DNA of 64,000 bases from Oceanicaulis sp. HTCC2633 (lineage in GTDB: Bacteria > Pseudomonadota > Alphaproteobacteria > Caulobacterales > Maricaulaceae). Below, in pieces: positions 1 to 64,000 of the stretch (positions are counted from its first letter, which is position 1; the number at the start of each line of letters is the position of its first letter). The stretch is from positions 1,050,916-1,114,915 of the forward strand of contig NZ_CH672428.1 of the NCBI RefSeq assembly GCF_000152745.1, written 5' to 3'. The translations under genes were made by a program, and so were the position numbers. The notes under the pieces were generated by a model. That model was not told the DNA's origin. It was given only the letters and a program-made list of their open reading frames with translations, and did no database searches.

Positions 1-46
1 ACGGCGGTATCCGCATGTGCGAACGCGCCAAACCAGACGAGACGTC

Positions 47-2152
47 ATGGCTGCCAACGACTCGAAAGAGACTGAAAAGCTTGAGGAAAGCGTGATCACC
101 GAAGCGTCCGGCGGCATGCTGGACACGGTTAACCGCAAACCCCTCGCTCCCTTGATGGATGCGCCAGCACCGAAGACCGAAGGCGGCGGATGGCTGGCCT
201 TTGGCGGCGCGGCCTTTGGTCTTTTGTGGTTTGGCGGCGCCGCGGCCTATCTGGCCGGCTATACGGACCTGACGGCGCTGAGTCCGGCGCAGCTGGCCGG
301 CCTGTCGGTCTTCGCCGCCGCGCCGGCTCTGTTGTTCGTACTGGCGGGGCTTCTGGGGCGTGAAGTCTCGCGCGCCGGGTCCCGCGCCCGGCGGCTGGAC
401 GCCGCCGTCCTGCGCCTGGCAACCCCGACCGAGCATGCCGAAGAGGACGCCTCGCGCCTCGCAGACGCCATCACCATGCAGGTCGATCGGGTCAACAAGG
501 CGATGGAAAGCGCCCTGGCGCGTCTTGCGGCCATGGAAGAGGTGATCACCCACCATGCCGAAAGCCTGGAGGACGGCTCCACCCGCGCCCGTGAGCGCGC
601 CGAGCAGCTGACCCGGGAACTGCGCGAGGAACGCCTGCGCCTCAATGACGTCTCCGAGGGGCTCGATGACAAGGCGGCGATGATCGCCGCCGCCATTCAG
701 GACCAGTCCAAGATGGTCGCCGCCGCCGCAGAACTGGCCGACGCCAAGGCGGCTGCGGGCGAACGCCTGATCAAATCGGGCGCCGAACGCCTGAGCGCCG
801 CAGGCCAGGCCGCCGAGGAGGCTGGCGACCGCGTGGCGCTGTCGCTGGATGCCCGGGCGACCGAATTGCGCGATTTCTCCGACATGCTGCGCAACCGCAC
901 GGACGGTCTGGAAGAGGCCTATCTCAAGCATCGCGACCGCTTGCAGGACGTGACCGAAACCCTGCGCAAGGAGCAGGAGAAGATCGGCGCGGCGCTCGAC
1001 TTCCACAAGGCCGAGCTGGAAACCATGACGCGCAAGGCGCGCGATGGCGCCGAAATCCTTGAAAGCACCGCCAAGAATTCCGGAGAGGTCTTCCTGGACG
1101 CAGTCGACAAGGCGCTCGGCCAGGCCAAGGATCTGGCCAATTCCCTGTCTGAACGAAGCGAGGAGGCCGCCCGCGCCCAGGAGCGCGCGCTGGACCGCAT
1201 GCGCGACGCCGCCCGGGCCGCACGTGAAGCCGCCGAGGAAGCGGGCGAGAGCCTCAAGAAACAGGCTGATGACGCAGAAGCGGCGCTGGAGCGCGTCAGC
1301 GAAAGCGGGTTTGAAGTGGCCCGACGCTCGGACGAGGCCTATCAGGCGCGTCTGCGAGAGGCCGAGGATCTGACCGCGCGAGCGGAGAAGGCCGCCGAGG
1401 AAGCCGCCGAGGCTGTGCGCAAACAGCTCTCTGAAACCCTCGACGCCGCGCGCCGCGAAAGCCGGCGCATCGAGGACGAGCTGTCCGGCCTGCGCAGCAA
1501 GCTTGAAGACGCGCCGGATGCGGCCCGCGACGCCGCCAAGGCCATGCAGCGCACACTGGAAGACGGACTGGCGCAGCTCAATGAGACCGCCCAGACCGCA
1601 TCCGACCAGGCGCGCGATATTGATGCGCTCTTCCAGTCGCGCATTCGCCAGAACTATGAGCTTCTAAGCGACTTCATCCTGCGTATGGGCGCCGTGGCGG
1701 GCGGACACAAACCGCTGGATCTCAACATCAATGAGCTGCCCGATCCGCTGAGTGCGCGTCGCAAGGACGAGGATGCGCCCAGAAAGGACGGCATCGACAA
1801 GAAACCGACCTCCAAACGTCTCGAGAGCGAGAAGCGCGACGAGGACTGGGAGGCGGCCAAGGTCGAGGAGCGCAAGGCCGAACGCGCTCGCCGCAAGGAT
1901 GAGACCAAACCGGCGCTTCGTTCGATTGAACCGGATCGCAGTCGCGAGGATGAAGAGAGTGAAGAGGCCGACTTCGTCGATGACGAGGACGATCCCGTGC
2001 GCGACAGCATCCGTGACGGCGTCGCCAAGGCGCGCAAGGAAGCCAGCTGGCGCTGGCGCGACCTGCTGGCGAACATGGATTCAGACTCAGGCGACACGCC
2101 GCCCGCCAACAAGAATGGCGACAAGCGCAATCGCGGCGGTCGGGACAACTAG
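47..2152 (+). CDS. TipN-like polar membrane coiled-coil protein
   Basis: About 701 aa. A hydrophilic N-terminus (1-45) is followed by two closely spaced hydrophobic segments (about 49-71 and 82-104). Then comes a very long Ala/Glu/Arg-rich heptad region (about 115-540) and a charged, low-complexity tail (about 560-701). Two N-terminal membrane spans plus a long cytoplasmic coiled coil is the architecture of TipN, the new-pole landmark of Caulobacter. The assignment rests on architecture and lineage rather than a motif. The ATG at 47 is used, but a GTG at 17 is in frame and no in-frame stop precedes it in the window, so the gene could begin further left. Any two-span coiled-coil scaffold is an alternative. 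The gene ends at a strong bidirectional terminator. Confidence 0.55.
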   Translation: MAANDSKETEKLEESVITEASGGMLDTVNRKPLAPLMDAPAPKTEGGGWLAFGGAAFGLLWFGGAAAYLAGYTDLTALSPAQLAGLSVFAAAPALLFVLAGLLGREVSRAGSRARRLDAAVLRLATPTEHAEEDASRLADAITMQVDRVNKAMESALARLAAMEEVITHHAESLEDGSTRARERAEQLTRELREERLRLNDVSEGLDDKAAMIAAAIQDQSKMVAAAAELADAKAAAGERLIKSGAERLSAAGQAAEEAGDRVALSLDARATELRDFSDMLRNRTDGLEEAYLKHRDRLQDVTETLRKEQEKIGAALDFHKAELETMTRKARDGAEILESTAKNSGEVFLDAVDKALGQAKDLANSLSERSEEAARAQERALDRMRDAARAAREAAEEAGESLKKQADDAEAALERVSESGFEVARRSDEAYQARLREAEDLTARAEKAAEEAAEAVRKQLSETLDAARRESRRIEDELSGLRSKLEDAPDAARDAAKAMQRTLEDGLAQLNETAQTASDQARDIDALFQSRIRQNYELLSDFILRMGAVAGGHKPLDLNINELPDPLSARRKDEDAPRKDGIDKKPTSKRLESEKRDEDWEAAKVEERKAERARRKDETKPALRSIEPDRSREDEESEEADFVDDEDDPVRDSIRDGVAKARKEASWRWRDLLANMDSDSGDTPPANKNGDKRNRGGRDN

Positions 2153-2171
2153 AGCCCACTTCAGCAGGCAC

Positions 2172-2210
2172 AAGAAGGCCGGCTTCCATCAAAGCCGGCC
2201 TTCTTCGTTT
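2172..2210. terminator. Bidirectional intrinsic terminator
   Basis: A perfect 14-bp stem (2172-2185 with 2192-2205) encloses a 6-nt loop and is followed by a T-rich CGTTT on the plus strand and an A/T-containing flank on the other side. It lies between two convergent genes, the coiled-coil protein and the ABC auxiliary lipoprotein, and can serve both. Confidence 0.85.
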
Positions 2211-2228
2211 AAGATCAGGCTCCGGGCG

Positions 2229-2864
2229 TCAGCAGCCGCTGTCGGCGCACACCACTTCGGCGGACCACTGCGCCAGGGAACGCGCGGTATCATTGGTCGC
2301 TTCGCTGAAGGCGGCGATCAGTGCGCTCTGACGGTTGTCGCTGGCCCGCACGCTGACATCAAACCGCCGCGCCGCCGCAAGCGTCCGCTCTTCGCGATCG
2401 ATCAGACGCGCCATCACGCGCATCTGGATGACCGGCGCCCGGCTCGGCCCCTGATCATATTCAGCCTCGAACCGGCGCAGTTCGATCTGCAGGCGATAGC
2501 GCGCATCCACGCCGTCTTCGGTGCGCGCGGGGATCAGCTCCGGCGTTTCGCTCTGCAAGACGTCCAGGATGCGGTCCTGAACCATCACCGGCGCCGGCGA
2601 CAGCCAGGCCGCGCCCGCCATATAGGCCAGCTCGCCCTCACGCAGCAGCGCGACCCGGTCCACGGCCAGCCCGCGCGGCGCCGTGATGCGCTCGATCACC
2701 AGCGTCTGGGCGTTCGCGGACGGCGCCTGTTCCTCATCCACCAGAGCGTTGAGGCGATAGAGCGAAACCGGTTCGCTTTCCGGCAGCAGGGAAATACAGC
2801 CCGGCGTCGCCACTAGGCTGATCGCCGCGAGCGCGCCCAGCGCGTATTTGCTCATCGTGCTCAT
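2229..2864 (-). CDS. ABC-type transport auxiliary lipoprotein (PqiC/ABC_trans_aux type)
   Basis: 211 aa. A lipoprotein signal peptide ends in a VATPGC lipobox (Cys about residue 23), so the product should be a periplasm-facing lipoprotein. The body matches the pattern of ABC transport auxiliary lipoproteins: an early YRLNAL strand, DRVALLREGELAYMAGAAW, and a late Asp/Arg-rich region. Such proteins accompany MCE/Mla-type lipid transporters, as PqiC does. It is the last gene of the mlaE-mlaF-mlaD operon, its ATG overlapping the mlaD stop (ATGA). A GGAGG seven bases upstream supports this start over a second ATG nine bases later. The exact partner and cargo cannot be read from sequence. Confidence 0.8.
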   Translation of the reverse strand: MSTMSKYALGALAAISLVATPGCISLLPESEPVSLYRLNALVDEEQAPSANAQTLVIERITAPRGLAVDRVALLREGELAYMAGAAWLSPAPVMVQDRILDVLQSETPELIPARTEDGVDARYRLQIELRRFEAEYDQGPSRAPVIQMRVMARLIDREERTLAAARRFDVSVRASDNRQSALIAAFSEATNDTARSLAQWSAEVVCADSGC

Positions 2865-3817
2865 CGCGGCACCTCCACTTCAGCGCCTTCAGGTTCGGCG
2901 ATAAATCCGGCCGGATCCGCCTCCAGCTCCAGGGCGACGCGTTCCAGCGCAGCCACCAGAGAGCGCAGATCCCGCAAGGTCGCGGTCAGCTGGGTCAGAC
3001 CGTCTTCGGAAAACTCTTCCACGCCGGGCCGGATCGCTGTGAGTGCGTCATAGGTTTCCTGCGCGGTGCGATCCACTTCCTGGGCCGCCGCTGCGGTATC
3101 CAGCGTCGCGGGGGTCAGGTCATTGACCACATAGCGCTCGGTCACTTCGGCGAATTGCTGCATGGCGCTGGCGGCGACGGACACATCATCTCCAGCCTGG
3201 CGGATGGAGTGAAGCGCGGCGCGGGCCTCAGACATCAGCAGCTCCCGCTCGGCCAGATTGCCGGTGATCGTCTCGATATGATTGAGCGTGTTCGTCAGGC
3301 TTTCGAGATTTTCGTCGCTCAGCAGGCGGCTCACCCGAACAAAGCTGAGCTGGGCGGATTCCAGAAGGCTTTCGCCCCCTTCCACCAGTTGATCGATCTG
3401 GGCCTGTGTGGCGTAGATGCGCGGCGCGCGATCGCCCTGCCGGCTTTCCAGCCGGGCGGCGTCCGGCGAGCCTGCGGAAATCTGGATGTAGGACAGACCG
3501 GTCAGCCCCTGGGGTTCAAGCTGGGCTTCGGAGTCCGACTTCACCGGGGTTTCCACATTCACACGGATGCGCGCAATGACCTGGCCCGGATTGTCCGGAT
3601 TCAGTCCCAGTTCGGTCACCTCGCCGACCTGGATGCCGTTGAAGCGCACTTCGGACGCCGGTCGCAGACCGCGCACGGCGCCATCAAAGACGACATCGTA
3701 CTCGCGGAACTCCTTGTCGAGCGACGCGCCCGAGAGCCAGAGCGTGAGCATCACCCCCGACACCGTCAGGAAGACGACGAAGAAACCGACAATCGCGTGA
3801 TGGGCTTTGGTTTCCAT
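2861..3817 (-). CDS. mlaD: MlaD-type MCE-domain lipid transport protein
   Basis: 318 aa. One N-terminal transmembrane helix (about 8-30) anchors the protein in the inner membrane. It is followed by an MCE domain (about 38-115; VVFDGAVRGLRPASEVRFNGIQVGEV is its typical opening, here from about residue 43) and a long helical C-terminal region. In Mla systems, MlaD forms a periplasmic hexamer that passes phospholipid between permease and periplasmic carrier. At over 300 aa it is longer than E. coli MlaD (about 180 aa) and closer to PqiB/YrbD-like alphaproteobacterial versions. It sits eight bases after mlaF and overlaps the downstream lipoprotein gene by four. Confidence 0.85.
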   Translation of the reverse strand: METKAHHAIVGFFVVFLTVSGVMLTLWLSGASLDKEFREYDVVFDGAVRGLRPASEVRFNGIQVGEVTELGLNPDNPGQVIARIRVNVETPVKSDSEAQLEPQGLTGLSYIQISAGSPDAARLESRQGDRAPRIYATQAQIDQLVEGGESLLESAQLSFVRVSRLLSDENLESLTNTLNHIETITGNLAERELLMSEARAALHSIRQAGDDVSVAASAMQQFAEVTERYVVNDLTPATLDTAAAAQEVDRTAQETYDALTAIRPGVEEFSEDGLTQLTATLRDLRSLVAALERVALELEADPAGFIAEPEGAEVEVPR

Positions 3818-3825
3818 GACCTGTC

Positions 3826-4602
3826 CTAGTCCTCGGCCGCTTGTCTTAACACGGCGCGTCCGCGCGGACCGCCAAAATATTCCTGGATCCAGGGGTGCTC
3901 ATTGCGGGTCAGCTCCGACAATGGCGCATTTGCAATCACGCGCTTGTCCGCCAGCACCGCCACCCGGTCGCAGATCGCATGCAGGCTATCAAGGTCATGA
4001 GTGATCATCACCACGGTCAGCCTGAGCGTGTCCGAGAGCTCCTTGATCAGACTGTCAAACGCGCTCGCGCCGATCGGATCAAGCCCGGCGGTCGGCTCGT
4101 CCAGGAACAGGATGTCCGGGTCGAGCGCCAGCGCCCGGGCCAGGCCGGCGCGCTTCTTCATGCCCCCAGACAGCTCGGCCGGGAACTTGCCGCCCGCCTC
4201 GCCAGCCAGGCCGACAAGTCCGATCTTCAGGTCGGCGAGCTCCTTCATCAGGCTCGCCGGCATGCGCAAATGCTCCCGCATCGGCGCCATGACGTTCTCC
4301 TGCACGGTCAGCGATGAAAACAGCGCGCCCGACTGGAACAGGACGCCCCAGCGTTTTTCCAGCGCCAGCCGGTCCTTGCCGCTGAGCCGGGACATGGCCT
4401 GGCCGCGAAAGTAGATCTCGCCGGCGTCAGGTTTCTTCAGACCCAGTATGGTGTTGACGAGCACGGACTTGCCGGTGCCGGATCCGCCGACAATGCCCAG
4501 AATCTCGCCCTGACGCACTTCAAGGTCGAGATTGTCGTGAACCACATGGGAGCCGAACTGGCTGCGCAGGCCGCGCACTTCGATCAGGGGAGCATCGGTC
4601 AT
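3826..4602 (-). CDS. mlaF: Mla-type ABC transporter ATP-binding protein
   Basis: 258 aa ABC ATPase with all core motifs: Walker A GGSGTGKS (about 39-46), signature LSGGMKKRAGLARAL, Walker B ILFLDEPTAGLDP and H-loop MITHDLDSLH. The GMKKRAGLARA version of the signature is typical of MlaF. It should energise the MlaE permease for phospholipid movement across the inner membrane. Its ATG overlaps the mlaE stop by four bases (ATGA), indicating translational coupling, and mlaD follows directly. Confidence 0.9.
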   Translation of the reverse strand: MTDAPLIEVRGLRSQFGSHVVHDNLDLEVRQGEILGIVGGSGTGKSVLVNTILGLKKPDAGEIYFRGQAMSRLSGKDRLALEKRWGVLFQSGALFSSLTVQENVMAPMREHLRMPASLMKELADLKIGLVGLAGEAGGKFPAELSGGMKKRAGLARALALDPDILFLDEPTAGLDPIGASAFDSLIKELSDTLRLTVVMITHDLDSLHAICDRVAVLADKRVIANAPLSELTRNEHPWIQEYFGGPRGRAVLRQAAED

Positions 4603-5753
4603 ATGTCGAGCTCCAGATACATCATGGCGAACAGGGCATCGATGACAATGACGGCGAAGATCGCCTGCACCACCGAGGTGGTGACGCGTTTGCCCAGGCT
4701 TTCGACATCGCCGCCCACCTGCAGGCCATGACGACAGCCCACAATGGCGATGACCAGACCGAAGACCGGCGCCTTGGACATGCCCACGAGGAAATGCTTG
4801 AGGTCGATCGTGTCGTTGAGGCGCGTCAGGAAAAAATTGGGCGAGATGTCCAGCGTCATCCAGCTCACCAGCATCCCGCCGAACACGCCCGCCACCATGG
4901 CCGACAGCGTCAGCAGCGGCGCCATCACCACACAGGCGATCACGCGCGGCAGGACGAGCACTTCATAGGGGTCGAGCCCCATCACCTTCATGGCGTCGAT
5001 TTCCTGCTGCATCTTCATCGAGCCGATGGCGGCGGTGAAGGCGGAATCTGATCGCCCAGCCAGCAGGATGGCGGTGATGATGACGCCAAACTCGCGCAGC
5101 ACCGCAATGCCCACCAGATCCACGGTGAACACCGAGGCGCCGAAGGTCTCCAGAAGGCTCGCGCCCATGAAGGCGACCACCGCGCCGATGAAGAAGCTGA
5201 GCACGGAGATGATGGGCAGGGCGTCCACGCCCGCCGTCTCCATCAGATGGATCGTGGAGGTCCAGCGCATCTTGGTGGGATTCACCAGCACGCTCAGACC
5301 GGTGGTGAAGGTGCGCCCGAAGAAGGCGAAGGACTCAACCGTTTCCTTCAGCCCGTCCTCGACGCCCTGTCCGATCCGCGCCAGCGTGCTGATCACGCCC
5401 CGCGGCTGGATCTCGTCCTCGGGACAGTCGGCGAGACGCTGCAGCATTTCGCCCATCATCCGGCGGGCGGTCTGATGCTCGCCGATGAAATGGCGGTCTG
5501 CATCGGGTTCACGGCATCGGCTCAGGGTCCGGCCCAGCACATAGGCCCCGGCCGTATCGATGCGGCCCAGCCCGGACAGGTCAATGACCAGATCCTTGGG
5601 GTCTGTCTCGCTCTCGATGCGACGCAGGCGACGATCAAATCGTCCCACAGCCTCCATCAGCCAGTCGCCCTTGGGCTCGACGATCAGACGGGCGCCGTCC
5701 TGACGCGTGGTCAGCTCCGCCGGCTGACGCTCCTGGGCGATCGCTGCTGTCAT
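4599..5753 (-). CDS. mlaE: STAS-MlaE fusion, lipid ABC transporter permease
   Basis: About 384 aa. Residues 1-120 form a STAS-like domain (DLVIDLSGLGRIDTAGAYVLGR). The rest is an MlaE permease with about five to six membrane spans and the family patterns LREFGVIITAILLAGRSDSAFTAAIGSMK and EIDAMKVMGLDPYEVLVLPR. In enterobacteria the STAS protein MlaB is separate; here it is fused to the permease, as is common in alphaproteobacteria. The start at 5753 is chosen because AGGGGAAGACGGGG lies just upstream. In-frame ATGs at 5774 and 5804 are weaker, and the 5804 one would overlap the MFS stop. First gene of the lipid-transport operon proper. Confidence 0.88.
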   Translation of the reverse strand: MTAAIAQERQPAELTTRQDGARLIVEPKGDWLMEAVGRFDRRLRRIESETDPKDLVIDLSGLGRIDTAGAYVLGRTLSRCREPDADRHFIGEHQTARRMMGEMLQRLADCPEDEIQPRGVISTLARIGQGVEDGLKETVESFAFFGRTFTTGLSVLVNPTKMRWTSTIHLMETAGVDALPIISVLSFFIGAVVAFMGASLLETFGASVFTVDLVGIAVLREFGVIITAILLAGRSDSAFTAAIGSMKMQQEIDAMKVMGLDPYEVLVLPRVIACVVMAPLLTLSAMVAGVFGGMLVSWMTLDISPNFFLTRLNDTIDLKHFLVGMSKAPVFGLVIAIVGCRHGLQVGGDVESLGKRVTTSVVQAIFAVIVIDALFAMMYLELDI

Positions 5754-5803
5754 GGTCCCCGTCTTCCCCTGCATCCCTGACGATAACCGGGAGTATGGCC
5801 CCA

Positions 5804-6979
5804 TTATGTCTGTGTTCGCGACGATTGCACGAGCCAGAGTGCGAAGATCAATCCCAGACCGGAGGGAAGGGCCATGAGGGCGAACCCGCCCACGCCAAAC
5901 GCCTTGAACGCAAAGCCGGAGGCATAGGCCGCCAACGCCAGCACCAGACCGCCTGAAAACGCCGAGTTGATCGCCTGGGCCATGGAGGCGAACCGTTGCG
6001 GACTGTGGTCTGCCGCGTATCGCAGGAACCCCAGATAAGTTGCGCTGAAGCTGAGCGCATGCAGCAGCTGCAGGGGGAAGAGGAGCCAGAGCGGCGGTGA
6101 GGCCGCAAGCGCGAGCCAGCGCAGGATCGAGGCCGCGCCTCCGAGCGCCAGCATGAGAGCCGGACTGAGCCGCCCGAGAAGCCGTCCTGAAAAGGTCAGG
6201 AACACGATTTCAGCGCCCACCCCGGTCGCCCAGAGCAAGCCCACTGCGCTTGAGGGCACGCCTTCGGCGCGCCAGGCGACTGCGGAAAACCCGTAATAGA
6301 AGCCATGGGCGCCCTGGATCAGGGCCGAAGCGGCGAAGGCCAGCGGCAGACCGTTCGAGATCATCGCGCGCAGCACGCCATGGGACTCGTCCGGGGCTAG
6401 CAGGCGATGATGGGGCTGGTTGCGTCCGACGGGCAGCATCAACGCCGTGAGCACCGCGAGCGCCGACCCGACCAGCGTCCAGCCCAGGGCCGCCTCGCCG
6501 CCCAGCTGTCCGATCAGCCAGCCTGCGCCCACATTGCCCAGGATGAAGGTCGCCGAACCAAACGCGCGGGGCGGCCCGAAAGCGAACTTCTTGCGAGTGG
6601 ATTGCTGGATCGCGAAGGCGTCGATGATCGGCATGATGCCGGTGAAGGCGCCCCCGGCGATGCCCGCCAGCACAATGATGGCCCAGGGGTTTGTCGCAGG
6701 CACGAAAGCGGCGAAGGCGAAGAAGGAGACAAGGGTATAGGTCAGCACCGCCCATTGCTTCTTCGGCGCCCGATCCGCCAGCATCGCGCCGAGCGGCGCT
6801 GCGATCATGCGCCCCGCCATGGACGCCGCCGCGGCCGCGCCGATCATTTCCGGACTCAGCCCCCGCGCTTCATACCAGACGGGCATGTACGGCAGGTAGG
6901 CGCCGAACCCCAGATAGAAGGCGCCATAGAACAGCGCGAAGCGCACGGGGCGCGGAATCTGGACCGGCAATGCGAACAT
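5804..6979 (-). CDS. MFS transporter (MFS_1-like)
   Basis: 391 aa with about 12 hydrophobic segments. The start MFALPVQIPRPVRFALFYGAFYLGFG, the PYMPVWYEARGLSPEMIG stretch and the two-half layout resemble the MFS_1-like/HcaT-like sugar or aromatic-acid symporter subfamily. Substrate unknown. It lies directly upstream of the lipid-transport operon on the same strand, about 50 bases before the preferred mlaE start, so co-transcription is possible. It diverges from the GT4 gene across a 107-base gap. Confidence 0.75.
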   Translation of the reverse strand: MFALPVQIPRPVRFALFYGAFYLGFGAYLPYMPVWYEARGLSPEMIGAAAAASMAGRMIAAPLGAMLADRAPKKQWAVLTYTLVSFFAFAAFVPATNPWAIIVLAGIAGGAFTGIMPIIDAFAIQQSTRKKFAFGPPRAFGSATFILGNVGAGWLIGQLGGEAALGWTLVGSALAVLTALMLPVGRNQPHHRLLAPDESHGVLRAMISNGLPLAFAASALIQGAHGFYYGFSAVAWRAEGVPSSAVGLLWATGVGAEIVFLTFSGRLLGRLSPALMLALGGAASILRWLALAASPPLWLLFPLQLLHALSFSATYLGFLRYAADHSPQRFASMAQAINSAFSGGLVLALAAYASGFAFKAFGVGGFALMALPSGLGLIFALWLVQSSRTQT

Positions 6980-7086
6980 GGACTTGGCTTACCCTGAGCG
7001 CGGACAAGAAGAAAGCATGCAAGACGGTGGAGTGAACACTGTTTGCTCTTGGTTTCCGGCGCGGCTGGCGATAGCTTCGCGCACTC

Positions 7087-8388
7087 ATGAGAGACGCCGT
7101 CCCAGATCCGACCCAGACCCGCTCCGCGCGCCTGCGCGTGCTGGTCTCCAGTTATCGCTCTGCGCCCCATGTGGGCGGTCAGGGCGTATATGTCCGCGCC
7201 CTGTCGCGCGCCCTCGCCGATCAGGGTTGCGAGGTGTCGGTGATTTCCGGCCCGCCCTATCCCGATCTTGACCCGGATATCGGACTGATCGAACTGCCAT
7301 CTCTGGATTTGTTCAGCGTCGATAACGCCTTCCTGCAATTGCGCTGGAAGACGCTGTTCGACCGGGCGGACCGCACCGAATGGCTGTCACACAATACCGG
7401 CGCCTTCGCCGAGATGATCAGCTACGCCATCCGGCTCGAAGCCTGGGTCGCCCAGCATGGCGACCAGTTCGACGTGATCCATGACAACCAGACCCTGGCT
7501 CTGGCCATGGCGGGCGTGGACCAGTACCTGCCGGTCATCACCACCTTGCATCACCCCATCGCCATTGACCGCGACTTCGCGGTGGCAGGAGCGGCGAACT
7601 GGTGGCGGCGCGCCCTGACCCGGCGCTGGCATTCCTTTGTGGATCATCAGGCGAAAGCCGCGCGGGCCCTGCCGCGCTTCCTGGCGGTGTCGGACGCAGC
7701 GCGACAATCCTACGCCCGGCATTGCGGCGTTGATCCTGACAAGGTGCGCGTGGCGTTCAACGGGCTCGACCTGGACAGCTTCAAACCCGATCCGACCGTC
7801 GAACGGGATGCGGACCATGTCCTGGCCCTCGCCAGCGCCGATGTGCCCATCAAGGGGCTCGATGTTCTGATCGATGCGATGGCCAAGCTGAAGGCCCGCG
7901 GCCGCACGCCCCGACTGACGGTCATTGGCCAGCTGCGCGACGGGCCTACCAAGCGCGCCCTGGTCGAAACCGGTCTTCTGGACAGCGTCGAGTTCGTCTC
8001 GGGACTGAGCCTTGATGAAATCGTCGCGCTCTATCGCAAGGCGACGGTGTTCGTCTCCGCGTCCCGTTTTGAAGGCTTCGGCTTTCCGGCAGCGGAGGCG
8101 ATGGCCTGTGGCGCCCCGGTGATCGTCTCGCGCGGCGGCGCCCTGCCCGAAGTCGCGGGCGAGGCCGGGATCGTCACCGAAGTCGAGGACGCGGACGGAC
8201 TCGCAGACGCGCTGGAGCGCGTGCTGTCGGATCCCGAGCTGCAACAGCAGATGAGCGCGGCCTGCGCGGCGCGCGCCCATAGCGCCTTTCGCTGGGACGA
8301 GCATGCGCGCGCCAGCCTTGATCTTTACTACGACGCGCTCTCCGAGCGCGGACGCCTGCCGGATGTGACGGAGCTTGCCGCCCAATGA
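7087..8388 (+). CDS. Family 4 glycosyltransferase
   Basis: 433 aa GT-B fold enzyme. The N-terminal half opens with SYRSAPHVGGQGVYVRAL, the acceptor-side GG(Q)G loop of GT4 enzymes. The C-terminal half carries the nucleotide-sugar signature EGFGFPAAEAMACGAPVIVS (an E-x7-E motif) followed by GGALPEVAG. It should transfer a sugar from an NDP donor; donor and acceptor are not readable. It is the first gene of a unit in which each gene overlaps the next by four bases, with a methyltransferase and an alpha/alpha-toroid protein following. No signal peptide; cytoplasmic. Confidence 0.85.
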   Translation: MRDAVPDPTQTRSARLRVLVSSYRSAPHVGGQGVYVRALSRALADQGCEVSVISGPPYPDLDPDIGLIELPSLDLFSVDNAFLQLRWKTLFDRADRTEWLSHNTGAFAEMISYAIRLEAWVAQHGDQFDVIHDNQTLALAMAGVDQYLPVITTLHHPIAIDRDFAVAGAANWWRRALTRRWHSFVDHQAKAARALPRFLAVSDAARQSYARHCGVDPDKVRVAFNGLDLDSFKPDPTVERDADHVLALASADVPIKGLDVLIDAMAKLKARGRTPRLTVIGQLRDGPTKRALVETGLLDSVEFVSGLSLDEIVALYRKATVFVSASRFEGFGFPAAEAMACGAPVIVSRGGALPEVAGEAGIVTEVEDADGLADALERVLSDPELQQQMSAACAARAHSAFRWDEHARASLDLYYDALSERGRLPDVTELAAQ

Positions 8389-9107
8389 TGGTGACGCTGG
8401 ACCTTGATGCGCTGGACCTTCAGGACGGTCAGCGTGTCCTTGACCTGGGCTGTGGCCGGGGCCGCCACAGCCATGCCTTCTACTGGCATGACAAGGCGCT
8501 CGACGTGACCATGCTCGATCTCAGCCTTGAGGATCTCAAGAGCGCCGTCGACGGCTTTTTCGAGCTGCCCCCGCCCCCGCAGACCCCGCCGCGCAGCGCG
8601 GTCTGGTGCGTCGGCGATGCGGGCCGCCTGCCCTTTGCCGATAACAGCTTTGAGGTGGTGATCTGCTCTGAAGTGCTCGAGCATCTGCCCGATGTGGATG
8701 CGGCGCTCGATGAGATCACCCGCATTGTCAAACCGGGCGGGCGCTTTGCGCTGTCCGTGCCGCGCTACTGGCCGGAGAAGATCTGCTGGGCCCTGTCTGA
8801 AGGCTATCAGAACACCCCCGGCGGACATGTGCGCATCTTCCGCGATCATGAGCTTCGCGACCGGGTCGCGAGCCGCGGCTACCGCCCCTACAAGCGACAC
8901 TGGGCGCACGCCCTGCACTCGCCCTATTGGTGGCTGCGCTGCGCCAAATGGGAACGCCAGGAAGAGAGCCGCACGGTCAACGCCTTCCGCAAGCTGCTGG
9001 AATGGGATCTGATGGAAAAGCCGCGCCTGACGCGCTGGACCGAAGCCGCGCTCAACCCGATCATGGGCAAGTCCGTCGCGCTTTATTTCCAGAAGGACGC
9101 GGCATGA
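8385..9107 (+). CDS. Class I SAM-dependent methyltransferase
   Basis: 240 aa. Motif I VLDLGCGRGRHS (about 19-30) binds S-adenosylmethionine. GDAGRLPFADNSFEVVICSEVLEHL is the typical post-II/III region of Methyltransf_11 enzymes, and VKPGGRFALSVPRYWPEKICW follows. The product is soluble. The start overlaps the glycosyltransferase stop by four bases, and the stop overlaps the next start by four, so these are almost certainly one translation unit. The likely role is methylation of the same glycan, lipid or small molecule the glycosyltransferase acts on (inference). Confidence 0.85.
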   Translation: MMVTLDLDALDLQDGQRVLDLGCGRGRHSHAFYWHDKALDVTMLDLSLEDLKSAVDGFFELPPPPQTPPRSAVWCVGDAGRLPFADNSFEVVICSEVLEHLPDVDAALDEITRIVKPGGRFALSVPRYWPEKICWALSEGYQNTPGGHVRIFRDHELRDRVASRGYRPYKRHWAHALHSPYWWLRCAKWERQEESRTVNAFRKLLEWDLMEKPRLTRWTEAALNPIMGKSVALYFQKDAA

Positions 9108-10207
9108 GCCATCGCCCGCAATCCATCGGCGTCGACATCGCCGCCTGCGCCGACCGGATCGAGGACCTGCAATTGCGCGACGGCGCGATCCCCTGGATCG
9201 AGACCGGCGTCTGGGACCCCTGGAACCATGGTGAAAGCGCCATGGCGCTGGCGGTCGCAGGACGCGAGACGGCGGTGCACGCCGCCCTTGATGCGCTGGC
9301 CGAGCGTCAGCATGAAGACGGCTCTTGGCTGGGTGAGCTGGGCGCTGGCGTGCCCATGGATGAAAGCGGGGACCGTATCGCCCCGCCTGAAAACCCGGTC
9401 ACCGCCCGTGACACCAATTTCACCGGCTATGCCGCGGTCACCGTGCTGCGCTGTGCGCTGGCGCTCGATGAGCCGCGCCTGATCGCCCGCCATGCCGGGA
9501 TGATCACGAGGGCGCTCGACTGGGTGGTCAGCCACCAGACGCCCCATGGCGATGTGGTCTGGCGCAAGCCCGATGACGGCCAGCCGCTCGAAGACGTGGA
9601 CTCGCTCAAGGCCGGCAACGCCTCGCTCTACAAGAGTCTCGAGTGCGGATTGCGCATTGCCGATGCGCTCGATCAGTCCCGCCCCGACTGGGCGCGCGCC
9701 CGCAAGACAATCGCTCAGACCTTCACGGACCGGCCACACCGGTTTGATCGGCTGGGCGAGGATCGCTCCCGCTACGCCATGGACTGGTATTATCCGGTTC
9801 TGTCCGGCGTTCTGACCGGTCTGGGCGCCAAGGCGCACCTGCACGCAGGCTGGGACAAGTTCGTGGTCGAGGACCTGGGCTGCCGCTGCGTCAGCGAGGA
9901 GCCCTGGATCACCGCCGCCGAAACGGCCGAACTGGCGCTGGCCTGTCTGAGCATTGGCGAAACCGTGCGGGCGCAACGTCTCCTGGGCGCGCTGGCGCCT
10001 CTGGCGCGGGATGGTCTGGGCTACTGGATGGGCTGGCAGTTCGAGCTGGGCCAGGTCTGGCCCAAAGAACGCCCCAGCTGGACGGCGGGCGCGGTCGTAC
10101 TGGCCGCTGACGCCCTTTACGGGCTCAGCAATGGATCAGACCTTCTGATCCGTCACGCCCGGCCGGACGCCTGGCTCAAAGGCGACGCAGAATCTCGAGC
10201 GTATTGA
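9104..10207 (+). CDS. Alpha/alpha-toroid protein, 'prenyltransferase-like'
   Basis: About 367 aa from the ATG overlapping the upstream TGA; reading frame further upstream is ignored because the methyltransferase occupies it. It contains spaced Trp/Gly-rich hairpins: WDPWNHGESAMAL, ERQHEDGSWLG, SRYAMDWYYPVLSG, EEPWITAAETAEL, YWMGWQFELGQVWPKE and SWTAGAVVLAADAL. This spacing of QxxDGSW and PWxTAAETAE repeats fits an (alpha/alpha)6 toroid as in squalene cyclase, prenyltransferase and some glycoside hydrolases. No DxDD cyclase motif is seen, so prenyl or terpene chemistry is not shown. It is consistently linked here to a GT4 and methyltransferases; its real activity is unknown. Its 3' end overlaps the convergent methyltransferase by 32 bases. 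Confidence 0.7.
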   Translation: MSHRPQSIGVDIAACADRIEDLQLRDGAIPWIETGVWDPWNHGESAMALAVAGRETAVHAALDALAERQHEDGSWLGELGAGVPMDESGDRIAPPENPVTARDTNFTGYAAVTVLRCALALDEPRLIARHAGMITRALDWVVSHQTPHGDVVWRKPDDGQPLEDVDSLKAGNASLYKSLECGLRIADALDQSRPDWARARKTIAQTFTDRPHRFDRLGEDRSRYAMDWYYPVLSGVLTGLGAKAHLHAGWDKFVVEDLGCRCVSEEPWITAAETAELALACLSIGETVRAQRLLGALAPLARDGLGYWMGWQFELGQVWPKERPSWTAGAVVLAADALYGLSNGSDLLIRHARPDAWLKGDAESRAY

Positions 10208-10808
10208 TCCGCTCGACCGGCTCGAACAGGCCCGACGCGACCGCGAGCTTCCAGATTTCATAGGGCGGGCGTCCCCCGTCCTCGGGATTGGGGAAGACGT
10301 CATGGATGGCCAGCAGGCCGCCACGCGCCACATGTCCCGCCCAAGCGCGATAATCGGCCAATGCCGTATCCATGGCGTGACCGCCATCAATGAACACAAA
10401 GCTCAGGGGCGCGGACCAGTGTGCGCCAATGACAGCAGACGGCCCGACAACCGGAACCACGTTCTGCTCAAGATCGGCGAGCGCGATCGTGCGGCGAAGC
10501 GCCGGCAGGGTGTCGACCCGGCCCAGTTCGGCGTCAAACAGGTCGGGATCGTGATAGCCCTCGCCCGGCTGATGCTCTTCAGAACCGCGATGATGGTCGA
10601 TGGCGAACAGCACACGGCCCGCCTCCCGCGCAGCGCGGCCCAGATAGACGCTGGAGCGACCACACCAGCTGCCGATCTCGACAAAGGCGCCTGGCGCAGT
10701 GTGTGACGCACGGATTGCATGACGGGCCAAGGCCTGGCCCTCGTCATCGGCGAGGAAGCCCTTGACGGTTTGAGGGTCGAGCGCATCGCCCGGAAGAGTC
10801 TCTGACAT
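10176..10808 (-). CDS. Class I SAM-dependent methyltransferase (Methyltransf_24 type)
   Basis: 210 aa. GAFVEIGSWCGRSSVYLGRAA is a SAM-binding motif I of the Methyltransf_24/CmcI-like kind. VLFAIDHHRGSEEHQ gives the acidic post-I strand, and LSFVFIDGGHAMDTALADYRAW is the metal-dependent-type motif (FIDGGH). The enzyme is convergent with the toroid gene and overlaps its 3' end by 32 bases, so the two transcripts can pair. Its position suggests membership of the same pathway as the GT4 unit, although on the other strand. Its ATG overlaps by one base the stop of the lipoprotein's neighbour side, so it is probably co-transcribed after an upstream start near the divergent promoter. Confidence 0.8.
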   Translation of the reverse strand: MSETLPGDALDPQTVKGFLADDEGQALARHAIRASHTAPGAFVEIGSWCGRSSVYLGRAAREAGRVLFAIDHHRGSEEHQPGEGYHDPDLFDAELGRVDTLPALRRTIALADLEQNVVPVVGPSAVIGAHWSAPLSFVFIDGGHAMDTALADYRAWAGHVARGGLLAIHDVFPNPEDGGRPPYEIWKLAVASGLFEPVERINTLEILRRL

Positions 10809-11464
10809 CAGCTGGACAGGCCCTGACTGGATTGCGCCGCCCAGCGCCGTTCAGCCAGCGCGTCGGCGGCATCGGCAAGGCGGGTCTTCTCCGCCGCAAG
10901 CAAGGAGAGCGCTTGCGCAATCTGCGCTTCGTCCGCGTCCGGACCAAAGCCTTCGGAGACAGCCTTGAAGAAGTCCTCTGCGCGACGCACTGCGCCCAGC
11001 GCGCCTTCAGCAGACGCAAGATCCTGTGTCAGCGTCGCCTGGCCGAGACCCTGAGCGCTCTCGCTGACATTGTCGGCGGCGTCCGCCACCCCCTGCGCCA
11101 GAGTGGTCAGTTGAGCGATATCCTCATGGAAGGCGAGCACAACATTGGCGCCCTGGGCTTCTACATAGAGGCTGACAGGATCCGATTGCGCGTCAGCGTC
11201 CTCGCCGCCATTGATCAGGCGGGAAAAGAATTGTCGCGCGGCGTCTGCAGGTCCGGCCGTGAGGGTCCAGCCCTCCTCGTCCACCAGCGCGCTCAGTCGC
11301 GCCGCCTGTGAACGCAGACGCGCCTCCGCCTCGATGTCCGCCTGGGAGTCCGCGCCCAGGGTGATCGGTTGACTGGCGCATCCGGCCGCAAGGCTGCAGG
11401 TGCATAAACCGACTACCAGGCCCAGAGTCCTGAAGACCGTGTGCATGTCGAAGCGATCCTTCAT
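10808..11464 (-). CDS. Putative lipoprotein, function unknown
   Basis: About 218 aa from the ATG at 11464, which has GGGGGAG upstream. The N-terminus MKDRFDMHTVFRTLGLV continues into a hydrophobic stretch ending in the lipobox LAAGC, so the product should be lipidated and exported. The mature part is Ala/Asp/Glu-rich and helical, with no recognised domain. A second ATG 18 bases later would still leave a complete signal peptide. It directly precedes the Methyltransf_24 gene on the minus strand (adjacent or one-base overlap), suggesting a two-gene transcript divergent from the peptidase gene. Confidence 0.6.
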   Translation of the reverse strand: MKDRFDMHTVFRTLGLVVGLCTCSLAAGCASQPITLGADSQADIEAEARLRSQAARLSALVDEEGWTLTAGPADAARQFFSRLINGGEDADAQSDPVSLYVEAQGANVVLAFHEDIAQLTTLAQGVADAADNVSESAQGLGQATLTQDLASAEGALGAVRRAEDFFKAVSEGFGPDADEAQIAQALSLLAAEKTRLADAADALAERRWAAQSSQGLSS

Positions 11465-11570
11465 ACAGAGACCAACTCCCCCTCGCGAAGCTGGTTCCAC
11501 ATAGTGATAAAACGACATAGTCTCACGGTAAACAGACTTGAAAGTTAATCCGCTGATTAGCACGGAAAAA

Positions 11571-12545
11571 ATGGACACAGCACGCTCTCATCGCCGTCTT
11601 GGGCTGTATCCGCCCCTGACCCCGGTCCACACCGGATTTCTGGACGTGGGTCAGGGTCACAGCCTGTATTACGAGGACTGCGGACGCCCGGACGGCGTGC
11701 CCGTCATCACCCTGCATGGCGGGCCGGGAGGCGGCGCGGCCCCCGCCATGCGGCGCTTCTTTGATCCGCGCCGCTACCGCATCATTGTCTTTGATCAGCG
11801 CGGTTGCGGACGCTCCCGTCCCTATTCCTCGCTGGAACACAATACCACCGCCCATCTCGTCAACGACATCGAGCAATTGCGCGTCCATCTGGGCGTGGAC
11901 AAATGGCTCGCCTTTGGCGGGTCCTGGGGCGCGACGCTAGCGCTCGCCTATGCCCGCGCCTGTCCGGACCGCGTTCTGGGCCTGGTGTTGCGCGGCGTGT
12001 TCACCTGCACCCGTCATGAACTGAACTGGTTCTACCGTGATGGCGCCAACCGTCTCTTCCCCGACGCCTGGGCCCGGCTGACCGATCGGCTGGCGCCGGA
12101 TGAGCGCGAGGATGTCATTGCCGCCTACTACACGCGGCTGACCTCGGGCGCGAGCATGGACCAGCGTCGCGATGACGCGCTGGCCTGGTCAAGCTGGGAA
12201 AGCGCGCTGATCTCGATGGGCACGACGCCCGATCATGTGAACCCTGATCCGCACCGCTCCGATGCGCTGGCGCGCATTGAGTCCCACTATTTCCATCATG
12301 GCGGCTTCTTTGAACGTGAAGGCGTCCTGCTGGAGGATACCAACCATCTCAGGGAGATCCCCGGCGTCATCGTGCAGGGGCGGTATGACATGGTCACCCC
12401 GCCGCGCACGGCCTGGGAATTGTCGCGCGTCTGGCCCGGGGTGCAGCTGAATTTCGTCGCGGATGCGGGCCATGCCGCCGGCGAGCCCGGAATTGTGGAC
12501 GGGCTGGTGCGCGCTACCGACATGTTCGCCCGCCGCTTCGGCTAG
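11571..12545 (+). CDS. pip: Proline iminopeptidase
   Basis: About 324 aa alpha/beta hydrolase of the S33 family, which removes N-terminal proline from peptides. HGGPGGG is the oxyanion-loop motif, and GGSWGATLALAYA holds the nucleophilic Ser. VQGRYDMVTPP supplies the acid and DAGHAAGEPG the His. The opening LYPPLTPVHTGFLDVGQGHSLYYEDCG is characteristic of Pip. The ATG at 11571 is preferred to a TTG at 11538 since it gives the usual family length. Probably cytoplasmic; monocistronic, ending at a strong terminator. Confidence 0.9.
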   Translation: MDTARSHRRLGLYPPLTPVHTGFLDVGQGHSLYYEDCGRPDGVPVITLHGGPGGGAAPAMRRFFDPRRYRIIVFDQRGCGRSRPYSSLEHNTTAHLVNDIEQLRVHLGVDKWLAFGGSWGATLALAYARACPDRVLGLVLRGVFTCTRHELNWFYRDGANRLFPDAWARLTDRLAPDEREDVIAAYYTRLTSGASMDQRRDDALAWSSWESALISMGTTPDHVNPDPHRSDALARIESHYFHHGGFFEREGVLLEDTNHLREIPGVIVQGRYDMVTPPRTAWELSRVWPGVQLNFVADAGHAAGEPGIVDGLVRATDMFARRFG

Positions 12546-12567
12546 GCCCGGCGTCATGCAACTACAA

Positions 12568-12597
12568 AAAAGCCCCGGTCATCAGACCGGGGCTTTT
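12568..12597. terminator. Bidirectional intrinsic terminator
   Basis: A perfect 13-bp stem with A-tract on one side and T-tract on the other (12568-12580 with 12585-12597) and a 4-nt ATCA loop. It separates the convergent pip and symporter genes and can terminate both. Confidence 0.9.
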
Positions 12598-12616
12598 GTT
12601 TGAGTTGGATCAGGCC

Positions 12617-13972
12617 CTAGCCGATGAAGGGCAGGCTGATGCCGAACATGCTGGCGAGACCCGTGACGATGATCAGGCCCACCGCCACCGGCGCCAGCCA
12701 GCGGATGGTGAAGCGCCAATAGGCGAAGAACTTCTCGCCGGCATGCGGCAGCTCTTTCTGCATGAGCGACTTGGACACGACCCAGCCGGTGAACAGAGCG
12801 ATCAGAAGACCGCCCAGCGGCAGCAGGATCGTGCCGGACACCTTGTCGAGAATATCGAAGAAATCGCCCGAGAAGGCCGCGGCGACGCCGAACATGTAGA
12901 TGATCGCGCCAAAGAACAGCGCCGAGCCCACACGGCCGAAATCGGTGTGCTCCTCGCCAAAGGCGACGATCACCTGCAGCAGCGAGATCGAGCTCGTCAG
13001 GGCCGCGATGAGGGCCAGGAAGAAGAAGGCGGCGCCCACCCACTGGCCGCCCGGCATTTGCGAGAACGCTGCCGGCAGGGTCTGGAAGAACAGGCCCGGA
13101 CCCGCATCGGGGCTGAGGCCGAAGGCGAAGACGAACGGGAAGATCGCCAGACCTGCAATGATCGCCACCAGCGTATCTGACCCCGCGATGATGCCGGCCG
13201 ATTGCGGCAGGTTGTCGTCGCGCGACAGATAGGAGCCATAGGTGATCATGATGGCCGACCCCACGCTCATCGAGAAGAAGGCCTGGCCCAGCGCTTCCAG
13301 GAAGGTCTGCGCGGTGATCTTGGAGAAGTCCGGCGCGAACAGATAGTTGATCGCGGCGCCCATATCGGCGGTCAGGCCGGCATAGATCACCATGCCCACC
13401 AGCATCAGGAAGAAGAGCGGCATCAGGATCGACACCGTGCGCTCGATCCCCTTGATCACGCCGAAGCACACGATGGCCATGGTCACGCCCATGAACAGGG
13501 TATGCCACAGGATCACGGTGCTGGTGTCGCCCACCAGCTGGCCGAAGACGCTGGACACCTCGGTCGGATCCATGCCGACCATGGCGCCGGTGAACATCTT
13601 GTAGACATAGGACGCCACCCAGCCCGCCACGACCGAGTAGAAGCACAGGATCATCACGCCGCCGGCCATGCCGACCCAGCCGGCGATGGACCACAACTCG
13701 GACGCGCCGGCGTCAAACGCCATCTTGCGGGTGGACCCCACCGCCGAACGCCGGGCATGACGGCCCACGCTGAGTTCCGCCATCAGGATCGGAAAGCCGA
13801 TCAGCGCCACGCAGGCAAGGTAGATCAGAACGAAGGCCGCGCCGCCATTCTCACCCGCCGTATACGGAAACCGCCAGAAATTCCCCAATCCGACAGACGA
13901 GCCGATCGCCGCCATCAGAAAGCCGAAACGGCTGCTCCAAGTCCCGTGCGCGCTCGCGCCGCCCATCGCCAT
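12617..13972 (-). CDS. Sodium-dependent symporter, SNF/NSS family
   Basis: 451 aa with about 11-12 membrane spans. The first span carries the NSS signature SSRFGFLMAAIGSSVGLGNFWRFPY, which forms part of the sodium and substrate sites (compare the LeuT NxVGLGNxWRFP region). GENGGAAFVLIYLACVALIGFPIL follows as in the family. It should import an amino acid or similar small molecule with sodium; which one is not clear. A GGAGGAG lies upstream of the ATG. It follows rodA on the same strand after a 125-base gap, probably with its own promoter. Confidence 0.85.
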   Translation of the reverse strand: MAMGGASAHGTWSSRFGFLMAAIGSSVGLGNFWRFPYTAGENGGAAFVLIYLACVALIGFPILMAELSVGRHARRSAVGSTRKMAFDAGASELWSIAGWVGMAGGVMILCFYSVVAGWVASYVYKMFTGAMVGMDPTEVSSVFGQLVGDTSTVILWHTLFMGVTMAIVCFGVIKGIERTVSILMPLFFLMLVGMVIYAGLTADMGAAINYLFAPDFSKITAQTFLEALGQAFFSMSVGSAIMITYGSYLSRDDNLPQSAGIIAGSDTLVAIIAGLAIFPFVFAFGLSPDAGPGLFFQTLPAAFSQMPGGQWVGAAFFFLALIAALTSSISLLQVIVAFGEEHTDFGRVGSALFFGAIIYMFGVAAAFSGDFFDILDKVSGTILLPLGGLLIALFTGWVVSKSLMQKELPHAGEKFFAYWRFTIRWLAPVAVGLIIVTGLASMFGISLPFIG

Positions 13973-14097
13973 TGATGAAGTCTCCTCCCCTCAGCCACGC
14001 CTCTGGGCGCGCGCTATAAATCCGATACCGTCCTGCGACGGTTTGGCGCGGGAGGTTGGTCGATCCGCGCCCTGCGGTCAAGTTGGGCAATGCGGCG

Positions 14098-15243
14098 TTA
14101 ACCGAACAATCCTGCACCTTTCGGCGGTTCGGTGTCGCGGTGCACGTGCGCGCCCAGGATCAGCCCGAGCCCGATCAGAACCGTCATCATCACGGTGCCG
14201 CCATAGGAGATCATCGGCAGGGGCACGCCCACCACCGGCAGCATTCCCATGACCATGCCCACATTGATGAAGACGTAGAGCGAGAAGGTCGTGGCCACGC
14301 CCATCACGACAAGCCGCAGGAAGACCGAACGGCAGGACGTCGCGATCATGATGCAGTTGGCGAGGATCAGCGCGTACAGCGACAGCACCACCAGCCCGCC
14401 GATGAAGCCGAACTCCTCGCCCAGCATCGTGAAGATGAAGTCGGTCTGCTTCTCGGGCAGGAAGTTCAGGTGCGCCTGGGTGCCTTCCATGTAGCCCTTG
14501 CCGGTCATCCCGCCCGATCCGAGCGCGATCTTGGACTGCAGGATGTGATAGCCCGCGCCCATCGGGTCCTCTTCCGGATTGAGGAAGGTCATGATCCGGC
14601 GACGCTGATAATCCTGCAGCCCGTACTGGAAGAAGAAGCCGCCCGCGATGCCGCCCAGCACGCCCGAGCCTATGATCACCTTCCAGCTCAACCCAGCGAG
14701 GAACACGATCACCACCCCGGTCGCCGCCAGCAAGAGCGACGTGCCCAGATCGGGCTGCTTGATGATCAATCCCATGGGCACGGCGATCATCAAAGCCGGA
14801 ATGATCAGCCCGCCCAGCGACGAGACCTTCTCCTCGGGCAGATCGTGATAATAGCGCGCCAGCGCCAGCACGAGGGCGATCTTCATGATCTCCGAGGGCT
14901 GCATGCGGATCGGACCGATATCGATCCAGCGCTGCGCGCCCATGGCGGTGGTGCCGATCAGCTCCACACCGATCAGCAGGACCAGCGCGCCCAGAAAGGC
15001 GGGATAGGCGATGCCCATCCAGAACCGCGGCGGAAACAGCGCGATCACCACCATGGCGATCAGGCCGACCCCCAGCCTGAGGGCGTGGCGGGAGGCGTAA
15101 GGATTCCATGCCCCGCCCTCGACGGAATACAGCATGCCGACGCCGATGAGGCCGACCAGCAGGATCAGGAGGACAAAGGCCCAGTTGATCTCGAACAGCT
15201 TGCCCCGGAAACCGCGCGGCGCGGACTGGGTGAAAACGCCCAT
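14098..15243 (-). CDS. rodA: Rod shape-determining glycan polymerase RodA
   Basis: 381 aa SEDS-family membrane protein with about 10 spans. It contains the SEDS patterns WIDIGPIRMQPSEIMKIALVLALARYY and KQPDLGTSLLLAATGVVIVFLAGL. RodA polymerises lipid II into glycan strands during cell elongation, working with the transpeptidase PBP2. The mrdA gene ends three bases upstream, and the mreBCD genes precede it, so this is the last gene of the elongasome operon. Confidence 0.95.
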   Translation of the reverse strand: MGVFTQSAPRGFRGKLFEINWAFVLLILLVGLIGVGMLYSVEGGAWNPYASRHALRLGVGLIAMVVIALFPPRFWMGIAYPAFLGALVLLIGVELIGTTAMGAQRWIDIGPIRMQPSEIMKIALVLALARYYHDLPEEKVSSLGGLIIPALMIAVPMGLIIKQPDLGTSLLLAATGVVIVFLAGLSWKVIIGSGVLGGIAGGFFFQYGLQDYQRRRIMTFLNPEEDPMGAGYHILQSKIALGSGGMTGKGYMEGTQAHLNFLPEKQTDFIFTMLGEEFGFIGGLVVLSLYALILANCIMIATSCRSVFLRLVVMGVATTFSLYVFINVGMVMGMLPVVGVPLPMISYGGTVMMTVLIGLGLILGAHVHRDTEPPKGAGLFG

Positions 15244-15246
15244 GTC

Positions 15247-17124
15247 CTAGCCCTCCGTCACGGGACGGGCTGCGGACGCATACATGTCCGGCCGGGTGTT
15301 TGACGGATCGCGACGCACCAGATCACGCAGAATGGCCTGAGCGGGGACAGCGGCGCGCGTGCCGCCAATGCCATGCTCGAGCACCACCGTGACGGCGTAG
15401 CGCGGCGCGGCGACCGGCGCATAGCAAACAAACAGGCCGTGATTGCGCAATCGCCACGGCAGGTCTTCCTGATCCCGCAAGCCAGCGGCGCGCTCCTCGG
15501 CGCTGATGGAATAGACCTGGGAGGTGCCGGTCTTGCCCGCCATCTGTATGCCCTCAAGGTCGATGCCCCGGGTCTGCAGCGGCCAGTAGGCGGAGCCGCC
15601 CGGCTCATTGACGACGCCGGACATGGCGCGATTTACCTCGGACAGGTGTTCCGCCGTCCATCCCATGGATTCAAATTCAGGCGGCGCACCGGACACCGGC
15701 GACAATGTCGGGATGACACGACGTCCCGTGGCGATGCGCGCCGTCATCACCGCCAGTTGCAGCGGTGAACTCAGCAACGCGCCCTGACCGATGCCCACAT
15801 TGAAGGTGTCCCCGGTCGTCCAGGGTTCATTGCGGCGCGCCCGTTTCCAGGCCGGGCCGGGCACTAGCCCTTCCGCGCGTCGCGGATAGGGCAGACCAAT
15901 GTCGAAGAACTGACCCAGACCGCAGCTTTCGAGCATCTCGTTATAGCGCTCTATGCCCAGCCGGTTGGCCATTTCGTAGAAATAGACATCGCATGAGCCC
16001 TTCACGGCTTCATGCATATTGACCCGGCCATGGCCCTGCCGACGCCAGCAGTGGAAGTCGCGATTGCCCAGTCGTGTGTGACCGCCGCAATAGATGGTCT
16101 CTTCAGGATCCACCACGCCATGCTCGAGCGCGGCCAGGGACGACATCACCTTCACGGTGGACGCTGGCGCGTACAGCCCCGTCGTCGCCTTGTTGAACAG
16201 GGGGCGGTAGGGATTGTTGTTGAGCGAGGCGAAGGCGTCCTGGCCAATGCCCAGCACGAAGGCATTGGGATCAAAGCTGGGCGTTGAGGCGAGCACCAGG
16301 ATTTCTCCCGTGATCACATCCAGGCCGATCGCCGCTCCGCTCTGATCGCCCAGCGCTTCCATGGCGGTGCGTTGCGCGCGGGCGTCGAGCGTCAGCGTGA
16401 CGTCGCGGCCCGGCACGGACGGAATGGACTGCTCGGGTATCTCGCGCATGACCCGGCCGGTGGCGTTCACCTCCACCTTCAGCTGGCCGGCCGAGCCCCG
16501 CAGCTCGTCCTCATGTTGCAGCTCGGCGCCGGTCCGACCAATGCGGAAGCCCGGGTGCAGCAGGAGCGGATCATCATTGGCCGCTTCCGGCGGCGCGGCC
16601 TGCACATAGCCCGTCACATGGGCGAAGTCATAGGGGCGCGGATAGGTGCGCACCTCGCCCACATCCGGCGTGATGCCCGGCAGATCCGGCAGATGCAGGT
16701 TGATGCGCGCGAAGGTCTCCCAATCGAGATCCTCGGCCACGGTGACCGGCGTGAAGCGCGAGGTGCGCGCCACGGCGCGCAATATGCGGTCAATGCGGGT
16801 TTCGCTCAAAGGCATGTAGCGCGACAGGCGCTCCAGCGCCGCGCGTGGATCGCCGGCCTGATCACGCACGATCATCAGCCGGTAGCTCTCCCGGTTTTCC
16901 GCCAGCGGTTCACCGAACCGGTCGAGAAGCCGTCCGCGCGCAGGCGGCTGAAGTCGGAAGTTGAACTGGTTCTGTTCCGACAGCAGGCGATAGGCGTCCT
17001 GCTCGAGCACCTGCAGCCCGTACATGCGCGCGCCCAGCGCGGCGAACGCGCCCGCCCCGAGGCCCGACAACAGAAGCGAGCGACGGTTGAACTGGGCCTG
17101 GGCTTCCTGCTTGTCGCGACGCAT
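15247..17124 (-). CDS. mrdA: Penicillin-binding protein 2 (elongation transpeptidase)
   Basis: 625 aa. A single N-terminal membrane anchor (about 15-40) is followed by the PBP dimerisation region and the transpeptidase domain. The three active-site motifs are visible: SxxK in PASTVKVMSSL, SxN-type GSCDVYFYE (Asp in third position), and KTG in GKTGTSQVY. It cross-links peptidoglycan in the lateral wall as partner of RodA. The SCD triad in place of SxN is also seen in other PBP2 proteins. It lies between mreD (26-base gap) and rodA (3-base gap). Confidence 0.95.
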   Translation of the reverse strand: MRRDKQEAQAQFNRRSLLLSGLGAGAFAALGARMYGLQVLEQDAYRLLSEQNQFNFRLQPPARGRLLDRFGEPLAENRESYRLMIVRDQAGDPRAALERLSRYMPLSETRIDRILRAVARTSRFTPVTVAEDLDWETFARINLHLPDLPGITPDVGEVRTYPRPYDFAHVTGYVQAAPPEAANDDPLLLHPGFRIGRTGAELQHEDELRGSAGQLKVEVNATGRVMREIPEQSIPSVPGRDVTLTLDARAQRTAMEALGDQSGAAIGLDVITGEILVLASTPSFDPNAFVLGIGQDAFASLNNNPYRPLFNKATTGLYAPASTVKVMSSLAALEHGVVDPEETIYCGGHTRLGNRDFHCWRRQGHGRVNMHEAVKGSCDVYFYEMANRLGIERYNEMLESCGLGQFFDIGLPYPRRAEGLVPGPAWKRARRNEPWTTGDTFNVGIGQGALLSSPLQLAVMTARIATGRRVIPTLSPVSGAPPEFESMGWTAEHLSEVNRAMSGVVNEPGGSAYWPLQTRGIDLEGIQMAGKTGTSQVYSISAEERAAGLRDQEDLPWRLRNHGLFVCYAPVAAPRYAVTVVLEHGIGGTRAAVPAQAILRDLVRRDPSNTRPDMYASAARPVTEG

Positions 17125-17150
17125 GCGCGCTCTTTCTCGGGTCTGCTGCG

Positions 17151-17657
17151 TTAGGAGAAGGTGCTGCGTTCCTTCCGCCGGGCGAACAGCCAGGCGAAGA
17201 TCGGAAACAGAAGGATGGTCAGAACCGCTTCAGTAATCAACGGTCCTGGCGCCACAGGGGCGCCAATCGCGAAGGACCCCGCCCCCCAGGCCACGCCGAA
17301 AGCCGCGCAGGCGGTCAGGGTGAAGCGGAGCGCAAGCGGGCCGACTTCACCGGCGCCGTCCGTTTCTCGCAGGCGCAGTACGCTGAAGGCCACGAGGAAA
17401 GACAGAGCCCAGACGCCCATGGGCGCGCCCGCCAGCAGATCCTGTGCGACGCCGACCAGAAGCAGGACAGGCGGTGAAATGAACCAGGGCTGCCTGACCG
17501 ACCAGATGAATAGCGCGATCAGCGGGAAGGCCGGGGCCAGATCGGGACCGCTGCCCAGACGACTGGGCAGGGCGTGCAGGATCAAGGCGATCAGCATGGT
17601 CACGATGAACATGACCAGATCGGCGCCGCCATTGCCACGTTCAACCGAAGGCCGCAT
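17151..17657 (-). CDS. mreD: Rod shape-determining protein MreD
   Basis: 168 aa, mostly hydrophobic with about five to six membrane spans (for example LALILHALPSRLG, FPLIALFIWSVRQPWFISPPVLLLVGVAQDLLAGAPMGVWAL). The pattern VAQDLLAGAPMGVWALSF is typical of MreD, the integral membrane part of the MreBCD elongasome. Its start overlaps the mreC stop by one base. Identity is supported by both sequence pattern and operon position. Confidence 0.88.
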   Translation of the reverse strand: MRPSVERGNGGADLVMFIVTMLIALILHALPSRLGSGPDLAPAFPLIALFIWSVRQPWFISPPVLLLVGVAQDLLAGAPMGVWALSFLVAFSVLRLRETDGAGEVGPLALRFTLTACAAFGVAWGAGSFAIGAPVAPGPLITEAVLTILLFPIFAWLFARRKERSTFS

Positions 17658-18544
17658 CAGTTCGCCCCCTCCTGGAACAGGTCTTCAGGAACCGGATCGG
17701 CTTCCGGCGCCTGGACCGGCTCGAACGGCCAGATCCAGATCAGATCGATGGGCGCGGTGCGGCTGAACAACGCCACGCGCCAGCGCCCATCCCGATCCCG
17801 GACCGCCTGCCCCACCGGCACGCCTCGAGGCATGACATTGTCGTCGCCCGAAGTGACGATGCGATCGCCTTCCTGCAGGTCCGGCTCGGCGCCCAGATAC
17901 TCCAGACGCGGAAACTCGGTGTTGTCGCCCACGAGAAGCGCACGGGCGTTCGAGCGGTCCGCCATCACCGCCACGCGGGAATTGATGTCCGTCAGAAGCA
18001 GAACGCGGGTCGAGCTGCGGCCCACTTCCACGGTCCGGCCCACAAGGCCATAGACATTCACCGCCGGATAGCCCGGGCGAACGCCGTCATCATAGCCGGC
18101 GTCGATCAGGCGTGAGCGCACGAAAGCGTTGGAGCGATCGGCCACGGTCCAGGCGCTGATCCGGTCCTCGGCGGCGTCCGCCTGCAGATTGAGGGCTTCA
18201 CGATAGCGCGCATTGCGTTCCTGCAGCGAGAGCGCGGCGTCGCGCCAGGCCCGCATTTCAGCCGCCTGCATGCGCAGGGCGCGGTTCTCTTCCGCCAGTT
18301 CGAACTGGCGTTTCCACCACGGACCGATATTGGCGAATCCCCGGAAAGGCCGCACGCTGAGATCAAGAACCGGCGTGGCGAGATCATTGAAGCCCGCACG
18401 CAGACCGGTCAGGGCCTGGGGCCGGCTCTCGGGGCGATCCAGATAAATCAGAATGCAGCTGACAAAGATGCAAACGATGAAGAGCAGCGTGGGAAACCGC
18501 ACGCCCTCATCATTTCGCCGTCTGGAACTCCGCCTCTGAGCCAA
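17657..18544 (-). CDS. mreC: Rod shape-determining protein MreC
   Basis: 295 aa. One N-terminal membrane helix (about 18-35) is followed by a coiled-coil stretch (ENRALRMQAAEMRAWRD) and a beta-rich periplasmic domain. The patterns VYGLVGRTVEVGRSSTRVLLLTDINSRVAVM and GDRIVTSGDDNVMPRGVPVG are characteristic of MreC. It links cytoplasmic MreB filaments with periplasmic PBP2. It follows mreB after 36 bases and overlaps mreD by one base. Confidence 0.93.
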   Translation of the reverse strand: MAQRRSSRRRNDEGVRFPTLLFIVCIFVSCILIYLDRPESRPQALTGLRAGFNDLATPVLDLSVRPFRGFANIGPWWKRQFELAEENRALRMQAAEMRAWRDAALSLQERNARYREALNLQADAAEDRISAWTVADRSNAFVRSRLIDAGYDDGVRPGYPAVNVYGLVGRTVEVGRSSTRVLLLTDINSRVAVMADRSNARALLVGDNTEFPRLEYLGAEPDLQEGDRIVTSGDDNVMPRGVPVGQAVRDRDGRWRVALFSRTAPIDLIWIWPFEPVQAPEADPVPEDLFQEGAN

Positions 18545-18580
18545 GCTGGAAGTCCCCCCTCACAGGCTCGCCTGTCCCGG

Positions 18581-19639
<1,059 letters not shown>

Positions 19640-19677
19640 TCAGGCGCAGCAGGCGAGTCGCCGCGCTAGGGCAAGTA

Positions 19678-20487
19678 TCATGACTCCTTGTGCGATGGCG
19701 CGTCACTGATTGCAAGCCGCTCACCCGCCTCAGCTTCAGCGCCGGTTGAGTCTTCCACGGGATTTTTCAACTCTGTTGCTGGCCCGCGCAGCCAGCGGCG
19801 CGCCATCAGCATGAACACGATCCAGACCGCGACAATCCCTATGAGCGCAAGGATTGCGGGCCATCCGCCCCCGGACAGAAGCGACATCAGCCCTCCGCCT
19901 GCAAACACCACAAGCGCGGTTTTGGGCAGGACCCCCACCGCCAGTCCGCCGATGAATGCAAAATAGCTCATACGCGAAACACCGGCCGCCATATTGACCA
20001 CGATGAAGGGCGCGCTCGGAACGATTCGCACGATCATGGAGGCGAAAAAGCCGTTGCGGCCGACAAACTCGGAGATGCGATTGACGGTCTGGCCGCCATA
20101 CCGGCGCACGGCGTCAGCCCCTGCGAGACGGCCTGCATAGAAGGTCACGGTCGCCGAACAGATCGTCGCGATCCACGAATAGGCGAACCCCATCACCGGA
20201 CCGAAGGCGAACACGGCCGCGCCGATGAGCGCGAATTGCGGCGCGCCGACAAAGGCCAGAACGGTAAAGATCAGAATGGTCGCCGGCAGGGCGTACCACT
20301 GGTCCGCCGCGCTCTCGAACCAGGTCCCGATCTGGCCCGGCTCGATATCGAGCACGAACTTGCCCGTGAGAAAGATGGCGAGCACCAGCGCAAACAGACC
20401 CAGCGAGATATAGATCGCGCGGGCGGCGCGGGCGTCCATCCGGGTGAAGAAGCGAACAAGGGGGTTCATGGCGGTCATATCCGGCAA
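19678..20487 (-). CDS. TVP38/TMEM64 (SNARE-associated/VTT) membrane protein
   Basis: 269 aa with about five to six hydrophobic spans. The VTT-domain region runs from GAPQFALIGAAVFAFGPVMGFAYSWIA through FYAGRLAGADAVRRYGGQTVNRI to MIVRIVPSAPFIVVNMAAGVSRM and FIGGLAVGVLPKT. DedA/TVP38 relatives act in lipid scrambling or undecaprenyl-phosphate recycling; for this subfamily the role is unproven. Three ATGs in a row (codons 1, 4 and 7) make the exact start uncertain. Placement just before mreB on the same strand makes a link with wall precursor lipid plausible (inference). Confidence 0.8.
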   Translation of the reverse strand: MPDMTAMNPLVRFFTRMDARAARAIYISLGLFALVLAIFLTGKFVLDIEPGQIGTWFESAADQWYALPATILIFTVLAFVGAPQFALIGAAVFAFGPVMGFAYSWIATICSATVTFYAGRLAGADAVRRYGGQTVNRISEFVGRNGFFASMIVRIVPSAPFIVVNMAAGVSRMSYFAFIGGLAVGVLPKTALVVFAGGGLMSLLSGGGWPAILALIGIVAVWIVFMLMARRWLRGPATELKNPVEDSTGAEAEAGERLAISDAPSHKES

Positions 20488-20597
20488 CAGGGGCCCCTCG
20501 CCCCCGGACAGTCATCCATCCGGCGCGAGGCGGCGGTACGCATACGCCTTTTTACACCGCAGGCAATCGGGCGCCGCAATGATTTCGCTTAAGACCC

Positions 20598-21587
20598 TCA
20601 GTCTCCGAAGCTGGACGACCGGCGGATAAGCCTGCCCGTGTCTTCCAGCGGATGCTCTGACGCCTTGTCGCGCATGGCCTTCAGCCCGGCCCGCCCCTGT
20701 TCGTAGTCCGCCACCCAGCGTCGGGCGAAATCGCCCGCGGTGACGTCCTTGACGATGGCTTCAAACACCGGGCGCACGGCCTCCCGGATCGGGCCTTCCA
20801 CCTCATGCGCGCCAAATTCGGCGGTATCCGAAATGGCCTCATACATGCCTGCAATGCCGCGGGACTGGATCAGATCGGCGATGTATTTGATCTCGTGTAC
20901 GGTATCGATATAGGCCATGATCGGACTGATCCCGGCGGCGACAAGCTGTTCATAGCCCTCGCGCGCCAGCGCGCAAACGCCGCCCACAAGCACCGCCTGC
21001 TCGCCCAGAATGTCGGCCAGCGCTTCCTCGCCGAACGTGGTCGTGTAGACGCCCGCGCGTCCGCAGCCGAGCCCGCCCAGATAGGCTTTCGCCCGGGCCT
21101 CGGCCTTGCCTGTGACGTCCTGGTGCACGGCCCAGAAACCGATCAGCGAGCCGCCCTTCTCAAAGCTCGAGCGCACCGCCCCGCCCGGTCCCTTGGCGGC
21201 CGCCAACACCACATCGATGTCGTCAGCCGGTTCGATCACGCCGTATTCAATGGAAAAGCCGTGGCACAGCAGCAGCGTCATGCCCGGGCGATAGTACGGG
21301 GCGATATGCTCGCGCCAGATCTCGCCATGGGCTTCATCCGCCGCCAGAAGCGACAGCATGTCGGCGCGCCGGGCCGCCTCGGCCATGGAGACGACGTCAA
21401 ACCCGTCCGCTTCCGCCTTTGCGCGTGACGGCGAGCCCTCCCGCAGCGCGATCAGGACTCTCTCCGCCCCCATATCGCGAAGATTGAGCGCGTGGGCGCG
21501 GCCATGATTGCCATAGCCGATGATCGCGATGGTCTCGGTCTTGAGCGGCCCGAGATCGAGATCGTTCTGGTAAAGCGGTTCAGCCAT
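20598..21587 (-). CDS. Divergent ketol-acid reductoisomerase-like protein
   Basis: About 329 aa, class I KARI length. The Rossmann start TIAIIGYGNHGRAHALNLRDMG replaces the usual GYGSQGHAHA. CHGF, AAKGPGGAVR, EEALADILGEQAVLVGG, AYIDTVHEIKYIADL and SDTAEFG correspond to the canonical HGF, APKGPGH, ETDLFGEQ, AYFExxHE and SNTAEYG motifs. Catalytic His, Lys, Asp, Glu and Ser positions appear kept, with one metal-site Glu changed to Asp. KARI converts acetolactate to the dihydroxy acid in branched amino-acid synthesis. No ilvB/ilvN lies nearby. It may be a functional but derived IlvC, or a paralogue with another substrate. ATG overlaps the miaA stop by one base; an ATG one codon earlier also exists. 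Confidence 0.75.
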   Translation of the reverse strand: MAEPLYQNDLDLGPLKTETIAIIGYGNHGRAHALNLRDMGAERVLIALREGSPSRAKAEADGFDVVSMAEAARRADMLSLLAADEAHGEIWREHIAPYYRPGMTLLLCHGFSIEYGVIEPADDIDVVLAAAKGPGGAVRSSFEKGGSLIGFWAVHQDVTGKAEARAKAYLGGLGCGRAGVYTTTFGEEALADILGEQAVLVGGVCALAREGYEQLVAAGISPIMAYIDTVHEIKYIADLIQSRGIAGMYEAISDTAEFGAHEVEGPIREAVRPVFEAIVKDVTAGDFARRWVADYEQGRAGLKAMRDKASEHPLEDTGRLIRRSSSFGD

Positions 21588-22531
21588 CATGCGGCTCCGA
21601 AGAAAGGCGTCAGAAGAATCTGGTCCAGCTCGGCCCTGGCCGTCACAGGATCAAGCGAGTTTACCCGCACCCAGTCCGGATGCTGATTGGAGAACCAGGT
21701 GAACTGGCGCTTGGCGTATCGGCGCGTATCACGCTTGGCGAGCGCGATGGCTTCGTCAAGGTCGAGCCGTCCCTGGACATGGGCGATCAGGGGCGGCAAG
21801 CCGACCGCCTTCATGGCGGGCAAATCCGCCGCCAGCCGCCGCTCGGCGATGGCGCGGGCTTCCTCCAATGCGCCATGCGACACCATCTGGTCAAAACGGG
21901 CTTCGATCCGGCCATACAGCCCGTCCCGGTCCGGAGCGATCACCACGCCCACAGCGCGGTCCGGCTCGATCAGGGGACGCGTCTCGGCCTGGATCTCCGA
22001 CAGCGGGCGACCGCTGGTCCTGGCCACGGCGATCAGACGCATCAGGCGCTGGCGATCGCCTGCCTCGATCCGGGCCGCGCCGACCGGGTCGAGCGCGTGC
22101 GCCGCTTCACGCAGCGCGTCCAGACCGCCGCGCGCATAGAGCGCATTGACCTCCGATATGACGGCCTCCGGGACGTCTGGCGTCGGTGCGAGCCCGTCGA
22201 CCAGCGCCTTGAAATACAACCCTGTTCCGCCCACCAGTATCGCGCGCTTGCCGCGACCGGTGACATCGCTGATGGCTTCGAGCGCCAGCTTCGCCCAGCG
22301 CCCGACCGAGCAGCGCTCTGATGGATCGATGACGCCGAAGAGGTGATGAGGAACTCCCCCCATCTCATGAGATTCGGGACGCGCGGTGATCACCCCCAGC
22401 CCGTCATAGACCTGCATGGAATCCGCATTGATGACTTCGCCATCGAGCGCCCGCGCCGCATGCAGGGACAAGGCGCTCTTGCCGGACGCCGTCGGCCCGG
22501 CGAGGAACAGGATATCAGGCTTGGACCCCAC
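21587..22531 (-). CDS. miaA: tRNA dimethylallyltransferase MiaA
   Basis: 314 aa. P-loop LAGPTASGKSALSL near the N-terminus, then DSMQVYDGLGVITARP (substrate-tRNA and Asp motif), PHHLFGV, and ILVGGTGLYFKALVDGLAPTPDVP, all signatures of MiaA. It adds an isopentenyl group to A37 of tRNAs reading UNN codons. The C-terminal RYAKRQFTWFSN(Q) motif is present. It starts nine bases after the DegP-type gene ends and is coupled to the KARI-like gene. Confidence 0.95.
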   Translation of the reverse strand: MGSKPDILFLAGPTASGKSALSLHAARALDGEVINADSMQVYDGLGVITARPESHEMGGVPHHLFGVIDPSERCSVGRWAKLALEAISDVTGRGKRAILVGGTGLYFKALVDGLAPTPDVPEAVISEVNALYARGGLDALREAAHALDPVGAARIEAGDRQRLMRLIAVARTSGRPLSEIQAETRPLIEPDRAVGVVIAPDRDGLYGRIEARFDQMVSHGALEEARAIAERRLAADLPAMKAVGLPPLIAHVQGRLDLDEAIALAKRDTRRYAKRQFTWFSNQHPDWVRVNSLDPVTARAELDQILLTPFFGAA

Positions 22532-22540
22532 TAGAATGCT

Positions 22541-23941
22541 CTAGCGGCGCAGGGTTTCAAGCACGTACTGACCCTGACGGTTCAGGCTGAACAGCACAGG
22601 CGCGCCGTCTGCGCCGGCGCGGGCCGCCAGCTCCCGCGCCTGGGCAAGACCTTCAACCCGGGTCCAGGCAATCTCCTCGACCACATCGCCCGGACGCACC
22701 TTGCCTGCTGCATCGCTGTTGGGATCAACTTCGGTGACCACGAGCCCGCTGGCGTCAGTGGGAATGCGATAACGGCGGCGAAGGGCGTCAGAGATGGGCT
22801 CCAGCGTCATGCCGAAGAGATCACCCTCGATCGCCGCCGCGGCGCTGTCCTCATCCAGCTCGGCGCCGGCGGGCGGTGTGGGGCGATTGTCTTCCTCCAG
22901 CCGCTCCACATTCAAGGGCAGGGTCAGGGCCTCTCCGCGGCGGAACACTTCCACATCCACACGCGATCCCGGTTCGGTTTCGGCCACGATGCGCGGCAGG
23001 ACACGGTCATCGGCGACAGGACGCCCGTCAAAGGCGAGGATGACGTCGCCTTCCTCCAATCCGCTGTCCGCTGCAGGGCCTTCAGGATCAATGCGTGTCA
23101 GAAGCGCGCCGCGCGGCTCGTTCAGGCCCATGGCCTGGGCCATGTCGCGGGTCACTTCGAGCACATTGACGCCGATCCAGCCGCGGCGCGTCTCGCCATA
23201 CTCGATCAGCTGATCAATGACCGGCACGGCGATGGCGCTCGGCACGGAGAAGGAGATGCCCACAGACGTGCCGGTGGGGGAGAAGATCGCCGTGTTCACG
23301 CCAATCACATCGCCGTCCATGTTGAACAGCGGACCGCCGGAATTGCCGCGGTTGATGGCGACATCGGTCTGCAGGTAATCGTCATAGGCGCCGCCGATCT
23401 CGCGCCCGCGCGCCGAGATCACGCCGGCAGTCAATGACCCGCCCAGACCGAACGGGTTGCCGATCGCAACCACCCATTCGCCAACGCGCGCGCGCTCACT
23501 GTCGCCGAACTGCACGACGGGCAGCGGTTCTTCCGGGTCAACGCGCAGGACCGCGATATCCGTCGCCGGATCGCTGCCCACGATCCGGGCGTCCAGCACC
23601 AGACCGTTCTGCAGGACGACCTCCACCTCGTCCGCACCGGCGATGACGTGGTGATTGGTGATGACGATGCCCTCTGCATCAATGATGAAGCCCGACCCCA
23701 GCGAACGTTGCATGCGTAGCCGATTGCCCGACAGGTCGTTATAGCGCTCAAGCGGAGTGCCCGGCGCAAACAGGGGCGAGCCTTCTTCGCCGCCCACACG
23801 CTGGGCGGTGGCGATATTGACCACGGCCGGGCTCAAGCGGTCATTGAGATCCGCAAAGCCGTCATTGGGCTGCGCTGCAGCCATCGCCGCCGACGCCAGC
23901 GCCAGGCCCAGAGCAAAGATCGCAGCGGCAAGCACGCGCAT
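22541..23941 (-). CDS. Periplasmic Do-family serine protease (DegP/HtrA type)
   Basis: About 466 aa from the second ATG; a third-codon shift is uncertain. A Sec signal peptide (MRVLAAAIFALGLALASAAMA) is followed by the trypsin-like domain. His lies in ITNHHVIAGADEV, Asp in DIAVLRVD and Ser in NRGNSGGPLFNMDG. Two PDZ domains follow (GWIGVNVLEVTRDMAQAMGL and the last ~90 residues with GLVVTEVDPNSDAAGKVRPGD). It degrades or refolds damaged envelope proteins. It sits downstream of hflKC but is separated from them by a terminator, so it probably has its own promoter in 23948-24040. Confidence 0.93.
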   Translation of the reverse strand: MRVLAAAIFALGLALASAAMAAAQPNDGFADLNDRLSPAVVNIATAQRVGGEEGSPLFAPGTPLERYNDLSGNRLRMQRSLGSGFIIDAEGIVITNHHVIAGADEVEVVLQNGLVLDARIVGSDPATDIAVLRVDPEEPLPVVQFGDSERARVGEWVVAIGNPFGLGGSLTAGVISARGREIGGAYDDYLQTDVAINRGNSGGPLFNMDGDVIGVNTAIFSPTGTSVGISFSVPSAIAVPVIDQLIEYGETRRGWIGVNVLEVTRDMAQAMGLNEPRGALLTRIDPEGPAADSGLEEGDVILAFDGRPVADDRVLPRIVAETEPGSRVDVEVFRRGEALTLPLNVERLEEDNRPTPPAGAELDEDSAAAAIEGDLFGMTLEPISDALRRRYRIPTDASGLVVTEVDPNSDAAGKVRPGDVVEEIAWTRVEGLAQARELAARAGADGAPVLFSLNRQGQYVLETLRR

Positions 23942-24039
23942 GAACATTCCCCGTGGTCAGAAGTCTCTTGTATCTGGCCACAACTCTTAACGGCGCCGCC
24001 CCTACCCCGCCAAGCGCAGACCTGACATTGAAGCCCAAA

Positions 24040-24072
24040 AAGTGAAACGGCCGGGCGTTTTGCGCCCGGCCG
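24040..24072 (-). terminator. Intrinsic terminator after hflKC
   Basis: A 10-bp GC-rich stem (24048-24057 with 24063-24072) encloses a TTTTG loop. Read on the minus strand it is followed by TTTCACTTTTTGGG. It lies 29 bases after the hflC stop and separates hflKC from the protease gene. Confidence 0.8.
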
Positions 24073-24100
24073 ATCCCTGAATTCAACTCTCAACAGGTCG

Positions 24101-24982
24101 TTAACGACCGTCCTGGGAGCCGAAATAGTCAAAGAAGGCGCTATCGGGCGCCACCACGATGGGCGTGCCGTCACGCAGAGCCGTCTCATAGGCGATCATC
24201 GAGCGATAGAAGCGGAAGAATTCCGCATCACGGCCATAGGCCGCCGCATAGATGGCGTTCCGCTGGGCGTCGCCTTCACCGCGGATACGGTCCGCATCAG
24301 CGCGGGCGTTCGCCAGGATGACCGTCTGTTCGCGATCCGCAGAGGCGCGGATCTGACGGGCGCGTTCCTCACCTTCAGCGCGGATGCGGGCTGCTTCCTG
24401 CTGACGCTCCGAGCGCATGCGCTGGAAGACCCGCTCCTCGACCTCATTGGGAAGGTCGGCGCGCAGGATGCGCACATCGATGACCTCGATGCCGAGATCG
24501 GCGCGGGTCACCGCGGCGTCCACGGACCGCTCCACCCGGTCCATCAGCTCGGCGCGCTGGCCGGAGATGACGTCCTGAGAGGAAATCGAGCCGACCACGG
24601 CGCGCAGCGCGTCTTCCATGATCGAACCCAGACGGGCATTGGCGCCCGCCTCATTGCGCACAGTCTGGTAATAGCGCAGCGGATTGACGATCCGATAGCG
24701 CAGGAAGGCGTCCACTTCGAGACGCTCTTGGTCGCCGGCCTGCAGCTGTTGCGGACGCATGTCGAACTCGACATTGCGGCGATCGAACTGCAGCACCTCT
24801 TCCCAGGGGAGCTTGAAGTGAAGGCCGGCTTCATCGTCGCCGATCTCGTTGATGACCCGGACCGGATCACCAAAGCGCAGCACCAGCACGGAGCGGCGTT
24901 CGTTGACTGTATAGGTGGCGGTGGCCGCGGCGATCAGGACTGCGACCAGAATGACGCCAAAGGCGATCGTGAGAAATCTCAT
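24101..24982 (-). CDS. hflC: HflC, FtsH-regulating SPFH/band 7 protein
   Basis: 293 aa. One N-terminal membrane helix (about 5-25, IAFGVILVAVLIAAATATYTV) is followed by an SPFH/band 7 domain with NERRSVLVLRFGDPVRVI and a coiled-coil segment RMRSERQQEAARIRAEGEERARQIRA characteristic of HflC. With HflK it forms a large membrane complex around the FtsH protease, limiting its access to membrane substrates. Three bases separate it from hflK; both end at a terminator. Confidence 0.95.
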   Translation of the reverse strand: MRFLTIAFGVILVAVLIAAATATYTVNERRSVLVLRFGDPVRVINEIGDDEAGLHFKLPWEEVLQFDRRNVEFDMRPQQLQAGDQERLEVDAFLRYRIVNPLRYYQTVRNEAGANARLGSIMEDALRAVVGSISSQDVISGQRAELMDRVERSVDAAVTRADLGIEVIDVRILRADLPNEVEERVFQRMRSERQQEAARIRAEGEERARQIRASADREQTVILANARADADRIRGEGDAQRNAIYAAAYGRDAEFFRFYRSMIAYETALRDGTPIVVAPDSAFFDYFGSQDGR

Positions 24983-24985
24983 GGC

Positions 24986-26140
24986 TTAGCCTCCCTGACC
25001 CGAACCTGCGGCGCGATTGGCGTCGCCCCGATTGCGACCGAGCTGATCGAGCGGCAGATAGGGCACCGCCCCGTTGCCGTTCTGATCGAGGATCAGCAGC
25101 TCCGAACGACCGAGCACCCGTTCCATGGTCTCCAGATACATCCGCTCGCGGGTGACATCCGGCGCCTGGGCGTATTCGTCATAGATCGCATTGAAGCGAT
25201 CAGCCTGACCTTGCGCCTCGGCAACCACCTGATCGCGATAACCGCGCGCTTCTTCCAGAAGGCGCACGGCGTCACCGCGGGCTTCAGGCACGATGCGGTT
25301 GGCGTAGGCGGTGGCTTGCAGGGCGTTCGCTTCAGCATCCTGTTCGGCGCTGATGACGTCCTGGAAGGCGGCGATCACATCTTCCGGCGGCGCGGATTCC
25401 TGCAATTGCAGACCCACCACCTGGATGCCGGCTTCGTAAAGATCGAGCGTGTCCTGAATGATCTCTTCGGCGCGCTGAGCGACCTCGCCCCGGCCCGTAC
25501 CGATGATCGGCTGCAGATCCGAGGTGCCGACCACTTCGCGCATGGCGCTTTCCGAGACGGCCTGAACCATCGCGCGCTGGTCACGGACATTGAAGACGTA
25601 ATCACGCACGCGGGTCGGATCGACCTGCCACTGCACCGTGAAGGACAGATCCACGATGTTCTCGTCGCGGGTGACCATCAGGGCTTCCTGCGGCGTGGTG
25701 CCGATCGTGATCGAGCGGATTTCGGTGACATTCACCGTCTCAACAGTCTCGATCGGATAGGGCAACTTCACACGAAGGCCCGCGCCGGCGGTGCGGACAT
25801 ATTCGCCAAAGCGCTGAACCACGCCCGCTTCACCAGGACCGACCTGATAGACCGAGGCTGCGGTGATAACGCCCACGACGATGAGGGCGCCCACGACGCC
25901 GACCACGCCGCCACCGGATCCGCCCTTGCCGGAACCCCCGCGACCGCCGCCGCGCGGACCCTTGCCGCCCAGCCATTGCTGGAACCGGCGCACCAGTTCC
26001 TCAAGATCAGGTTCCTGACCCCCGCCGTTCGGGCCGCGACCCGGACCGTTGGGGCCGCGCCCCCAGGGGTTGTTGTTATTCTGACCGCCGCCGCCGGAGC
26101 CCCAAGGGCCGCCGCCGCCTGCATTGTCGTTCCAGGGCAT
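24986..26140 (-). CDS. hflK: HflK, FtsH-regulating SPFH/band 7 protein
   Basis: 384 aa. A Gly/Asn/Pro-rich cytoplasmic N-terminus (about 1-75) precedes one membrane span (VVGVVGALIVVGVITAASVYQV), then the SPFH domain (GPGEAGVVQRFGEYVRTAGAGL) and a helical C-terminus. Long Gly-rich N-termini are typical of HflK. It partners HflC, encoded three bases downstream, in the FtsH-associated complex. The 102-base upstream gap to folA holds AT-rich sequence and a weak heat-shock-like promoter candidate. Confidence 0.95.
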   Translation of the reverse strand: MPWNDNAGGGGPWGSGGGGQNNNNPWGRGPNGPGRGPNGGGQEPDLEELVRRFQQWLGGKGPRGGGRGGSGKGGSGGGVVGVVGALIVVGVITAASVYQVGPGEAGVVQRFGEYVRTAGAGLRVKLPYPIETVETVNVTEIRSITIGTTPQEALMVTRDENIVDLSFTVQWQVDPTRVRDYVFNVRDQRAMVQAVSESAMREVVGTSDLQPIIGTGRGEVAQRAEEIIQDTLDLYEAGIQVVGLQLQESAPPEDVIAAFQDVISAEQDAEANALQATAYANRIVPEARGDAVRLLEEARGYRDQVVAEAQGQADRFNAIYDEYAQAPDVTRERMYLETMERVLGRSELLILDQNGNGAVPYLPLDQLGRNRGDANRAAGSGQGG

Positions 26141-26242
26141 GAATCTCCCCGCTGGTTATAAGGTTTCGTGTTTTATTCGGTATATGAGTATTTGGCGGGT
26201 CCGCGCCTCCGGTTCAAGTAAAACCGGTATCGGGATGCTGCG

Positions 26243-26764
26243 CTATGACGCCCGGACGCGATCCAGCACCCGTAGCGTAAAGCCCGCATCATCGCCTTCA
26301 GCCGCCTCGACCGTCTCCGCACTCACCTCGCGCCACTCTTCGGGCGACAGATCGGGAAAGCCTGCATCGCCCTCAGGCTCGAGATCCACCTCGGTGAGAT
26401 AGATCCGGTCCACCTTCGGCAACAGATCGGCGTAGAGCTGCGCCCCGCCGATCAGGCAGACCTCATCCACCCCCGCCTCGACCGCCGCGCCGCGCGCTTC
26501 CTCAAGACAGGCCTCAACATCGGCGAAGACATAAGCGCCCGCTGCGGCCGTCACAGACCGGCTGATGACGAAGTTTGCTCGCCCCGGCAGGGGCTTGCGC
26601 GGCAGGCTGTCCCAGGTCTTGCGCCCCATGACGACCGGCTTGCCCAGCGTGACTTGCTTGAAGCGCTTGAGGTCGGACGGGATGCGCCAGGGCAGATCGC
26701 CGTCCCGGCCAATAACGCCGTTCTTTGCAACCGCGACCACAATTGCGAGCTTGATGTGGGTCAT
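26243..26764 (-). CDS. folA: Dihydrofolate reductase
   Basis: 173 aa. It has AIVVAVAKNGVIGRDGDLPWRIPSDLKRFKQVTLGKPVVMGRKTWDSL arranged as in DHFR: the Met20-loop-type GVIGRDGDLPW, an acidic Asp in PSDLKRFK, and VMGRKTW for NADPH. VCLIGGAQLY is the second cofactor motif. It reduces dihydrofolate to tetrahydrofolate, needed after each thymidylate synthase turnover. Two bases separate it from thyA upstream, so the pair is co-transcribed. Confidence 0.95.
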   Translation of the reverse strand: MTHIKLAIVVAVAKNGVIGRDGDLPWRIPSDLKRFKQVTLGKPVVMGRKTWDSLPRKPLPGRANFVISRSVTAAAGAYVFADVEACLEEARGAAVEAGVDEVCLIGGAQLYADLLPKVDRIYLTEVDLEPEGDAGFPDLSPEEWREVSAETVEAAEGDDAGFTLRVLDRVRAS

Positions 26765-26766
26765 GC

Positions 26767-27606
26767 CTACACCGCTACCGGCGCCGAGATGCGCGCGTGA
26801 GGGTCGTAGCCTTCGAGCGTGATGTCCTCGTACTCAAAGGCGAAGAGGTCGGTAATCTCTGGGTTGAGCTTCAGCGTCGGCAGAGGACGCGGATCGCGCG
26901 AGAGCTGTTCGCGCACCTGATCGAAATGGTTTGAATAGATGTGGGCGTCGCCGAAGGTATGCACATACTCGCCCGGCTCATAGCCGGTCGCCTGCGCGAC
27001 CATGGCGAGCAGCAGAGCGTAGCTTGCGATATTGAACGGCACGCCCAGGAACATGTCCGCGCTGCGCTGATAGAGCTGCAGGTGCAGGCGCCCGCCCAGC
27101 ACCTTGAATTGGAACAGCGTATGGCAGGGGGGCAGCGCCATGGAGGGTACGTCGGCGGGGTTCCAGGCGCTGATGATGTGGCGGCGGCTGTCCGGGCTTT
27201 GCCTGATCTGCTCGATCAGGCCCGCCAGCTGGTCGATCTCACGCCCATCCGGGCCTTCCCAGCGGCGCCATTGCTTGCCGTAGACCGGGCCGAGCTCACC
27301 ATTTTCGTCCGCCCATTCATCCCAGATCGAGACGCCGCGCTCCTGCAGCCATTTGACGTTGGTGATGCCCTTGATGAACCACAGAAGCTCCACCGCGATG
27401 GACTTGAAATGGACCTTCTTGGTGGTCAGGAGCGGAAAGCCGTCGCTGAGATCACAGCGGATCTGACGCCCGAACACGCCCCGCGTGCCGGTGCCGGTGC
27501 GGTCGGTCTGGTCCTCGCCCGTTTCCATGATCTCGTGCAGGAGATCGAGATAGGCGCGCTCGATCGGAGAGCCGAGATAAGGCTTGGGCGTGTCTGCGAG
27601 CACCAT
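26767..27606 (-). CDS. thyA: Thymidylate synthase
   Basis: 279 aa from the ATG at 27606, with AAGGAGATCGCC immediately upstream. The frame stays open further left but that extension lacks a ribosome-binding site and is not part of the family. [18 protein letters not shown] is the phosphate-binding loop, [13 protein letters not shown] contains the nucleophilic Cys, and [20 protein letters not shown] follows. It methylates dUMP to dTMP using methylene-tetrahydrofolate, giving dihydrofolate that FolA, encoded next, recycles. Confidence 0.96.
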
Positions 27607-27768
27607 GGCGATCTCCTTCGGTCCGGGGTCGGGTCGAAGTCTAACCCGGCTGATGATTCGATAAAGGCCGCGCTGACAGGCCGGACCGCGCTCTTGCGCG
27701 GATAAACCGCAGCCAGTCTTCATCTTGAAGCACTTGCATTGGATGCCGCGAGCAACGATCTGATCGGC

Positions 27769-30024
27769 ATGACCCAGACACCCACCCCTTCCGCTCTCAC
27801 CCTGTCTCTCTCCGGCCTCAGCTGCGCAGGCTGCGTGCGAAAGGTGGAGACGGCTCTGACCAAGGCCGAAGGCGTCGAGCGGGCCAATGTGAACTTCGCC
27901 ACCTCCCGCGCCCAGATAACGGGCGACCATCTGGATGAAGCCGAACTGATCGCGGCGGTCGAGAGCGTCGGCTTCAAGGCCGAGCGCTATGATCCGGCCC
28001 CCGATCGCGCCGCCCGCGAGGAAGCGGAAAAAGCCGCAGCACAAGCTGATCTAAAGCGTCAGCTCATCCTAGCCGTTCTGCTGACGCTGCCGGTCTTCGT
28101 GCTGGAGATGGGCGGGCACATGATCCCCGGCTTCCATCATCTCATCATGTCCACGCTGGGACAGACCTTGAGCTGGTCGATCCAGTTCGTGCTGACCTCT
28201 CTGGTGCTCGCCTTCCCCGGGCGTCGGTTCTTCACGCTTGGCGGCCAGGCGCTGTTGCGCCGGGCGCCCGAAATGAACTCGCTCGTCGCGCTGGGCGCTG
28301 GCGCCGCGTGGGCCTATTCCACGCTTGTCCTGCTGGCGCCGGAGCTGTTCCCGGTCGATGCGCGCCATGTCTATTTCGAAGCCGCCGCGATGATCACGAC
28401 GCTGATCCTTGCAGGCCGGTACATGGAGGCGCGCGCCAAGGGCCGCACCAGCGCTGCGATCAGGAAGCTGATCGGCCTGCGCCCGCAAACCGCTCGCGTG
28501 GATCGGGACGGATCGACTGTCGAGCTGTCCCTGGATGAGGTGGCGCCGGGCGATCTTGTCCATGTGCGCCCCGGCGAACGTCTGCCCGTGGATGGCGAAG
28601 TGGAAAGCGGCCAGTCCTATGTGGACGAATCCATGCTGACCGGCGAACCCATCCCGGTTCATAAATCCAAGGGTGATGCGGTGGTCGGCGGGTCGATGAA
28701 CGCCGAAGGCGCCCTTGTCATCCGCACCGGCCGGACTGGCGCGGATACGGTGCTCAGCCAGATCATCGCCATGGTGGAGCAGGCTCAGGGCGCCAAACTG
28801 CCCATCCAGTCCCTGGTGGATCGCGTGACGGGATATTTCGTGCCCGCCGTCATCGCCATCGCGCTCGTCACCTTCTTCGCCTGGCTGACGCTGGCGCCCG
28901 AAGCAGGTCTGAGCGAAGCGCTGGTCAAGGCGGTCGCCGTGCTGATCATCGCCTGTCCCTGCGCCATGGGGCTCGCCACCCCCACCTCCATCATGGTGGG
29001 CGCAGGACGCGGCGCAGAGCTGGGCGTTCTATTCCGCCAGGGTGAGGCGCTGCAAGGCCTGTCCGATGTGCGCGTGACGGCGTTCGACAAGACCGGCACC
29101 CTGACCGAGGGCAAGCCCGCGCTGACCGCGATTCATACGATCGGGACCGTGAACGAAGAGGCGGCGCTATCCCTCGCCGCCGCTCTGGAACGCACCAGTG
29201 AACACCCGATTGCGCGCGCCATTCTGGGCGCCGCCGAAGAGAAATCCCTTTCACTGCCCACGCTCGAGAACTGGACCGCGGAATCCGGCTACGGGGTCAA
29301 GGCGGAGCTGGATGGCGAGCCCGTCTACCTGGGCTCCAAACGCTTCATGCGCCGGCTTGGCGTCGAGCTTGACCCGCTCGCCGACGCGATCACCGCGCTC
29401 GATGAACACGGAGTGACCGTGATTGTCCTGGCTCGCGGCCAGAACCTTCAGGCCGCTTTCGGCGTCTCCGACCCGATCCGAAAGGGCGCGTTCGATGCGC
29501 TGAACAGCCTGCGTGAACACGGCCTGACCCTGGCCATGATCACGGGCGACGCCGATGCGCCGGCGCGCGCTGTCGGTCAGGCGCTGGGCGTCGAGGATGT
29601 CCGGGCCGAGACCCCGCCGGATGAGAAGTATCAGGCCGTCGCCTCACTGCGCAAAGCCTATGGCCCGGTCGCCTTCGTCGGAGACGGCATCAATGACGCC
29701 GCCGCGCTGGCCGAGGCGGATGTGGGCATAGCCATGGGCTCAGGCTCGGACATTGCGCTTGAAAGCGCGGACGTCGTCCTGATGCGCGATGATCCGGCCG
29801 CGGTGGCGGTCGCCTTGGGCCTGAGCCGCGCAACGCTGAACAACATCAAGCAGAACCTGGTCTGGGCCTTCGGTTACAATGCGCTGCTGATCCCGCTGGC
29901 GGCAGGCGTTTTCACCCCTGTCTTCGGCTGGTCGCTCTCCCCCATCTTCGCCGCCGCCGCCATGGCCGCGTCCAGCGTCTGCGTGCTGGCCAACGCCCTG
30001 AGACTGCGCGGCTTCAGGGGATAG
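27769..30024 (+). CDS. copA: Copper-exporting P1B-type ATPase
   Basis: About 751 aa from the ATG at 27769 (a TTG 30 bases earlier is less likely). One HMA metal-binding domain with [10 protein letters not shown] (CxxC) lies at the N-terminus. The eight membrane spans include the CPC metal site ([12 protein letters not shown]). Phosphorylation site [15 protein letters not shown] nucleotide-domain motif and hinge [10 protein letters not shown] are all present. It pumps Cu(I) out of the cytoplasm. It diverges from thyA; no clear CueR operator was seen in the 162-base gap. Confidence 0.93.
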
Positions 30025-30116
30025 CCGCGTTTTTTCCATGCATGAGCATGCGAATTAACTTGCCGAACGAACGGGCGCGTGGTTCCCTCCACTATCGAAC
30101 AAATGGGGAACGCACC

Positions 30117-30494
30117 ATGATTGGCTATGTGACGATCGGGACAAATGATCTTGAGAAAAGCGCGGTCTTCTATGACCGCATTGCAGCGCTGCTGGATACG
30201 CCGCGCATGATGGAGGATCCGGGCAATTTCATCGCCTGGGGCAAGCCTGATGGCGGCGCCGGGATTGGCCTGACCAAGCCCTTCAATGGCGAGCCCGCCA
30301 CGGTTGGCAATGGCGTCATGGTGGCTCTGGCGGCCCGTGACGAGGCGCATGTGGACGAGATCTACAAGACCGCGCTTGAACTGGGCGGAACATGTGAAGG
30401 CGAGCCGGGCTGGCGCGGCGACCAGTTCTACGCCGCCTATTTCCGCGATCTCGACGGCAACAAGCTCAACGCCTTCATCATGAAGATGGGCTGA
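30117..30494 (+). CDS. VOC/glyoxalase-fold protein
   Basis: 125 aa from the ATG with GGGGAA upstream. MIGYVTIGTNDLEKSAVFYDRI and the ending YFRDLDGNKLNAFIMK are the paired beta-alpha-beta-beta-beta modules of the vicinal oxygen chelate superfamily. Such proteins include glyoxalases, dioxygenases and antibiotic-binding proteins; nothing here fixes the substrate. It follows copA by 92 bases. Its 3' end overlaps the convergent HAAS gene by 17 bases. Confidence 0.8.
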   Translation: MIGYVTIGTNDLEKSAVFYDRIAALLDTPRMMEDPGNFIAWGKPDGGAGIGLTKPFNGEPATVGNGVMVALAARDEAHVDEIYKTALELGGTCEGEPGWRGDQFYAAYFRDLDGNKLNAFIMKMG

Positions 30495-31065
30495 CGCCTC
30501 GTTTTTTGCGCCATGACATAATGGCGCTCCAGAGGCCCAGACCGGCGCTGGCCCCCATCATGAGGGCCAGCGCCAGGGCCAGGGCGACCGGAATCGTCCA
30601 AGCGCCCAACACGTCCTGCTCGACATTCTGGTTGTTGGCCGTGCCGAGAAGCCAGACGCCGTCAGAGAGCCTGAACACCCCCACGGACTGCGGATCGCTC
30701 ATGCGCGCCAGAGCGGCCGCCAGCATCAGCATGGCCAGAATTCCGGATGCTCCGCGCGCCAGACTGGCCGCAAAACGGACCATCTTTCTGCGGGCGCCCC
30801 CGGACGGCGCTTCAAGAGGCGCTTCGCTCCATTCAGCCGCGATCTCTTCGGGCACGCCCAAACGCGCAAGGGCTTCATCCACACGCTGAACACTGGCTTG
30901 CGGGTCCGACTCCAGCGCCTCGATCAGATGGCTCTCGAGCTGATCTCGGGCATTGTCGCGCGCGACTGCGTCTCCGACATAGGCTTTTGCGAAGCGATCA
31001 AACCAGTCCCGTGCATGAACACGCGCTGCTTTGTCAGCAAGGTCCTGAACTCTGACAAGGTTCAT
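30478..31065 (-). CDS. HAAS-domain membrane protein paired with PadR
   Basis: About 195 aa from the ATG at 31065, with a perfect AGGAGG upstream and the PadR stop overlapping by one base (TGATG). The N-terminal ~75 residues (helical, with ARVHARDWFDRFAKAYVGDAVARDNARDQLESHLIEAL) fit the HAAS/DUF1700-like signalling module. Two membrane spans follow (GILAMLMLAAALARM and IPVALALALALMMGASAGLGLW). PadR-HAAS gene pairs are common; the HAAS protein is the membrane partner or target of the PadR regulator (family knowledge). Confidence 0.65.
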   Translation of the reverse strand: MNLVRVQDLADKAARVHARDWFDRFAKAYVGDAVARDNARDQLESHLIEALESDPQASVQRVDEALARLGVPEEIAAEWSEAPLEAPSGGARRKMVRFAASLARGASGILAMLMLAAALARMSDPQSVGVFRLSDGVWLLGTANNQNVEQDVLGAWTIPVALALALALMMGASAGLGLWSAIMSWRKKRGVSPSS

Positions 31066-31394
31066 CAAAATCCCTCCTGAATGGCGTCGGCCAAGTGTGC
31101 GAAGCGCGTCCCGAGACGCTGTAGCGCCTCCCGGCCAGACTCCGTGATCTTGTAGACCTTGCGGGCGGGTCCGGGCCGTGAGGTATCCCATTCGGTTCCG
31201 ACCCACCCCTCCGCCTCAAACCCCGACAGCAGAGGGTAGAGCGTGCCTTCAGGTATCGAGGCGCCGAAAACGGCATGAAGCGATTGCGCGAGGGCATAGC
31301 CGTGCTGCGGCGAACCCGCGAGCGCAGACAGGGCAGCCAGACCCAGCAACCCCTTGCGCATTTGCCGGTCCAGCTTGGCCTCACTGTCTGTCAT
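31065..31394 (-). CDS. PadR-family transcriptional regulator
   Basis: 109 aa from the ATG at 31394; the frame is open further upstream but lacks PadR sequence there. LLGLAALSALAGSPQHGYALAQSL, IPEGTLYPLLSGFEAEGWV and GPARKVYKITESGREAL are the winged-helix signature of PadR repressors. It is translationally coupled to the HAAS gene. An AT-rich dyad in the divergent spacer (31443-31470) is a candidate operator, which would place both this operon and the divergent lipoprotein under its control (inference). Confidence 0.9.
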   Translation of the reverse strand: MTDSEAKLDRQMRKGLLGLAALSALAGSPQHGYALAQSLHAVFGASIPEGTLYPLLSGFEAEGWVGTEWDTSRPGPARKVYKITESGREALQRLGTRFAHLADAIQEGF

Positions 31395-31442
31395 GGCGGT
31401 TGGTTCATCCCGTGTCAGTCCCCGTCCCGAATAGCATTTAAA

Positions 31443-31470
31443 TCGAAAACTTGAATACCTTGTATTTCGA
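31443..31470. promoter_or_regulatory. Candidate PadR operator (nested dyad)
   Basis: TCGAAA at 31443 and TTTCGA at 31465 are inverted repeats, and between them AATAC-CTT-GTATT (31454-31466) is a perfect shorter dyad. The spacer is notably AT-rich for this genome and sits between the divergent PadR and lipoprotein genes. Assignment to PadR is inference. Confidence 0.45.
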
Positions 31471-31506
31471 GGCATTGTCTTTTTCAGGTTAAATCTGGAG
31501 GTCGAA

Positions 31507-32241
31507 ATGAGGTCGTTTTCACGCTTGTCGCTCGCCATGCTGATCGGATTGTCAGTGCTTGTCGGCGCATGTTCAGCACGCGCGGATCCAGGAGCGGATG
31601 GCCCGCCGACGGCGGATGCCCTGTTTGACGCCTATCTGGAGGAGGATCGAGCGCTCGAAGCCGAGCTCAGAGCCCTTGCCCCCGAGGCGACGCTGGAGAT
31701 CCTGCAACAGCGCACGGCGCGGGATCAGCGTGTCCGCTTTCTGATGCTTGAGATGCTCGAGACGCCAGGCGCAGGGCCGAATGAGGCCACGCTGACCTGG
31801 CTGCGTCTGATGCGGCACATGAACGGCATTGATCGCGAAAACGCGAACTGGCTCAAAGACCAGCTGTCTCAGATCGTCTGGTTCACGCGTTCGGATTATG
31901 GCGAGGAAGCGGACAATAACGCATTCCTGATCGTCCAGCACGCCACTCATGACCCCGACTTCATGAGAGATGTTCATGTGCGGTTTGCGCGTCTGGCCGA
32001 GAGCGGAGAGATTGCGCCTGACAACTATGCCCTCCTGACCGATCGACTGGCCGTCATGGACAACGCGCCTCAACCCTATGGGTCGCAGTTTGAATGCGTC
32101 GACGGCGAGCAGCGTCTGCAAACGCCGCTGGCAGACCCGGAAGCCGTGGTTGATGCCCGGCGCGCTGAGGTGGGGCTGCCGCCATTGGCGGATTACATGG
32201 CCGTACTGCCAGACTGCAGCTCGCTTCCGGGCGGCGGATAG
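31507..32241 (+). CDS. Putative lipoprotein, function unknown
   Basis: 244 aa. A signal peptide with lipobox LVGAC (Cys about residue 22) marks a lipoprotein. GGAGG five bases before the ATG fixes the start. The mature part is helical and acidic, with three Cys residues near the C-terminus (FECVDGE and PDCSS). No domain is recognised. It is transcribed away from the PadR/HAAS pair with only 112 bases between, so it may be a target of that regulator. Confidence 0.6.
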   Translation: MRSFSRLSLAMLIGLSVLVGACSARADPGADGPPTADALFDAYLEEDRALEAELRALAPEATLEILQQRTARDQRVRFLMLEMLETPGAGPNEATLTWLRLMRHMNGIDRENANWLKDQLSQIVWFTRSDYGEEADNNAFLIVQHATHDPDFMRDVHVRFARLAESGEIAPDNYALLTDRLAVMDNAPQPYGSQFECVDGEQRLQTPLADPEAVVDARRAEVGLPPLADYMAVLPDCSSLPGGG

Positions 32242-32309
32242 GCTTTGAGAGGCAGGAGTGTGATGCGCCCGCCCTCTTTAACCCAGTGGGCGCATCACCT
32301 ATATTCATG

Positions 32310-32600
32310 ATGTTCGCTTCGGCGGACTATGGCGATAAACGCGCGTGTAATAACCAGGCTGGACCCGGGTGCGAATCCCGGCGGCTCCACCAATCCTCTT
32401 CCGCACGTTGGGCGGCGAGCATGGGGCCGAATAGGATCGACAGATGGCTAAAGACGTGGCTTTCGCCCGAATGGGCTTCGTTACCAGCCCATATTTAGTA
32501 GTTGCCAACGACAACTATGCTGAAGAGGTCGCTCTCGCTGCATAGCAGCGCGGGTATCTCGCACTTAAGTCCTGACCTCTAGCAAGGTCAGGCGGGGCTC
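32310..32600 (+). ncRNA. ssrA: Two-piece (circularly permuted) tmRNA
   Basis: The tRNA-like 3' end comes first: T arm GGACCCGGGTGCGAATCCCGG, then acceptor strand CGGCTCC with discriminator A and encoded CCA ending at 32392. After a short spacer the coding piece starts at 32423 with GGGGCCGAATAGGATCGACAG. GGGGCCG pairs with CGGCTCC, including a G3-U70 wobble, the alanyl-tRNA synthetase identity element. The tag reading frame 32504-32545 encodes ANDNYAEEVALAA plus stop, close to the Caulobacter tag. tmRNA rescues stalled ribosomes and marks the product for ClpXP. This permuted layout is known for alphaproteobacteria. The outer ends are approximate. Confidence 0.95.
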
Positions 32601-32739
32601 GGGGGCGCCTGGCAACAGAAGCCCCCACTTTCCCGCCCTTTCGACGAAGGTCGCATAGCCCAACCCGACATGCGGAAGGTTTTGTTAATCGATCCGCGCC
32701 GAAGCTTGAGCGACAGATTCGATCCGTTTGGGGACCGGC

Positions 32740-34170
32740 ATGTCATCCCGACCTGACCCCGCCGACTCTTTTGCAAGCCCAGAAACGTCTGAACCCGCTG
32801 AGGCGTCCCGTTCAGATGCGCTCTCCGCCTTCGGCGTGTCCATGGCCGACGTCTCTGGCCTGATCGATGAAACCTCCCAGGCCATTCTCGGACTGAAAGA
32901 CGCCTTCGCGGCTCTGGGCCAGGACGCCGAACAAACACTGGGACAGAGCCGATCCATCCTGTCCGTGACGGAAGAGACAGAGACCCATGCCCGCTCCGCC
33001 GCATCCGCGATGGCTGAAGCGCAGGGTGCGCTGAACCGGACGGGAGAGGACATCTCCACGCTCGTTTCGACGGTCAGCGCCATGCAGGATCAGGTCAGGG
33101 TTCTTCTGGATGCGCTCAACCGGGTCGGGGACATGTCCGACGCCATCGAACGCATCGCCAGCCAGACCAATCTTCTGGCTCTGAACGCCACGATCGAGGC
33201 TGCACGCGCCGGAGAGGCTGGCCGCGGCTTCGCCGTGGTCGCCGGCGAGGTGAAGGCGCTGGCCGGCGAAACCGCCAATGCGACGCTCACGATCCAGGGC
33301 CTTCTTACGGAAATCCGCGGCGAAAGCGACGCCCTGGTCAATCTGGGGCGGACCGCGGCGGGCGCCGGAGATCAGGTCAGCGAATCCACCACGCAGCTGA
33401 GCGCCCTGGTCAACGGCATGTCCGACTCCGTCTCGGGGATGTCCGCCTCCAGCGCAGCCGCGGCGAGCGATGCACGCGCCATTCAGGATCGCACGGCGGA
33501 TCTGACCAGCAAGGTGCGAGACCTGAACAGCGTCGTCAGCCGCTCGAGCGAAGCGCTCGACCAATCCGCCAGTCGGATCAGCACCACTGTCGACGAGGCC
33601 GACGCCATGGTCGTGCGCGCCGCCATGTCCGGCGCACAAACGCGCGACAGCGCTTTCATTCGCACGCTTCTGGACGCCCGTGCGAAGATCGAGACGGCCT
33701 TTTCAGAAGCCATTGCGAACGCAGAGGCGCAGCTGGAGGACTTCTTTGACGATCGGTACCGCCCGATCGAGGGAACGAATCCCCAGCAATTCATGACCCG
33801 GTTCACGCCGATCACCGACCGCCTGCTTCCCCCGATTCAGGAAGCCGTGGCGGAGAGCCATCCCGATATCGTGTTCTGCGCGGCGGTGGATCAGAACGGG
33901 TATCTTCCAACCCATAACCTGAAATTTTCCAGACCCCAGGGCGATGACCCGGACTGGAATGCGGCCCATTGCAGGAACCGGCGCATCTTCAATGACCGCG
34001 TCGGTTTGCGCGCCGGTCAGAACACCGAGCCTGTCCTGCTTCAGACCTATCGTCGGGATATGGGCGCGGGCCGCTTCGTGATGATGAAGGACATCAGCGC
34101 CCCCATTCATATCGGCGGCAGGCACTGGGGCGGCTTGCGCCTTGCCTATCTGTCGGAAGCCTCGGCCTAG
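32740..34170 (+). CDS. Soluble methyl-accepting chemotaxis protein
   Basis: About 476 aa from the ATG at 32740 (a TTG 12 bases earlier is possible). No membrane span is visible, so the receptor is cytoplasmic. The MCP signalling hairpin is at about 150-190 ([30 protein letters not shown]). Unusually, the sensing part is C-terminal, about 330-476: [40 protein letters not shown] and [10 protein letters not shown] are a conserved module of alphaproteobacterial MCPs. Ligand unknown. No che genes are near. The 3' end overlaps the convergent hybrid kinase by four bases. Confidence 0.88.
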
Positions 34171-35930
34171 GCGGTTCGCACCGATGCCGACGCCTTGAGT
34201 CCCCGCCCCGCTTCCGACACGGCGTCCGACACCGCCTGAACCAGCACATCCTGGCGCAGGGGTTTGGCCAGCGTATCCACAAAGCCGGCCTCGATGTAGC
34301 TTTCCACCTGATGGGCCATGATATTGGCGGTCATCGCGATCACCGGCGGCATGTCACGACCGTCCGCCTTGCGGGCGGTCTGCAGATCGCCCAGCACCGC
34401 CACGCCGTCCCGTCCCGGCATGCGGATATCCATCAGAACCAGGTCGAAGTCGGCTTTTGTACAAAGGTCGAGCGCCGTCTGGGCGTCACCGGCCAGGCTC
34501 ACTTCGACGTCACAGGCCCGCAACAGGCCCGCCGCGACGGTCTGGTTGGTCTCGCAATCATCGACCACCAGAATTCTCAGCCCGTGCGGCAGGGTGTCGG
34601 CACAATCACAGGACGGCTTCACGATGACGTCCGCATCCCCGCTGCCGACCGGACGGAAGGGCAGGTAGACGGTGAACAGCGTGCCCACATCAGGCTCGCT
34701 CTCCACATCGATGCGTCCCTTCATGACTTCCAGCAGACGCTTGACGATCGAAAGGCCGAGCCCCGTTCCGCCATATTCACGCGAGGTGGAGGCGTCCGCC
34801 TGCGTGAACGGCATGAAGACCCGTTCGAGCTGATCGACCGTCATGCCGCAGCCCGTGTCACGGACCCGCAGGATCAGCTCTTCGGTGTCCTCATCCTGAG
34901 CGAAGCTGAGCCGGACTCCGCCCTTGCGGGTGAACTTCAACGCATTCGAGACCAGATTGTGCACGATCTGGCTAAGCCGCGTCGGGTCGCCGACCCGCAG
35001 ACTGTGCGCGCTGACCCCCTGCTCGTAGCGCAGTGAAAAACTCAGTCCAGCCTTCTCGGCCTGGGGCGCGTACAGGGCTTCGATCTGCTCCGCGACATCG
35101 CCCAGCACGAACTCGACGGTCTCCACATCCATCTGGCCGGCATCGATCTTGGCGAGGTCCAGAATGTCATTCAGGGTCGACAGCAAATGGTCGCCGGACA
35201 TCCGGATCACCTCGACCGCCTTGCGTTGGCGCTCATCGAGTTTGGACAGGGCCAGCACCGCGGTCATCCCCAGAACCCCGTTCAGGGGCGTCCGGATCTC
35301 GTGACTCATATTGGCCAGGAATTGCGACTTGGCCTGATTGGCCTGCTCGGCCTTGGCCTTCTCGGCGGCGAGCGCCTTGACGGCCGCCATCATGTTGAAG
35401 CGGAAAAAGGCCGCCGAGACATATACGAAGATCTGCGAGAGGATCAGCCCCGCCAGCAAGGTTTCCAGAGATGACGGCGCGGCGCCGCCTGCCCGGCTCA
35501 TGAAATAGGTCGCCAGATAGACCCCGATGCTGAACAGCACGATCATCAGGCCATCTGACACGCCCAGCACCAGACAGAAGGTCAGAACCGCCGGGATCAG
35601 ACCCAGATTGCAGACATTGGTCAGGTTGCCATTGATCAGCGACAGCAGGCCGAGAACCCCCACCACCGTCAGGCCGATCACCCGAACGCGAAGATTGAAG
35701 TTCGAGCGCCCGTTGATGAGGTAGGGCGCGATCAGCAACAGCGCCGATACGGCGAAACCCGTTCCGACCTCGGCTGCGTAATCGGGCAAGAAGCGGGTAT
35801 TGATGATGTTGACGCACAGACCGCTCAACCCCGCAAGGATGCAGAAAACGGTCAGCAAACGCTCGGAAGCGACCCCCATGCGGTCCTGACTGCCCGAGAC
35901 GGGCCAGTATCGATCGAGTACAGAACGCAT
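34167..35930 (-). CDS. Hybrid sensor histidine kinase/response regulator
   Basis: About 587 aa. Six N-terminal membrane spans (about 25-195), with no large periplasmic domain, suggest sensing within or at the membrane. HisKA with the phospho-His is [14 protein letters not shown]. The HATPase domain has VSNALKFT (N box), DTGCGM (G1) and GGTGLGLSI (G2). A C-terminal receiver (about 465-580) carries the acidic pair [10 protein letters not shown] and phospho-Asp in [11 protein letters not shown]. No separate regulator gene is adjacent. The ATG pair at 35933/35930 leaves the start uncertain by one codon. Output pathway unknown. Confidence 0.92.
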
Positions 35931-36185
35931 CATCCGCCTCCCCGGGGCTGCAAGCCGCGTCCATCCCCGGCGCCCCGCTCCACCCCAGCTCGATACACCA
36001 CAGACCTTAGGGTTTCGTTGCCAGAATCCTACACAAATGGCGCGATGTCACCTTTTACGATTGCCGAGAGCCGAATTTCTCCCGATCGACGAAATCGCAC
36101 AGGTGCGCACAGCGGCCACGATCGATTGACGCCTCGCAGGGAACAAGTACCCTTCCCTCCAGATTGCCGTGGCTGGGAAAGGGCG

Positions 36186-36644
36186 ATGCAGGTGGCCAAA
36201 GACCTGATGCAATATGAACAGCTCGCGCAGGAAGCTCTGCGCGATGTTGTTCGGAAGTCTCTGGAACGGGCGGCGGGCGACGGCCTGCCGGGCGCGCACC
36301 ATTTCTACATCACGTTTCGCACCTCCGATCCGGGATGCGATATCGATGAATCCCTCGCCAGCGCCTACCCCGAGGAAATGACGATCGTACTGGAACATCA
36401 GTTCTGGGATCTCGAGGTCGATGACGCAGGCTTTGAAGTCACGCTGAAATTCGGCGGCGTGCCGAAATATCTCAAGGTGCCGTGGCGCGCGGTGACCCGC
36501 TTTCATGATCCCAGCGTCGGCTTCCGTCTGCACTTTGATTACGCCGCCCCCTCGCCGGACGACACTCCGGGCCAGGGCGATGGCGACGACCAGGTCAATG
36601 AGGGCACGGTCGTCAGCCTTGAAGCGTTCCGGAACAAAGAGTGA
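36186..36644 (+). CDS. sspB: ClpXP adaptor SspB (alpha type)
   Basis: 152 aa from the ATG at 36186. The N-terminal SspB fold includes HHFYITFRTSDPGCDI, YPEEMTIVLEHQFWDLEV, FGGVPKYLKVPWRAVTRFHDPSVGFRLHF. A flexible acidic linker (PSPDDTPGQGDGDDQ) leads to the ClpX-binding tail VVSLEAFRNKE. SspB-alpha tethers ssrA-tagged proteins to ClpXP, here the products of the ssrA gene about 3.6 kb upstream. The next gene starts at a GTGA overlap. Confidence 0.93.
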   Translation: MQVAKDLMQYEQLAQEALRDVVRKSLERAAGDGLPGAHHFYITFRTSDPGCDIDESLASAYPEEMTIVLEHQFWDLEVDDAGFEVTLKFGGVPKYLKVPWRAVTRFHDPSVGFRLHFDYAAPSPDDTPGQGDGDDQVNEGTVVSLEAFRNKE

Positions 36645-37084
36645 GTTCGTCGCCGTCACGCAGGGATGAACTGGTCGCGCTGTTTTCCGATCCGGACCAT
36701 TTGCCGGCGGCCACGCGCCATTTCGGCTTTTCGCTGATCGATCTTGATCCCGAGGCGAACTGGGTGGAAGCCTGGTTCGAGGCGCGCCCCGATTTTCTCA
36801 ATCCCAACGGCTCCATCCAGGGCGGCATCGTGACCGGTTTTCTGGATGAGGCGATGAGTCTGTCGGCTTTCGTCGCCGGCGATTTGAAAGCGGCTGTGCC
36901 GACACTTGAAATGAAAACCAGCTTCCTGCGCCCCCTGATGACTGATCGCGCCCGGGCGCGTGGCCAGGTCGTGCGGCTGGGCTCCAGCGTCATTTTCACT
37001 GAAGGCTGGCTGTGGAACACCGAAGGCGTGCTGTGCGCCACCGCCAGCGCGACCGCCGCGCGACGCCCGTTCGGGGATGACTGA
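36641..37084 (+). CDS. PaaI-type hotdog thioesterase
   Basis: 147 aa, starting with GTG in a GTGA overlap with sspB. A single hotdog domain is visible: NPNGSIQGGIVTGFLDEAMSLSAF is the PaaI-like active-site helix and PTLEMKTSFLRP the following strand. It should hydrolyse an acyl-CoA thioester; substrate unknown. Coupled translationally to sspB upstream and overlapping the MFS gene by eight bases downstream. Confidence 0.8.
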   Translation: MSSSPSRRDELVALFSDPDHLPAATRHFGFSLIDLDPEANWVEAWFEARPDFLNPNGSIQGGIVTGFLDEAMSLSAFVAGDLKAAVPTLEMKTSFLRPLMTDRARARGQVVRLGSSVIFTEGWLWNTEGVLCATASATAARRPFGDD

Positions 37085-38288
37085 GCTTCCAGGCAAAGCG
37101 CGCCATCTGGCGCTCATCGCCCTGTCCCAGGTTCTGGCCCTGTCTGTCTGGTTTGCAGGCGCAGCCGCGCTGCCCGGGCTGCAGGACACGGGCGCGCTTT
37201 CCACATTCGACGGCGCCGCACTCTCCAGCGCCGTCCAGCTGGGCTTCGTGCTCGGGGCGCTTGCCAGCGCCAGTCTCGGCGTGGCGGACCGGTTTGACGC
37301 CCGCAAGGTCTTTGCGAGCGGAGCCTTGCTGGCAGGCCTCATGAGCCTGTGCGCCCTGCTGACGCCGCCGGGATCCCTGCTCATGCCGTTCAGTCGGATG
37401 ATCGCCGGCGCCGCACTCGCCTTTGTCTATCCGGTCGGCATGAAGCTCGCGGCCAGCTGGGCGAAAGGCGATACGGGCCTCCTGATCGGCCTGCTTGTCG
37501 GCGCGCTGACCCTGGGCTCCGCCAGCCCGCATCTGGCGCCGCTCCTGACCGACGGACTGGACTGGCGCGCGCCATTCGCCGTGTCGGGTCTGGCGGCCCT
37601 GGCCAGCGCCGCCCTGATCCTGAGCTCGAGGGCCGGTCCGGCTTTTCGACGCGCTCCGGGTTTTGACCCCCGGGCCATACGCCTGACCCTGAGGGACCCG
37701 GGATTGGCGCGCGTCAATCTGGGGTATCTGGGCCATATGTGGGAGCTCTACGCCTTCTGGGCTTGGGTCGGGGTGTTTGTTGCGATGTGGACGCAGGAGC
37801 GTCAGCTCGCCCAGAGCATCTCGGGGCCAGGGCTGACCTTCGCGATCGTCGCCATAGGCGCGGTCGGCTCGCTGGGCGCAGGCTGGCTGGCGGATCGGGC
37901 AGGCCGCACCCTTGTCACGAGTCTCGCCATGACGCTTAGCGGAAGCTGCGCCCTGCTGAGCGCCTGGGCCTGGTCAGCGCCCGCCCTCGTCATGATCGTC
38001 CTGCTGCTGATCTACGGAATCACGGTCATTGCGGACTCGGCCCAGTTTTCCGCGGCGGCCGCCGAGCTCGCCCCCCCAGACAAGGCAGGCTCCATACTCA
38101 CCCTGCAGACCGCGATGGGCTTTGCCCTGACCCTGGTCACGGTGCAGCTGCTGCCGGTCTGGGCGGAGCATATCGGCTGGCGATTCGCCTTCTGGCCGCT
38201 GGCGCTTGGGCCGATCGTCGGGGTCTGGGCCATGCTCAGCCTGAGACGCCGGCCGGAATCCCGGGCGCTGGCTGACGGACGTCGGTGA
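37077..38288 (+). CDS. MFS transporter
   Basis: About 403 aa from the ATG at 37077, which overlaps the thioesterase stop region by eight bases. It has 12 hydrophobic spans. Motifs include SVWFAGAAALPGL in span 1, LGVADRFDARKVF at the cytoplasmic loop 2-3, and LGAGWLADRAGRTLV in loop 8-9, the repeated motif A of the superfamily. Substrate not recognisable. It is the last gene of the sspB-thioesterase-MFS transcript. Confidence 0.75.
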   Translation: MTELPGKARHLALIALSQVLALSVWFAGAAALPGLQDTGALSTFDGAALSSAVQLGFVLGALASASLGVADRFDARKVFASGALLAGLMSLCALLTPPGSLLMPFSRMIAGAALAFVYPVGMKLAASWAKGDTGLLIGLLVGALTLGSASPHLAPLLTDGLDWRAPFAVSGLAALASAALILSSRAGPAFRRAPGFDPRAIRLTLRDPGLARVNLGYLGHMWELYAFWAWVGVFVAMWTQERQLAQSISGPGLTFAIVAIGAVGSLGAGWLADRAGRTLVTSLAMTLSGSCALLSAWAWSAPALVMIVLLLIYGITVIADSAQFSAAAAELAPPDKAGSILTLQTAMGFALTLVTVQLLPVWAEHIGWRFAFWPLALGPIVGVWAMLSLRRRPESRALADGRR

Positions 38289-38310
38289 ACGCCTTTAGTG
38301 CAAACATATA

Positions 38311-38339
38311 TTAACCGGCGAAGCGCACACCATGGTTAA
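38311..38339. promoter_or_regulatory. Candidate CtrA half-sites upstream of a chemoreceptor gene
   Basis: TTAACC (38311-38316) and GGTTAA (38334-38339) form an inverted repeat with a 17-base spacer. The second, read on the minus strand with flanks, is TTAACCATG, matching the TTAACCAT half-site of CtrA. It lies 71-99 bases before the MCP start. CtrA control of motility and chemotaxis genes is known in alphaproteobacteria; binding here is inference. Confidence 0.4.
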
Positions 38340-38409
38340 GGATTGCGCTGTCCCTGCCTGAAAGTCTGACACGAGCTGCGCAATCGAGCAGAAAGACAGG
38401 GGTCGAACC

Positions 38410-40083
38410 ATGATCAACAAGCTGGATCAGTTCTCGCTGACAGCGCGTCTTCGCATGATTGCGGGGGCGTCCATCATCCTGATGCTGGCCTATGTCGGCG
38501 CCAACTTCCTGATGGGCACGGTCAGCCAGCGCGTGGATGACCGCGCGACCAAGGCGACCGAGAACCTTGTTGCAGCCAGCGGACTTGAGAAGGACCTCAC
38601 CTCTCTGCTGCGCGACACCTACCTCATGGCCAGCGCGCCGACGCCGGAACGCCGCGACGCCGCCCTGGGCAATCTGGCGGACTTCGAAACATCGCTGAGC
38701 GATGTCGAGGCCATCGTGACAGATCCTGTCTTCCGCGCCGCGCTCGCCGAGATCCGCGCCGACGTCCCGGGCCTCAATCAGCTGATCGAGACGGCGGCGG
38801 CGAACATCTCGACCTATTCCGATGTCGAGATGCAGCGCTTTATCGACGCCCTTGCGGTGTATGACGACCGGATGGACACGAATATCGAGGTGGTCCGGGA
38901 TGGCGAACGCGCCCTTCTGGACGAGGCCTGGGCCGCTCGCGACAGTGTTGCGGCGACCTCTCAATGGGTCAGCCTGGTCGCCCTGGTGCTGACCGCTGCG
39001 GGTCTGATGGCCATGACCCAGATCATTGGCGGCAGCATCACCCGCTCCGTCAGCTCGATCCAGTCCCTGGTCGGCAAGCTGGCGGATGGCGAACGCGACA
39101 TGTCGATTGACGAAACCCGCCGCAAGGATGTGTTTGGCGATCTCGGCCGCGCGATCGCCACGCTTCAGTCCGCACTGAGCAACGCCGACGAGGTTCATGC
39201 GAACCAGACCCGGGAGGCCGCCCAGCGTCTGGAGCGCCAGAAAGAGATCGAGAGCGCCGTGGTGCGCTTCGAGAGCAGCTCCACCGAGCTTCTGAACTCG
39301 GTCATGGCCGCCTCCCAGCAGCTTTCCTCCTCGGCCTCGCAAATGCAAAGCTCTTCCAGCGAGGCTTCGGGCCTCTCCCGGGATGCCCAGACCGCGTCGG
39401 GCGCGGCCGCATCCGGCATTCAGGCCGTCGCCGCCGCCTCCGAGGAGCTCGCCGCCTCAATCCGGGAAGTGTCCGAGCAGGTCACCCGGACGTCAGAACT
39501 GTCGCGTGAAGCCGGCGACGAGACCGAACAGAGCTCTACGGTCGTGACCCAGCTGTCCGAGGCCGCACAGGCGATCGGCGAGATTGTCACGCTGATCGAA
39601 ACCATCGCTGACCAGACCAATCTGCTGGCCCTGAACGCCACCATCGAGGCGGCCCGCGCGGGTGAAGCCGGCAAGGGCTTCGCGGTTGTCGCGAGCGAAG
39701 TGAAGGAACTGGCCGAGCAGACCAGCAACGCCACCCAACAGATATCCGCCCAGATCACCGCGATCCAGTCCGCCTCCGAGAAGACGGCCGCCTCGACGGA
39801 CCGCACCCTTCAGGCGGTGCGCCAGCTGGGCGAACTGGCCACCAGCTGCGCTGCGGCGATCGACCAGCAACGCGTGGCCACCACCGAGATCGCAGAATCC
39901 GCCCAACGCGCCGATTCCGGATCCAGCGACGCTGCATCAAGCGTCGCCAAAGTGGTGGAGTTCACCCACCAGACTGACGAGATTTCCAAATCGGTGCTGT
40001 CCGCAGCCCAGGAAATGGCGGATCGTCATGAAGCCTGGAAGGAAGAGTTCGAGAGCTTCGTGCAAACAATGCGCGCCTCCTGA
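38410..40083 (+). CDS. Transmembrane methyl-accepting chemotaxis protein
   Basis: 557 aa. TM1 at about 13-36, a small helical periplasmic sensor (about 37-180), TM2 at about 186-207, then HAMP (about 208-260, [21 protein letters not shown]). The signalling domain carries [36 protein letters not shown] at its tip. It should signal to a CheA kinase encoded elsewhere. The periplasmic part, about residues 55-99, is clearly related to the small protein encoded next at 40224. Ends at an intrinsic terminator. Confidence 0.92.
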
Positions 40084-40101
40084 ACCCGTCTCACATCATG
40101 C

Positions 40102-40128
40102 AAAAAGGGGCGCACAGCGCCCCTTTTT
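40102..40128 (+). terminator. Intrinsic terminator after the chemoreceptor gene
   Basis: A 12-bp stem (AAAAAGGGGCGC with GCGCCCCTTTTT) has a 3-nt ACA loop and is followed by more T residues. It ends the chemoreceptor transcript before the separate sensor-only gene. Confidence 0.85.
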
Positions 40129-40223
40129 TTGTGTCGCGTCACTCGCGCCTGACGGCGCAACCGAAAAAGACAACAACCCTAGGGCAAGACTAATTTAATA
40201 ACCGGCCGCTCAGGATCGGGAGA

Positions 40224-40931
40224 ATGTTGGCGCGTGATTCTCTTTTAACGGGAACACATCTGATGCTGGAGACCCTCATGTCGAACTGGACGTCTGCTCT
40301 CTCGCCGTTTTCCCGTCAGGGGCTTCCGACCCTGCCTCTCCTCCTCCTGCTTGTGTACGCAGTGACGAGCTCGCTGCTGGGGGCCTCCATCCGTCATCTG
40401 GAAAACCAGTCCCGTGACAGCGTGGAGCTGACCTACGCCGCTTCCACTCTGGGCAAGGACCAGGCGTCCCTGATGCGCGACGCCCAGGCCATGATCGGCG
40501 CGCCCAGCCAGCTGCGCATGCAGGCGCTCCTCATCAATTTGGAAGAATATGAAGCGGCCCTAGACGCGGTCAGGCTCAGGACCGATCGGGACAGCGCGCT
40601 CCAGGCGCCTCTGGATGAGCTGGAAGCCGCACTGCCGGCCATTCGCAGCGTCATGCTCCAGGCCGCCCGGATGGATGCGGACCGGGCGGACGCGGCGATC
40701 CAGGCACAGGTCATGGAGCTGACGCGCCTTGATGAGGCAATGCAAGGCCAGCTTGCGCAGCTCGACACCCGACTCACCAGCACGCCCGGTTATGCAGAGC
40801 CCTTGGCCAATCAGCTTCGTCGGCTGTCCTGGATCGTGCATCTGCTCGCCATTCTTTTGGTGGGCGGTCTGATTTTCGGAGCCATAAGGTCGTCCAGGCC
40901 TCAGGATCTGAGCGCGCAGATCGCAGACTGA
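40224..40931 (+). CDS. Orphan sensor-domain membrane protein related to the upstream MCP
   Basis: 235 aa from the ATG at 40224; ATGs at 40263 and 40278 are also possible. TM1 about 37-53, a helical periplasmic domain about 58-198, TM2 about 203-221, then only about 14 cytoplasmic residues. There is no HAMP or signalling hairpin. Residues 72-116 align without gaps to residues 55-99 of the upstream chemoreceptor, with 21 identities of 45 by hand (AAS, L, KD, SL, RD, M, AP, R, AL, NL, E, L, V). It looks like a duplicated sensor half that lost its output half. It has its own terminators before and after it. Confidence 0.65.
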   Translation: MLARDSLLTGTHLMLETLMSNWTSALSPFSRQGLPTLPLLLLLVYAVTSSLLGASIRHLENQSRDSVELTYAASTLGKDQASLMRDAQAMIGAPSQLRMQALLINLEEYEAALDAVRLRTDRDSALQAPLDELEAALPAIRSVMLQAARMDADRADAAIQAQVMELTRLDEAMQGQLAQLDTRLTSTPGYAEPLANQLRRLSWIVHLLAILLVGGLIFGAIRSSRPQDLSAQIAD

Positions 40932-40952
40932 ATACGCCTCCCAGATGCGCAT

Positions 40953-40981
40953 AACCCCATCCAGTTGATCTGGATGGGGTT
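40953..40981 (+). terminator. Intrinsic terminator after the orphan sensor gene
   Basis: A 12-bp stem (40953-40964 with 40970-40981) with a 5-nt loop, followed by TTTCG. It lies 21 bases after the stop codon. Confidence 0.8.
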
Positions 40982-41109
40982 TTCGCGTTCGGTCATGCTG
41001 AACACCTGACTAACCAAACTTGAAGCATTTCAGTCCGTAATGCCTGCAGTATCGGGTGGCCTGTTGGGGGCGTCCGGTTTGGCATTGTCTCCAACCGAAG
41101 AGGCTGGAC

Positions 41110-42324
41110 ATGAAATCTTACAAACTCTCCCTGCTGCTGGGGGCAGGCGCCGCGCTTCTCCCTCAGGCGGCGCTGGCGCAGTCGGCGGAGGTTTTCGGCG
41201 ACTTCCGGGGCCGCTATGAATCCGTGGAGCAGACCGGCAAGCTGGAAGCGGAGTCCCTGACCCTGCGCAGCCGGGTCGGCGTACGCTTCAAACCGGCGGA
41301 TACGCGCTTCTCCTTCCTTGCGGAAATTGAAAACAACATCACGCTGGCCGGCGACGAGGATCGCAACACCTCGCTTGATCCGTTGCCGCAATACGCCACG
41401 ATCAACGATCCGGATTTCACCGAGCTCAACCGCGCTCAGCTGGGCTTCAAGCCCAACGAGGACTGGTCCTTTACGGTGGGCCGTCAATATCTGGGCTTTG
41501 ATGGCAATCGCATCATCGGCTCACCGGGCCACCGCCAGGACAAGAACTCGCACGACGCCGCCATGGCGACCTTCGGACGCGGCGCCTTTGAAGCCAGCTA
41601 TGTCTATCACTGGCAGCTCAATCGTGGTCCGGGCGATGACGTCAACTGGGAAACCGACGCGCATCTGTTCCATGCGAGCTATGACGTCAATGACGCGCTG
41701 AAACTGTCCGGCTTCGTCTACCTGATCGACATTCCCGAACCGGGTCGCGAGAACCTGTCCAACACCACCTATGGCGCTCGCCTGACCGGCTCGACCACCT
41801 TGGGCGAAGTCGGCGTCAGCTATGATCTGCTGGTGGCGGCGCAGAACGACTCCGGATCCGCCACCGCGGACTTCGACAACACGCTGATCGATTCCGGCGT
41901 CGCCTTCTCGCGCAACGGCGCTCGTCTCGCTCTCGGTTATGATGTGGTGTCCGGCGATGGAACCTACGCATTCGCCAACCCGTTCGCGGCCAATCACGGC
42001 ACCGCAGGTTGGGCGGACGTGTTCCATGGCGGCGGCCGGGCAGCTCCGGCGAACGGTCTTGAGGACTTTCATGTGGAAGTCAGCTATGGCGCGAGCGTCG
42101 AGGCGTCCGCGATCGAGAGCTGGCGCGCCGGCCTGATCTGGCATGAGTTCGAGGCGGAAAACACCAGCGACGATCTGGGTCAGGAACTGGACCTGTTCGT
42201 CAGCTTCAGTTTCGCCAATGATGTCAGCCTGTCGTTTGAAATGGCCGATTATGACGGCCCGGACGCCGCCTATGCGCCAGCGGACCGGACCAAATACTGG
42301 GTCACGCTGGGTTACAAGTTCTAG
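41110..42324 (+). CDS. Outer-membrane beta-barrel porin (alginate-export-like)
   Basis: About 404 aa from the ATG at 41110. A Sec signal peptide ending LPQAALAQ is followed by a beta-rich, Asp/Gly/Tyr-rich sequence ending in the C-terminal aromatic signature (TLGYKF) needed for BAM-mediated insertion. LNRAQLGFKPNEDWSFTVGRQYLGFDGNRIIG resembles the alginate-export/OprD-like barrel core. It probably passes a small hydrophilic solute through the outer membrane; which one cannot be said. Monocistronic, between two terminators. Confidence 0.75.
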   Translation: MKSYKLSLLLGAGAALLPQAALAQSAEVFGDFRGRYESVEQTGKLEAESLTLRSRVGVRFKPADTRFSFLAEIENNITLAGDEDRNTSLDPLPQYATINDPDFTELNRAQLGFKPNEDWSFTVGRQYLGFDGNRIIGSPGHRQDKNSHDAAMATFGRGAFEASYVYHWQLNRGPGDDVNWETDAHLFHASYDVNDALKLSGFVYLIDIPEPGRENLSNTTYGARLTGSTTLGEVGVSYDLLVAAQNDSGSATADFDNTLIDSGVAFSRNGARLALGYDVVSGDGTYAFANPFAANHGTAGWADVFHGGGRAAPANGLEDFHVEVSYGASVEASAIESWRAGLIWHEFEAENTSDDLGQELDLFVSFSFANDVSLSFEMADYDGPDAAYAPADRTKYWVTLGYKF

Positions 42325-42343
42325 ACCGAGCCAGACCGCCAAC

Positions 42344-42377
42344 AAAAAACGCCAAGGCCCCGGCCCTGGCGTTTTTT
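42344..42377. terminator. Intrinsic terminator, porin/rusA junction
   Basis: AAAAAACGCCA (42344-42354) pairs with TGGCGTTTTTT (42367-42377), with further imperfect GC pairing inside. A-tract and T-tract flanks allow use in both directions between the convergent porin and RusA genes. Confidence 0.85.
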
Positions 42378-42398
42378 CTTGTCTGCACCTGTCGCGGA

Positions 42399-42824
42399 TC
42401 AGGCGGCGTCAGCCTGGTCCTTGTGGGTCAACTCGCCGATGGGGCGCGCGCGGACCTTCACCCGTGCGCGTTCGCCCAGAACCTTCTCCACATGCAGGCG
42501 CTGGACCTGGCTGTCATCGTGGAAGACGACGCCCGTCAGCGCATCCAGAATGGCTTTCGCCACATTGTCCACGTCATGCACGGGGCTGTTCTCGGTGCGC
42601 TCGATCTCGATGATCACCTCGAACGGCCCGTATTTCGGGCGCACGCGCTTGAACTCGGTGCGAAAGAAGGCGGCGATCAGCTCCTTGAACTTGCGCGTCT
42701 GTGAGGTCAGCGCATCCACACGCACATTCAGAGATCCATCAATGGCGGAGGCTTGCACCTTCCCTCTCCCGGTCCAGTCGAGTTGATCCCAGTACTCCGG
42801 CGGCAATGACGTGAAGCGCGGCAT
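42399..42824 (-). CDS. RusA-family Holliday-junction resolvase
   Basis: 141 aa from the ATG at 42824 (AAGG upstream). The C-terminal half has the RusA active-site pattern: HDVDNVAKAILDALTGVVFHDDSQVQRLHVEK, with the acidic residues of DVDN and HDDSQV and the central Lys. RusA dimers cut four-way DNA junctions. RusA genes are usually carried by prophages, but neighbours here are a porin and a membrane protein, with no phage genes. Host-derived or a phage remnant that was retained; both are possible. Confidence 0.85.
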   Translation of the reverse strand: MPRFTSLPPEYWDQLDWTGRGKVQASAIDGSLNVRVDALTSQTRKFKELIAAFFRTEFKRVRPKYGPFEVIIEIERTENSPVHDVDNVAKAILDALTGVVFHDDSQVQRLHVEKVLGERARVKVRARPIGELTHKDQADAA

Positions 42825-42843
42825 GGGACCTTGTTCGTTCTTC

Positions 42844-43401
42844 CTATGACGATTCGGCTGTCTCGCCCGCCTCGTCAAGCGTGGCGCTCCAGTCGCCCGC
42901 CAGCCAGGCGGCATAGACAGGATGGCGGTCCTGCATGGTTTCGGCAAGCAGCGCCATCCGGTCCACGAACCAGTATTTCGCGACCGCCGACCCATGCCAG
43001 GCCAGGGCCGCCGCCAGCACCTCCAGCCGGATATAGGCGATGACGAAACCGATCATGAAAAGGCCGGACAGGGTCGAGGTCAGCAATGCCGCACGCTTAT
43101 AGCCCTCGGGCACCGGAACCGCCTTGCGGTTGATGAAGATGCGCTCTCCGATGACGCCCTTGCTCGCCCAGCTGCGCCCGGTCTTCGGCGGCGGGGTCAG
43201 GCGCGGATTGAGCCACATCCAGAGGATCGCCATCCCGATCAGCCCCACGCCATACCAGCCGATCCAGACCGGACTCCACAGGCATATGAAGATCAAAGGC
43301 GCCGCCAGCATGCGGCTCCATACGCTGAGCGGATGGGCGTGCCTGGCCCAGATGGCGTCGCTCATCCCGATGAGGCGCGCCGCACCCTGAAAGGCATCCA
43401 T
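42844..43401 (-). CDS. DUF6653-like membrane protein
   Basis: About 185 aa from the ATG at 43401; GGGGAG is well spaced for this start and too close for the ATG six bases earlier. [26 protein letters not shown] at the N-terminus, then two or three membrane spans and the central [12 protein letters not shown], resemble the DUF6653 family of unknown function. It ends 19 bases before the rusA start on the same strand, so the two may form one transcript. Confidence 0.65.
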
Positions 43402-43570
43402 CTGCATCTCCCCTGGCTGCCGGTACGCCCTTCAGGTGCGCCCTGACGGGCATCCGGTTCAATCAAGGTGCAGATCACGCTCATTGCGACCAAGGCGCGG
43501 CTTGCCTGTCTTTGCCCTGCAGGCCTATAGACGCCCCATACAAGGCCCACGCCGTACTGGAGAAAGACCC

Positions 43571-44962
<1,392 letters not shown>

Positions 44963-44974
44963 GCCGTACGCTTT

Positions 44975-44998
44975 GCTCCGCCGCTTCGGCGGCGGAGC
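44975..44998 (+). other. Strong UUCG hairpin between fumC and the DUF4169 gene
   Basis: GCTCCGCCGC (44975-44984) pairs perfectly with GCGGCGGAGC (44989-44998) around a TTCG tetraloop. No T-run follows, so it is more likely an mRNA-stability or attenuation structure than a full terminator; it ends 13 bases before the next start codon. Confidence 0.7.
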
Positions 44999-45011
44999 CT
45001 GAGAGGCTCCC

Positions 45012-45206
45012 ATGACCCAGCCGATCAATCTGCGTCAGTTCCGCAAGAAGAAGGCGCGTGAGGACAAGGCCAAGCAGGCCGAAACCAATCGCGTCCAGTT
45101 CGGTACGCCCAAGGCCCAGCGCGAGCTAGAGAAAGCCCGCGAAGCCAAACTCAAGGCGGCGCTGGAGGCGCACAAGCGGGAGCCTGACAAAAGGTCCGAT
45201 ACATAA
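45012..45206 (+). CDS. DUF4169 small basic protein
   Basis: 64 aa. INLRQFRKKKAREDKAKQAETNRVQFGTPKAQREL matches the DUF4169 pattern, a short Lys/Arg/Glu-rich helical protein of alphaproteobacteria with no known role. It follows fumC by 49 bases, across the hairpin, and ends at a terminator, so it is probably expressed as the tail of the fumC transcript. Confidence 0.8.
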   Translation: MTQPINLRQFRKKKAREDKAKQAETNRVQFGTPKAQRELEKAREAKLKAALEAHKREPDKRSDT

Positions 45207-45235
45207 AAAACGGCGGCTCGATGAGCCGCCGTTTT
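45207..45235. terminator. Bidirectional intrinsic terminator
   Basis: A 13-bp stem (45207-45219 with 45223-45235), A-tract/T-tract flanked, with a 3-nt loop. It lies between the convergent DUF4169 and siderophore receptor genes. Confidence 0.9.
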
Positions 45236-45255
45236 CATTTCGGGACGTCCCGTTT

Positions 45256-47358
45256 CTAGAACCGGTGACGGATTGTCAGGCGCGCATTGAGCGGCTTGCC
45301 GGTCGAGATATTGTCGTTCGAGTGCGCGTCGGGGAAGTATTCCTCGTCGAGCAGGTTCTCGATATTGAGCTGCAGGCGGGTCTGTTCGGTCAGATCATAG
45401 AACACCGCCGCATCCACGCGGGTGTAATCGGGCACTTCGACAGCATTGTTCTCCAGTACGAAGAAGCTGTCCTGATAGGTCACGCCCAGCGCGAGCGCGA
45501 GCTGATCAGTGGCCTGGTACTCGTTCCAGATCGAGATCATGTTCTCGGGGGTCTGGCGGGTGGCGTTGCCATCAAATGCGCCGCCCTCGACCGTGCTGTC
45601 GAGATAGCTATAGCCCGCATTCACGGTCCATTGATCGGTCAGCCGGCCCAGCAGCTGAACCTCGAAACCCTCCGTCGTGCTGCCCGGCACCAGCGTGACG
45701 ATGGAGGGGTCATCGGGGTCCACCGTGGTGAACTGGCCGCGCTCCAGACGGAACAGGGCCGTGGTCAGGCTCAGACGCTCTGCGAAATCCCATTTGACGC
45801 CGACTTCGGTGTTCTCGAACCGCTGGGGCTCGATGTCCTCGCTCGTGGTCGTCAGGGTCAGGAACTGATCGCCGGAGCTCGGCAGGAAGGTCTCGGCATA
45901 GCTGACATAGACCGAGACGTTTTCCGCCGGCTTGTAGATCGCGCCCAGACGCGGCGAGAATTCCTCGTCCACCCGGCCCCGACGGCCGTCATCGGTCGGG
46001 CTGATCGCCAGACGGTCCAGCACCGCCACGTCAAACCGGTCATAGCGACCGCCCAGCACCAGCTTGAACTGGTCGGTGATGTCGATCTGGTCCTGAAGGT
46101 AGAGCGAGACAAACTCCACATCCGAGGAGCGGTCGCGCACATTGCTGGTGAAGGTATAGCTCGGCACGACCACCGGATCGGTCAGGCTGACGCTGATCTG
46201 GTCGTCCTGAGTCGCGGCGAACAGGGTGTCCTGGCGCGCATTGGTGGTGGACTGGTCGCCATATTCAGCGCCCAACAGCAAAGTGTGCTGGAAGGGACCG
46301 GTGGCGAACTCGCCCACCAGATTGCCCTGGATGATCAGGTTCTGACGTGTCGTGGGATCGCGATAGCCGTCGAGCGTGAGCGTGTCGGTCGTCGCATCAA
46401 AACCCGCCGCGTAAATGTTCTGATAGAGCTTGTCATAGTCTGCGTACTGCACCGTGACATTGCCGCGCAGCGCGTCCGAGAAGGTGTGTTCGACACGGCC
46501 GCGATAGATGCTGGCGTCCAGTGTCGTGTTATTGCCGTCCGCATCGCCAAAGAAGGTATCGCGATACCCCTCAAGCGGCGCATCCGGACCATTGGCGACG
46601 GAGACCGACGGCACGCCCCGATCCACCACGCGATCATCGCTCATATACTCATAGCTGAGCACGGCCTGAGTCCGGGCGCCGAGATCGAATGTGAAAGTCG
46701 GATTGATGGCGTACCGCTCGCCGTCAAACACATCCCGATGGCTTTCCAGATGCTCGCCATAGGCGTTCAGGCGAAACGCAATTGCGTCAGACAGCACCGT
46801 GTTCACATCGCCCGCCAGCTGATAGGCGCCGAACGTGTCCACGCTGGCGTTGAGGCCTGCAAAGTCCTCGTCCAGCTGCGCGGTCTTGGTGACGCGGTTG
46901 ATCACGCCCCCGCCGCCGCCGCGCCCGAACAGAAGCGCGTTTGATCCGCGCAGGATCTCCACCTGCTCGAGATTGTAGAGCGGACGGTAGTACTGAACAT
47001 CATCACGCAGACCATCGAGGAAAAAGTCCGCCGTGCTCTGATTGCCGCGGATGATGATGGAATCGCGGTGCCCCTCGCCCTGGCTGACCGCCAGGCCCGG
47101 CGTATAGCGCAGGATGTCGCCAATCGAGGTGAAGGCCTGATCCTCGATCTGGGCGCGGGTCACGATCGACAGGCTCTGCGGCACGTTCAGGATAGGAGTG
47201 GGCGTCTTCACGGCATTCAGCTGGTCGATCGACAGATAGCGGCCCGTGACCACGATCGTGTCCTCAACTGTCTGATCAGAGGTTTCAGCCGCCTGAGCCG
47301 AGCCCAGCGACAGGATGGCGGCCAGCGCCGTCATCATGCGCGCCTTGGTGATGAGCAT
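45256..47358 (-). CDS. TonB-dependent siderophore receptor
   Basis: 700 aa. Signal peptide (MLITKARMMTALAAILSLGSAQA), then a plug domain (about 45-165) with VPQSLSIVTRAQIEDQAFTSIGDILRYTPGLAVSQGEG and the GRGGGGGVINRVTK loop typical of siderophore receptors. A 22-strand barrel follows, ending in LNARLTIRHRF. It imports a ferric siderophore, powered by TonB/ExbBD; catecholate or hydroxamate type cannot be decided by eye. A Fur-type box upstream (47423-47441) points to iron repression. Monocistronic. Confidence 0.92.
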   Translation of the reverse strand: MLITKARMMTALAAILSLGSAQAAETSDQTVEDTIVVTGRYLSIDQLNAVKTPTPILNVPQSLSIVTRAQIEDQAFTSIGDILRYTPGLAVSQGEGHRDSIIIRGNQSTADFFLDGLRDDVQYYRPLYNLEQVEILRGSNALLFGRGGGGGVINRVTKTAQLDEDFAGLNASVDTFGAYQLAGDVNTVLSDAIAFRLNAYGEHLESHRDVFDGERYAINPTFTFDLGARTQAVLSYEYMSDDRVVDRGVPSVSVANGPDAPLEGYRDTFFGDADGNNTTLDASIYRGRVEHTFSDALRGNVTVQYADYDKLYQNIYAAGFDATTDTLTLDGYRDPTTRQNLIIQGNLVGEFATGPFQHTLLLGAEYGDQSTTNARQDTLFAATQDDQISVSLTDPVVVPSYTFTSNVRDRSSDVEFVSLYLQDQIDITDQFKLVLGGRYDRFDVAVLDRLAISPTDDGRRGRVDEEFSPRLGAIYKPAENVSVYVSYAETFLPSSGDQFLTLTTTSEDIEPQRFENTEVGVKWDFAERLSLTTALFRLERGQFTTVDPDDPSIVTLVPGSTTEGFEVQLLGRLTDQWTVNAGYSYLDSTVEGGAFDGNATRQTPENMISIWNEYQATDQLALALGVTYQDSFFVLENNAVEVPDYTRVDAAVFYDLTEQTRLQLNIENLLDEEYFPDAHSNDNISTGKPLNARLTIRHRF

Positions 47359-47658
47359 GGAGATCCGTCCGGTTTGAAGATGAGAATGCTTTTCGTTGTT
47401 ATGAATTATAAAATGCCGTTTCGATAATCAATCTCATTATCAGTCGCAACTGCAGACACTATGATCCGGAGCTCGAAGGCGCCCACGGGGAAGCCCGGAA
47501 AATATCCTCATAGGCGAAACTGCGTATTGCTCTGAAAATTATGGAAAATATCTTGGTCTCGGCAATCCGAGGGGCGCCTTCCCCAGACAAGTCCCTTGAT
47601 TGTCGCGCGCGATATATCCAACTGATCGCCGTTCATTCGTGCTTTCAGGGGACCCTTC
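47359..47658. other. 300-base divergent regulatory region
   Basis: No gene is seen. It contains the Fur-type box near the receptor gene and, nearer the OYE gene, a 10-bp direct repeat GGAAAATATC (47497-47506 and 47543-47552) and a 10-bp inverted repeat GAAGGCGCCC/GGGCGCCTTC (47475-47484 and 47572-47581). Confidence 0.6.
47423..47441 (-). promoter_or_regulatory. Fur box of the siderophore receptor gene
   Basis: GATAATGAGATTGATTATC on the minus strand matches the classical 19-bp Fur box in 16 positions. It lies 65-83 bases upstream of the receptor ATG, a usual place for iron-dependent repression. Confidence 0.8.
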
Positions 47659-48759
47659 ATGCCGAACACCAACGCCCTCTTCCAACCGTTCGAGCTTGGC
47701 TCGCTCCAACTCAAGAACCGGATCGTCATGGCGCCCATGACGCGGTCCAAAAGCCCGGGCGGCGTGCCCAACGACAATGTGGTCGGCTATTACGAGCGCC
47801 GCGCGGACAATGATGTCGGCCTGATCATCACCGAAGGCACCACCATCAATCGCCCCGGCGCCAGCTTTGATCCGGCGATCCCGAACTTCCACACCGAAGA
47901 GGCCCTCGCCGGCTGGAAGAAAGTGGTGGACGCTGTCCACGCCAAGGGCGGCAAGATCGCGCCCCAGCTCTGGCATGTGGGCCTCGCGCGCAAGCCGGGC
48001 ACCGGTCCGCATCCGGACGCGCCGTCCGACAGCCCGTCCGGCATCATGCCCGGCGGCAAGACCGTCGGCGAACCGATGACCCAGGCCGAGATCGACGACA
48101 CCATTAAGGGTTTCGCGGACGCCGCCGAGAACGCCGCGAAGATCGGTTTTGACGCCATCGAGCTGCACGGCGCGCATGGCTATCTGATCGACCAGTTCTT
48201 CTGGGAGGGCATGAATCAGCGCGACGACAAGTATGGCGGCAGCCTGCTGTCGCGCACTGAGTTCGCTCAGGAAATCATCCGCGCCGTCCGCGCCCGCATC
48301 CCGGCGGACCTGCCGCTGATCCTGCGCTACTCGCAGTGGAAGCAGCAGGACTACAACGCGAAGCTGGCGCAAACCCCAGACGAGCTTGAAGCCTTCCTCG
48401 CCCCGCTCTCTGAAGCCGGCGTCGACATTTTCCACGCTTCCACCCGTCGCTTCTGGCTGCCCGAGTTCGACGGTTCCGAGCTGAATCTGGCCGGCTGGAC
48501 GAAAAAGCTGACCGGCAAACCTGCCATAACAGTGGGATCTGTTGGCCTTAATAGTGACTTCATTGGCGCCTTTATGGGGGAAGCCTCTGAAAAGTCTGGC
48601 CTCGACAAGCTGATCGAGCGCCTGGACGCGGGCGAATTTGATCTCGTGGGCGTGGGCCGGGCCCTGCTGTCTGATTACGCCTGGGCCCGCAAGGTCAAGG
48701 ACGGCCGCTTTGAGGATCTGGAAGACTTCAACGCCGAAGCGCTCAAGGAACTGGCCTAG
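47659..48759 (+). CDS. Old Yellow Enzyme, NADH:flavin oxidoreductase/ene-reductase
   Basis: 366 aa TIM barrel. LGSLQLKNRIVMAPMTRSKSPGGVPNDNVVGYYERRA is the OYE N-terminus. IAPQLWHVGLARKPG binds FMN and substrate, and IELHGAHGYLIDQFFW has the catalytic-site residues. VGSVGLNSDFIGAF and FDLVGVGRALLSD near the end bind the FMN phosphate. It reduces activated C=C bonds or nitro groups at NAD(P)H cost. A 5-base gap leads to the ribbon-helix-helix gene, so they are co-transcribed. Confidence 0.92.
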   Translation: MPNTNALFQPFELGSLQLKNRIVMAPMTRSKSPGGVPNDNVVGYYERRADNDVGLIITEGTTINRPGASFDPAIPNFHTEEALAGWKKVVDAVHAKGGKIAPQLWHVGLARKPGTGPHPDAPSDSPSGIMPGGKTVGEPMTQAEIDDTIKGFADAAENAAKIGFDAIELHGAHGYLIDQFFWEGMNQRDDKYGGSLLSRTEFAQEIIRAVRARIPADLPLILRYSQWKQQDYNAKLAQTPDELEAFLAPLSEAGVDIFHASTRRFWLPEFDGSELNLAGWTKKLTGKPAITVGSVGLNSDFIGAFMGEASEKSGLDKLIERLDAGEFDLVGVGRALLSDYAWARKVKDGRFEDLEDFNAEALKELA

Positions 48760-48764
48760 ACACC

Positions 48765-48983
48765 ATGCTCAAGAAACGTTCAGTCACCCTCAAGGGACAC
48801 GCGACCTCTCTGGCGCTCGAGCCGGATTTCTGGTCAGTGATCGACGATGAGCTGAACGATACAGGCGGATCTCTGGCCGGGCTCATCACCTCGATCGACG
48901 AGATGCGCGAGCCTGATCAGCCCCTCTCCAGCGCCTGCCGGGTGTGGGCGCTCAAACGCGCCCTGGGCGCCGGTCAGGACTGA
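48765..48983 (+). CDS. Ribbon-helix-helix domain protein
   Basis: 72 aa. KRSVTLKGHATSLALEPDFWSVIDDELNDTGGSLAGLITSIDEMRE fits the RHH_4-type ribbon-helix-helix fold: an N-terminal strand (RSVTLKGHATS) and two helices. RHH proteins bind DNA as dimers, but for this small alphaproteobacterial family targets are unknown. It lies five bases after the OYE gene; autoregulation of that operon is possible but unproven. Confidence 0.8.
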   Translation: MLKKRSVTLKGHATSLALEPDFWSVIDDELNDTGGSLAGLITSIDEMREPDQPLSSACRVWALKRALGAGQD

Positions 48984-49025
48984 TCCGGAGTTGACGATAC
49001 GGGGCGAGCGGGGTTTGAAGATGGC

Positions 49026-50678
49026 ATGAGCACCGCCGTCACCCCGCCGCCCCTGTCGCCGCTCGACAAACTGCTGCGCTATCTCAAGAACAGCTTTGCT
49101 GACGGGCGCTCGCCTGCGCTGTGGCTGCTGGCGCTGGTGGTGGGCGTTGTGGCGGGCTACGCCGCCATCGGCCTGCGTCTCGCCATCCAGTCCGTGCAAC
49201 TTGTCGCCTTTGGCGAATTCTCCGAACGTCTCGCCAGCACCGCCTCCACCCTGCCCCCGGTCATGGTGATCCTGGCGCCGGTGACTGGCGGCTGCGTCGT
49301 CGCGCTTCTGCTCTATGTGGGCCTGAAAACAAACTGGCTGCCGGAAGTCCGCGCCGAGGGCGTCGCCGACGTCATGGAAGCACGCGCCGCACAGGGCGGG
49401 AAAATGGCGCTGATGCCCAGCGTCTGGTCCGCCCTGATCCACGCTGTCTCCATCGGCGCAGGCGGCTCCACCGGGCGCGAGGGGCCGTCGGTCAATCTGG
49501 GCGCCGCGCTTGCGAGCTTCATCAGCCGCCCGCTGAACCTGCCGGCCCGGGGCGCGCGCATCATGCTCGCCTGCGGGGCCTCCGCCGCCGTCGCCGCCAG
49601 CTTCAACGCGCCGGTCGCCGGCGCCCTGTTCGCATTCGAGGTGGTGCTGGGCCATTACGCCCTGCGCTCCATCGGTCCGGTCGCCGCAGCCAGCGTGATC
49701 GGCGCGATCCTCTCGCGCATCCATTTCGGCGCCACGCCCGCCTTTTCGGTGCCCGAGATCCCGCCCGCAAGTCTCGCGGACTTCATCGCCATCATTCCGC
49801 TCGGCCTCGCCTCGGCAGCGCTCGCCATCGCCTGCGTGATGCTGTCCTTCAACCTGCCGCGCGGCCTCGCCCTGCGTGCTCAGGCGCTCTCGGTCCCGCT
49901 CTGGATCCTGCCGCCCTTCGGCGGGCTGCTGATCGGAGGCCTGGGCGTCCTGGCGCCGGAAGTGCTCGGCGTCGGCTATGAAGCGACCTCGATCGCGCTG
50001 GCGGGCGGCTACGCCATCGGCACGCTGGCGGCGCTGATCGTGCTCAAGCTCGCCGCCATTGTCGCCACCATGGCCTTCCGCTTCGGCGGCGGCATCTTCG
50101 CGCCCTCGCTCTATCTCGGCGCCATGCTGGGCGCGCTCTATGGCGCGCTGATCGCCCCGATCCTGGGGCCTGACAGCGCCGGCAGCGCCTATTTCGCCGT
50201 CATCGGCATGGGCGCTGTGGGCGGCGCCGTGCTGGGCGCGCCGCTTTCGACCACGCTGATCGTGTTCGAGCTGACCGCCAGCTATGAAGCCTCGATCGCG
50301 CTGCTAGTCTGCGTGTCGCTGGCCAGCGTCATCACCACCTCGATCACCAAGGGCAGCTTCTTTCACAAACAGGTCGAGCGGCATGGCTTTGACCTCACCC
50401 AGGGCGACGCTCGCGTCATCCTGCAGACCATTCGCGCCCGCGATATCATGACCCCGCTCGACAGCCATGACACGGCGGGCGAGCTCGATGAGGCCTGCGT
50501 CTATGACGATGATTATCTGGGCCGGGTGATGGGTTTCTTCTCGGCCGAGAAGATCGACGGCGCCCAGGTCCGCTCCCGCCATGGCGACCAGCCCATTGTG
50601 GGCTACATCACCAAGGCCGACGCCCATGCCGCCTACGCCAGCGCGCTGCAAGCGAGGCACGAGGAAGAGCATCGCTAG
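49026..50678 (+). CDS. ClC-family chloride channel or Cl-/H+ antiporter
   Basis: 550 aa. About ten hydrophobic helices include GAGGSTGREGPSVNLGAALAS, the ClC signature with the gating glutamate (G-R-E-G-P), and GGGIFAPSLYLGAMLGALYGA, the second selectivity-filter helix (GxFxP). A C-terminal cytoplasmic part (about 440-545) resembles a degenerate CBS-type region (RDIMTPLDSHDTAGELDEACVYDDDYLGRVMG). It moves chloride across the membrane; channel or antiporter is not decided. An ATG five bases earlier is out of frame. Confidence 0.9.
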   Translation: MSTAVTPPPLSPLDKLLRYLKNSFADGRSPALWLLALVVGVVAGYAAIGLRLAIQSVQLVAFGEFSERLASTASTLPPVMVILAPVTGGCVVALLLYVGLKTNWLPEVRAEGVADVMEARAAQGGKMALMPSVWSALIHAVSIGAGGSTGREGPSVNLGAALASFISRPLNLPARGARIMLACGASAAVAASFNAPVAGALFAFEVVLGHYALRSIGPVAAASVIGAILSRIHFGATPAFSVPEIPPASLADFIAIIPLGLASAALAIACVMLSFNLPRGLALRAQALSVPLWILPPFGGLLIGGLGVLAPEVLGVGYEATSIALAGGYAIGTLAALIVLKLAAIVATMAFRFGGGIFAPSLYLGAMLGALYGALIAPILGPDSAGSAYFAVIGMGAVGGAVLGAPLSTTLIVFELTASYEASIALLVCVSLASVITTSITKGSFFHKQVERHGFDLTQGDARVILQTIRARDIMTPLDSHDTAGELDEACVYDDDYLGRVMGFFSAEKIDGAQVRSRHGDQPIVGYITKADAHAAYASALQARHEEEHR

Positions 50679-50693
50679 CGTGACTTGATTTGT

Positions 50694-50706
50694 TGCGTGT
50701 TACGCA
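50694..50706. promoter_or_regulatory. Candidate HigA operator
   Basis: TGCGT-GTT-ACGCA is a perfect short dyad, 13-25 bases before the higB start. HigA antitoxins repress their own promoter at such dyads. Only the position and symmetry support this. Confidence 0.35.
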
Positions 50707-50718
50707 CTACGTTACATC

Positions 50719-51006
50719 ATGATCCAGAGCTTTGCGGACAAGGCGAGCCGAAGCTTCTTTCTGACCGGCAAGCTTACGAAAGGCTGCGGCTGGTCGGATG
50801 TGCAGCGCGTTGTCGCCCGCAAGTTACTGGCGCTTCACGCCGCAACCGCGCTGGAAGACCTGAAGGCTCCACCGGGCAATCGTCTGGAAGCTTTGAAAGG
50901 CGACCGCGAAGGACAGCACTCGATCCGGGTCAATGATCAATGGCGCGTCTGTTTCGTCTGGACGGCGCAAGGGCCTGAAGACGTCACCGTCACCGATTAC
51001 CATTAG
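50719..51006 (+). CDS. higB: HigB-type mRNA-cleaving toxin
   Basis: 95 aa of the RelE/HigB fold. LLALHAATALEDLKAPPGNRLEALKGDREGQHSIRVNDQWRVCFVW is the pattern of HigB: a central loop, then a strand with NDQWRVCF carrying conserved Arg and aromatic residues. HigB cuts ribosome-bound mRNA. Toxin-before-antitoxin order, as here, is typical of higBA. A 11-base gap leads to higA. Confidence 0.9.
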   Translation: MIQSFADKASRSFFLTGKLTKGCGWSDVQRVVARKLLALHAATALEDLKAPPGNRLEALKGDREGQHSIRVNDQWRVCFVWTAQGPEDVTVTDYH

Positions 51007-51017
51007 GGAGGACTGTA

Positions 51018-51332
51018 ATGACCAAGATTGACACCCCCCTGATGACAGGGCTGACCATTCATCCTGGCGAGTATCTGGCTGAGGAATTCCTTGAGCCACT
51101 GGGCCTGTCCATGCGTCGGGCGGCCACTGCGCTCAATATCAGCGCGGCGAACCTGTCCCGGTTCGTGGCGGGCAAACAGTCTGTCTCCACCGAGCTGGCT
51201 GTGCGGCTGGGCGCAGCCTTTGGAACGTCGGCGCAATTCTGGCTTAACCTTCAGCAGGCCTATGATCTGGCCGAACTCAGAGCCGGGCGCTGGACCGATA
51301 TCGAAGCCGAGGTTGAGCGCCTCTCCGCCTGA
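51018..51332 (+). CDS. higA: HigA antitoxin
   Basis: 104 aa. TIHPGEYLAEEFLEPLGLSMRRAATALNIS and ANLSRFVAGKQSVSTELAVRLGAAFGTSAQFWLNLQQAYDLA form the XRE-type helix-turn-helix and dimer helix of HigA. It neutralises HigB and represses the operon. A GGAGG-like AGGGAGGACTGTA stands before the ATG, giving it better translation than higB, as expected for an antitoxin. Confidence 0.92.
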   Translation: MTKIDTPLMTGLTIHPGEYLAEEFLEPLGLSMRRAATALNISAANLSRFVAGKQSVSTELAVRLGAAFGTSAQFWLNLQQAYDLAELRAGRWTDIEAEVERLSA

Positions 51333-51417
51333 CCGATGACATCGCCGCCCCTACGCTTTGCAAGCGGATGTGCTAGTTTCGTTCTCCTGTGCGAATCGAA
51401 GTGCGAAAGCCTGCGTC

Positions 51418-53718
51418 ATGTCCTCTGTCCCCCTTTCCCAGCAGGCGGCCCCACGGGCGCCGCGTGCGGACGCCGCCTATCTTGACGGGTTGAACCCCGA
51501 ACAGCGCGCCGCGGTCGAGGCGGTGGACGGCGCGGTGCTGGTGCTGGCGGGCGCGGGCACGGGCAAGACCCGCGTGCTGACCACGCGGCTGGCGCATATC
51601 CTGGCGACCGGCAAGGCGCAGCCCTGGAACATTCTGGCGGTGACCTTCACCAACAAGGCCGCGCGCGAGATGAAAGAGCGGGTGGGCAAGATCATTGGCG
51701 AACAGGTTGAGGGCCTGCCCTGGCTCGGCACCTTCCACTCCATCGCCGCCCAGATCCTGCGCCGCCATGCCGAGCTGGTGGGACTGAAATCCACCTTCAC
51801 CATTCTGGACACCGACGACCAGCTGCGCCTGCTCAAGCAGATCCTCGAGGCCGAGGGCATTGATACCAAGCGCTGGACGCCGCGCCATCTCGCCAGCCTG
51901 ATTGATGGCTGGAAGAACCGCGCCCAGACGCCCGAACGCATCCCCGAAGAGGACAAGTGGAGCTTCGCAGACGGCAAGGCGCAGAAACTCTACAAGCTCT
52001 ATCAGGATCGCCTGAGCGTGCTGAACGCGTGCGATTTCGGCGATCTTCTGCTGCACAACATCACCATCTTCCAGAACCATGACGATGTGCTGGCGGATTT
52101 TCACCGCAAGTTCCGCTATCTGCTGGTGGACGAGTATCAGGACACCAACGTCGCCCAGTATCTGTGGCTGCGCCTTCTGGCGCGCGGCTCGGGCAATGTG
52201 TGCTGCGTGGGCGATGACGACCAGTCGATCTATGGCTGGCGCGGCGCGGAAGTGGACAACATCCTGCGCTTTGAACAGGACTTCCCCGGCGCCACCGTCA
52301 TTCGGCTCGAGCGCAATTACCGCTCCACCGGCCATATCCTGGGCGCTGCGGCGGGGCTGATCACCGCCAACAAGGCGCGGCTGGGCAAGACGCTGTGGAC
52401 CGAGGATCAGGCCGGCCACAAGGTCCAGGTCTCCGGCCTGTGGGATGGCGAGGCGGAAGCGCGCTTTGTCGCCGACGAGATCGAGGCGCATATCAAGGGC
52501 GGCGGGCGTCACTCCGACATCGCGGTTCTGGTGCGCGCGTCCTGGCAGATGCGCGCCTTTGAAGACCGGTTCATCATGCTGGGCCTGCCCTACAAGGTGA
52601 TCGGGGGGCCGCGCTTCTTTGAACGCGCGGAGATCCGCGACGCTCTCGCCTATCTGCGGCTGGTGCGCAGCCTGTCAGATGATCTGGCGTTCGAGCGCGT
52701 GGTGAACACGCCCAAACGCGGCGTGGGCGATACGTCCGTGCAAAAGATCGCCATGGCCGCACGCGGCGCACAGGTCTCGATGGCCGAGGCCGCGCGCCTG
52801 ATGACCCAGACTGACGAGATCAAGGGCAAGGGCCGCACCGGCCTCATCGCCTTCCTGCGCGACCTTGAACGCTGGGCTGAACAGGCCGAGACCATGCGCC
52901 ATGACGAGCTGGCGGAAGTCATCCTCGATGAAAGCGGCTATACGGCCATGTGGCGCGAGGACAAGAGCCCGCAGGCCGCAGGCCGGCTCGACAACCTCAA
53001 GGAACTCGTCCGCTCCATGGGCGAGTTTGACAGCCTTGAAGCCTTCCTTGAGCACATCGCCCTCGTTTCGGATGCCGACCGCACCGAGAACGGCGATGAA
53101 GTCTCGATCATGACGCTGCACGCCGCCAAGGGCCTTGAATTCCCGCTGGTCTTCCTGCCGGGCTGGGAAGAGACGGTGTTTCCCTCCCAACGCTCCATGG
53201 ATGAAGGCGGCACGGCGGCGCTCGAAGAGGAACGGCGCCTCGCCTATGTGGGCATTACCCGCGCCCGCGAACGCGCCGTCATCAGCTTCACCGCCAACCG
53301 GATGATCTTCGGTCGCTGGCAATCGGTGCTGCCCTCGCGCTTTATCGACGAAATGCCGGCCGAGCATTGCGAAGCGAAATCGGAGACCGGCTATTACGAC
53401 GCCGGGCCGGGCTTTGAGGGCGTCGCCGAAGTCGCTGACCCGTTCAAGTCGAGCTATGAAAGCCCTGGCTGGAAACGCTTCCAGGCCAGCAAGGCGTCCG
53501 GCCGCCGCGCCGATCCCGGCGTCATCGAGGGCAAGGCCACGCTGATCGACACCAGCTCGGTGAGTGGAAACTCGAAATGGAAACGCGGCGACCGCGTCTT
53601 CCACCAGAAATTCGGCTACGGCACCGTCAAAGCCGCCGACGGCGCCAAGCTCACCGTCGCCTTTGACAAGGCCGGCGAGAAAAAGGTCGTCGCCAGCTTT
53701 GTGGGAGCGGCGCCTTAG
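51418..53718 (+). CDS. UvrD/PcrA-type DNA helicase
   Basis: 766 aa from the ATG at 51418. SF1A motifs: LNPEQRAAVEAVDG (Q motif), AGAGTGKTRVLT (I), TFTNKAAREMKER (Ia), LLVDEYQDTN (II), DDDQSIYGWRGA (III), RLERNYRS (IV), SIMTLHAAKGLEFPLVFLPG (V), and RRLAYVGITRARERA (VI). A Tudor-like tail (about 715-766, GDRVFHQKFGYGTV) is the RNA-polymerase-contacting element of UvrD/PcrA. It unwinds DNA 3' to 5' in excision and mismatch repair and conflicts with transcription. Followed by a repeat element. Confidence 0.95.
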   Translation: MSSVPLSQQAAPRAPRADAAYLDGLNPEQRAAVEAVDGAVLVLAGAGTGKTRVLTTRLAHILATGKAQPWNILAVTFTNKAAREMKERVGKIIGEQVEGLPWLGTFHSIAAQILRRHAELVGLKSTFTILDTDDQLRLLKQILEAEGIDTKRWTPRHLASLIDGWKNRAQTPERIPEEDKWSFADGKAQKLYKLYQDRLSVLNACDFGDLLLHNITIFQNHDDVLADFHRKFRYLLVDEYQDTNVAQYLWLRLLARGSGNVCCVGDDDQSIYGWRGAEVDNILRFEQDFPGATVIRLERNYRSTGHILGAAAGLITANKARLGKTLWTEDQAGHKVQVSGLWDGEAEARFVADEIEAHIKGGGRHSDIAVLVRASWQMRAFEDRFIMLGLPYKVIGGPRFFERAEIRDALAYLRLVRSLSDDLAFERVVNTPKRGVGDTSVQKIAMAARGAQVSMAEAARLMTQTDEIKGKGRTGLIAFLRDLERWAEQAETMRHDELAEVILDESGYTAMWREDKSPQAAGRLDNLKELVRSMGEFDSLEAFLEHIALVSDADRTENGDEVSIMTLHAAKGLEFPLVFLPGWEETVFPSQRSMDEGGTAALEEERRLAYVGITRARERAVISFTANRMIFGRWQSVLPSRFIDEMPAEHCEAKSETGYYDAGPGFEGVAEVADPFKSSYESPGWKRFQASKASGRRADPGVIEGKATLIDTSSVSGNSKWKRGDRVFHQKFGYGTVKAADGAKLTVAFDKAGEKKVVASFVGAAP

Positions 53719-53735
53719 TTTTCCTTTATTTATCG

Positions 53736-53838
53736 GTGTCATCCCGGACGCCACAGGCGATCCGGGATCTACCGGAACCACTCTGTTCTGATCGCAGAAA
53801 CGCTATCAGTAGATCCCGGCTCAAGGCCGGGATGACAC
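53736..53838. repeat. Extragenic palindromic element (nested inverted repeats)
   Basis: Outer arms GTGTCATCCCGG (53736-53747) and CCGGGATGACAC (53827-53838) are perfect 12-bp inverted repeats. Inner arms CCGGGATCTAC (53762-53772) and GTAGATCCCGG (53809-53819) match over 11 bp. It lies between the helicase and esterase genes. GTCATCCCGG-type palindromes are widespread dispersed repeats in alphaproteobacteria. Confidence 0.8.
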
Positions 53839-53924
53839 TCTGTGTTTCCAGCTCGCCCGGGGTTTCATTTGGTTGAAATGTTTATCGGCGCTAGTTTGAT
53901 CTGAAAACAGAACCGGATACCCCC

Positions 53925-54827
53925 ATGCGCCTCGCCCTCTGCCTCACCGCTGCCCTCCTCCTCTCAGCGCCTGCGTGCGCTCAAGACCCGTACGCCGACG
54001 CGCGCCCGATCAGCTGGCGGGATCTGCTCGACCGGGAACGTGCGCCCGCCGACGCCCGGATCGAATACGGCCAGGGCGAGGAGCAGTATGGCGAGCTGTG
54101 GCTACCAGAGGGCGACGGCCCCTTCCCGCTGGTGATCATGATCCATGGCGGCTGCTGGCAGGCGGCCATTCCGGGCACCATCCTGCAGGACCAGCTGAAC
54201 GCGGACCTCAAGGCGCGCGGCATCGCCGTGTGGAACATCACCTATCCGCGTCTGGGCCATGAGACGGGCGGGTATCCCGGCACCTTCAATAGCGTGGCCA
54301 TGGCGACCGATTATGTCCGGGCGCTGGCCGAGACCTATCCCATCGACCTTGAGCGCTCCGTGCTGATGGGCCATTCCGCGGGCGGGCATCTGGCATTGTG
54401 GGCCGCCGCGCGCGGCCAGCTGCAGGACACGCCGCTTTATATGGAAGACCCGTTCATCCCCAACGGTGTCATAACGCTCGCGGGCATCAATGATCTCGAG
54501 CTTTATCGCGCTGAAGGCCCCGGCCGCTGCGGCGAGCCGGACACGGTGGACGCCCTGATCGCGGGCCATCCCGGCGATGCGCCCTATGCCGACACCTCAC
54601 CCGATCAGCTGCTGCCAATGCATGTGGAGCAGGTGATCGTTTCAGGCGAACTCGACCCGATCGTGCCGCCGCAGTTCGGCGCGGCCTACGCCGCTGAAGC
54701 CGAAGCCGCAGGTGATACGGTGACCGAGATCACGCTGGAAAACGCCGGTCATTTCGAGCTGATCGACCCGACTGCGCCCGCGTGGGCGGTTATTCTGGAT
54801 GAGGTCGAGCGGTTGCTGGGGGAGTAG
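53925..54827 (+). CDS. Secreted alpha/beta hydrolase (esterase)
   Basis: 300 aa. A signal peptide (MRLALCLTAALLLSAPACA) indicates export, with Cys near the cleavage site but no strict lipobox. IMIHGGCWQAA supplies the oxyanion-hole HGG, and MGHSAGGHLALW is the nucleophile elbow with catalytic Ser. VSGELDPIVPP gives the Asp and ENAGHFELIDP the His. This resembles BD-FAE/kynurenine-formamidase-like esterases. Substrate unknown. It lies between two repeat regions and is likely monocistronic. Confidence 0.85.
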   Translation: MRLALCLTAALLLSAPACAQDPYADARPISWRDLLDRERAPADARIEYGQGEEQYGELWLPEGDGPFPLVIMIHGGCWQAAIPGTILQDQLNADLKARGIAVWNITYPRLGHETGGYPGTFNSVAMATDYVRALAETYPIDLERSVLMGHSAGGHLALWAAARGQLQDTPLYMEDPFIPNGVITLAGINDLELYRAEGPGRCGEPDTVDALIAGHPGDAPYADTSPDQLLPMHVEQVIVSGELDPIVPPQFGAAYAAEAEAAGDTVTEITLENAGHFELIDPTAPAWAVILDEVERLLGE

Positions 54828-54843
54828 GCGCTCACTTTCTCTT

Positions 54844-54917
54844 CCCCTGCATAGGCAGGGGCCCAGAGCCGACAACGCAAAGTCCTGATGATCACTGGGT
54901 CCCCGCCTTCGCGGGGA
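54844..54917. repeat. Extragenic palindromic element (two hairpin arms)
   Basis: The left arm holds a hairpin, CCCCTGCATAGGCAGGGG, followed by CCCAG. The right arm has CTGGGT followed by the hairpin CCCCGCCTTCGCGGGG. CCCAG and CTGGG pair, making a cruciform-like unit related in style to the next element. Confidence 0.65.
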
Positions 54918-54945
54918 AAGAGGAAATTCAAATACCTCGCACACA

Positions 54946-55036
54946 TGTCATCCCCCGCTTCATGCGGGGGATCCATGCCGGTGGCTCAGATCACAGGTCA
55001 CGGCATGGGTTCACCGGATAAACCGGTGAATGACAC
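54946..55036. repeat. Extragenic palindromic element
   Basis: TGTCAT at the left pairs with ATGACA at the right, and CATGCCG (left) with CGGCATG (right). Inner hairpins CCCCCGCTTCATGCGGGGG and TTCACCGG-ATAA-ACCGGTGAA lie in the arms. It starts with TGTCATCCC, as does the element at 53736, and lies just before the ligA stop, where it may also act as terminator. Confidence 0.75.
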
Positions 55037-55054
55037 GTTGAGAGGGAGAGGCGC

Positions 55055-58839
<3,785 letters not shown>

Positions 58840-58863
58840 TCAGGTTCGCAATCTGGTTCGAGC

Positions 58864-59697
58864 CTAGCCGAAGACGCGGTTCAGGGCGCGCCGCAGCAGG
58901 GACGGTTCGCGCTCCTGATCCTCCGATCCCGGCACGGCGATGCCGCGCGAGGTCAGAAGGTCATAGCTGTCCTCATACCACTCCGAGCCCGGAAAGTTGT
59001 AACCCAGAACGGCCGCGATCTGACGCGCTTCCTCGTCGACGCCCAGACTGACATAGGCCTCGACCAGTCGGTGCAGCGCTTCAGGCGTATGGCTGGTGGT
59101 CTCGTAATCGCGGATGACGTTCTGGAAGCGGTTGATCGCCGCCAGGTGATAGCCATTGCGCAGATACCAGCGACCCACGCTCATTTCCTTGCCGGCCAGG
59201 TGGTCGCGGGTCATGTCGATCTTCAGACGGGCGTCCTGAGCGTAGGGCGTGTCGGGATAGCGCCGCACCACCTGCTCCAGCGCTTGCAGCGCCTGCTGGG
59301 TGGTGGACTGGTCGCGGCCCACATCATAGATGCGCTCATAATAGCTCAGCGCAATCAGGTAATAGGCGTAAGGCGCGCTGGCATTGCCCGGGTGGAGCGC
59401 GATGAAGCGCTGCGCATCCGAGATCGCCTCGTCATACTTGGACTGGCGGTAGTTGGCGTAGGCGGCCATCAGCATGGACCGGCGCGCCCATTCGGAGAAC
59501 GGGTGCTGGCGCTCCACCTCGTCGAAATAGGCGGCCGCCTCGTCATAGCGACGGCGCTGCATCTTGTCGAAGGCTTCCGCGTAGAGCGTCTCGACAGGCT
59601 GCTCCACATAGGCCAGCTCTTCGCGATCCCGCCCTGCACAGGCAGTCAGGGACAAGGCGACGGCGCCCAGTAGTGCAACACGCAGAACAGTCTTCAT
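58864..59697 (-). CDS. bamD: Outer-membrane assembly lipoprotein BamD
   Basis: 277 aa. A lipobox (LSLTAC, Cys about residue 20) is followed by five TPR-like repeats. YAEAFDKMQRRRYDEAAAYFDEVERQHPFSEWARRSMLMAAYANYRQ and IALHPGNASAPYAYYLIALSYYERIYDVGRDQ are diagnostic. BamD is the essential partner of BamA in inserting beta barrels, for example the porin and TonB receptor encoded in this window. It lies between lpxC and recN, as in most alphaproteobacteria. Confidence 0.96.
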   Translation of the reverse strand: MKTVLRVALLGAVALSLTACAGRDREELAYVEQPVETLYAEAFDKMQRRRYDEAAAYFDEVERQHPFSEWARRSMLMAAYANYRQSKYDEAISDAQRFIALHPGNASAPYAYYLIALSYYERIYDVGRDQSTTQQALQALEQVVRRYPDTPYAQDARLKIDMTRDHLAGKEMSVGRWYLRNGYHLAAINRFQNVIRDYETTSHTPEALHRLVEAYVSLGVDEEARQIAAVLGYNFPGSEWYEDSYDLLTSRGIAVPGSEDQEREPSLLRRALNRVFG

Positions 59698-59847
59698 GGA
59701 CGTACGCCCTCAAGCCGGCGACCGCCTGCCCCGGGGTTCGGAACGCAGCGGACTCTTAGGTATTGAGAATAGTTTAACCCATCGCGGGCGCGGGCAAAAG
59801 CACCCTGTCAGGCCGAGTGTGAATAAGATCGGCTTTTGACGGGAAAA

Positions 59848-60747
59848 TCAGGAATGAACGAGACGCTCGCTCTGCACCGAGCTGTCGCTCATGGAGGTCC
59901 AGCGCCAGGCGCTTTCATCGGCCAGCAGCGCCGCGAGGGCCTTGGCGTTCAGGCCATGCCCCGGACGATGCGCCTTGTAGAGCCCGATGATCGGGGCGCC
60001 AAGAAGATACAGATCTCCCAGTGCATCGAGCGCCTTGTGACGCACGAACTCGTCCGCAAAGCGCAGACCCTCGGGGTTGGCGACGCCGTCATCATCAACC
60101 ACCACGGCGTTTTCCATGGAGCCGCCGCGCGCCAGTCCTGCTTTCAGGAGCGCGCTGAACTCACGACGGAAACCGAAGGTGCGCGCCGGCGCGACCAGCT
60201 CCTGGAAATTGGCGCGGCTGACCTCGAAGGCGAAGTGCTGGCGACCAATGGCGGGGTCGTCAAAGTCGATCTCGACATCAATGCCGGGGCGCAGGGCCGG
60301 CAGGAAGACCGCATGACGCGCCCCATCCTCGACCTCGACAGGCTTGAGCACCTGCAGCGCCTTGCGCGGCGCCGGGCGGGTCTTCAGGCCGGCATGCAGG
60401 ATCAGGTCGACAAACGGCGCGGACGAGCCGTCCATGGCCGGCACCTCAGGACCGTCGAGCTCGATGATCAGATCATCCACGCCCAGACCGGCCAGCGCCG
60501 CCATCAGATGCTCCACCGTCGCCACCGAGGCGCCGGCGTCATTAACCAGAGTGGTGCCCAGATCCGTCGAGCGCACAAACTCGCGGCGCGCAGGAACAAG
60601 ACGGTCCGACACATCGAGATCGGTCCGCTCAAAGACAATGCCCGACCCCAGAGGGGCGGGCTTCATCGCCATGCGAACACGGGCTCCGGTGTGCAGGCCG
60701 ATCCCGGCGCAAAGCGCCGGCGCCGCCAATGTTGCGCGTTCAATCAT
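59848..60747 (-). CDS. lpxC: UDP-3-O-acyl-GlcNAc deacetylase
   Basis: About 299 aa from the ATG at 60747, giving MIERATLAAPALCAGIGLHTG, which matches the family N-terminus. The ATG at 60792 is also open. Zinc ligands are in VEHLMAALAGLGVDDL and KALDALGDLYLLG, and the catalytic His in RPGHGLNAKAL. It performs the committed step of lipid A synthesis and so fixes LPS production. Lies downstream of ftsZ, past a terminator, before bamD. Confidence 0.95.
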   Translation of the reverse strand: MIERATLAAPALCAGIGLHTGARVRMAMKPAPLGSGIVFERTDLDVSDRLVPARREFVRSTDLGTTLVNDAGASVATVEHLMAALAGLGVDDLIIELDGPEVPAMDGSSAPFVDLILHAGLKTRPAPRKALQVLKPVEVEDGARHAVFLPALRPGIDVEIDFDDPAIGRQHFAFEVSRANFQELVAPARTFGFRREFSALLKAGLARGGSMENAVVVDDDGVANPEGLRFADEFVRHKALDALGDLYLLGAPIIGLYKAHRPGHGLNAKALAALLADESAWRWTSMSDSSVQSERLVHS

Positions 60748-60902
60748 GAAGCAAGCCCAATCCAGTCTTTTATCAATCCAGGAGCCTGACATGCAGGAAG
60801 ATGCTTAACAGGCTCCGCCCCTCGCCCTGCACACTACGGGCCGTGATGCATCCCGCAATTAAAGGATTGTTGCACCGTGTTACGAAACCGGGGGCGCAAT
60901 GA

Positions 60903-60940
60903 AAAACGCGCCGCTCTGGACTGACAGAGCGACGCGTTTT
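60903..60940 (-). terminator. Intrinsic terminator after ftsZ
   Basis: AAAACGCG pairs with CGCGTTTT and CGCTCTG with CAGAGCG, with a one-base mismatch (C/A) between the two stem parts and a 6-nt loop. On the minus strand it is followed by GTTTTTCATT. It lies 20 bases past the ftsZ stop, uncoupling ftsZ from lpxC. Confidence 0.8.
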
Positions 60941-60960
60941 CAAGGAGTTGGCGCTAGAGC

Positions 60961-62532
60961 CTAGTTGGCCTGGCGACGCAGGAAGGCCGGAATTTCCAGC
61001 TCGTTCTCGTCCAGTTCCTCGCCGAACAGGTCGCCAGACGGCTGGCTCGGACGCGGTGCGGACTCGACCGGACTGACCACAGAGGGACGCTCGGGCTGGG
61101 CCGGCGCCTTGTTCTCGACCGGGGCGGACTTGCGGCGGCCGAACAGCGACAGACCGCGACGCGGCTCACGGGCAGGCTGGGCGTCTTCGGCCTTGGGCTG
61201 TTGAACCGGTTGCTGCGGCTGGACCTCGACCGGCTGCTGGTGCTGCATGTGCGCCTGCGGCTCGGCCGGGTGGGTCATTTCACGCTCAAGGCGCTCACGG
61301 GTCTCGACAACGGCCGGCTTGGCGACCGGATGGACCGGCTGTCCGCCGGTAAAGCTGTCCGGCGCACTGACCGTGTCGCCACCGCGCGCCGTGACTTGCG
61401 GCGCTGACGGGGCTTCGGCCCGCGGCGTTTCATTCACCGCGACGGCGTCAGAAGCGCGACGCACCAGGGGCTCGGCCTGCCGCTGGGGGCGGGTTTCACG
61501 ACCTTTCCAGACCGGAGCCACCGGCTCGGCGCCCTGACGGCGACGCGGGTCATGCATTTCGTTGAGTTCGGCGTCGATGCCGGTGGCCACGACGGACACG
61601 CGGATGATGCCTTCCAGCTCGGGGTCGAAGGTGGAGCCGACGATGATGTTCGCGTCCGGATCGACCTCGTTGCGGATCTCGTTGGCGGCCTCGTCGACTT
61701 CGTACAGCGTCATGTCCATGCCGCCGGTGATGTTGATGAGCACGCCCTTGGCGCCCTTCATCGACACATCGTCGAGCAGCGGATTGTTGATGGCGTTGTG
61801 TGCGGCTTCCACGGCGCGTTTCTCGCCGCTGGATTCGCCGGTGCCCATCATCGCCTTGCCCATCTCGTTCATCACGGTGCGGACGTCAGCGAAGTCGAGA
61901 TTGATCAGGCCCGGCATGACCATGAGGTCGGTGATGCCGCGCACGCCCGAATGCAGCACCTGGTCGGCCATGCCGAAGGCTTCCGCAAAGGTCGTCTTCT
62001 CGGTGGCGATCCGGAACAGGTTCTGGTTCGGGATGATGATCAGGGTGTCCACATGCTCCTGCAGGCGCTCAATGCCCGATTCGGCCAGGCGCATGCGGCG
62101 GGTGCCCTCGAAATGGAACGGCTTGGTCACGACGCCGACGGTCAGGATGCCCTGCTCCCGCGCAGCGCGCGCGATTACAGGCGCAGCCCCGGTGCCGGTG
62201 CCGCCGCCCATGCCGGCGGTGATGAACACCATGTGCGCGCCTTGCAGGTGCTCCTGGATTTCCGCCAGGGAGTCTTCCGCCGCCTGTTCACCCACTTCCG
62301 GGCGCGCCCCAGCGCCCAGACCTTCGGTGATCGCAGCGCCCATCTGGATGCGGCGATCGGTGCGCGCGCGCTGAAGCGCCTGCGCATCGGTGTTGGCGAC
62401 CACAAAGTCCACGCCCTCGAGCTGGGCGTCGATCATGTTGTTAACGGCGTTGCCCCCGGCGCCGCCGACACCACACACAAGAATGCGAGGTTTCAGTTCG
62501 GTGGTTTCCGGCGCGGACAGGTTCAAGGGCAT
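60961..62532 (-). CDS. ftsZ: Cell-division tubulin homologue FtsZ
   Basis: 523 aa. GTP-binding signature [15 protein letters not shown] at about 105-119, T3-T7 loops including the catalytic [11 protein letters not shown], and the opening [15 protein letters not shown]. The globular domain ends near residue 318. A long, Pro/Gln/Arg/Glu-rich linker (about 320-508) precedes the conserved C-terminal peptide [12 protein letters not shown] that binds FtsA. The long linker is typical of the Caulobacter lineage. It forms the division ring. Its upstream region carries a CtrA box and GANTC sites. Confidence 0.98.
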
Positions 62533-62592
62533 GGCAGGTCTCCGTGGGGCGGCAGGGTTAACGAATCACCCCGTGAGACTGCGCTCGCTTGT

Positions 62593-62607
62593 TTAATCGA
62601 GCGTTAA
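62593..62607. promoter_or_regulatory. CtrA box upstream of ftsZ
   Basis: TTAA-TCGAGCG-TTAA is an exact TTAA-N7-TTAA full site, 61-75 bases upstream of the ftsZ ATG. GANTC sites (GAATC at 62563, GAGTC at 62657 and 62670), targets of CcrM methylation, flank it. In Caulobacter, ftsZ is controlled by CtrA and by methylation-sensitive GcrA; the same logic is inferred here. Confidence 0.75.
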
Positions 62608-62673
62608 GCCGCTCCCCTCAGAGCAAACCTTTTTTCGCATAGAATAACAGGACCCTGAGTCTGTTCGAGGAGT

Positions 62674-63993
62674 CTAGAAACTTTCCGCGAACCAGCGCCA
62701 GACCGCCTTCATGCCGCCCTCGCCCGTCGCCCGTTCGCGAATGCGGGCCGGACCCTGGTCAAACCGGGGCGGGCCGGAGATTGCTTCTGATGGCCCCTGA
62801 ACACATCGCAGCAGCAGACCGGCCGCCGCGCTGAAGCCCGGACCGCTGACCGCATCGCCCAGTCCGGCGAGCGAATCAGGACGCCCCAGACGCACCTGCT
62901 TGCCCAGCACCCGACCGGCCAGCTGGGCGGCGCCCGGCAATTGCGCCGCGCCGCCAGTCAGGACCACAGAGCGGCCCGACGCGCTGGCGGCGCCGGCGGC
63001 GTCCAGCCGATCACGCACCATTTCGAAGACTTCTTCCAGACGCGGCCGGATGATGGCGTTCAGAAGCGCCTTGGGCTGCTGGTTCATGGTCACCACGCCA
63101 GACCCGGCCACGGGGGGCGTCTCGATCATGATCTGATCGTCATCGGGACTATCAAGCGCACACCCATGCAGCGCCTTGATCCGCTCGGCCGCGTTGACCG
63201 GCGTGGACAGCCCCCGGGCGATGTCGTTGGTGACATGGGCGCCGCCGACCGGCACCCCGTCCACATGCTGTAGAGAGCCTTCATTGAAGACGGCCACGGT
63301 CGTTGTATGTGCGCCCATATCGATCAGCAGCGCGCCGAGATCGCGCTCATCCGGCGCCAAGGCCGCAATGCCGGAGACATAGGGCGTCGCCGCCACGCCC
63401 GCGACGGTCAGCTGGCAGCGCTCGACGCAGGAAATGAGGTTCTGCAAGGGGTCGGCGGCGGCGCTGACCAGATGCAGGTCCACGCCCAGGCTTTCGCCGA
63501 ACATGCCGCGCGGATCCTTGACGCCGCGATGGCCGTCCACGCGCCAGGAGAGCGGCAAAGCGTGAAGGAGAACCCGGCGTTGTTCATGGTGACGGCGCAG
63601 CGCCTCGGCGAGAATGCGGCGCAAATCCCGGTCGGTCACTTCACGGGCGGCGAGATCCATCTCGACGGAGATGCGCGCGCTCGCGGGGGCGCCCGCGGAC
63701 GCCGCCAGATACACCTCGCTGACCGTGTGCCCGGCCATGCGCTCGGCGTTCTCCACCGCCGCGCGGATGCTGTCCACCGCCAGATTGACGTCCACCACCT
63801 GACCGGCGCGCACGCCTCGCGTGGACTGGTGGCCGACCCCGATCACCCGCGGACGCAGGCCCGCCAGCGTCTCTTCGGTCTTGGCGATGAAACACACAGT
63901 CTTGGACGCGCCGATATCAAGCGCGGCGAACACGCCCGCCTTGCGCGGCGGCGTGGCGGCGCTTGCAGCGCCTCCTGACTTGAAAAACCCCAT
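62674..63993 (-). CDS. ftsA: Cell-division actin homologue FtsA
   Basis: 439 aa. The actin-fold motifs are FAALDIGASKTVCFIAK (phosphate 1), GALLIDMGAHTTTVAVFNEG (phosphate 2) and VVLTGGAAQLPG (adenosine). The C-terminal amphipathic end (KAVWRWFAESF) serves as the membrane-targeting helix. FtsA anchors the FtsZ ring to the membrane and recruits later division proteins. The start lies seven bases from the window edge, so the upstream ribosome-binding site is barely visible; ftsQ would be expected beyond it. Confidence 0.97.
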   Translation of the reverse strand: MGFFKSGGAASAATPPRKAGVFAALDIGASKTVCFIAKTEETLAGLRPRVIGVGHQSTRGVRAGQVVDVNLAVDSIRAAVENAERMAGHTVSEVYLAASAGAPASARISVEMDLAAREVTDRDLRRILAEALRRHHEQRRVLLHALPLSWRVDGHRGVKDPRGMFGESLGVDLHLVSAAADPLQNLISCVERCQLTVAGVAATPYVSGIAALAPDERDLGALLIDMGAHTTTVAVFNEGSLQHVDGVPVGGAHVTNDIARGLSTPVNAAERIKALHGCALDSPDDDQIMIETPPVAGSGVVTMNQQPKALLNAIIRPRLEEVFEMVRDRLDAAGAASASGRSVVLTGGAAQLPGAAQLAGRVLGKQVRLGRPDSLAGLGDAVSGPGFSAAAGLLLRCVQGPSEAISGPPRFDQGPARIRERATGEGGMKAVWRWFAESF

Positions 63994-64000
63994 CGCACCC

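Follow-up and report, generated by a model that had tools for sequence, protein, structure and literature searches.

Studies of the 3-O-methylmannose polysaccharide (MMP) have dealt with mycobacteria and a small number of other actinobacteria, and the function proposed for MMP is the sequestration of fatty acyl-CoA. The 6-O-methylglucose lipopolysaccharide (MGLP) is likewise an intracellular polymethylated polysaccharide, but it differs in its sugar and in the enzymes of its pathway. The mycobacterial MMP cluster comprises the genes of MeT1, MmpH, pMeT3 and ManT, of which pMeT3 is called putative even there (PMC9883506). As far as the locus tags given in that paper go, their succession is ManT, pMeT3, MmpH and MeT1 in M. 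hassiacum (MHAS_04402-04405) and in M. avium (tags 2755-2758), while the M. smegmatis tags, as printed, have MmpH and MeT1 swapped relative to these two species (PMC9883506). The same source names the (alpha/alpha)6 glycosidases of families GH15 and GH125 as structural relatives of MmpH, with regard to the barrel fold and the position of the catalytic base (Maranha 2023, PMC9883506).

Here, a cluster lying at positions 7087 to 11464 of the window, i.e. the whole analysed stretch of 64,000 nucleotides from Oceanicaulis sp. HTCC2633, is compared with these systems. Relatives of all four mycobacterial genes are present, that of pMeT3 by position only, and, judged by tag order, their succession equals that in M. 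hassiacum and M. avium.

Results

The coordinates and gene calls of the cluster were re-checked and all hold (Table 1). As an earlier note on this DNA had described, the three plus-strand genes overlap by four bases at both of their junctions, and the third of them, encoding an alpha-alpha toroid protein, shares 32 bases (10176-10207) with the facing Methyltransf_24 gene. The start of the latter has one base in common with the lipoprotein gene (TGATG). Pfam assigned the GT4 protein to Glycos_transf_1/Glyco_transf_4 and the two methyltransferases to Methyltransf_11 (middle gene) and Methyltransf_24 (facing gene). In a simple Kyte-Doolittle scan, none of the four proteins contained a run of 19 residues hydrophobic enough for a membrane segment. 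No promoter-like site was returned by a promoter scan; seven terminator-like sites were seen, while 2.6 were expected.

Table 1. Genes of the cluster and adjacent lipoprotein gene (positions in the window)
Gene and predicted product	Length	Position	Strand	Basis
manT homologue, putative GT4 enzyme adding alpha-(1->4)-mannose in MMP synthesis	433 aa	7087..8388	+	phmmer to PDB 7qsg, kept residues
pMeT3-position methyltransferase, probable chain 3-O-methyltransferase	240 aa	8385..9107	+	Methyltransf_11, slot
mmpH homologue, putative MMP endo-alpha-(1->4)-mannosidase, alpha-alpha toroid protein	367 aa	9104..10207	+	phmmer, Foldseek to 7qsj
meT1 homologue, putative 1-O-methyltransferase capping the reducing end	210 aa	10176..10808	-	phmmer to 6g7d
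putative lipoprotein, neighbour only, outside the module	218 aa	10808..11464	-	no Pfam family at E<=0.1

In a phmmer search of PDB sequences the toroid protein matched MmpH (7qsj) with an E value of 3.6e-59, and besides this entry there was no match at E<=1. Its AlphaFold2 model (pLDDT 89.2) gave the same answer in Foldseek, where 7qsj was the best match (E 1.3e-28 and 2.9e-28; next match 7.4e-8) with 35% identity to the Mycolicibacterium protein in the fold alignment; fold matches to other glycosidases were far weaker. Sequence and predicted fold thus both identify the protein as homologous to MmpH, which acts as endomannosidase in MMP biosynthesis. The earlier note had proposed an undescribed system; since the toroid protein is related to a glycoside hydrolase already described and placed in a pathway (PMC9883506), that proposal has to be given up.

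The catalytic residues Asp47 and Glu262 of MmpH correspond to D38 and E273 of the window protein, while Thr163 is replaced by Ala and Asp50, the other candidate acid, by Asn (N41). Among 100 aligned MmpH rows, a set uncorrected for relatedness in which the window gene figures both as itself and as L080, the equivalent of Asp47 was kept in all, those of Glu262 and Glu265 in 99, with a gap in the remaining row, whereas the Asp50 position was occupied by Asn in 89. Judged by this pattern of conservation, Asp47 is the better candidate for the catalytic acid. An alanine variant of Asp50 is reported to have lost most of its activity (PMC9883506).

The GT4 protein was similarly clear, matching ManT (7qsg) over residues 15-419 with E 3.5e-81, compared to 1.3e-19 for the next best PDB entry. 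Gly15, His142, Lys240, Glu313 and Glu321 of ManT correspond to G30, H155, K256, E329 and E337, and the equivalents of Lys240, Glu313 and Glu321 were kept in 95 of 95 ManT rows, a count that likewise includes the window gene twice and is uncorrected for relatedness. The position of Asp293, for which PMC9883506 proposes a contact with the guanine of GDP, has Leu in the window protein and varies widely among the rows.

As for the methyltransferases, the Methyltransf_24 protein had a sole PDB match at E<=0.01 (6g7d, E 9.1e-59), an entry that the PDB table lists as 'Methyltransferase domain protein' and that we take to be the 1-O-methyltransferase MeT1. A comparison with PHROGs yielded nothing beyond a weak DNA-methyltransferase match for this protein. 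The best PDB match of the middle methyltransferase was a general SAM methyltransferase (E 4.7e-11), and it is 45% identical to the Rhodococcoides protein in the same slot; from its pMeT3 position, it is probably the 3-O-methyltransferase of the growing chain.

The arrangement is widely conserved. Of 79 related loci drawn from the best 80 of 115 relatives, 69 carry all four genes, including a relative of the middle methyltransferase in its slot, arranged and oriented as in the window, a recurrence beyond chance; in these 69 loci MeT1 and MmpH lie at most 2.9 kb apart, and within 100 bases in 52. Five loci without an adjacent MeT1 gene have a full one elsewhere in the genome. Within the class, strong MmpH matches were obtained in 34 of 385 genomes and strong MeT1 matches in exactly the same 34, always on one contig and no more than 1.4 kb apart; at most seven or eight first-look candidates were scored per genome here and in a survey of 299 genomes, and the counts are lower bounds. 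A match in G390 (E 9.3e-4, 37 residues) was taken as chance, which reduced the MmpH genomes from 35 to 34, and in the survey seven matches (E 7.6e-6 to 5.5e-4) were set aside and G000, G683 and G677 kept. Homologues are thus not scattered independently but occur together.

Relatives of the cluster were found in many alphaproteobacterial families, also in genomes of only about 1.4 Mb (G248, G467). The order ManT+, MeT3+, MmpH+, MeT1- of the window recurs in Rhodococcoides (L057), Saccharopolyspora (L070) and Streptomyces (L076), whose MmpH proteins are 39-41% identical to that of the window, MeT1 lying 1.6 and 1.1 kb from MmpH in the latter two. Three archaeal genomes possess ManT-MeT3-MmpH, and MeT1 was not found in them. 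A type I fatty-acid synthase domain was detected in one of 44 MmpH-bearing genomes and not in that of Oceanicaulis.

A recent transfer from Actinobacteria was not supported by a tree, a quick one without bootstrap and with midpoint root. It comprised 68 of 106 MmpH rows, after removal of near-copies and of rows in which at most one of the three proteins was present, left 25 ungrouped rows uncounted and included no loci of families f57, f125 and f170. Plasmid-borne spread was also considered, but among 72,556 plasmid records the sole match was a record from Nonomuraea whose size, 11.85 Mb, is chromosome-like.

The lipoprotein has a signal-like start ending in AAGC, which was not accepted by a simple lipobox pattern. 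Conservation of its gene next to the cluster was limited to loci of Maricaulaceae, counting Euryhalocaulis among them, and the gene is only a neighbour in this family, outside the widely conserved set. Neighbouring ORF sets were compared across 17 locus groups whose flanks differed in length, and no convincing extra conserved gene emerged as a missing chain starter. Three sets present in 14-16 groups overlap core genes on the opposite strand, one of them also including the MFS gene, and were read as shadow ORFs. The next commonest neighbours were ABC-transporter ATPases, a common family (6 groups), and the sets present in four groups included acyl-CoA dehydrogenases, also a common family, in four distant groups; most other sets were confined to Maricaulaceae and near relatives.

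Discussion

We regard it as highly probable (about 90%), judging from the genes, that the four enzymes make a cytoplasmic MMP of the mycobacterial kind by the same self-recycling route. ManT would transfer alpha-(1->4)-mannose from GDP-mannose onto short methylmannoside primers, the middle methyltransferase (MeT3) would methylate O3 of the added units, MeT1 would cap the free 1-OH of the reducing end with a methyl group, and MmpH would cut mature chains internally, giving rise to new primers. That the enzymes have their mycobacterial specificities and that the polymer is produced here, we infer. The genome contains a GDP-mannose pyrophosphorylase-like GMP_PMI match (model positions 1-351 of 467), whose 323.4 bits are below the curated cut-off of 372.95. 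Since ManT is stated not to use mono- or disaccharides in vitro (PMC9883506), the start of the first chain is not explained by the four enzymes.

The strongest competitor is a sister pathway in which the same logic of elongating, methylating, capping and cutting serves another sugar, linkage or methyl position, e.g. a methylglucose or methylrhamnose chain. The moderate identity to Mycolicibacterium MmpH, the exchanges of Asp50 and Thr163 in its pocket and the variability at ManT Asp293 would suit such a divergence. However, some actinobacterial rows, namely the eight of acidimicrobial type, L058 and L061, likewise have Asn at the Asp50 position, other actinobacterial rows keep Asp50 (L057, L070, L073, L076) with the gene set the same in nearly all, and the next best PDB relatives of ManT in sequence and of MmpH in fold are far weaker. 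This pathway is therefore improbable.

Still less likely is a role in decorating a lipopolysaccharide O-antigen or another exported glycan with the lipoprotein and an MFS transporter as partners. The set does have MFS-like and lipoprotein genes at its sides in almost all Maricaulaceae loci with enough space to hold them, and Maranha 2023 cites an Oligotropha O-antigen of alpha-(1->2)-3-O-methylmannose (PMC9883506). Yet this reading was rejected because these flanking genes are common only to Maricaulaceae and a near relative; moreover, none of the four proteins showed a membrane stretch in the hydropathy scan, and a cytoplasmic endo-hydrolase of the chain would make little sense in O-antigen export. 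Of the earlier suggestion of a small pathway glycosylating and methylating an unknown molecule, the co-operating set stands, very likely acting on a glycan.

A terpenoid pathway, combining a squalene-cyclase/prenyltransferase-type protein with the glycosyltransferase and methyltransferases, can practically be dismissed: weak squalene-hopene cyclase matches in Pfam (E 0.022, 14.2 bits, cut-off 26.1) and NCBIfam (E about 0.02) and lower-ranking fold matches that include a squalene-hopene cyclase and a drimenyl diphosphate synthase stand against a lead of the MmpH structure by 20 orders of magnitude in E and the absence of DxDD in a motif scan of the toroid protein. The earlier objection to the 'prenyltransferase' label was thus justified, while its QxxDGSW and PWxTAAETAE 'repeats' were overstated, as QHEDGSW (residue 69) and PWITAAETAE are present in one copy each.

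Returning to MMP synthesis, the literature searched yielded no account of MMP or of these enzyme activities for any alphaproteobacterium. The pathway itself is known; the new part, on that literature, is its range across alphaproteobacterial families and archaea. In contrast to the mycobacterial cluster, the predicted pathway here belongs to a Gram-negative alphaproteobacterium. As a search of the Oceanicaulis genome revealed no domain of a type I fatty-acid synthase, control of that synthase is a less likely function here than a more general one. MMP might bind long acyl chains or other hydrophobic ones, or serve growth at low temperature, the mmpH mutant of M. smegmatis being the precedent.

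The occurrence of the pathway in alphaproteobacteria and some archaea suggests that MMP does more than the role proposed for it alongside a single type of fatty-acid synthase would cover. In our estimation, the case is evenly balanced as to whether MMP, rather than being an actinobacterial adjunct of type I fatty-acid synthase, is an old and widespread prokaryotic cytoplasmic glycan. On this view, Alphaproteobacteria would mostly have inherited it vertically, and haloarchaea would have a version made by three genes and lacking the MeT1 cap. If so, its original role would have had no tie to fatty-acid synthase I and, in those archaea whose lipids are isoprenoid, none to fatty-acid synthesis of any kind. 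The presence of the gene set in culturable Maricaulaceae and other alphaproteobacteria and, reduced, in archaea would offer harmless organisms for testing the role of MMP and would argue for a role independent of type I fatty-acid synthase.

Identity and layout of the gene cluster

The toroid protein, which the earlier note had placed in a candidate undescribed system, has one relative at E <= 1 among proteins with a solved structure, namely MmpH, the methylmannose polysaccharide hydrolase from Mycolicibacterium hassiacum (7qsj, E 3.6e-59). The structure prediction and comparison proposed in that note led to the same protein: the AlphaFold2 model (pLDDT 89.2, pTM 0.91) matched both 7qsj chains best (E 1.3e-28 and 2.9e-28, 35% identity), after which E fell to 7.4e-8. 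The Methyltransf_24 protein likewise revealed a single relative, 6g7d (E 9.1e-59), which we take to be the MeT1 of Ripoll-Rozada 2019. For the middle methyltransferase (putative MeT3), only general SAM-methyltransferase matches were detected (best E 4.7e-11). The GT4 protein is closest to 7qsg (E 3.5e-81; second-best match E 1.3e-19), which the PDB table names 'D-inositol 3-phosphate glycosyltransferase'; PMC9883506 identifies 7QSJ as MmpH and 7QSG as ManT. With a probability of about 0.9, the set in the window is a cluster of the type producing 3-O-methylmannose polysaccharide (MMP); that its exact product is the same as the known MMP is inferred with less confidence. On this reading, the pathway itself is known and the host is the surprise.

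The genome (3.17 Mb) belongs to the Maricaulaceae of the Alphaproteobacteria, and the closest MmpH relative in the scan (94% identical) comes from an Oceanicaulis. Rechecking of the window bore out the genes as described before, with their two overlaps of 4 bases and the 3' overlap of 32 bases. The GC3 values of manT, meT3 and mmpH resemble that of the adjoining MFS gene (0.79-0.81), those of meT1 and the putative lipoprotein gene are somewhat lower (0.71-0.72). The latter two genes have one base in common (TGATG) and may therefore be translated jointly. Directly upstream of the MFS gene lie genes for an ABC ATPase and for a STAS-MlaE permease of the lipid-transport type, likely plain synteny.

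Positions of the cluster and of features discussed in the text
Feature	Position	Strand
ABC ATPase and STAS-MlaE permease	window 3826-5804	
manT (GT4)	window 7087-8388	+
meT3	window 8385-9107	+
mmpH (toroid protein)	window 9104-10207	+
MmpH Asn41 codon	window 9224-9226	
meT1 (Methyltransf_24)	window 10176-10808	-
putative lipoprotein gene	window 10808-11464	-
base shared by meT1 and lipoprotein gene	window 10808	
acyl-CoA dehydrogenase genes	L066:3729-5021, L067:4591-6126, L070:13431-15614, L142:14947-16308	
hexapeptide-repeat and radical SAM genes	L054:5618-8243, L056:11048-13376	
archaeal locus L138	G901:C1:1324000-1343000	

Conservation and distribution

To follow up the proposed co-occurrence of the four families, 79 loci were retrieved by searching with the toroid protein and keeping the best 80 of 115 relatives. 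The same order and orientation, manT, meT3 and mmpH on the plus and meT1 on the minus strand, was found in 69 of them; mmpH and meT1 are no more than 100 bases apart in 52 of these complete loci and at most 2.9 kb in all of them. Four incomplete loci (L014, L044, L066, L068) run into a contig end next to the set; three more (L036, L042, L072) lie on contigs of approximately 4 kb. L049 contains manT, meT3 and mmpH and lacks meT1 despite ten kb on either side, while L062 (ten kb on either side) and L069 (three kb) contain mmpH alone. A full MeT1 is encoded elsewhere in the genomes of L036, L042, L049, L062 and L072 (E below 1e-84), in that of L062 together with ManT and MeT3 on a different contig. 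In the L069 genome, MeT1 was found only as a fragment of 43 residues where a contig begins; a search of the L068 genome found none. Comparison of the neighbourhoods detected no further gene as widely common as the four; the lipoprotein gene is common to the Maricaulaceae only, Euryhalocaulis included, and kept at that place only in their loci.

Strong MmpH matches occurred in 34 of 385 genomes of the class sample (35 with one 37-residue match). MeT1 (E <= 1e-40) was found in the identical 34 genomes, which span 13 family codes, always on the same contig as mmpH and at most 1.4 kb away. The order sample gave 36 matches in 200 genomes: 27 of the 40 listed genomes of the window's own family (f1), eight from f2 and one from f3. 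Within f1, presence tracks genera (e.g. 5/5 listed g1 genomes, 0/7 listed g4 genomes). One order relative, G140, has two mmpH places on different contigs (C17 and C1), the C1 copy (L147) with the full four genes. In the phylum sample (n=299, including the window's genome), strong matches and all four genes were present in two further genomes (G683 and G677).

Active sites

Residues were mapped by aligning MmpH to 7qsj and ManT to 7qsg. MmpH of the window keeps Asp47, Trp49, Asn101, Phe102, Met215, Tyr219, Glu262, Glu265 and Trp315 (mycobacterial numbering), with Asp50 exchanged for Asn41 and Thr163 for Ala170. ManT keeps Gly15, His142, Lys240, Leu291, Glu313, Gly314, Phe315 and Glu321, with Asp293 replaced by Leu and Leu317 by Phe. 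PMC9883506 treats both Asp47 and Asp50 as candidates for the acid of MmpH and leaves the choice undecided. Since the Asp47 place is always Asp (100/100 aligned loci) and the Asp50 place mostly Asn (N 89, D 11), the alignment favours Asp47 as the putative catalytic acid. Glu262 and Glu265 are Glu in 99 of the 100 loci, with one gap; at Trp315, W occurs in 88, Y in 10 and a gap in two. In ManT, Lys240, Glu313 and Glu321 do not vary (95/95 aligned loci); the His142 residue is present in 75 and the Gly15 residue in 74 of these 95, and all other loci have a gap there.

Archaeal loci and origin of the cluster

One locus among the best 80 of 115 relatives is labelled Salinirussus. When the corresponding phylum was sampled, MmpH was detected in 3 of 148 genomes (E below 1e-119), including the Salinirussus one, whose gene is broken across two contig ends. 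All three contain an archaeal SRP RNA above the Rfam cut-off; in G901, this RNA and mmpH share a 3.59 Mb contig. The same search yielded short, sub-threshold matches in three bacterial genomes; of the 14 controls, which include four archaea, four lay above the cut-off. In the archaeal loci (L138, L139, L068), manT, meT3 and mmpH follow one another as elsewhere, and MeT1 was found in none of the three genomes (E <= 1e-6). This set is a reduced form of the pathway, possibly uncapped. Upstream in L138, a diacylglycerol-kinase-like and a NUDIX protein are encoded, with close counterparts in L139.

In a quick IQ-TREE of ManT, MeT3 and MmpH placed side by side (68 rows, SH-aLRT only), the alphaproteobacterial rows, including families f2, f8, f14, f23, f54, f95, f120, f127, f130 and f141, are united on the same side of one branch (support 100). 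Actinomycetota are likewise set apart (96), the three archaeal rows group together (100), and three Thermodesulfobacteriota rows form a single group with one Myxococcota-labelled row (100). The placement of the other two Pseudomonadota, L141 and L142 (a long branch), apart from the alphaproteobacterial rows is weakly supported. This grouping, in a tree whose root was not inferred, and the GC3 values fit old inheritance within the Alphaproteobacteria with losses rather than recent arrival.

The genome search of PMC9883506 concerned actinobacterial genomes, and 'proteobacter', 'phyla' and 'archaea' are absent from its main text. A literature search combining methylmannose or polymethylated polysaccharide with Proteobacteria or Alphaproteobacteria found no paper, and among the titles listed by related searches none pointed to such a finding. 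This silence is no proof of novelty, since subscription papers were mostly outside its scope.

Possible role of the polymer

According to PMC9883506, MMP is proposed to bind fatty acyl-CoA. Type I fatty-acid synthase, judged from one domain profile (PF08354), was detected in 1 of 44 MmpH-bearing genomes (Rhodococcoides) and 1 of 14 controls (Corynebacterium glutamicum); the profile search of the window's genome found no match. This scarcity does not speak against binding of type II-derived acyl chains. Acyl-CoA dehydrogenase genes flank the set in four distant groups. They perhaps reflect chance in a common family, but would also fit a link to acyl-CoA metabolism or acyl-chain binding. In two Syntrophobacterales-type MAGs (L054, L056), an acyltransferase-like hexapeptide-repeat protein and a radical SAM protein of the B12-binding type, encoded between mmpH and meT1, might modify the polymer; PMC9883506 mentions acetylated MMP of Streptomyces griseus. 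The polymer may also have a role related to cold, because growth at 15 degrees C was slower in an M. smegmatis mmpH mutant that had lost MMP (PMC9883506). Two AT-rich f54 genomes of about 1.4 Mb (L145, L146; GC 0.33-0.35) have retained all four genes, suggesting that the polymer is of importance in small genomes as well.
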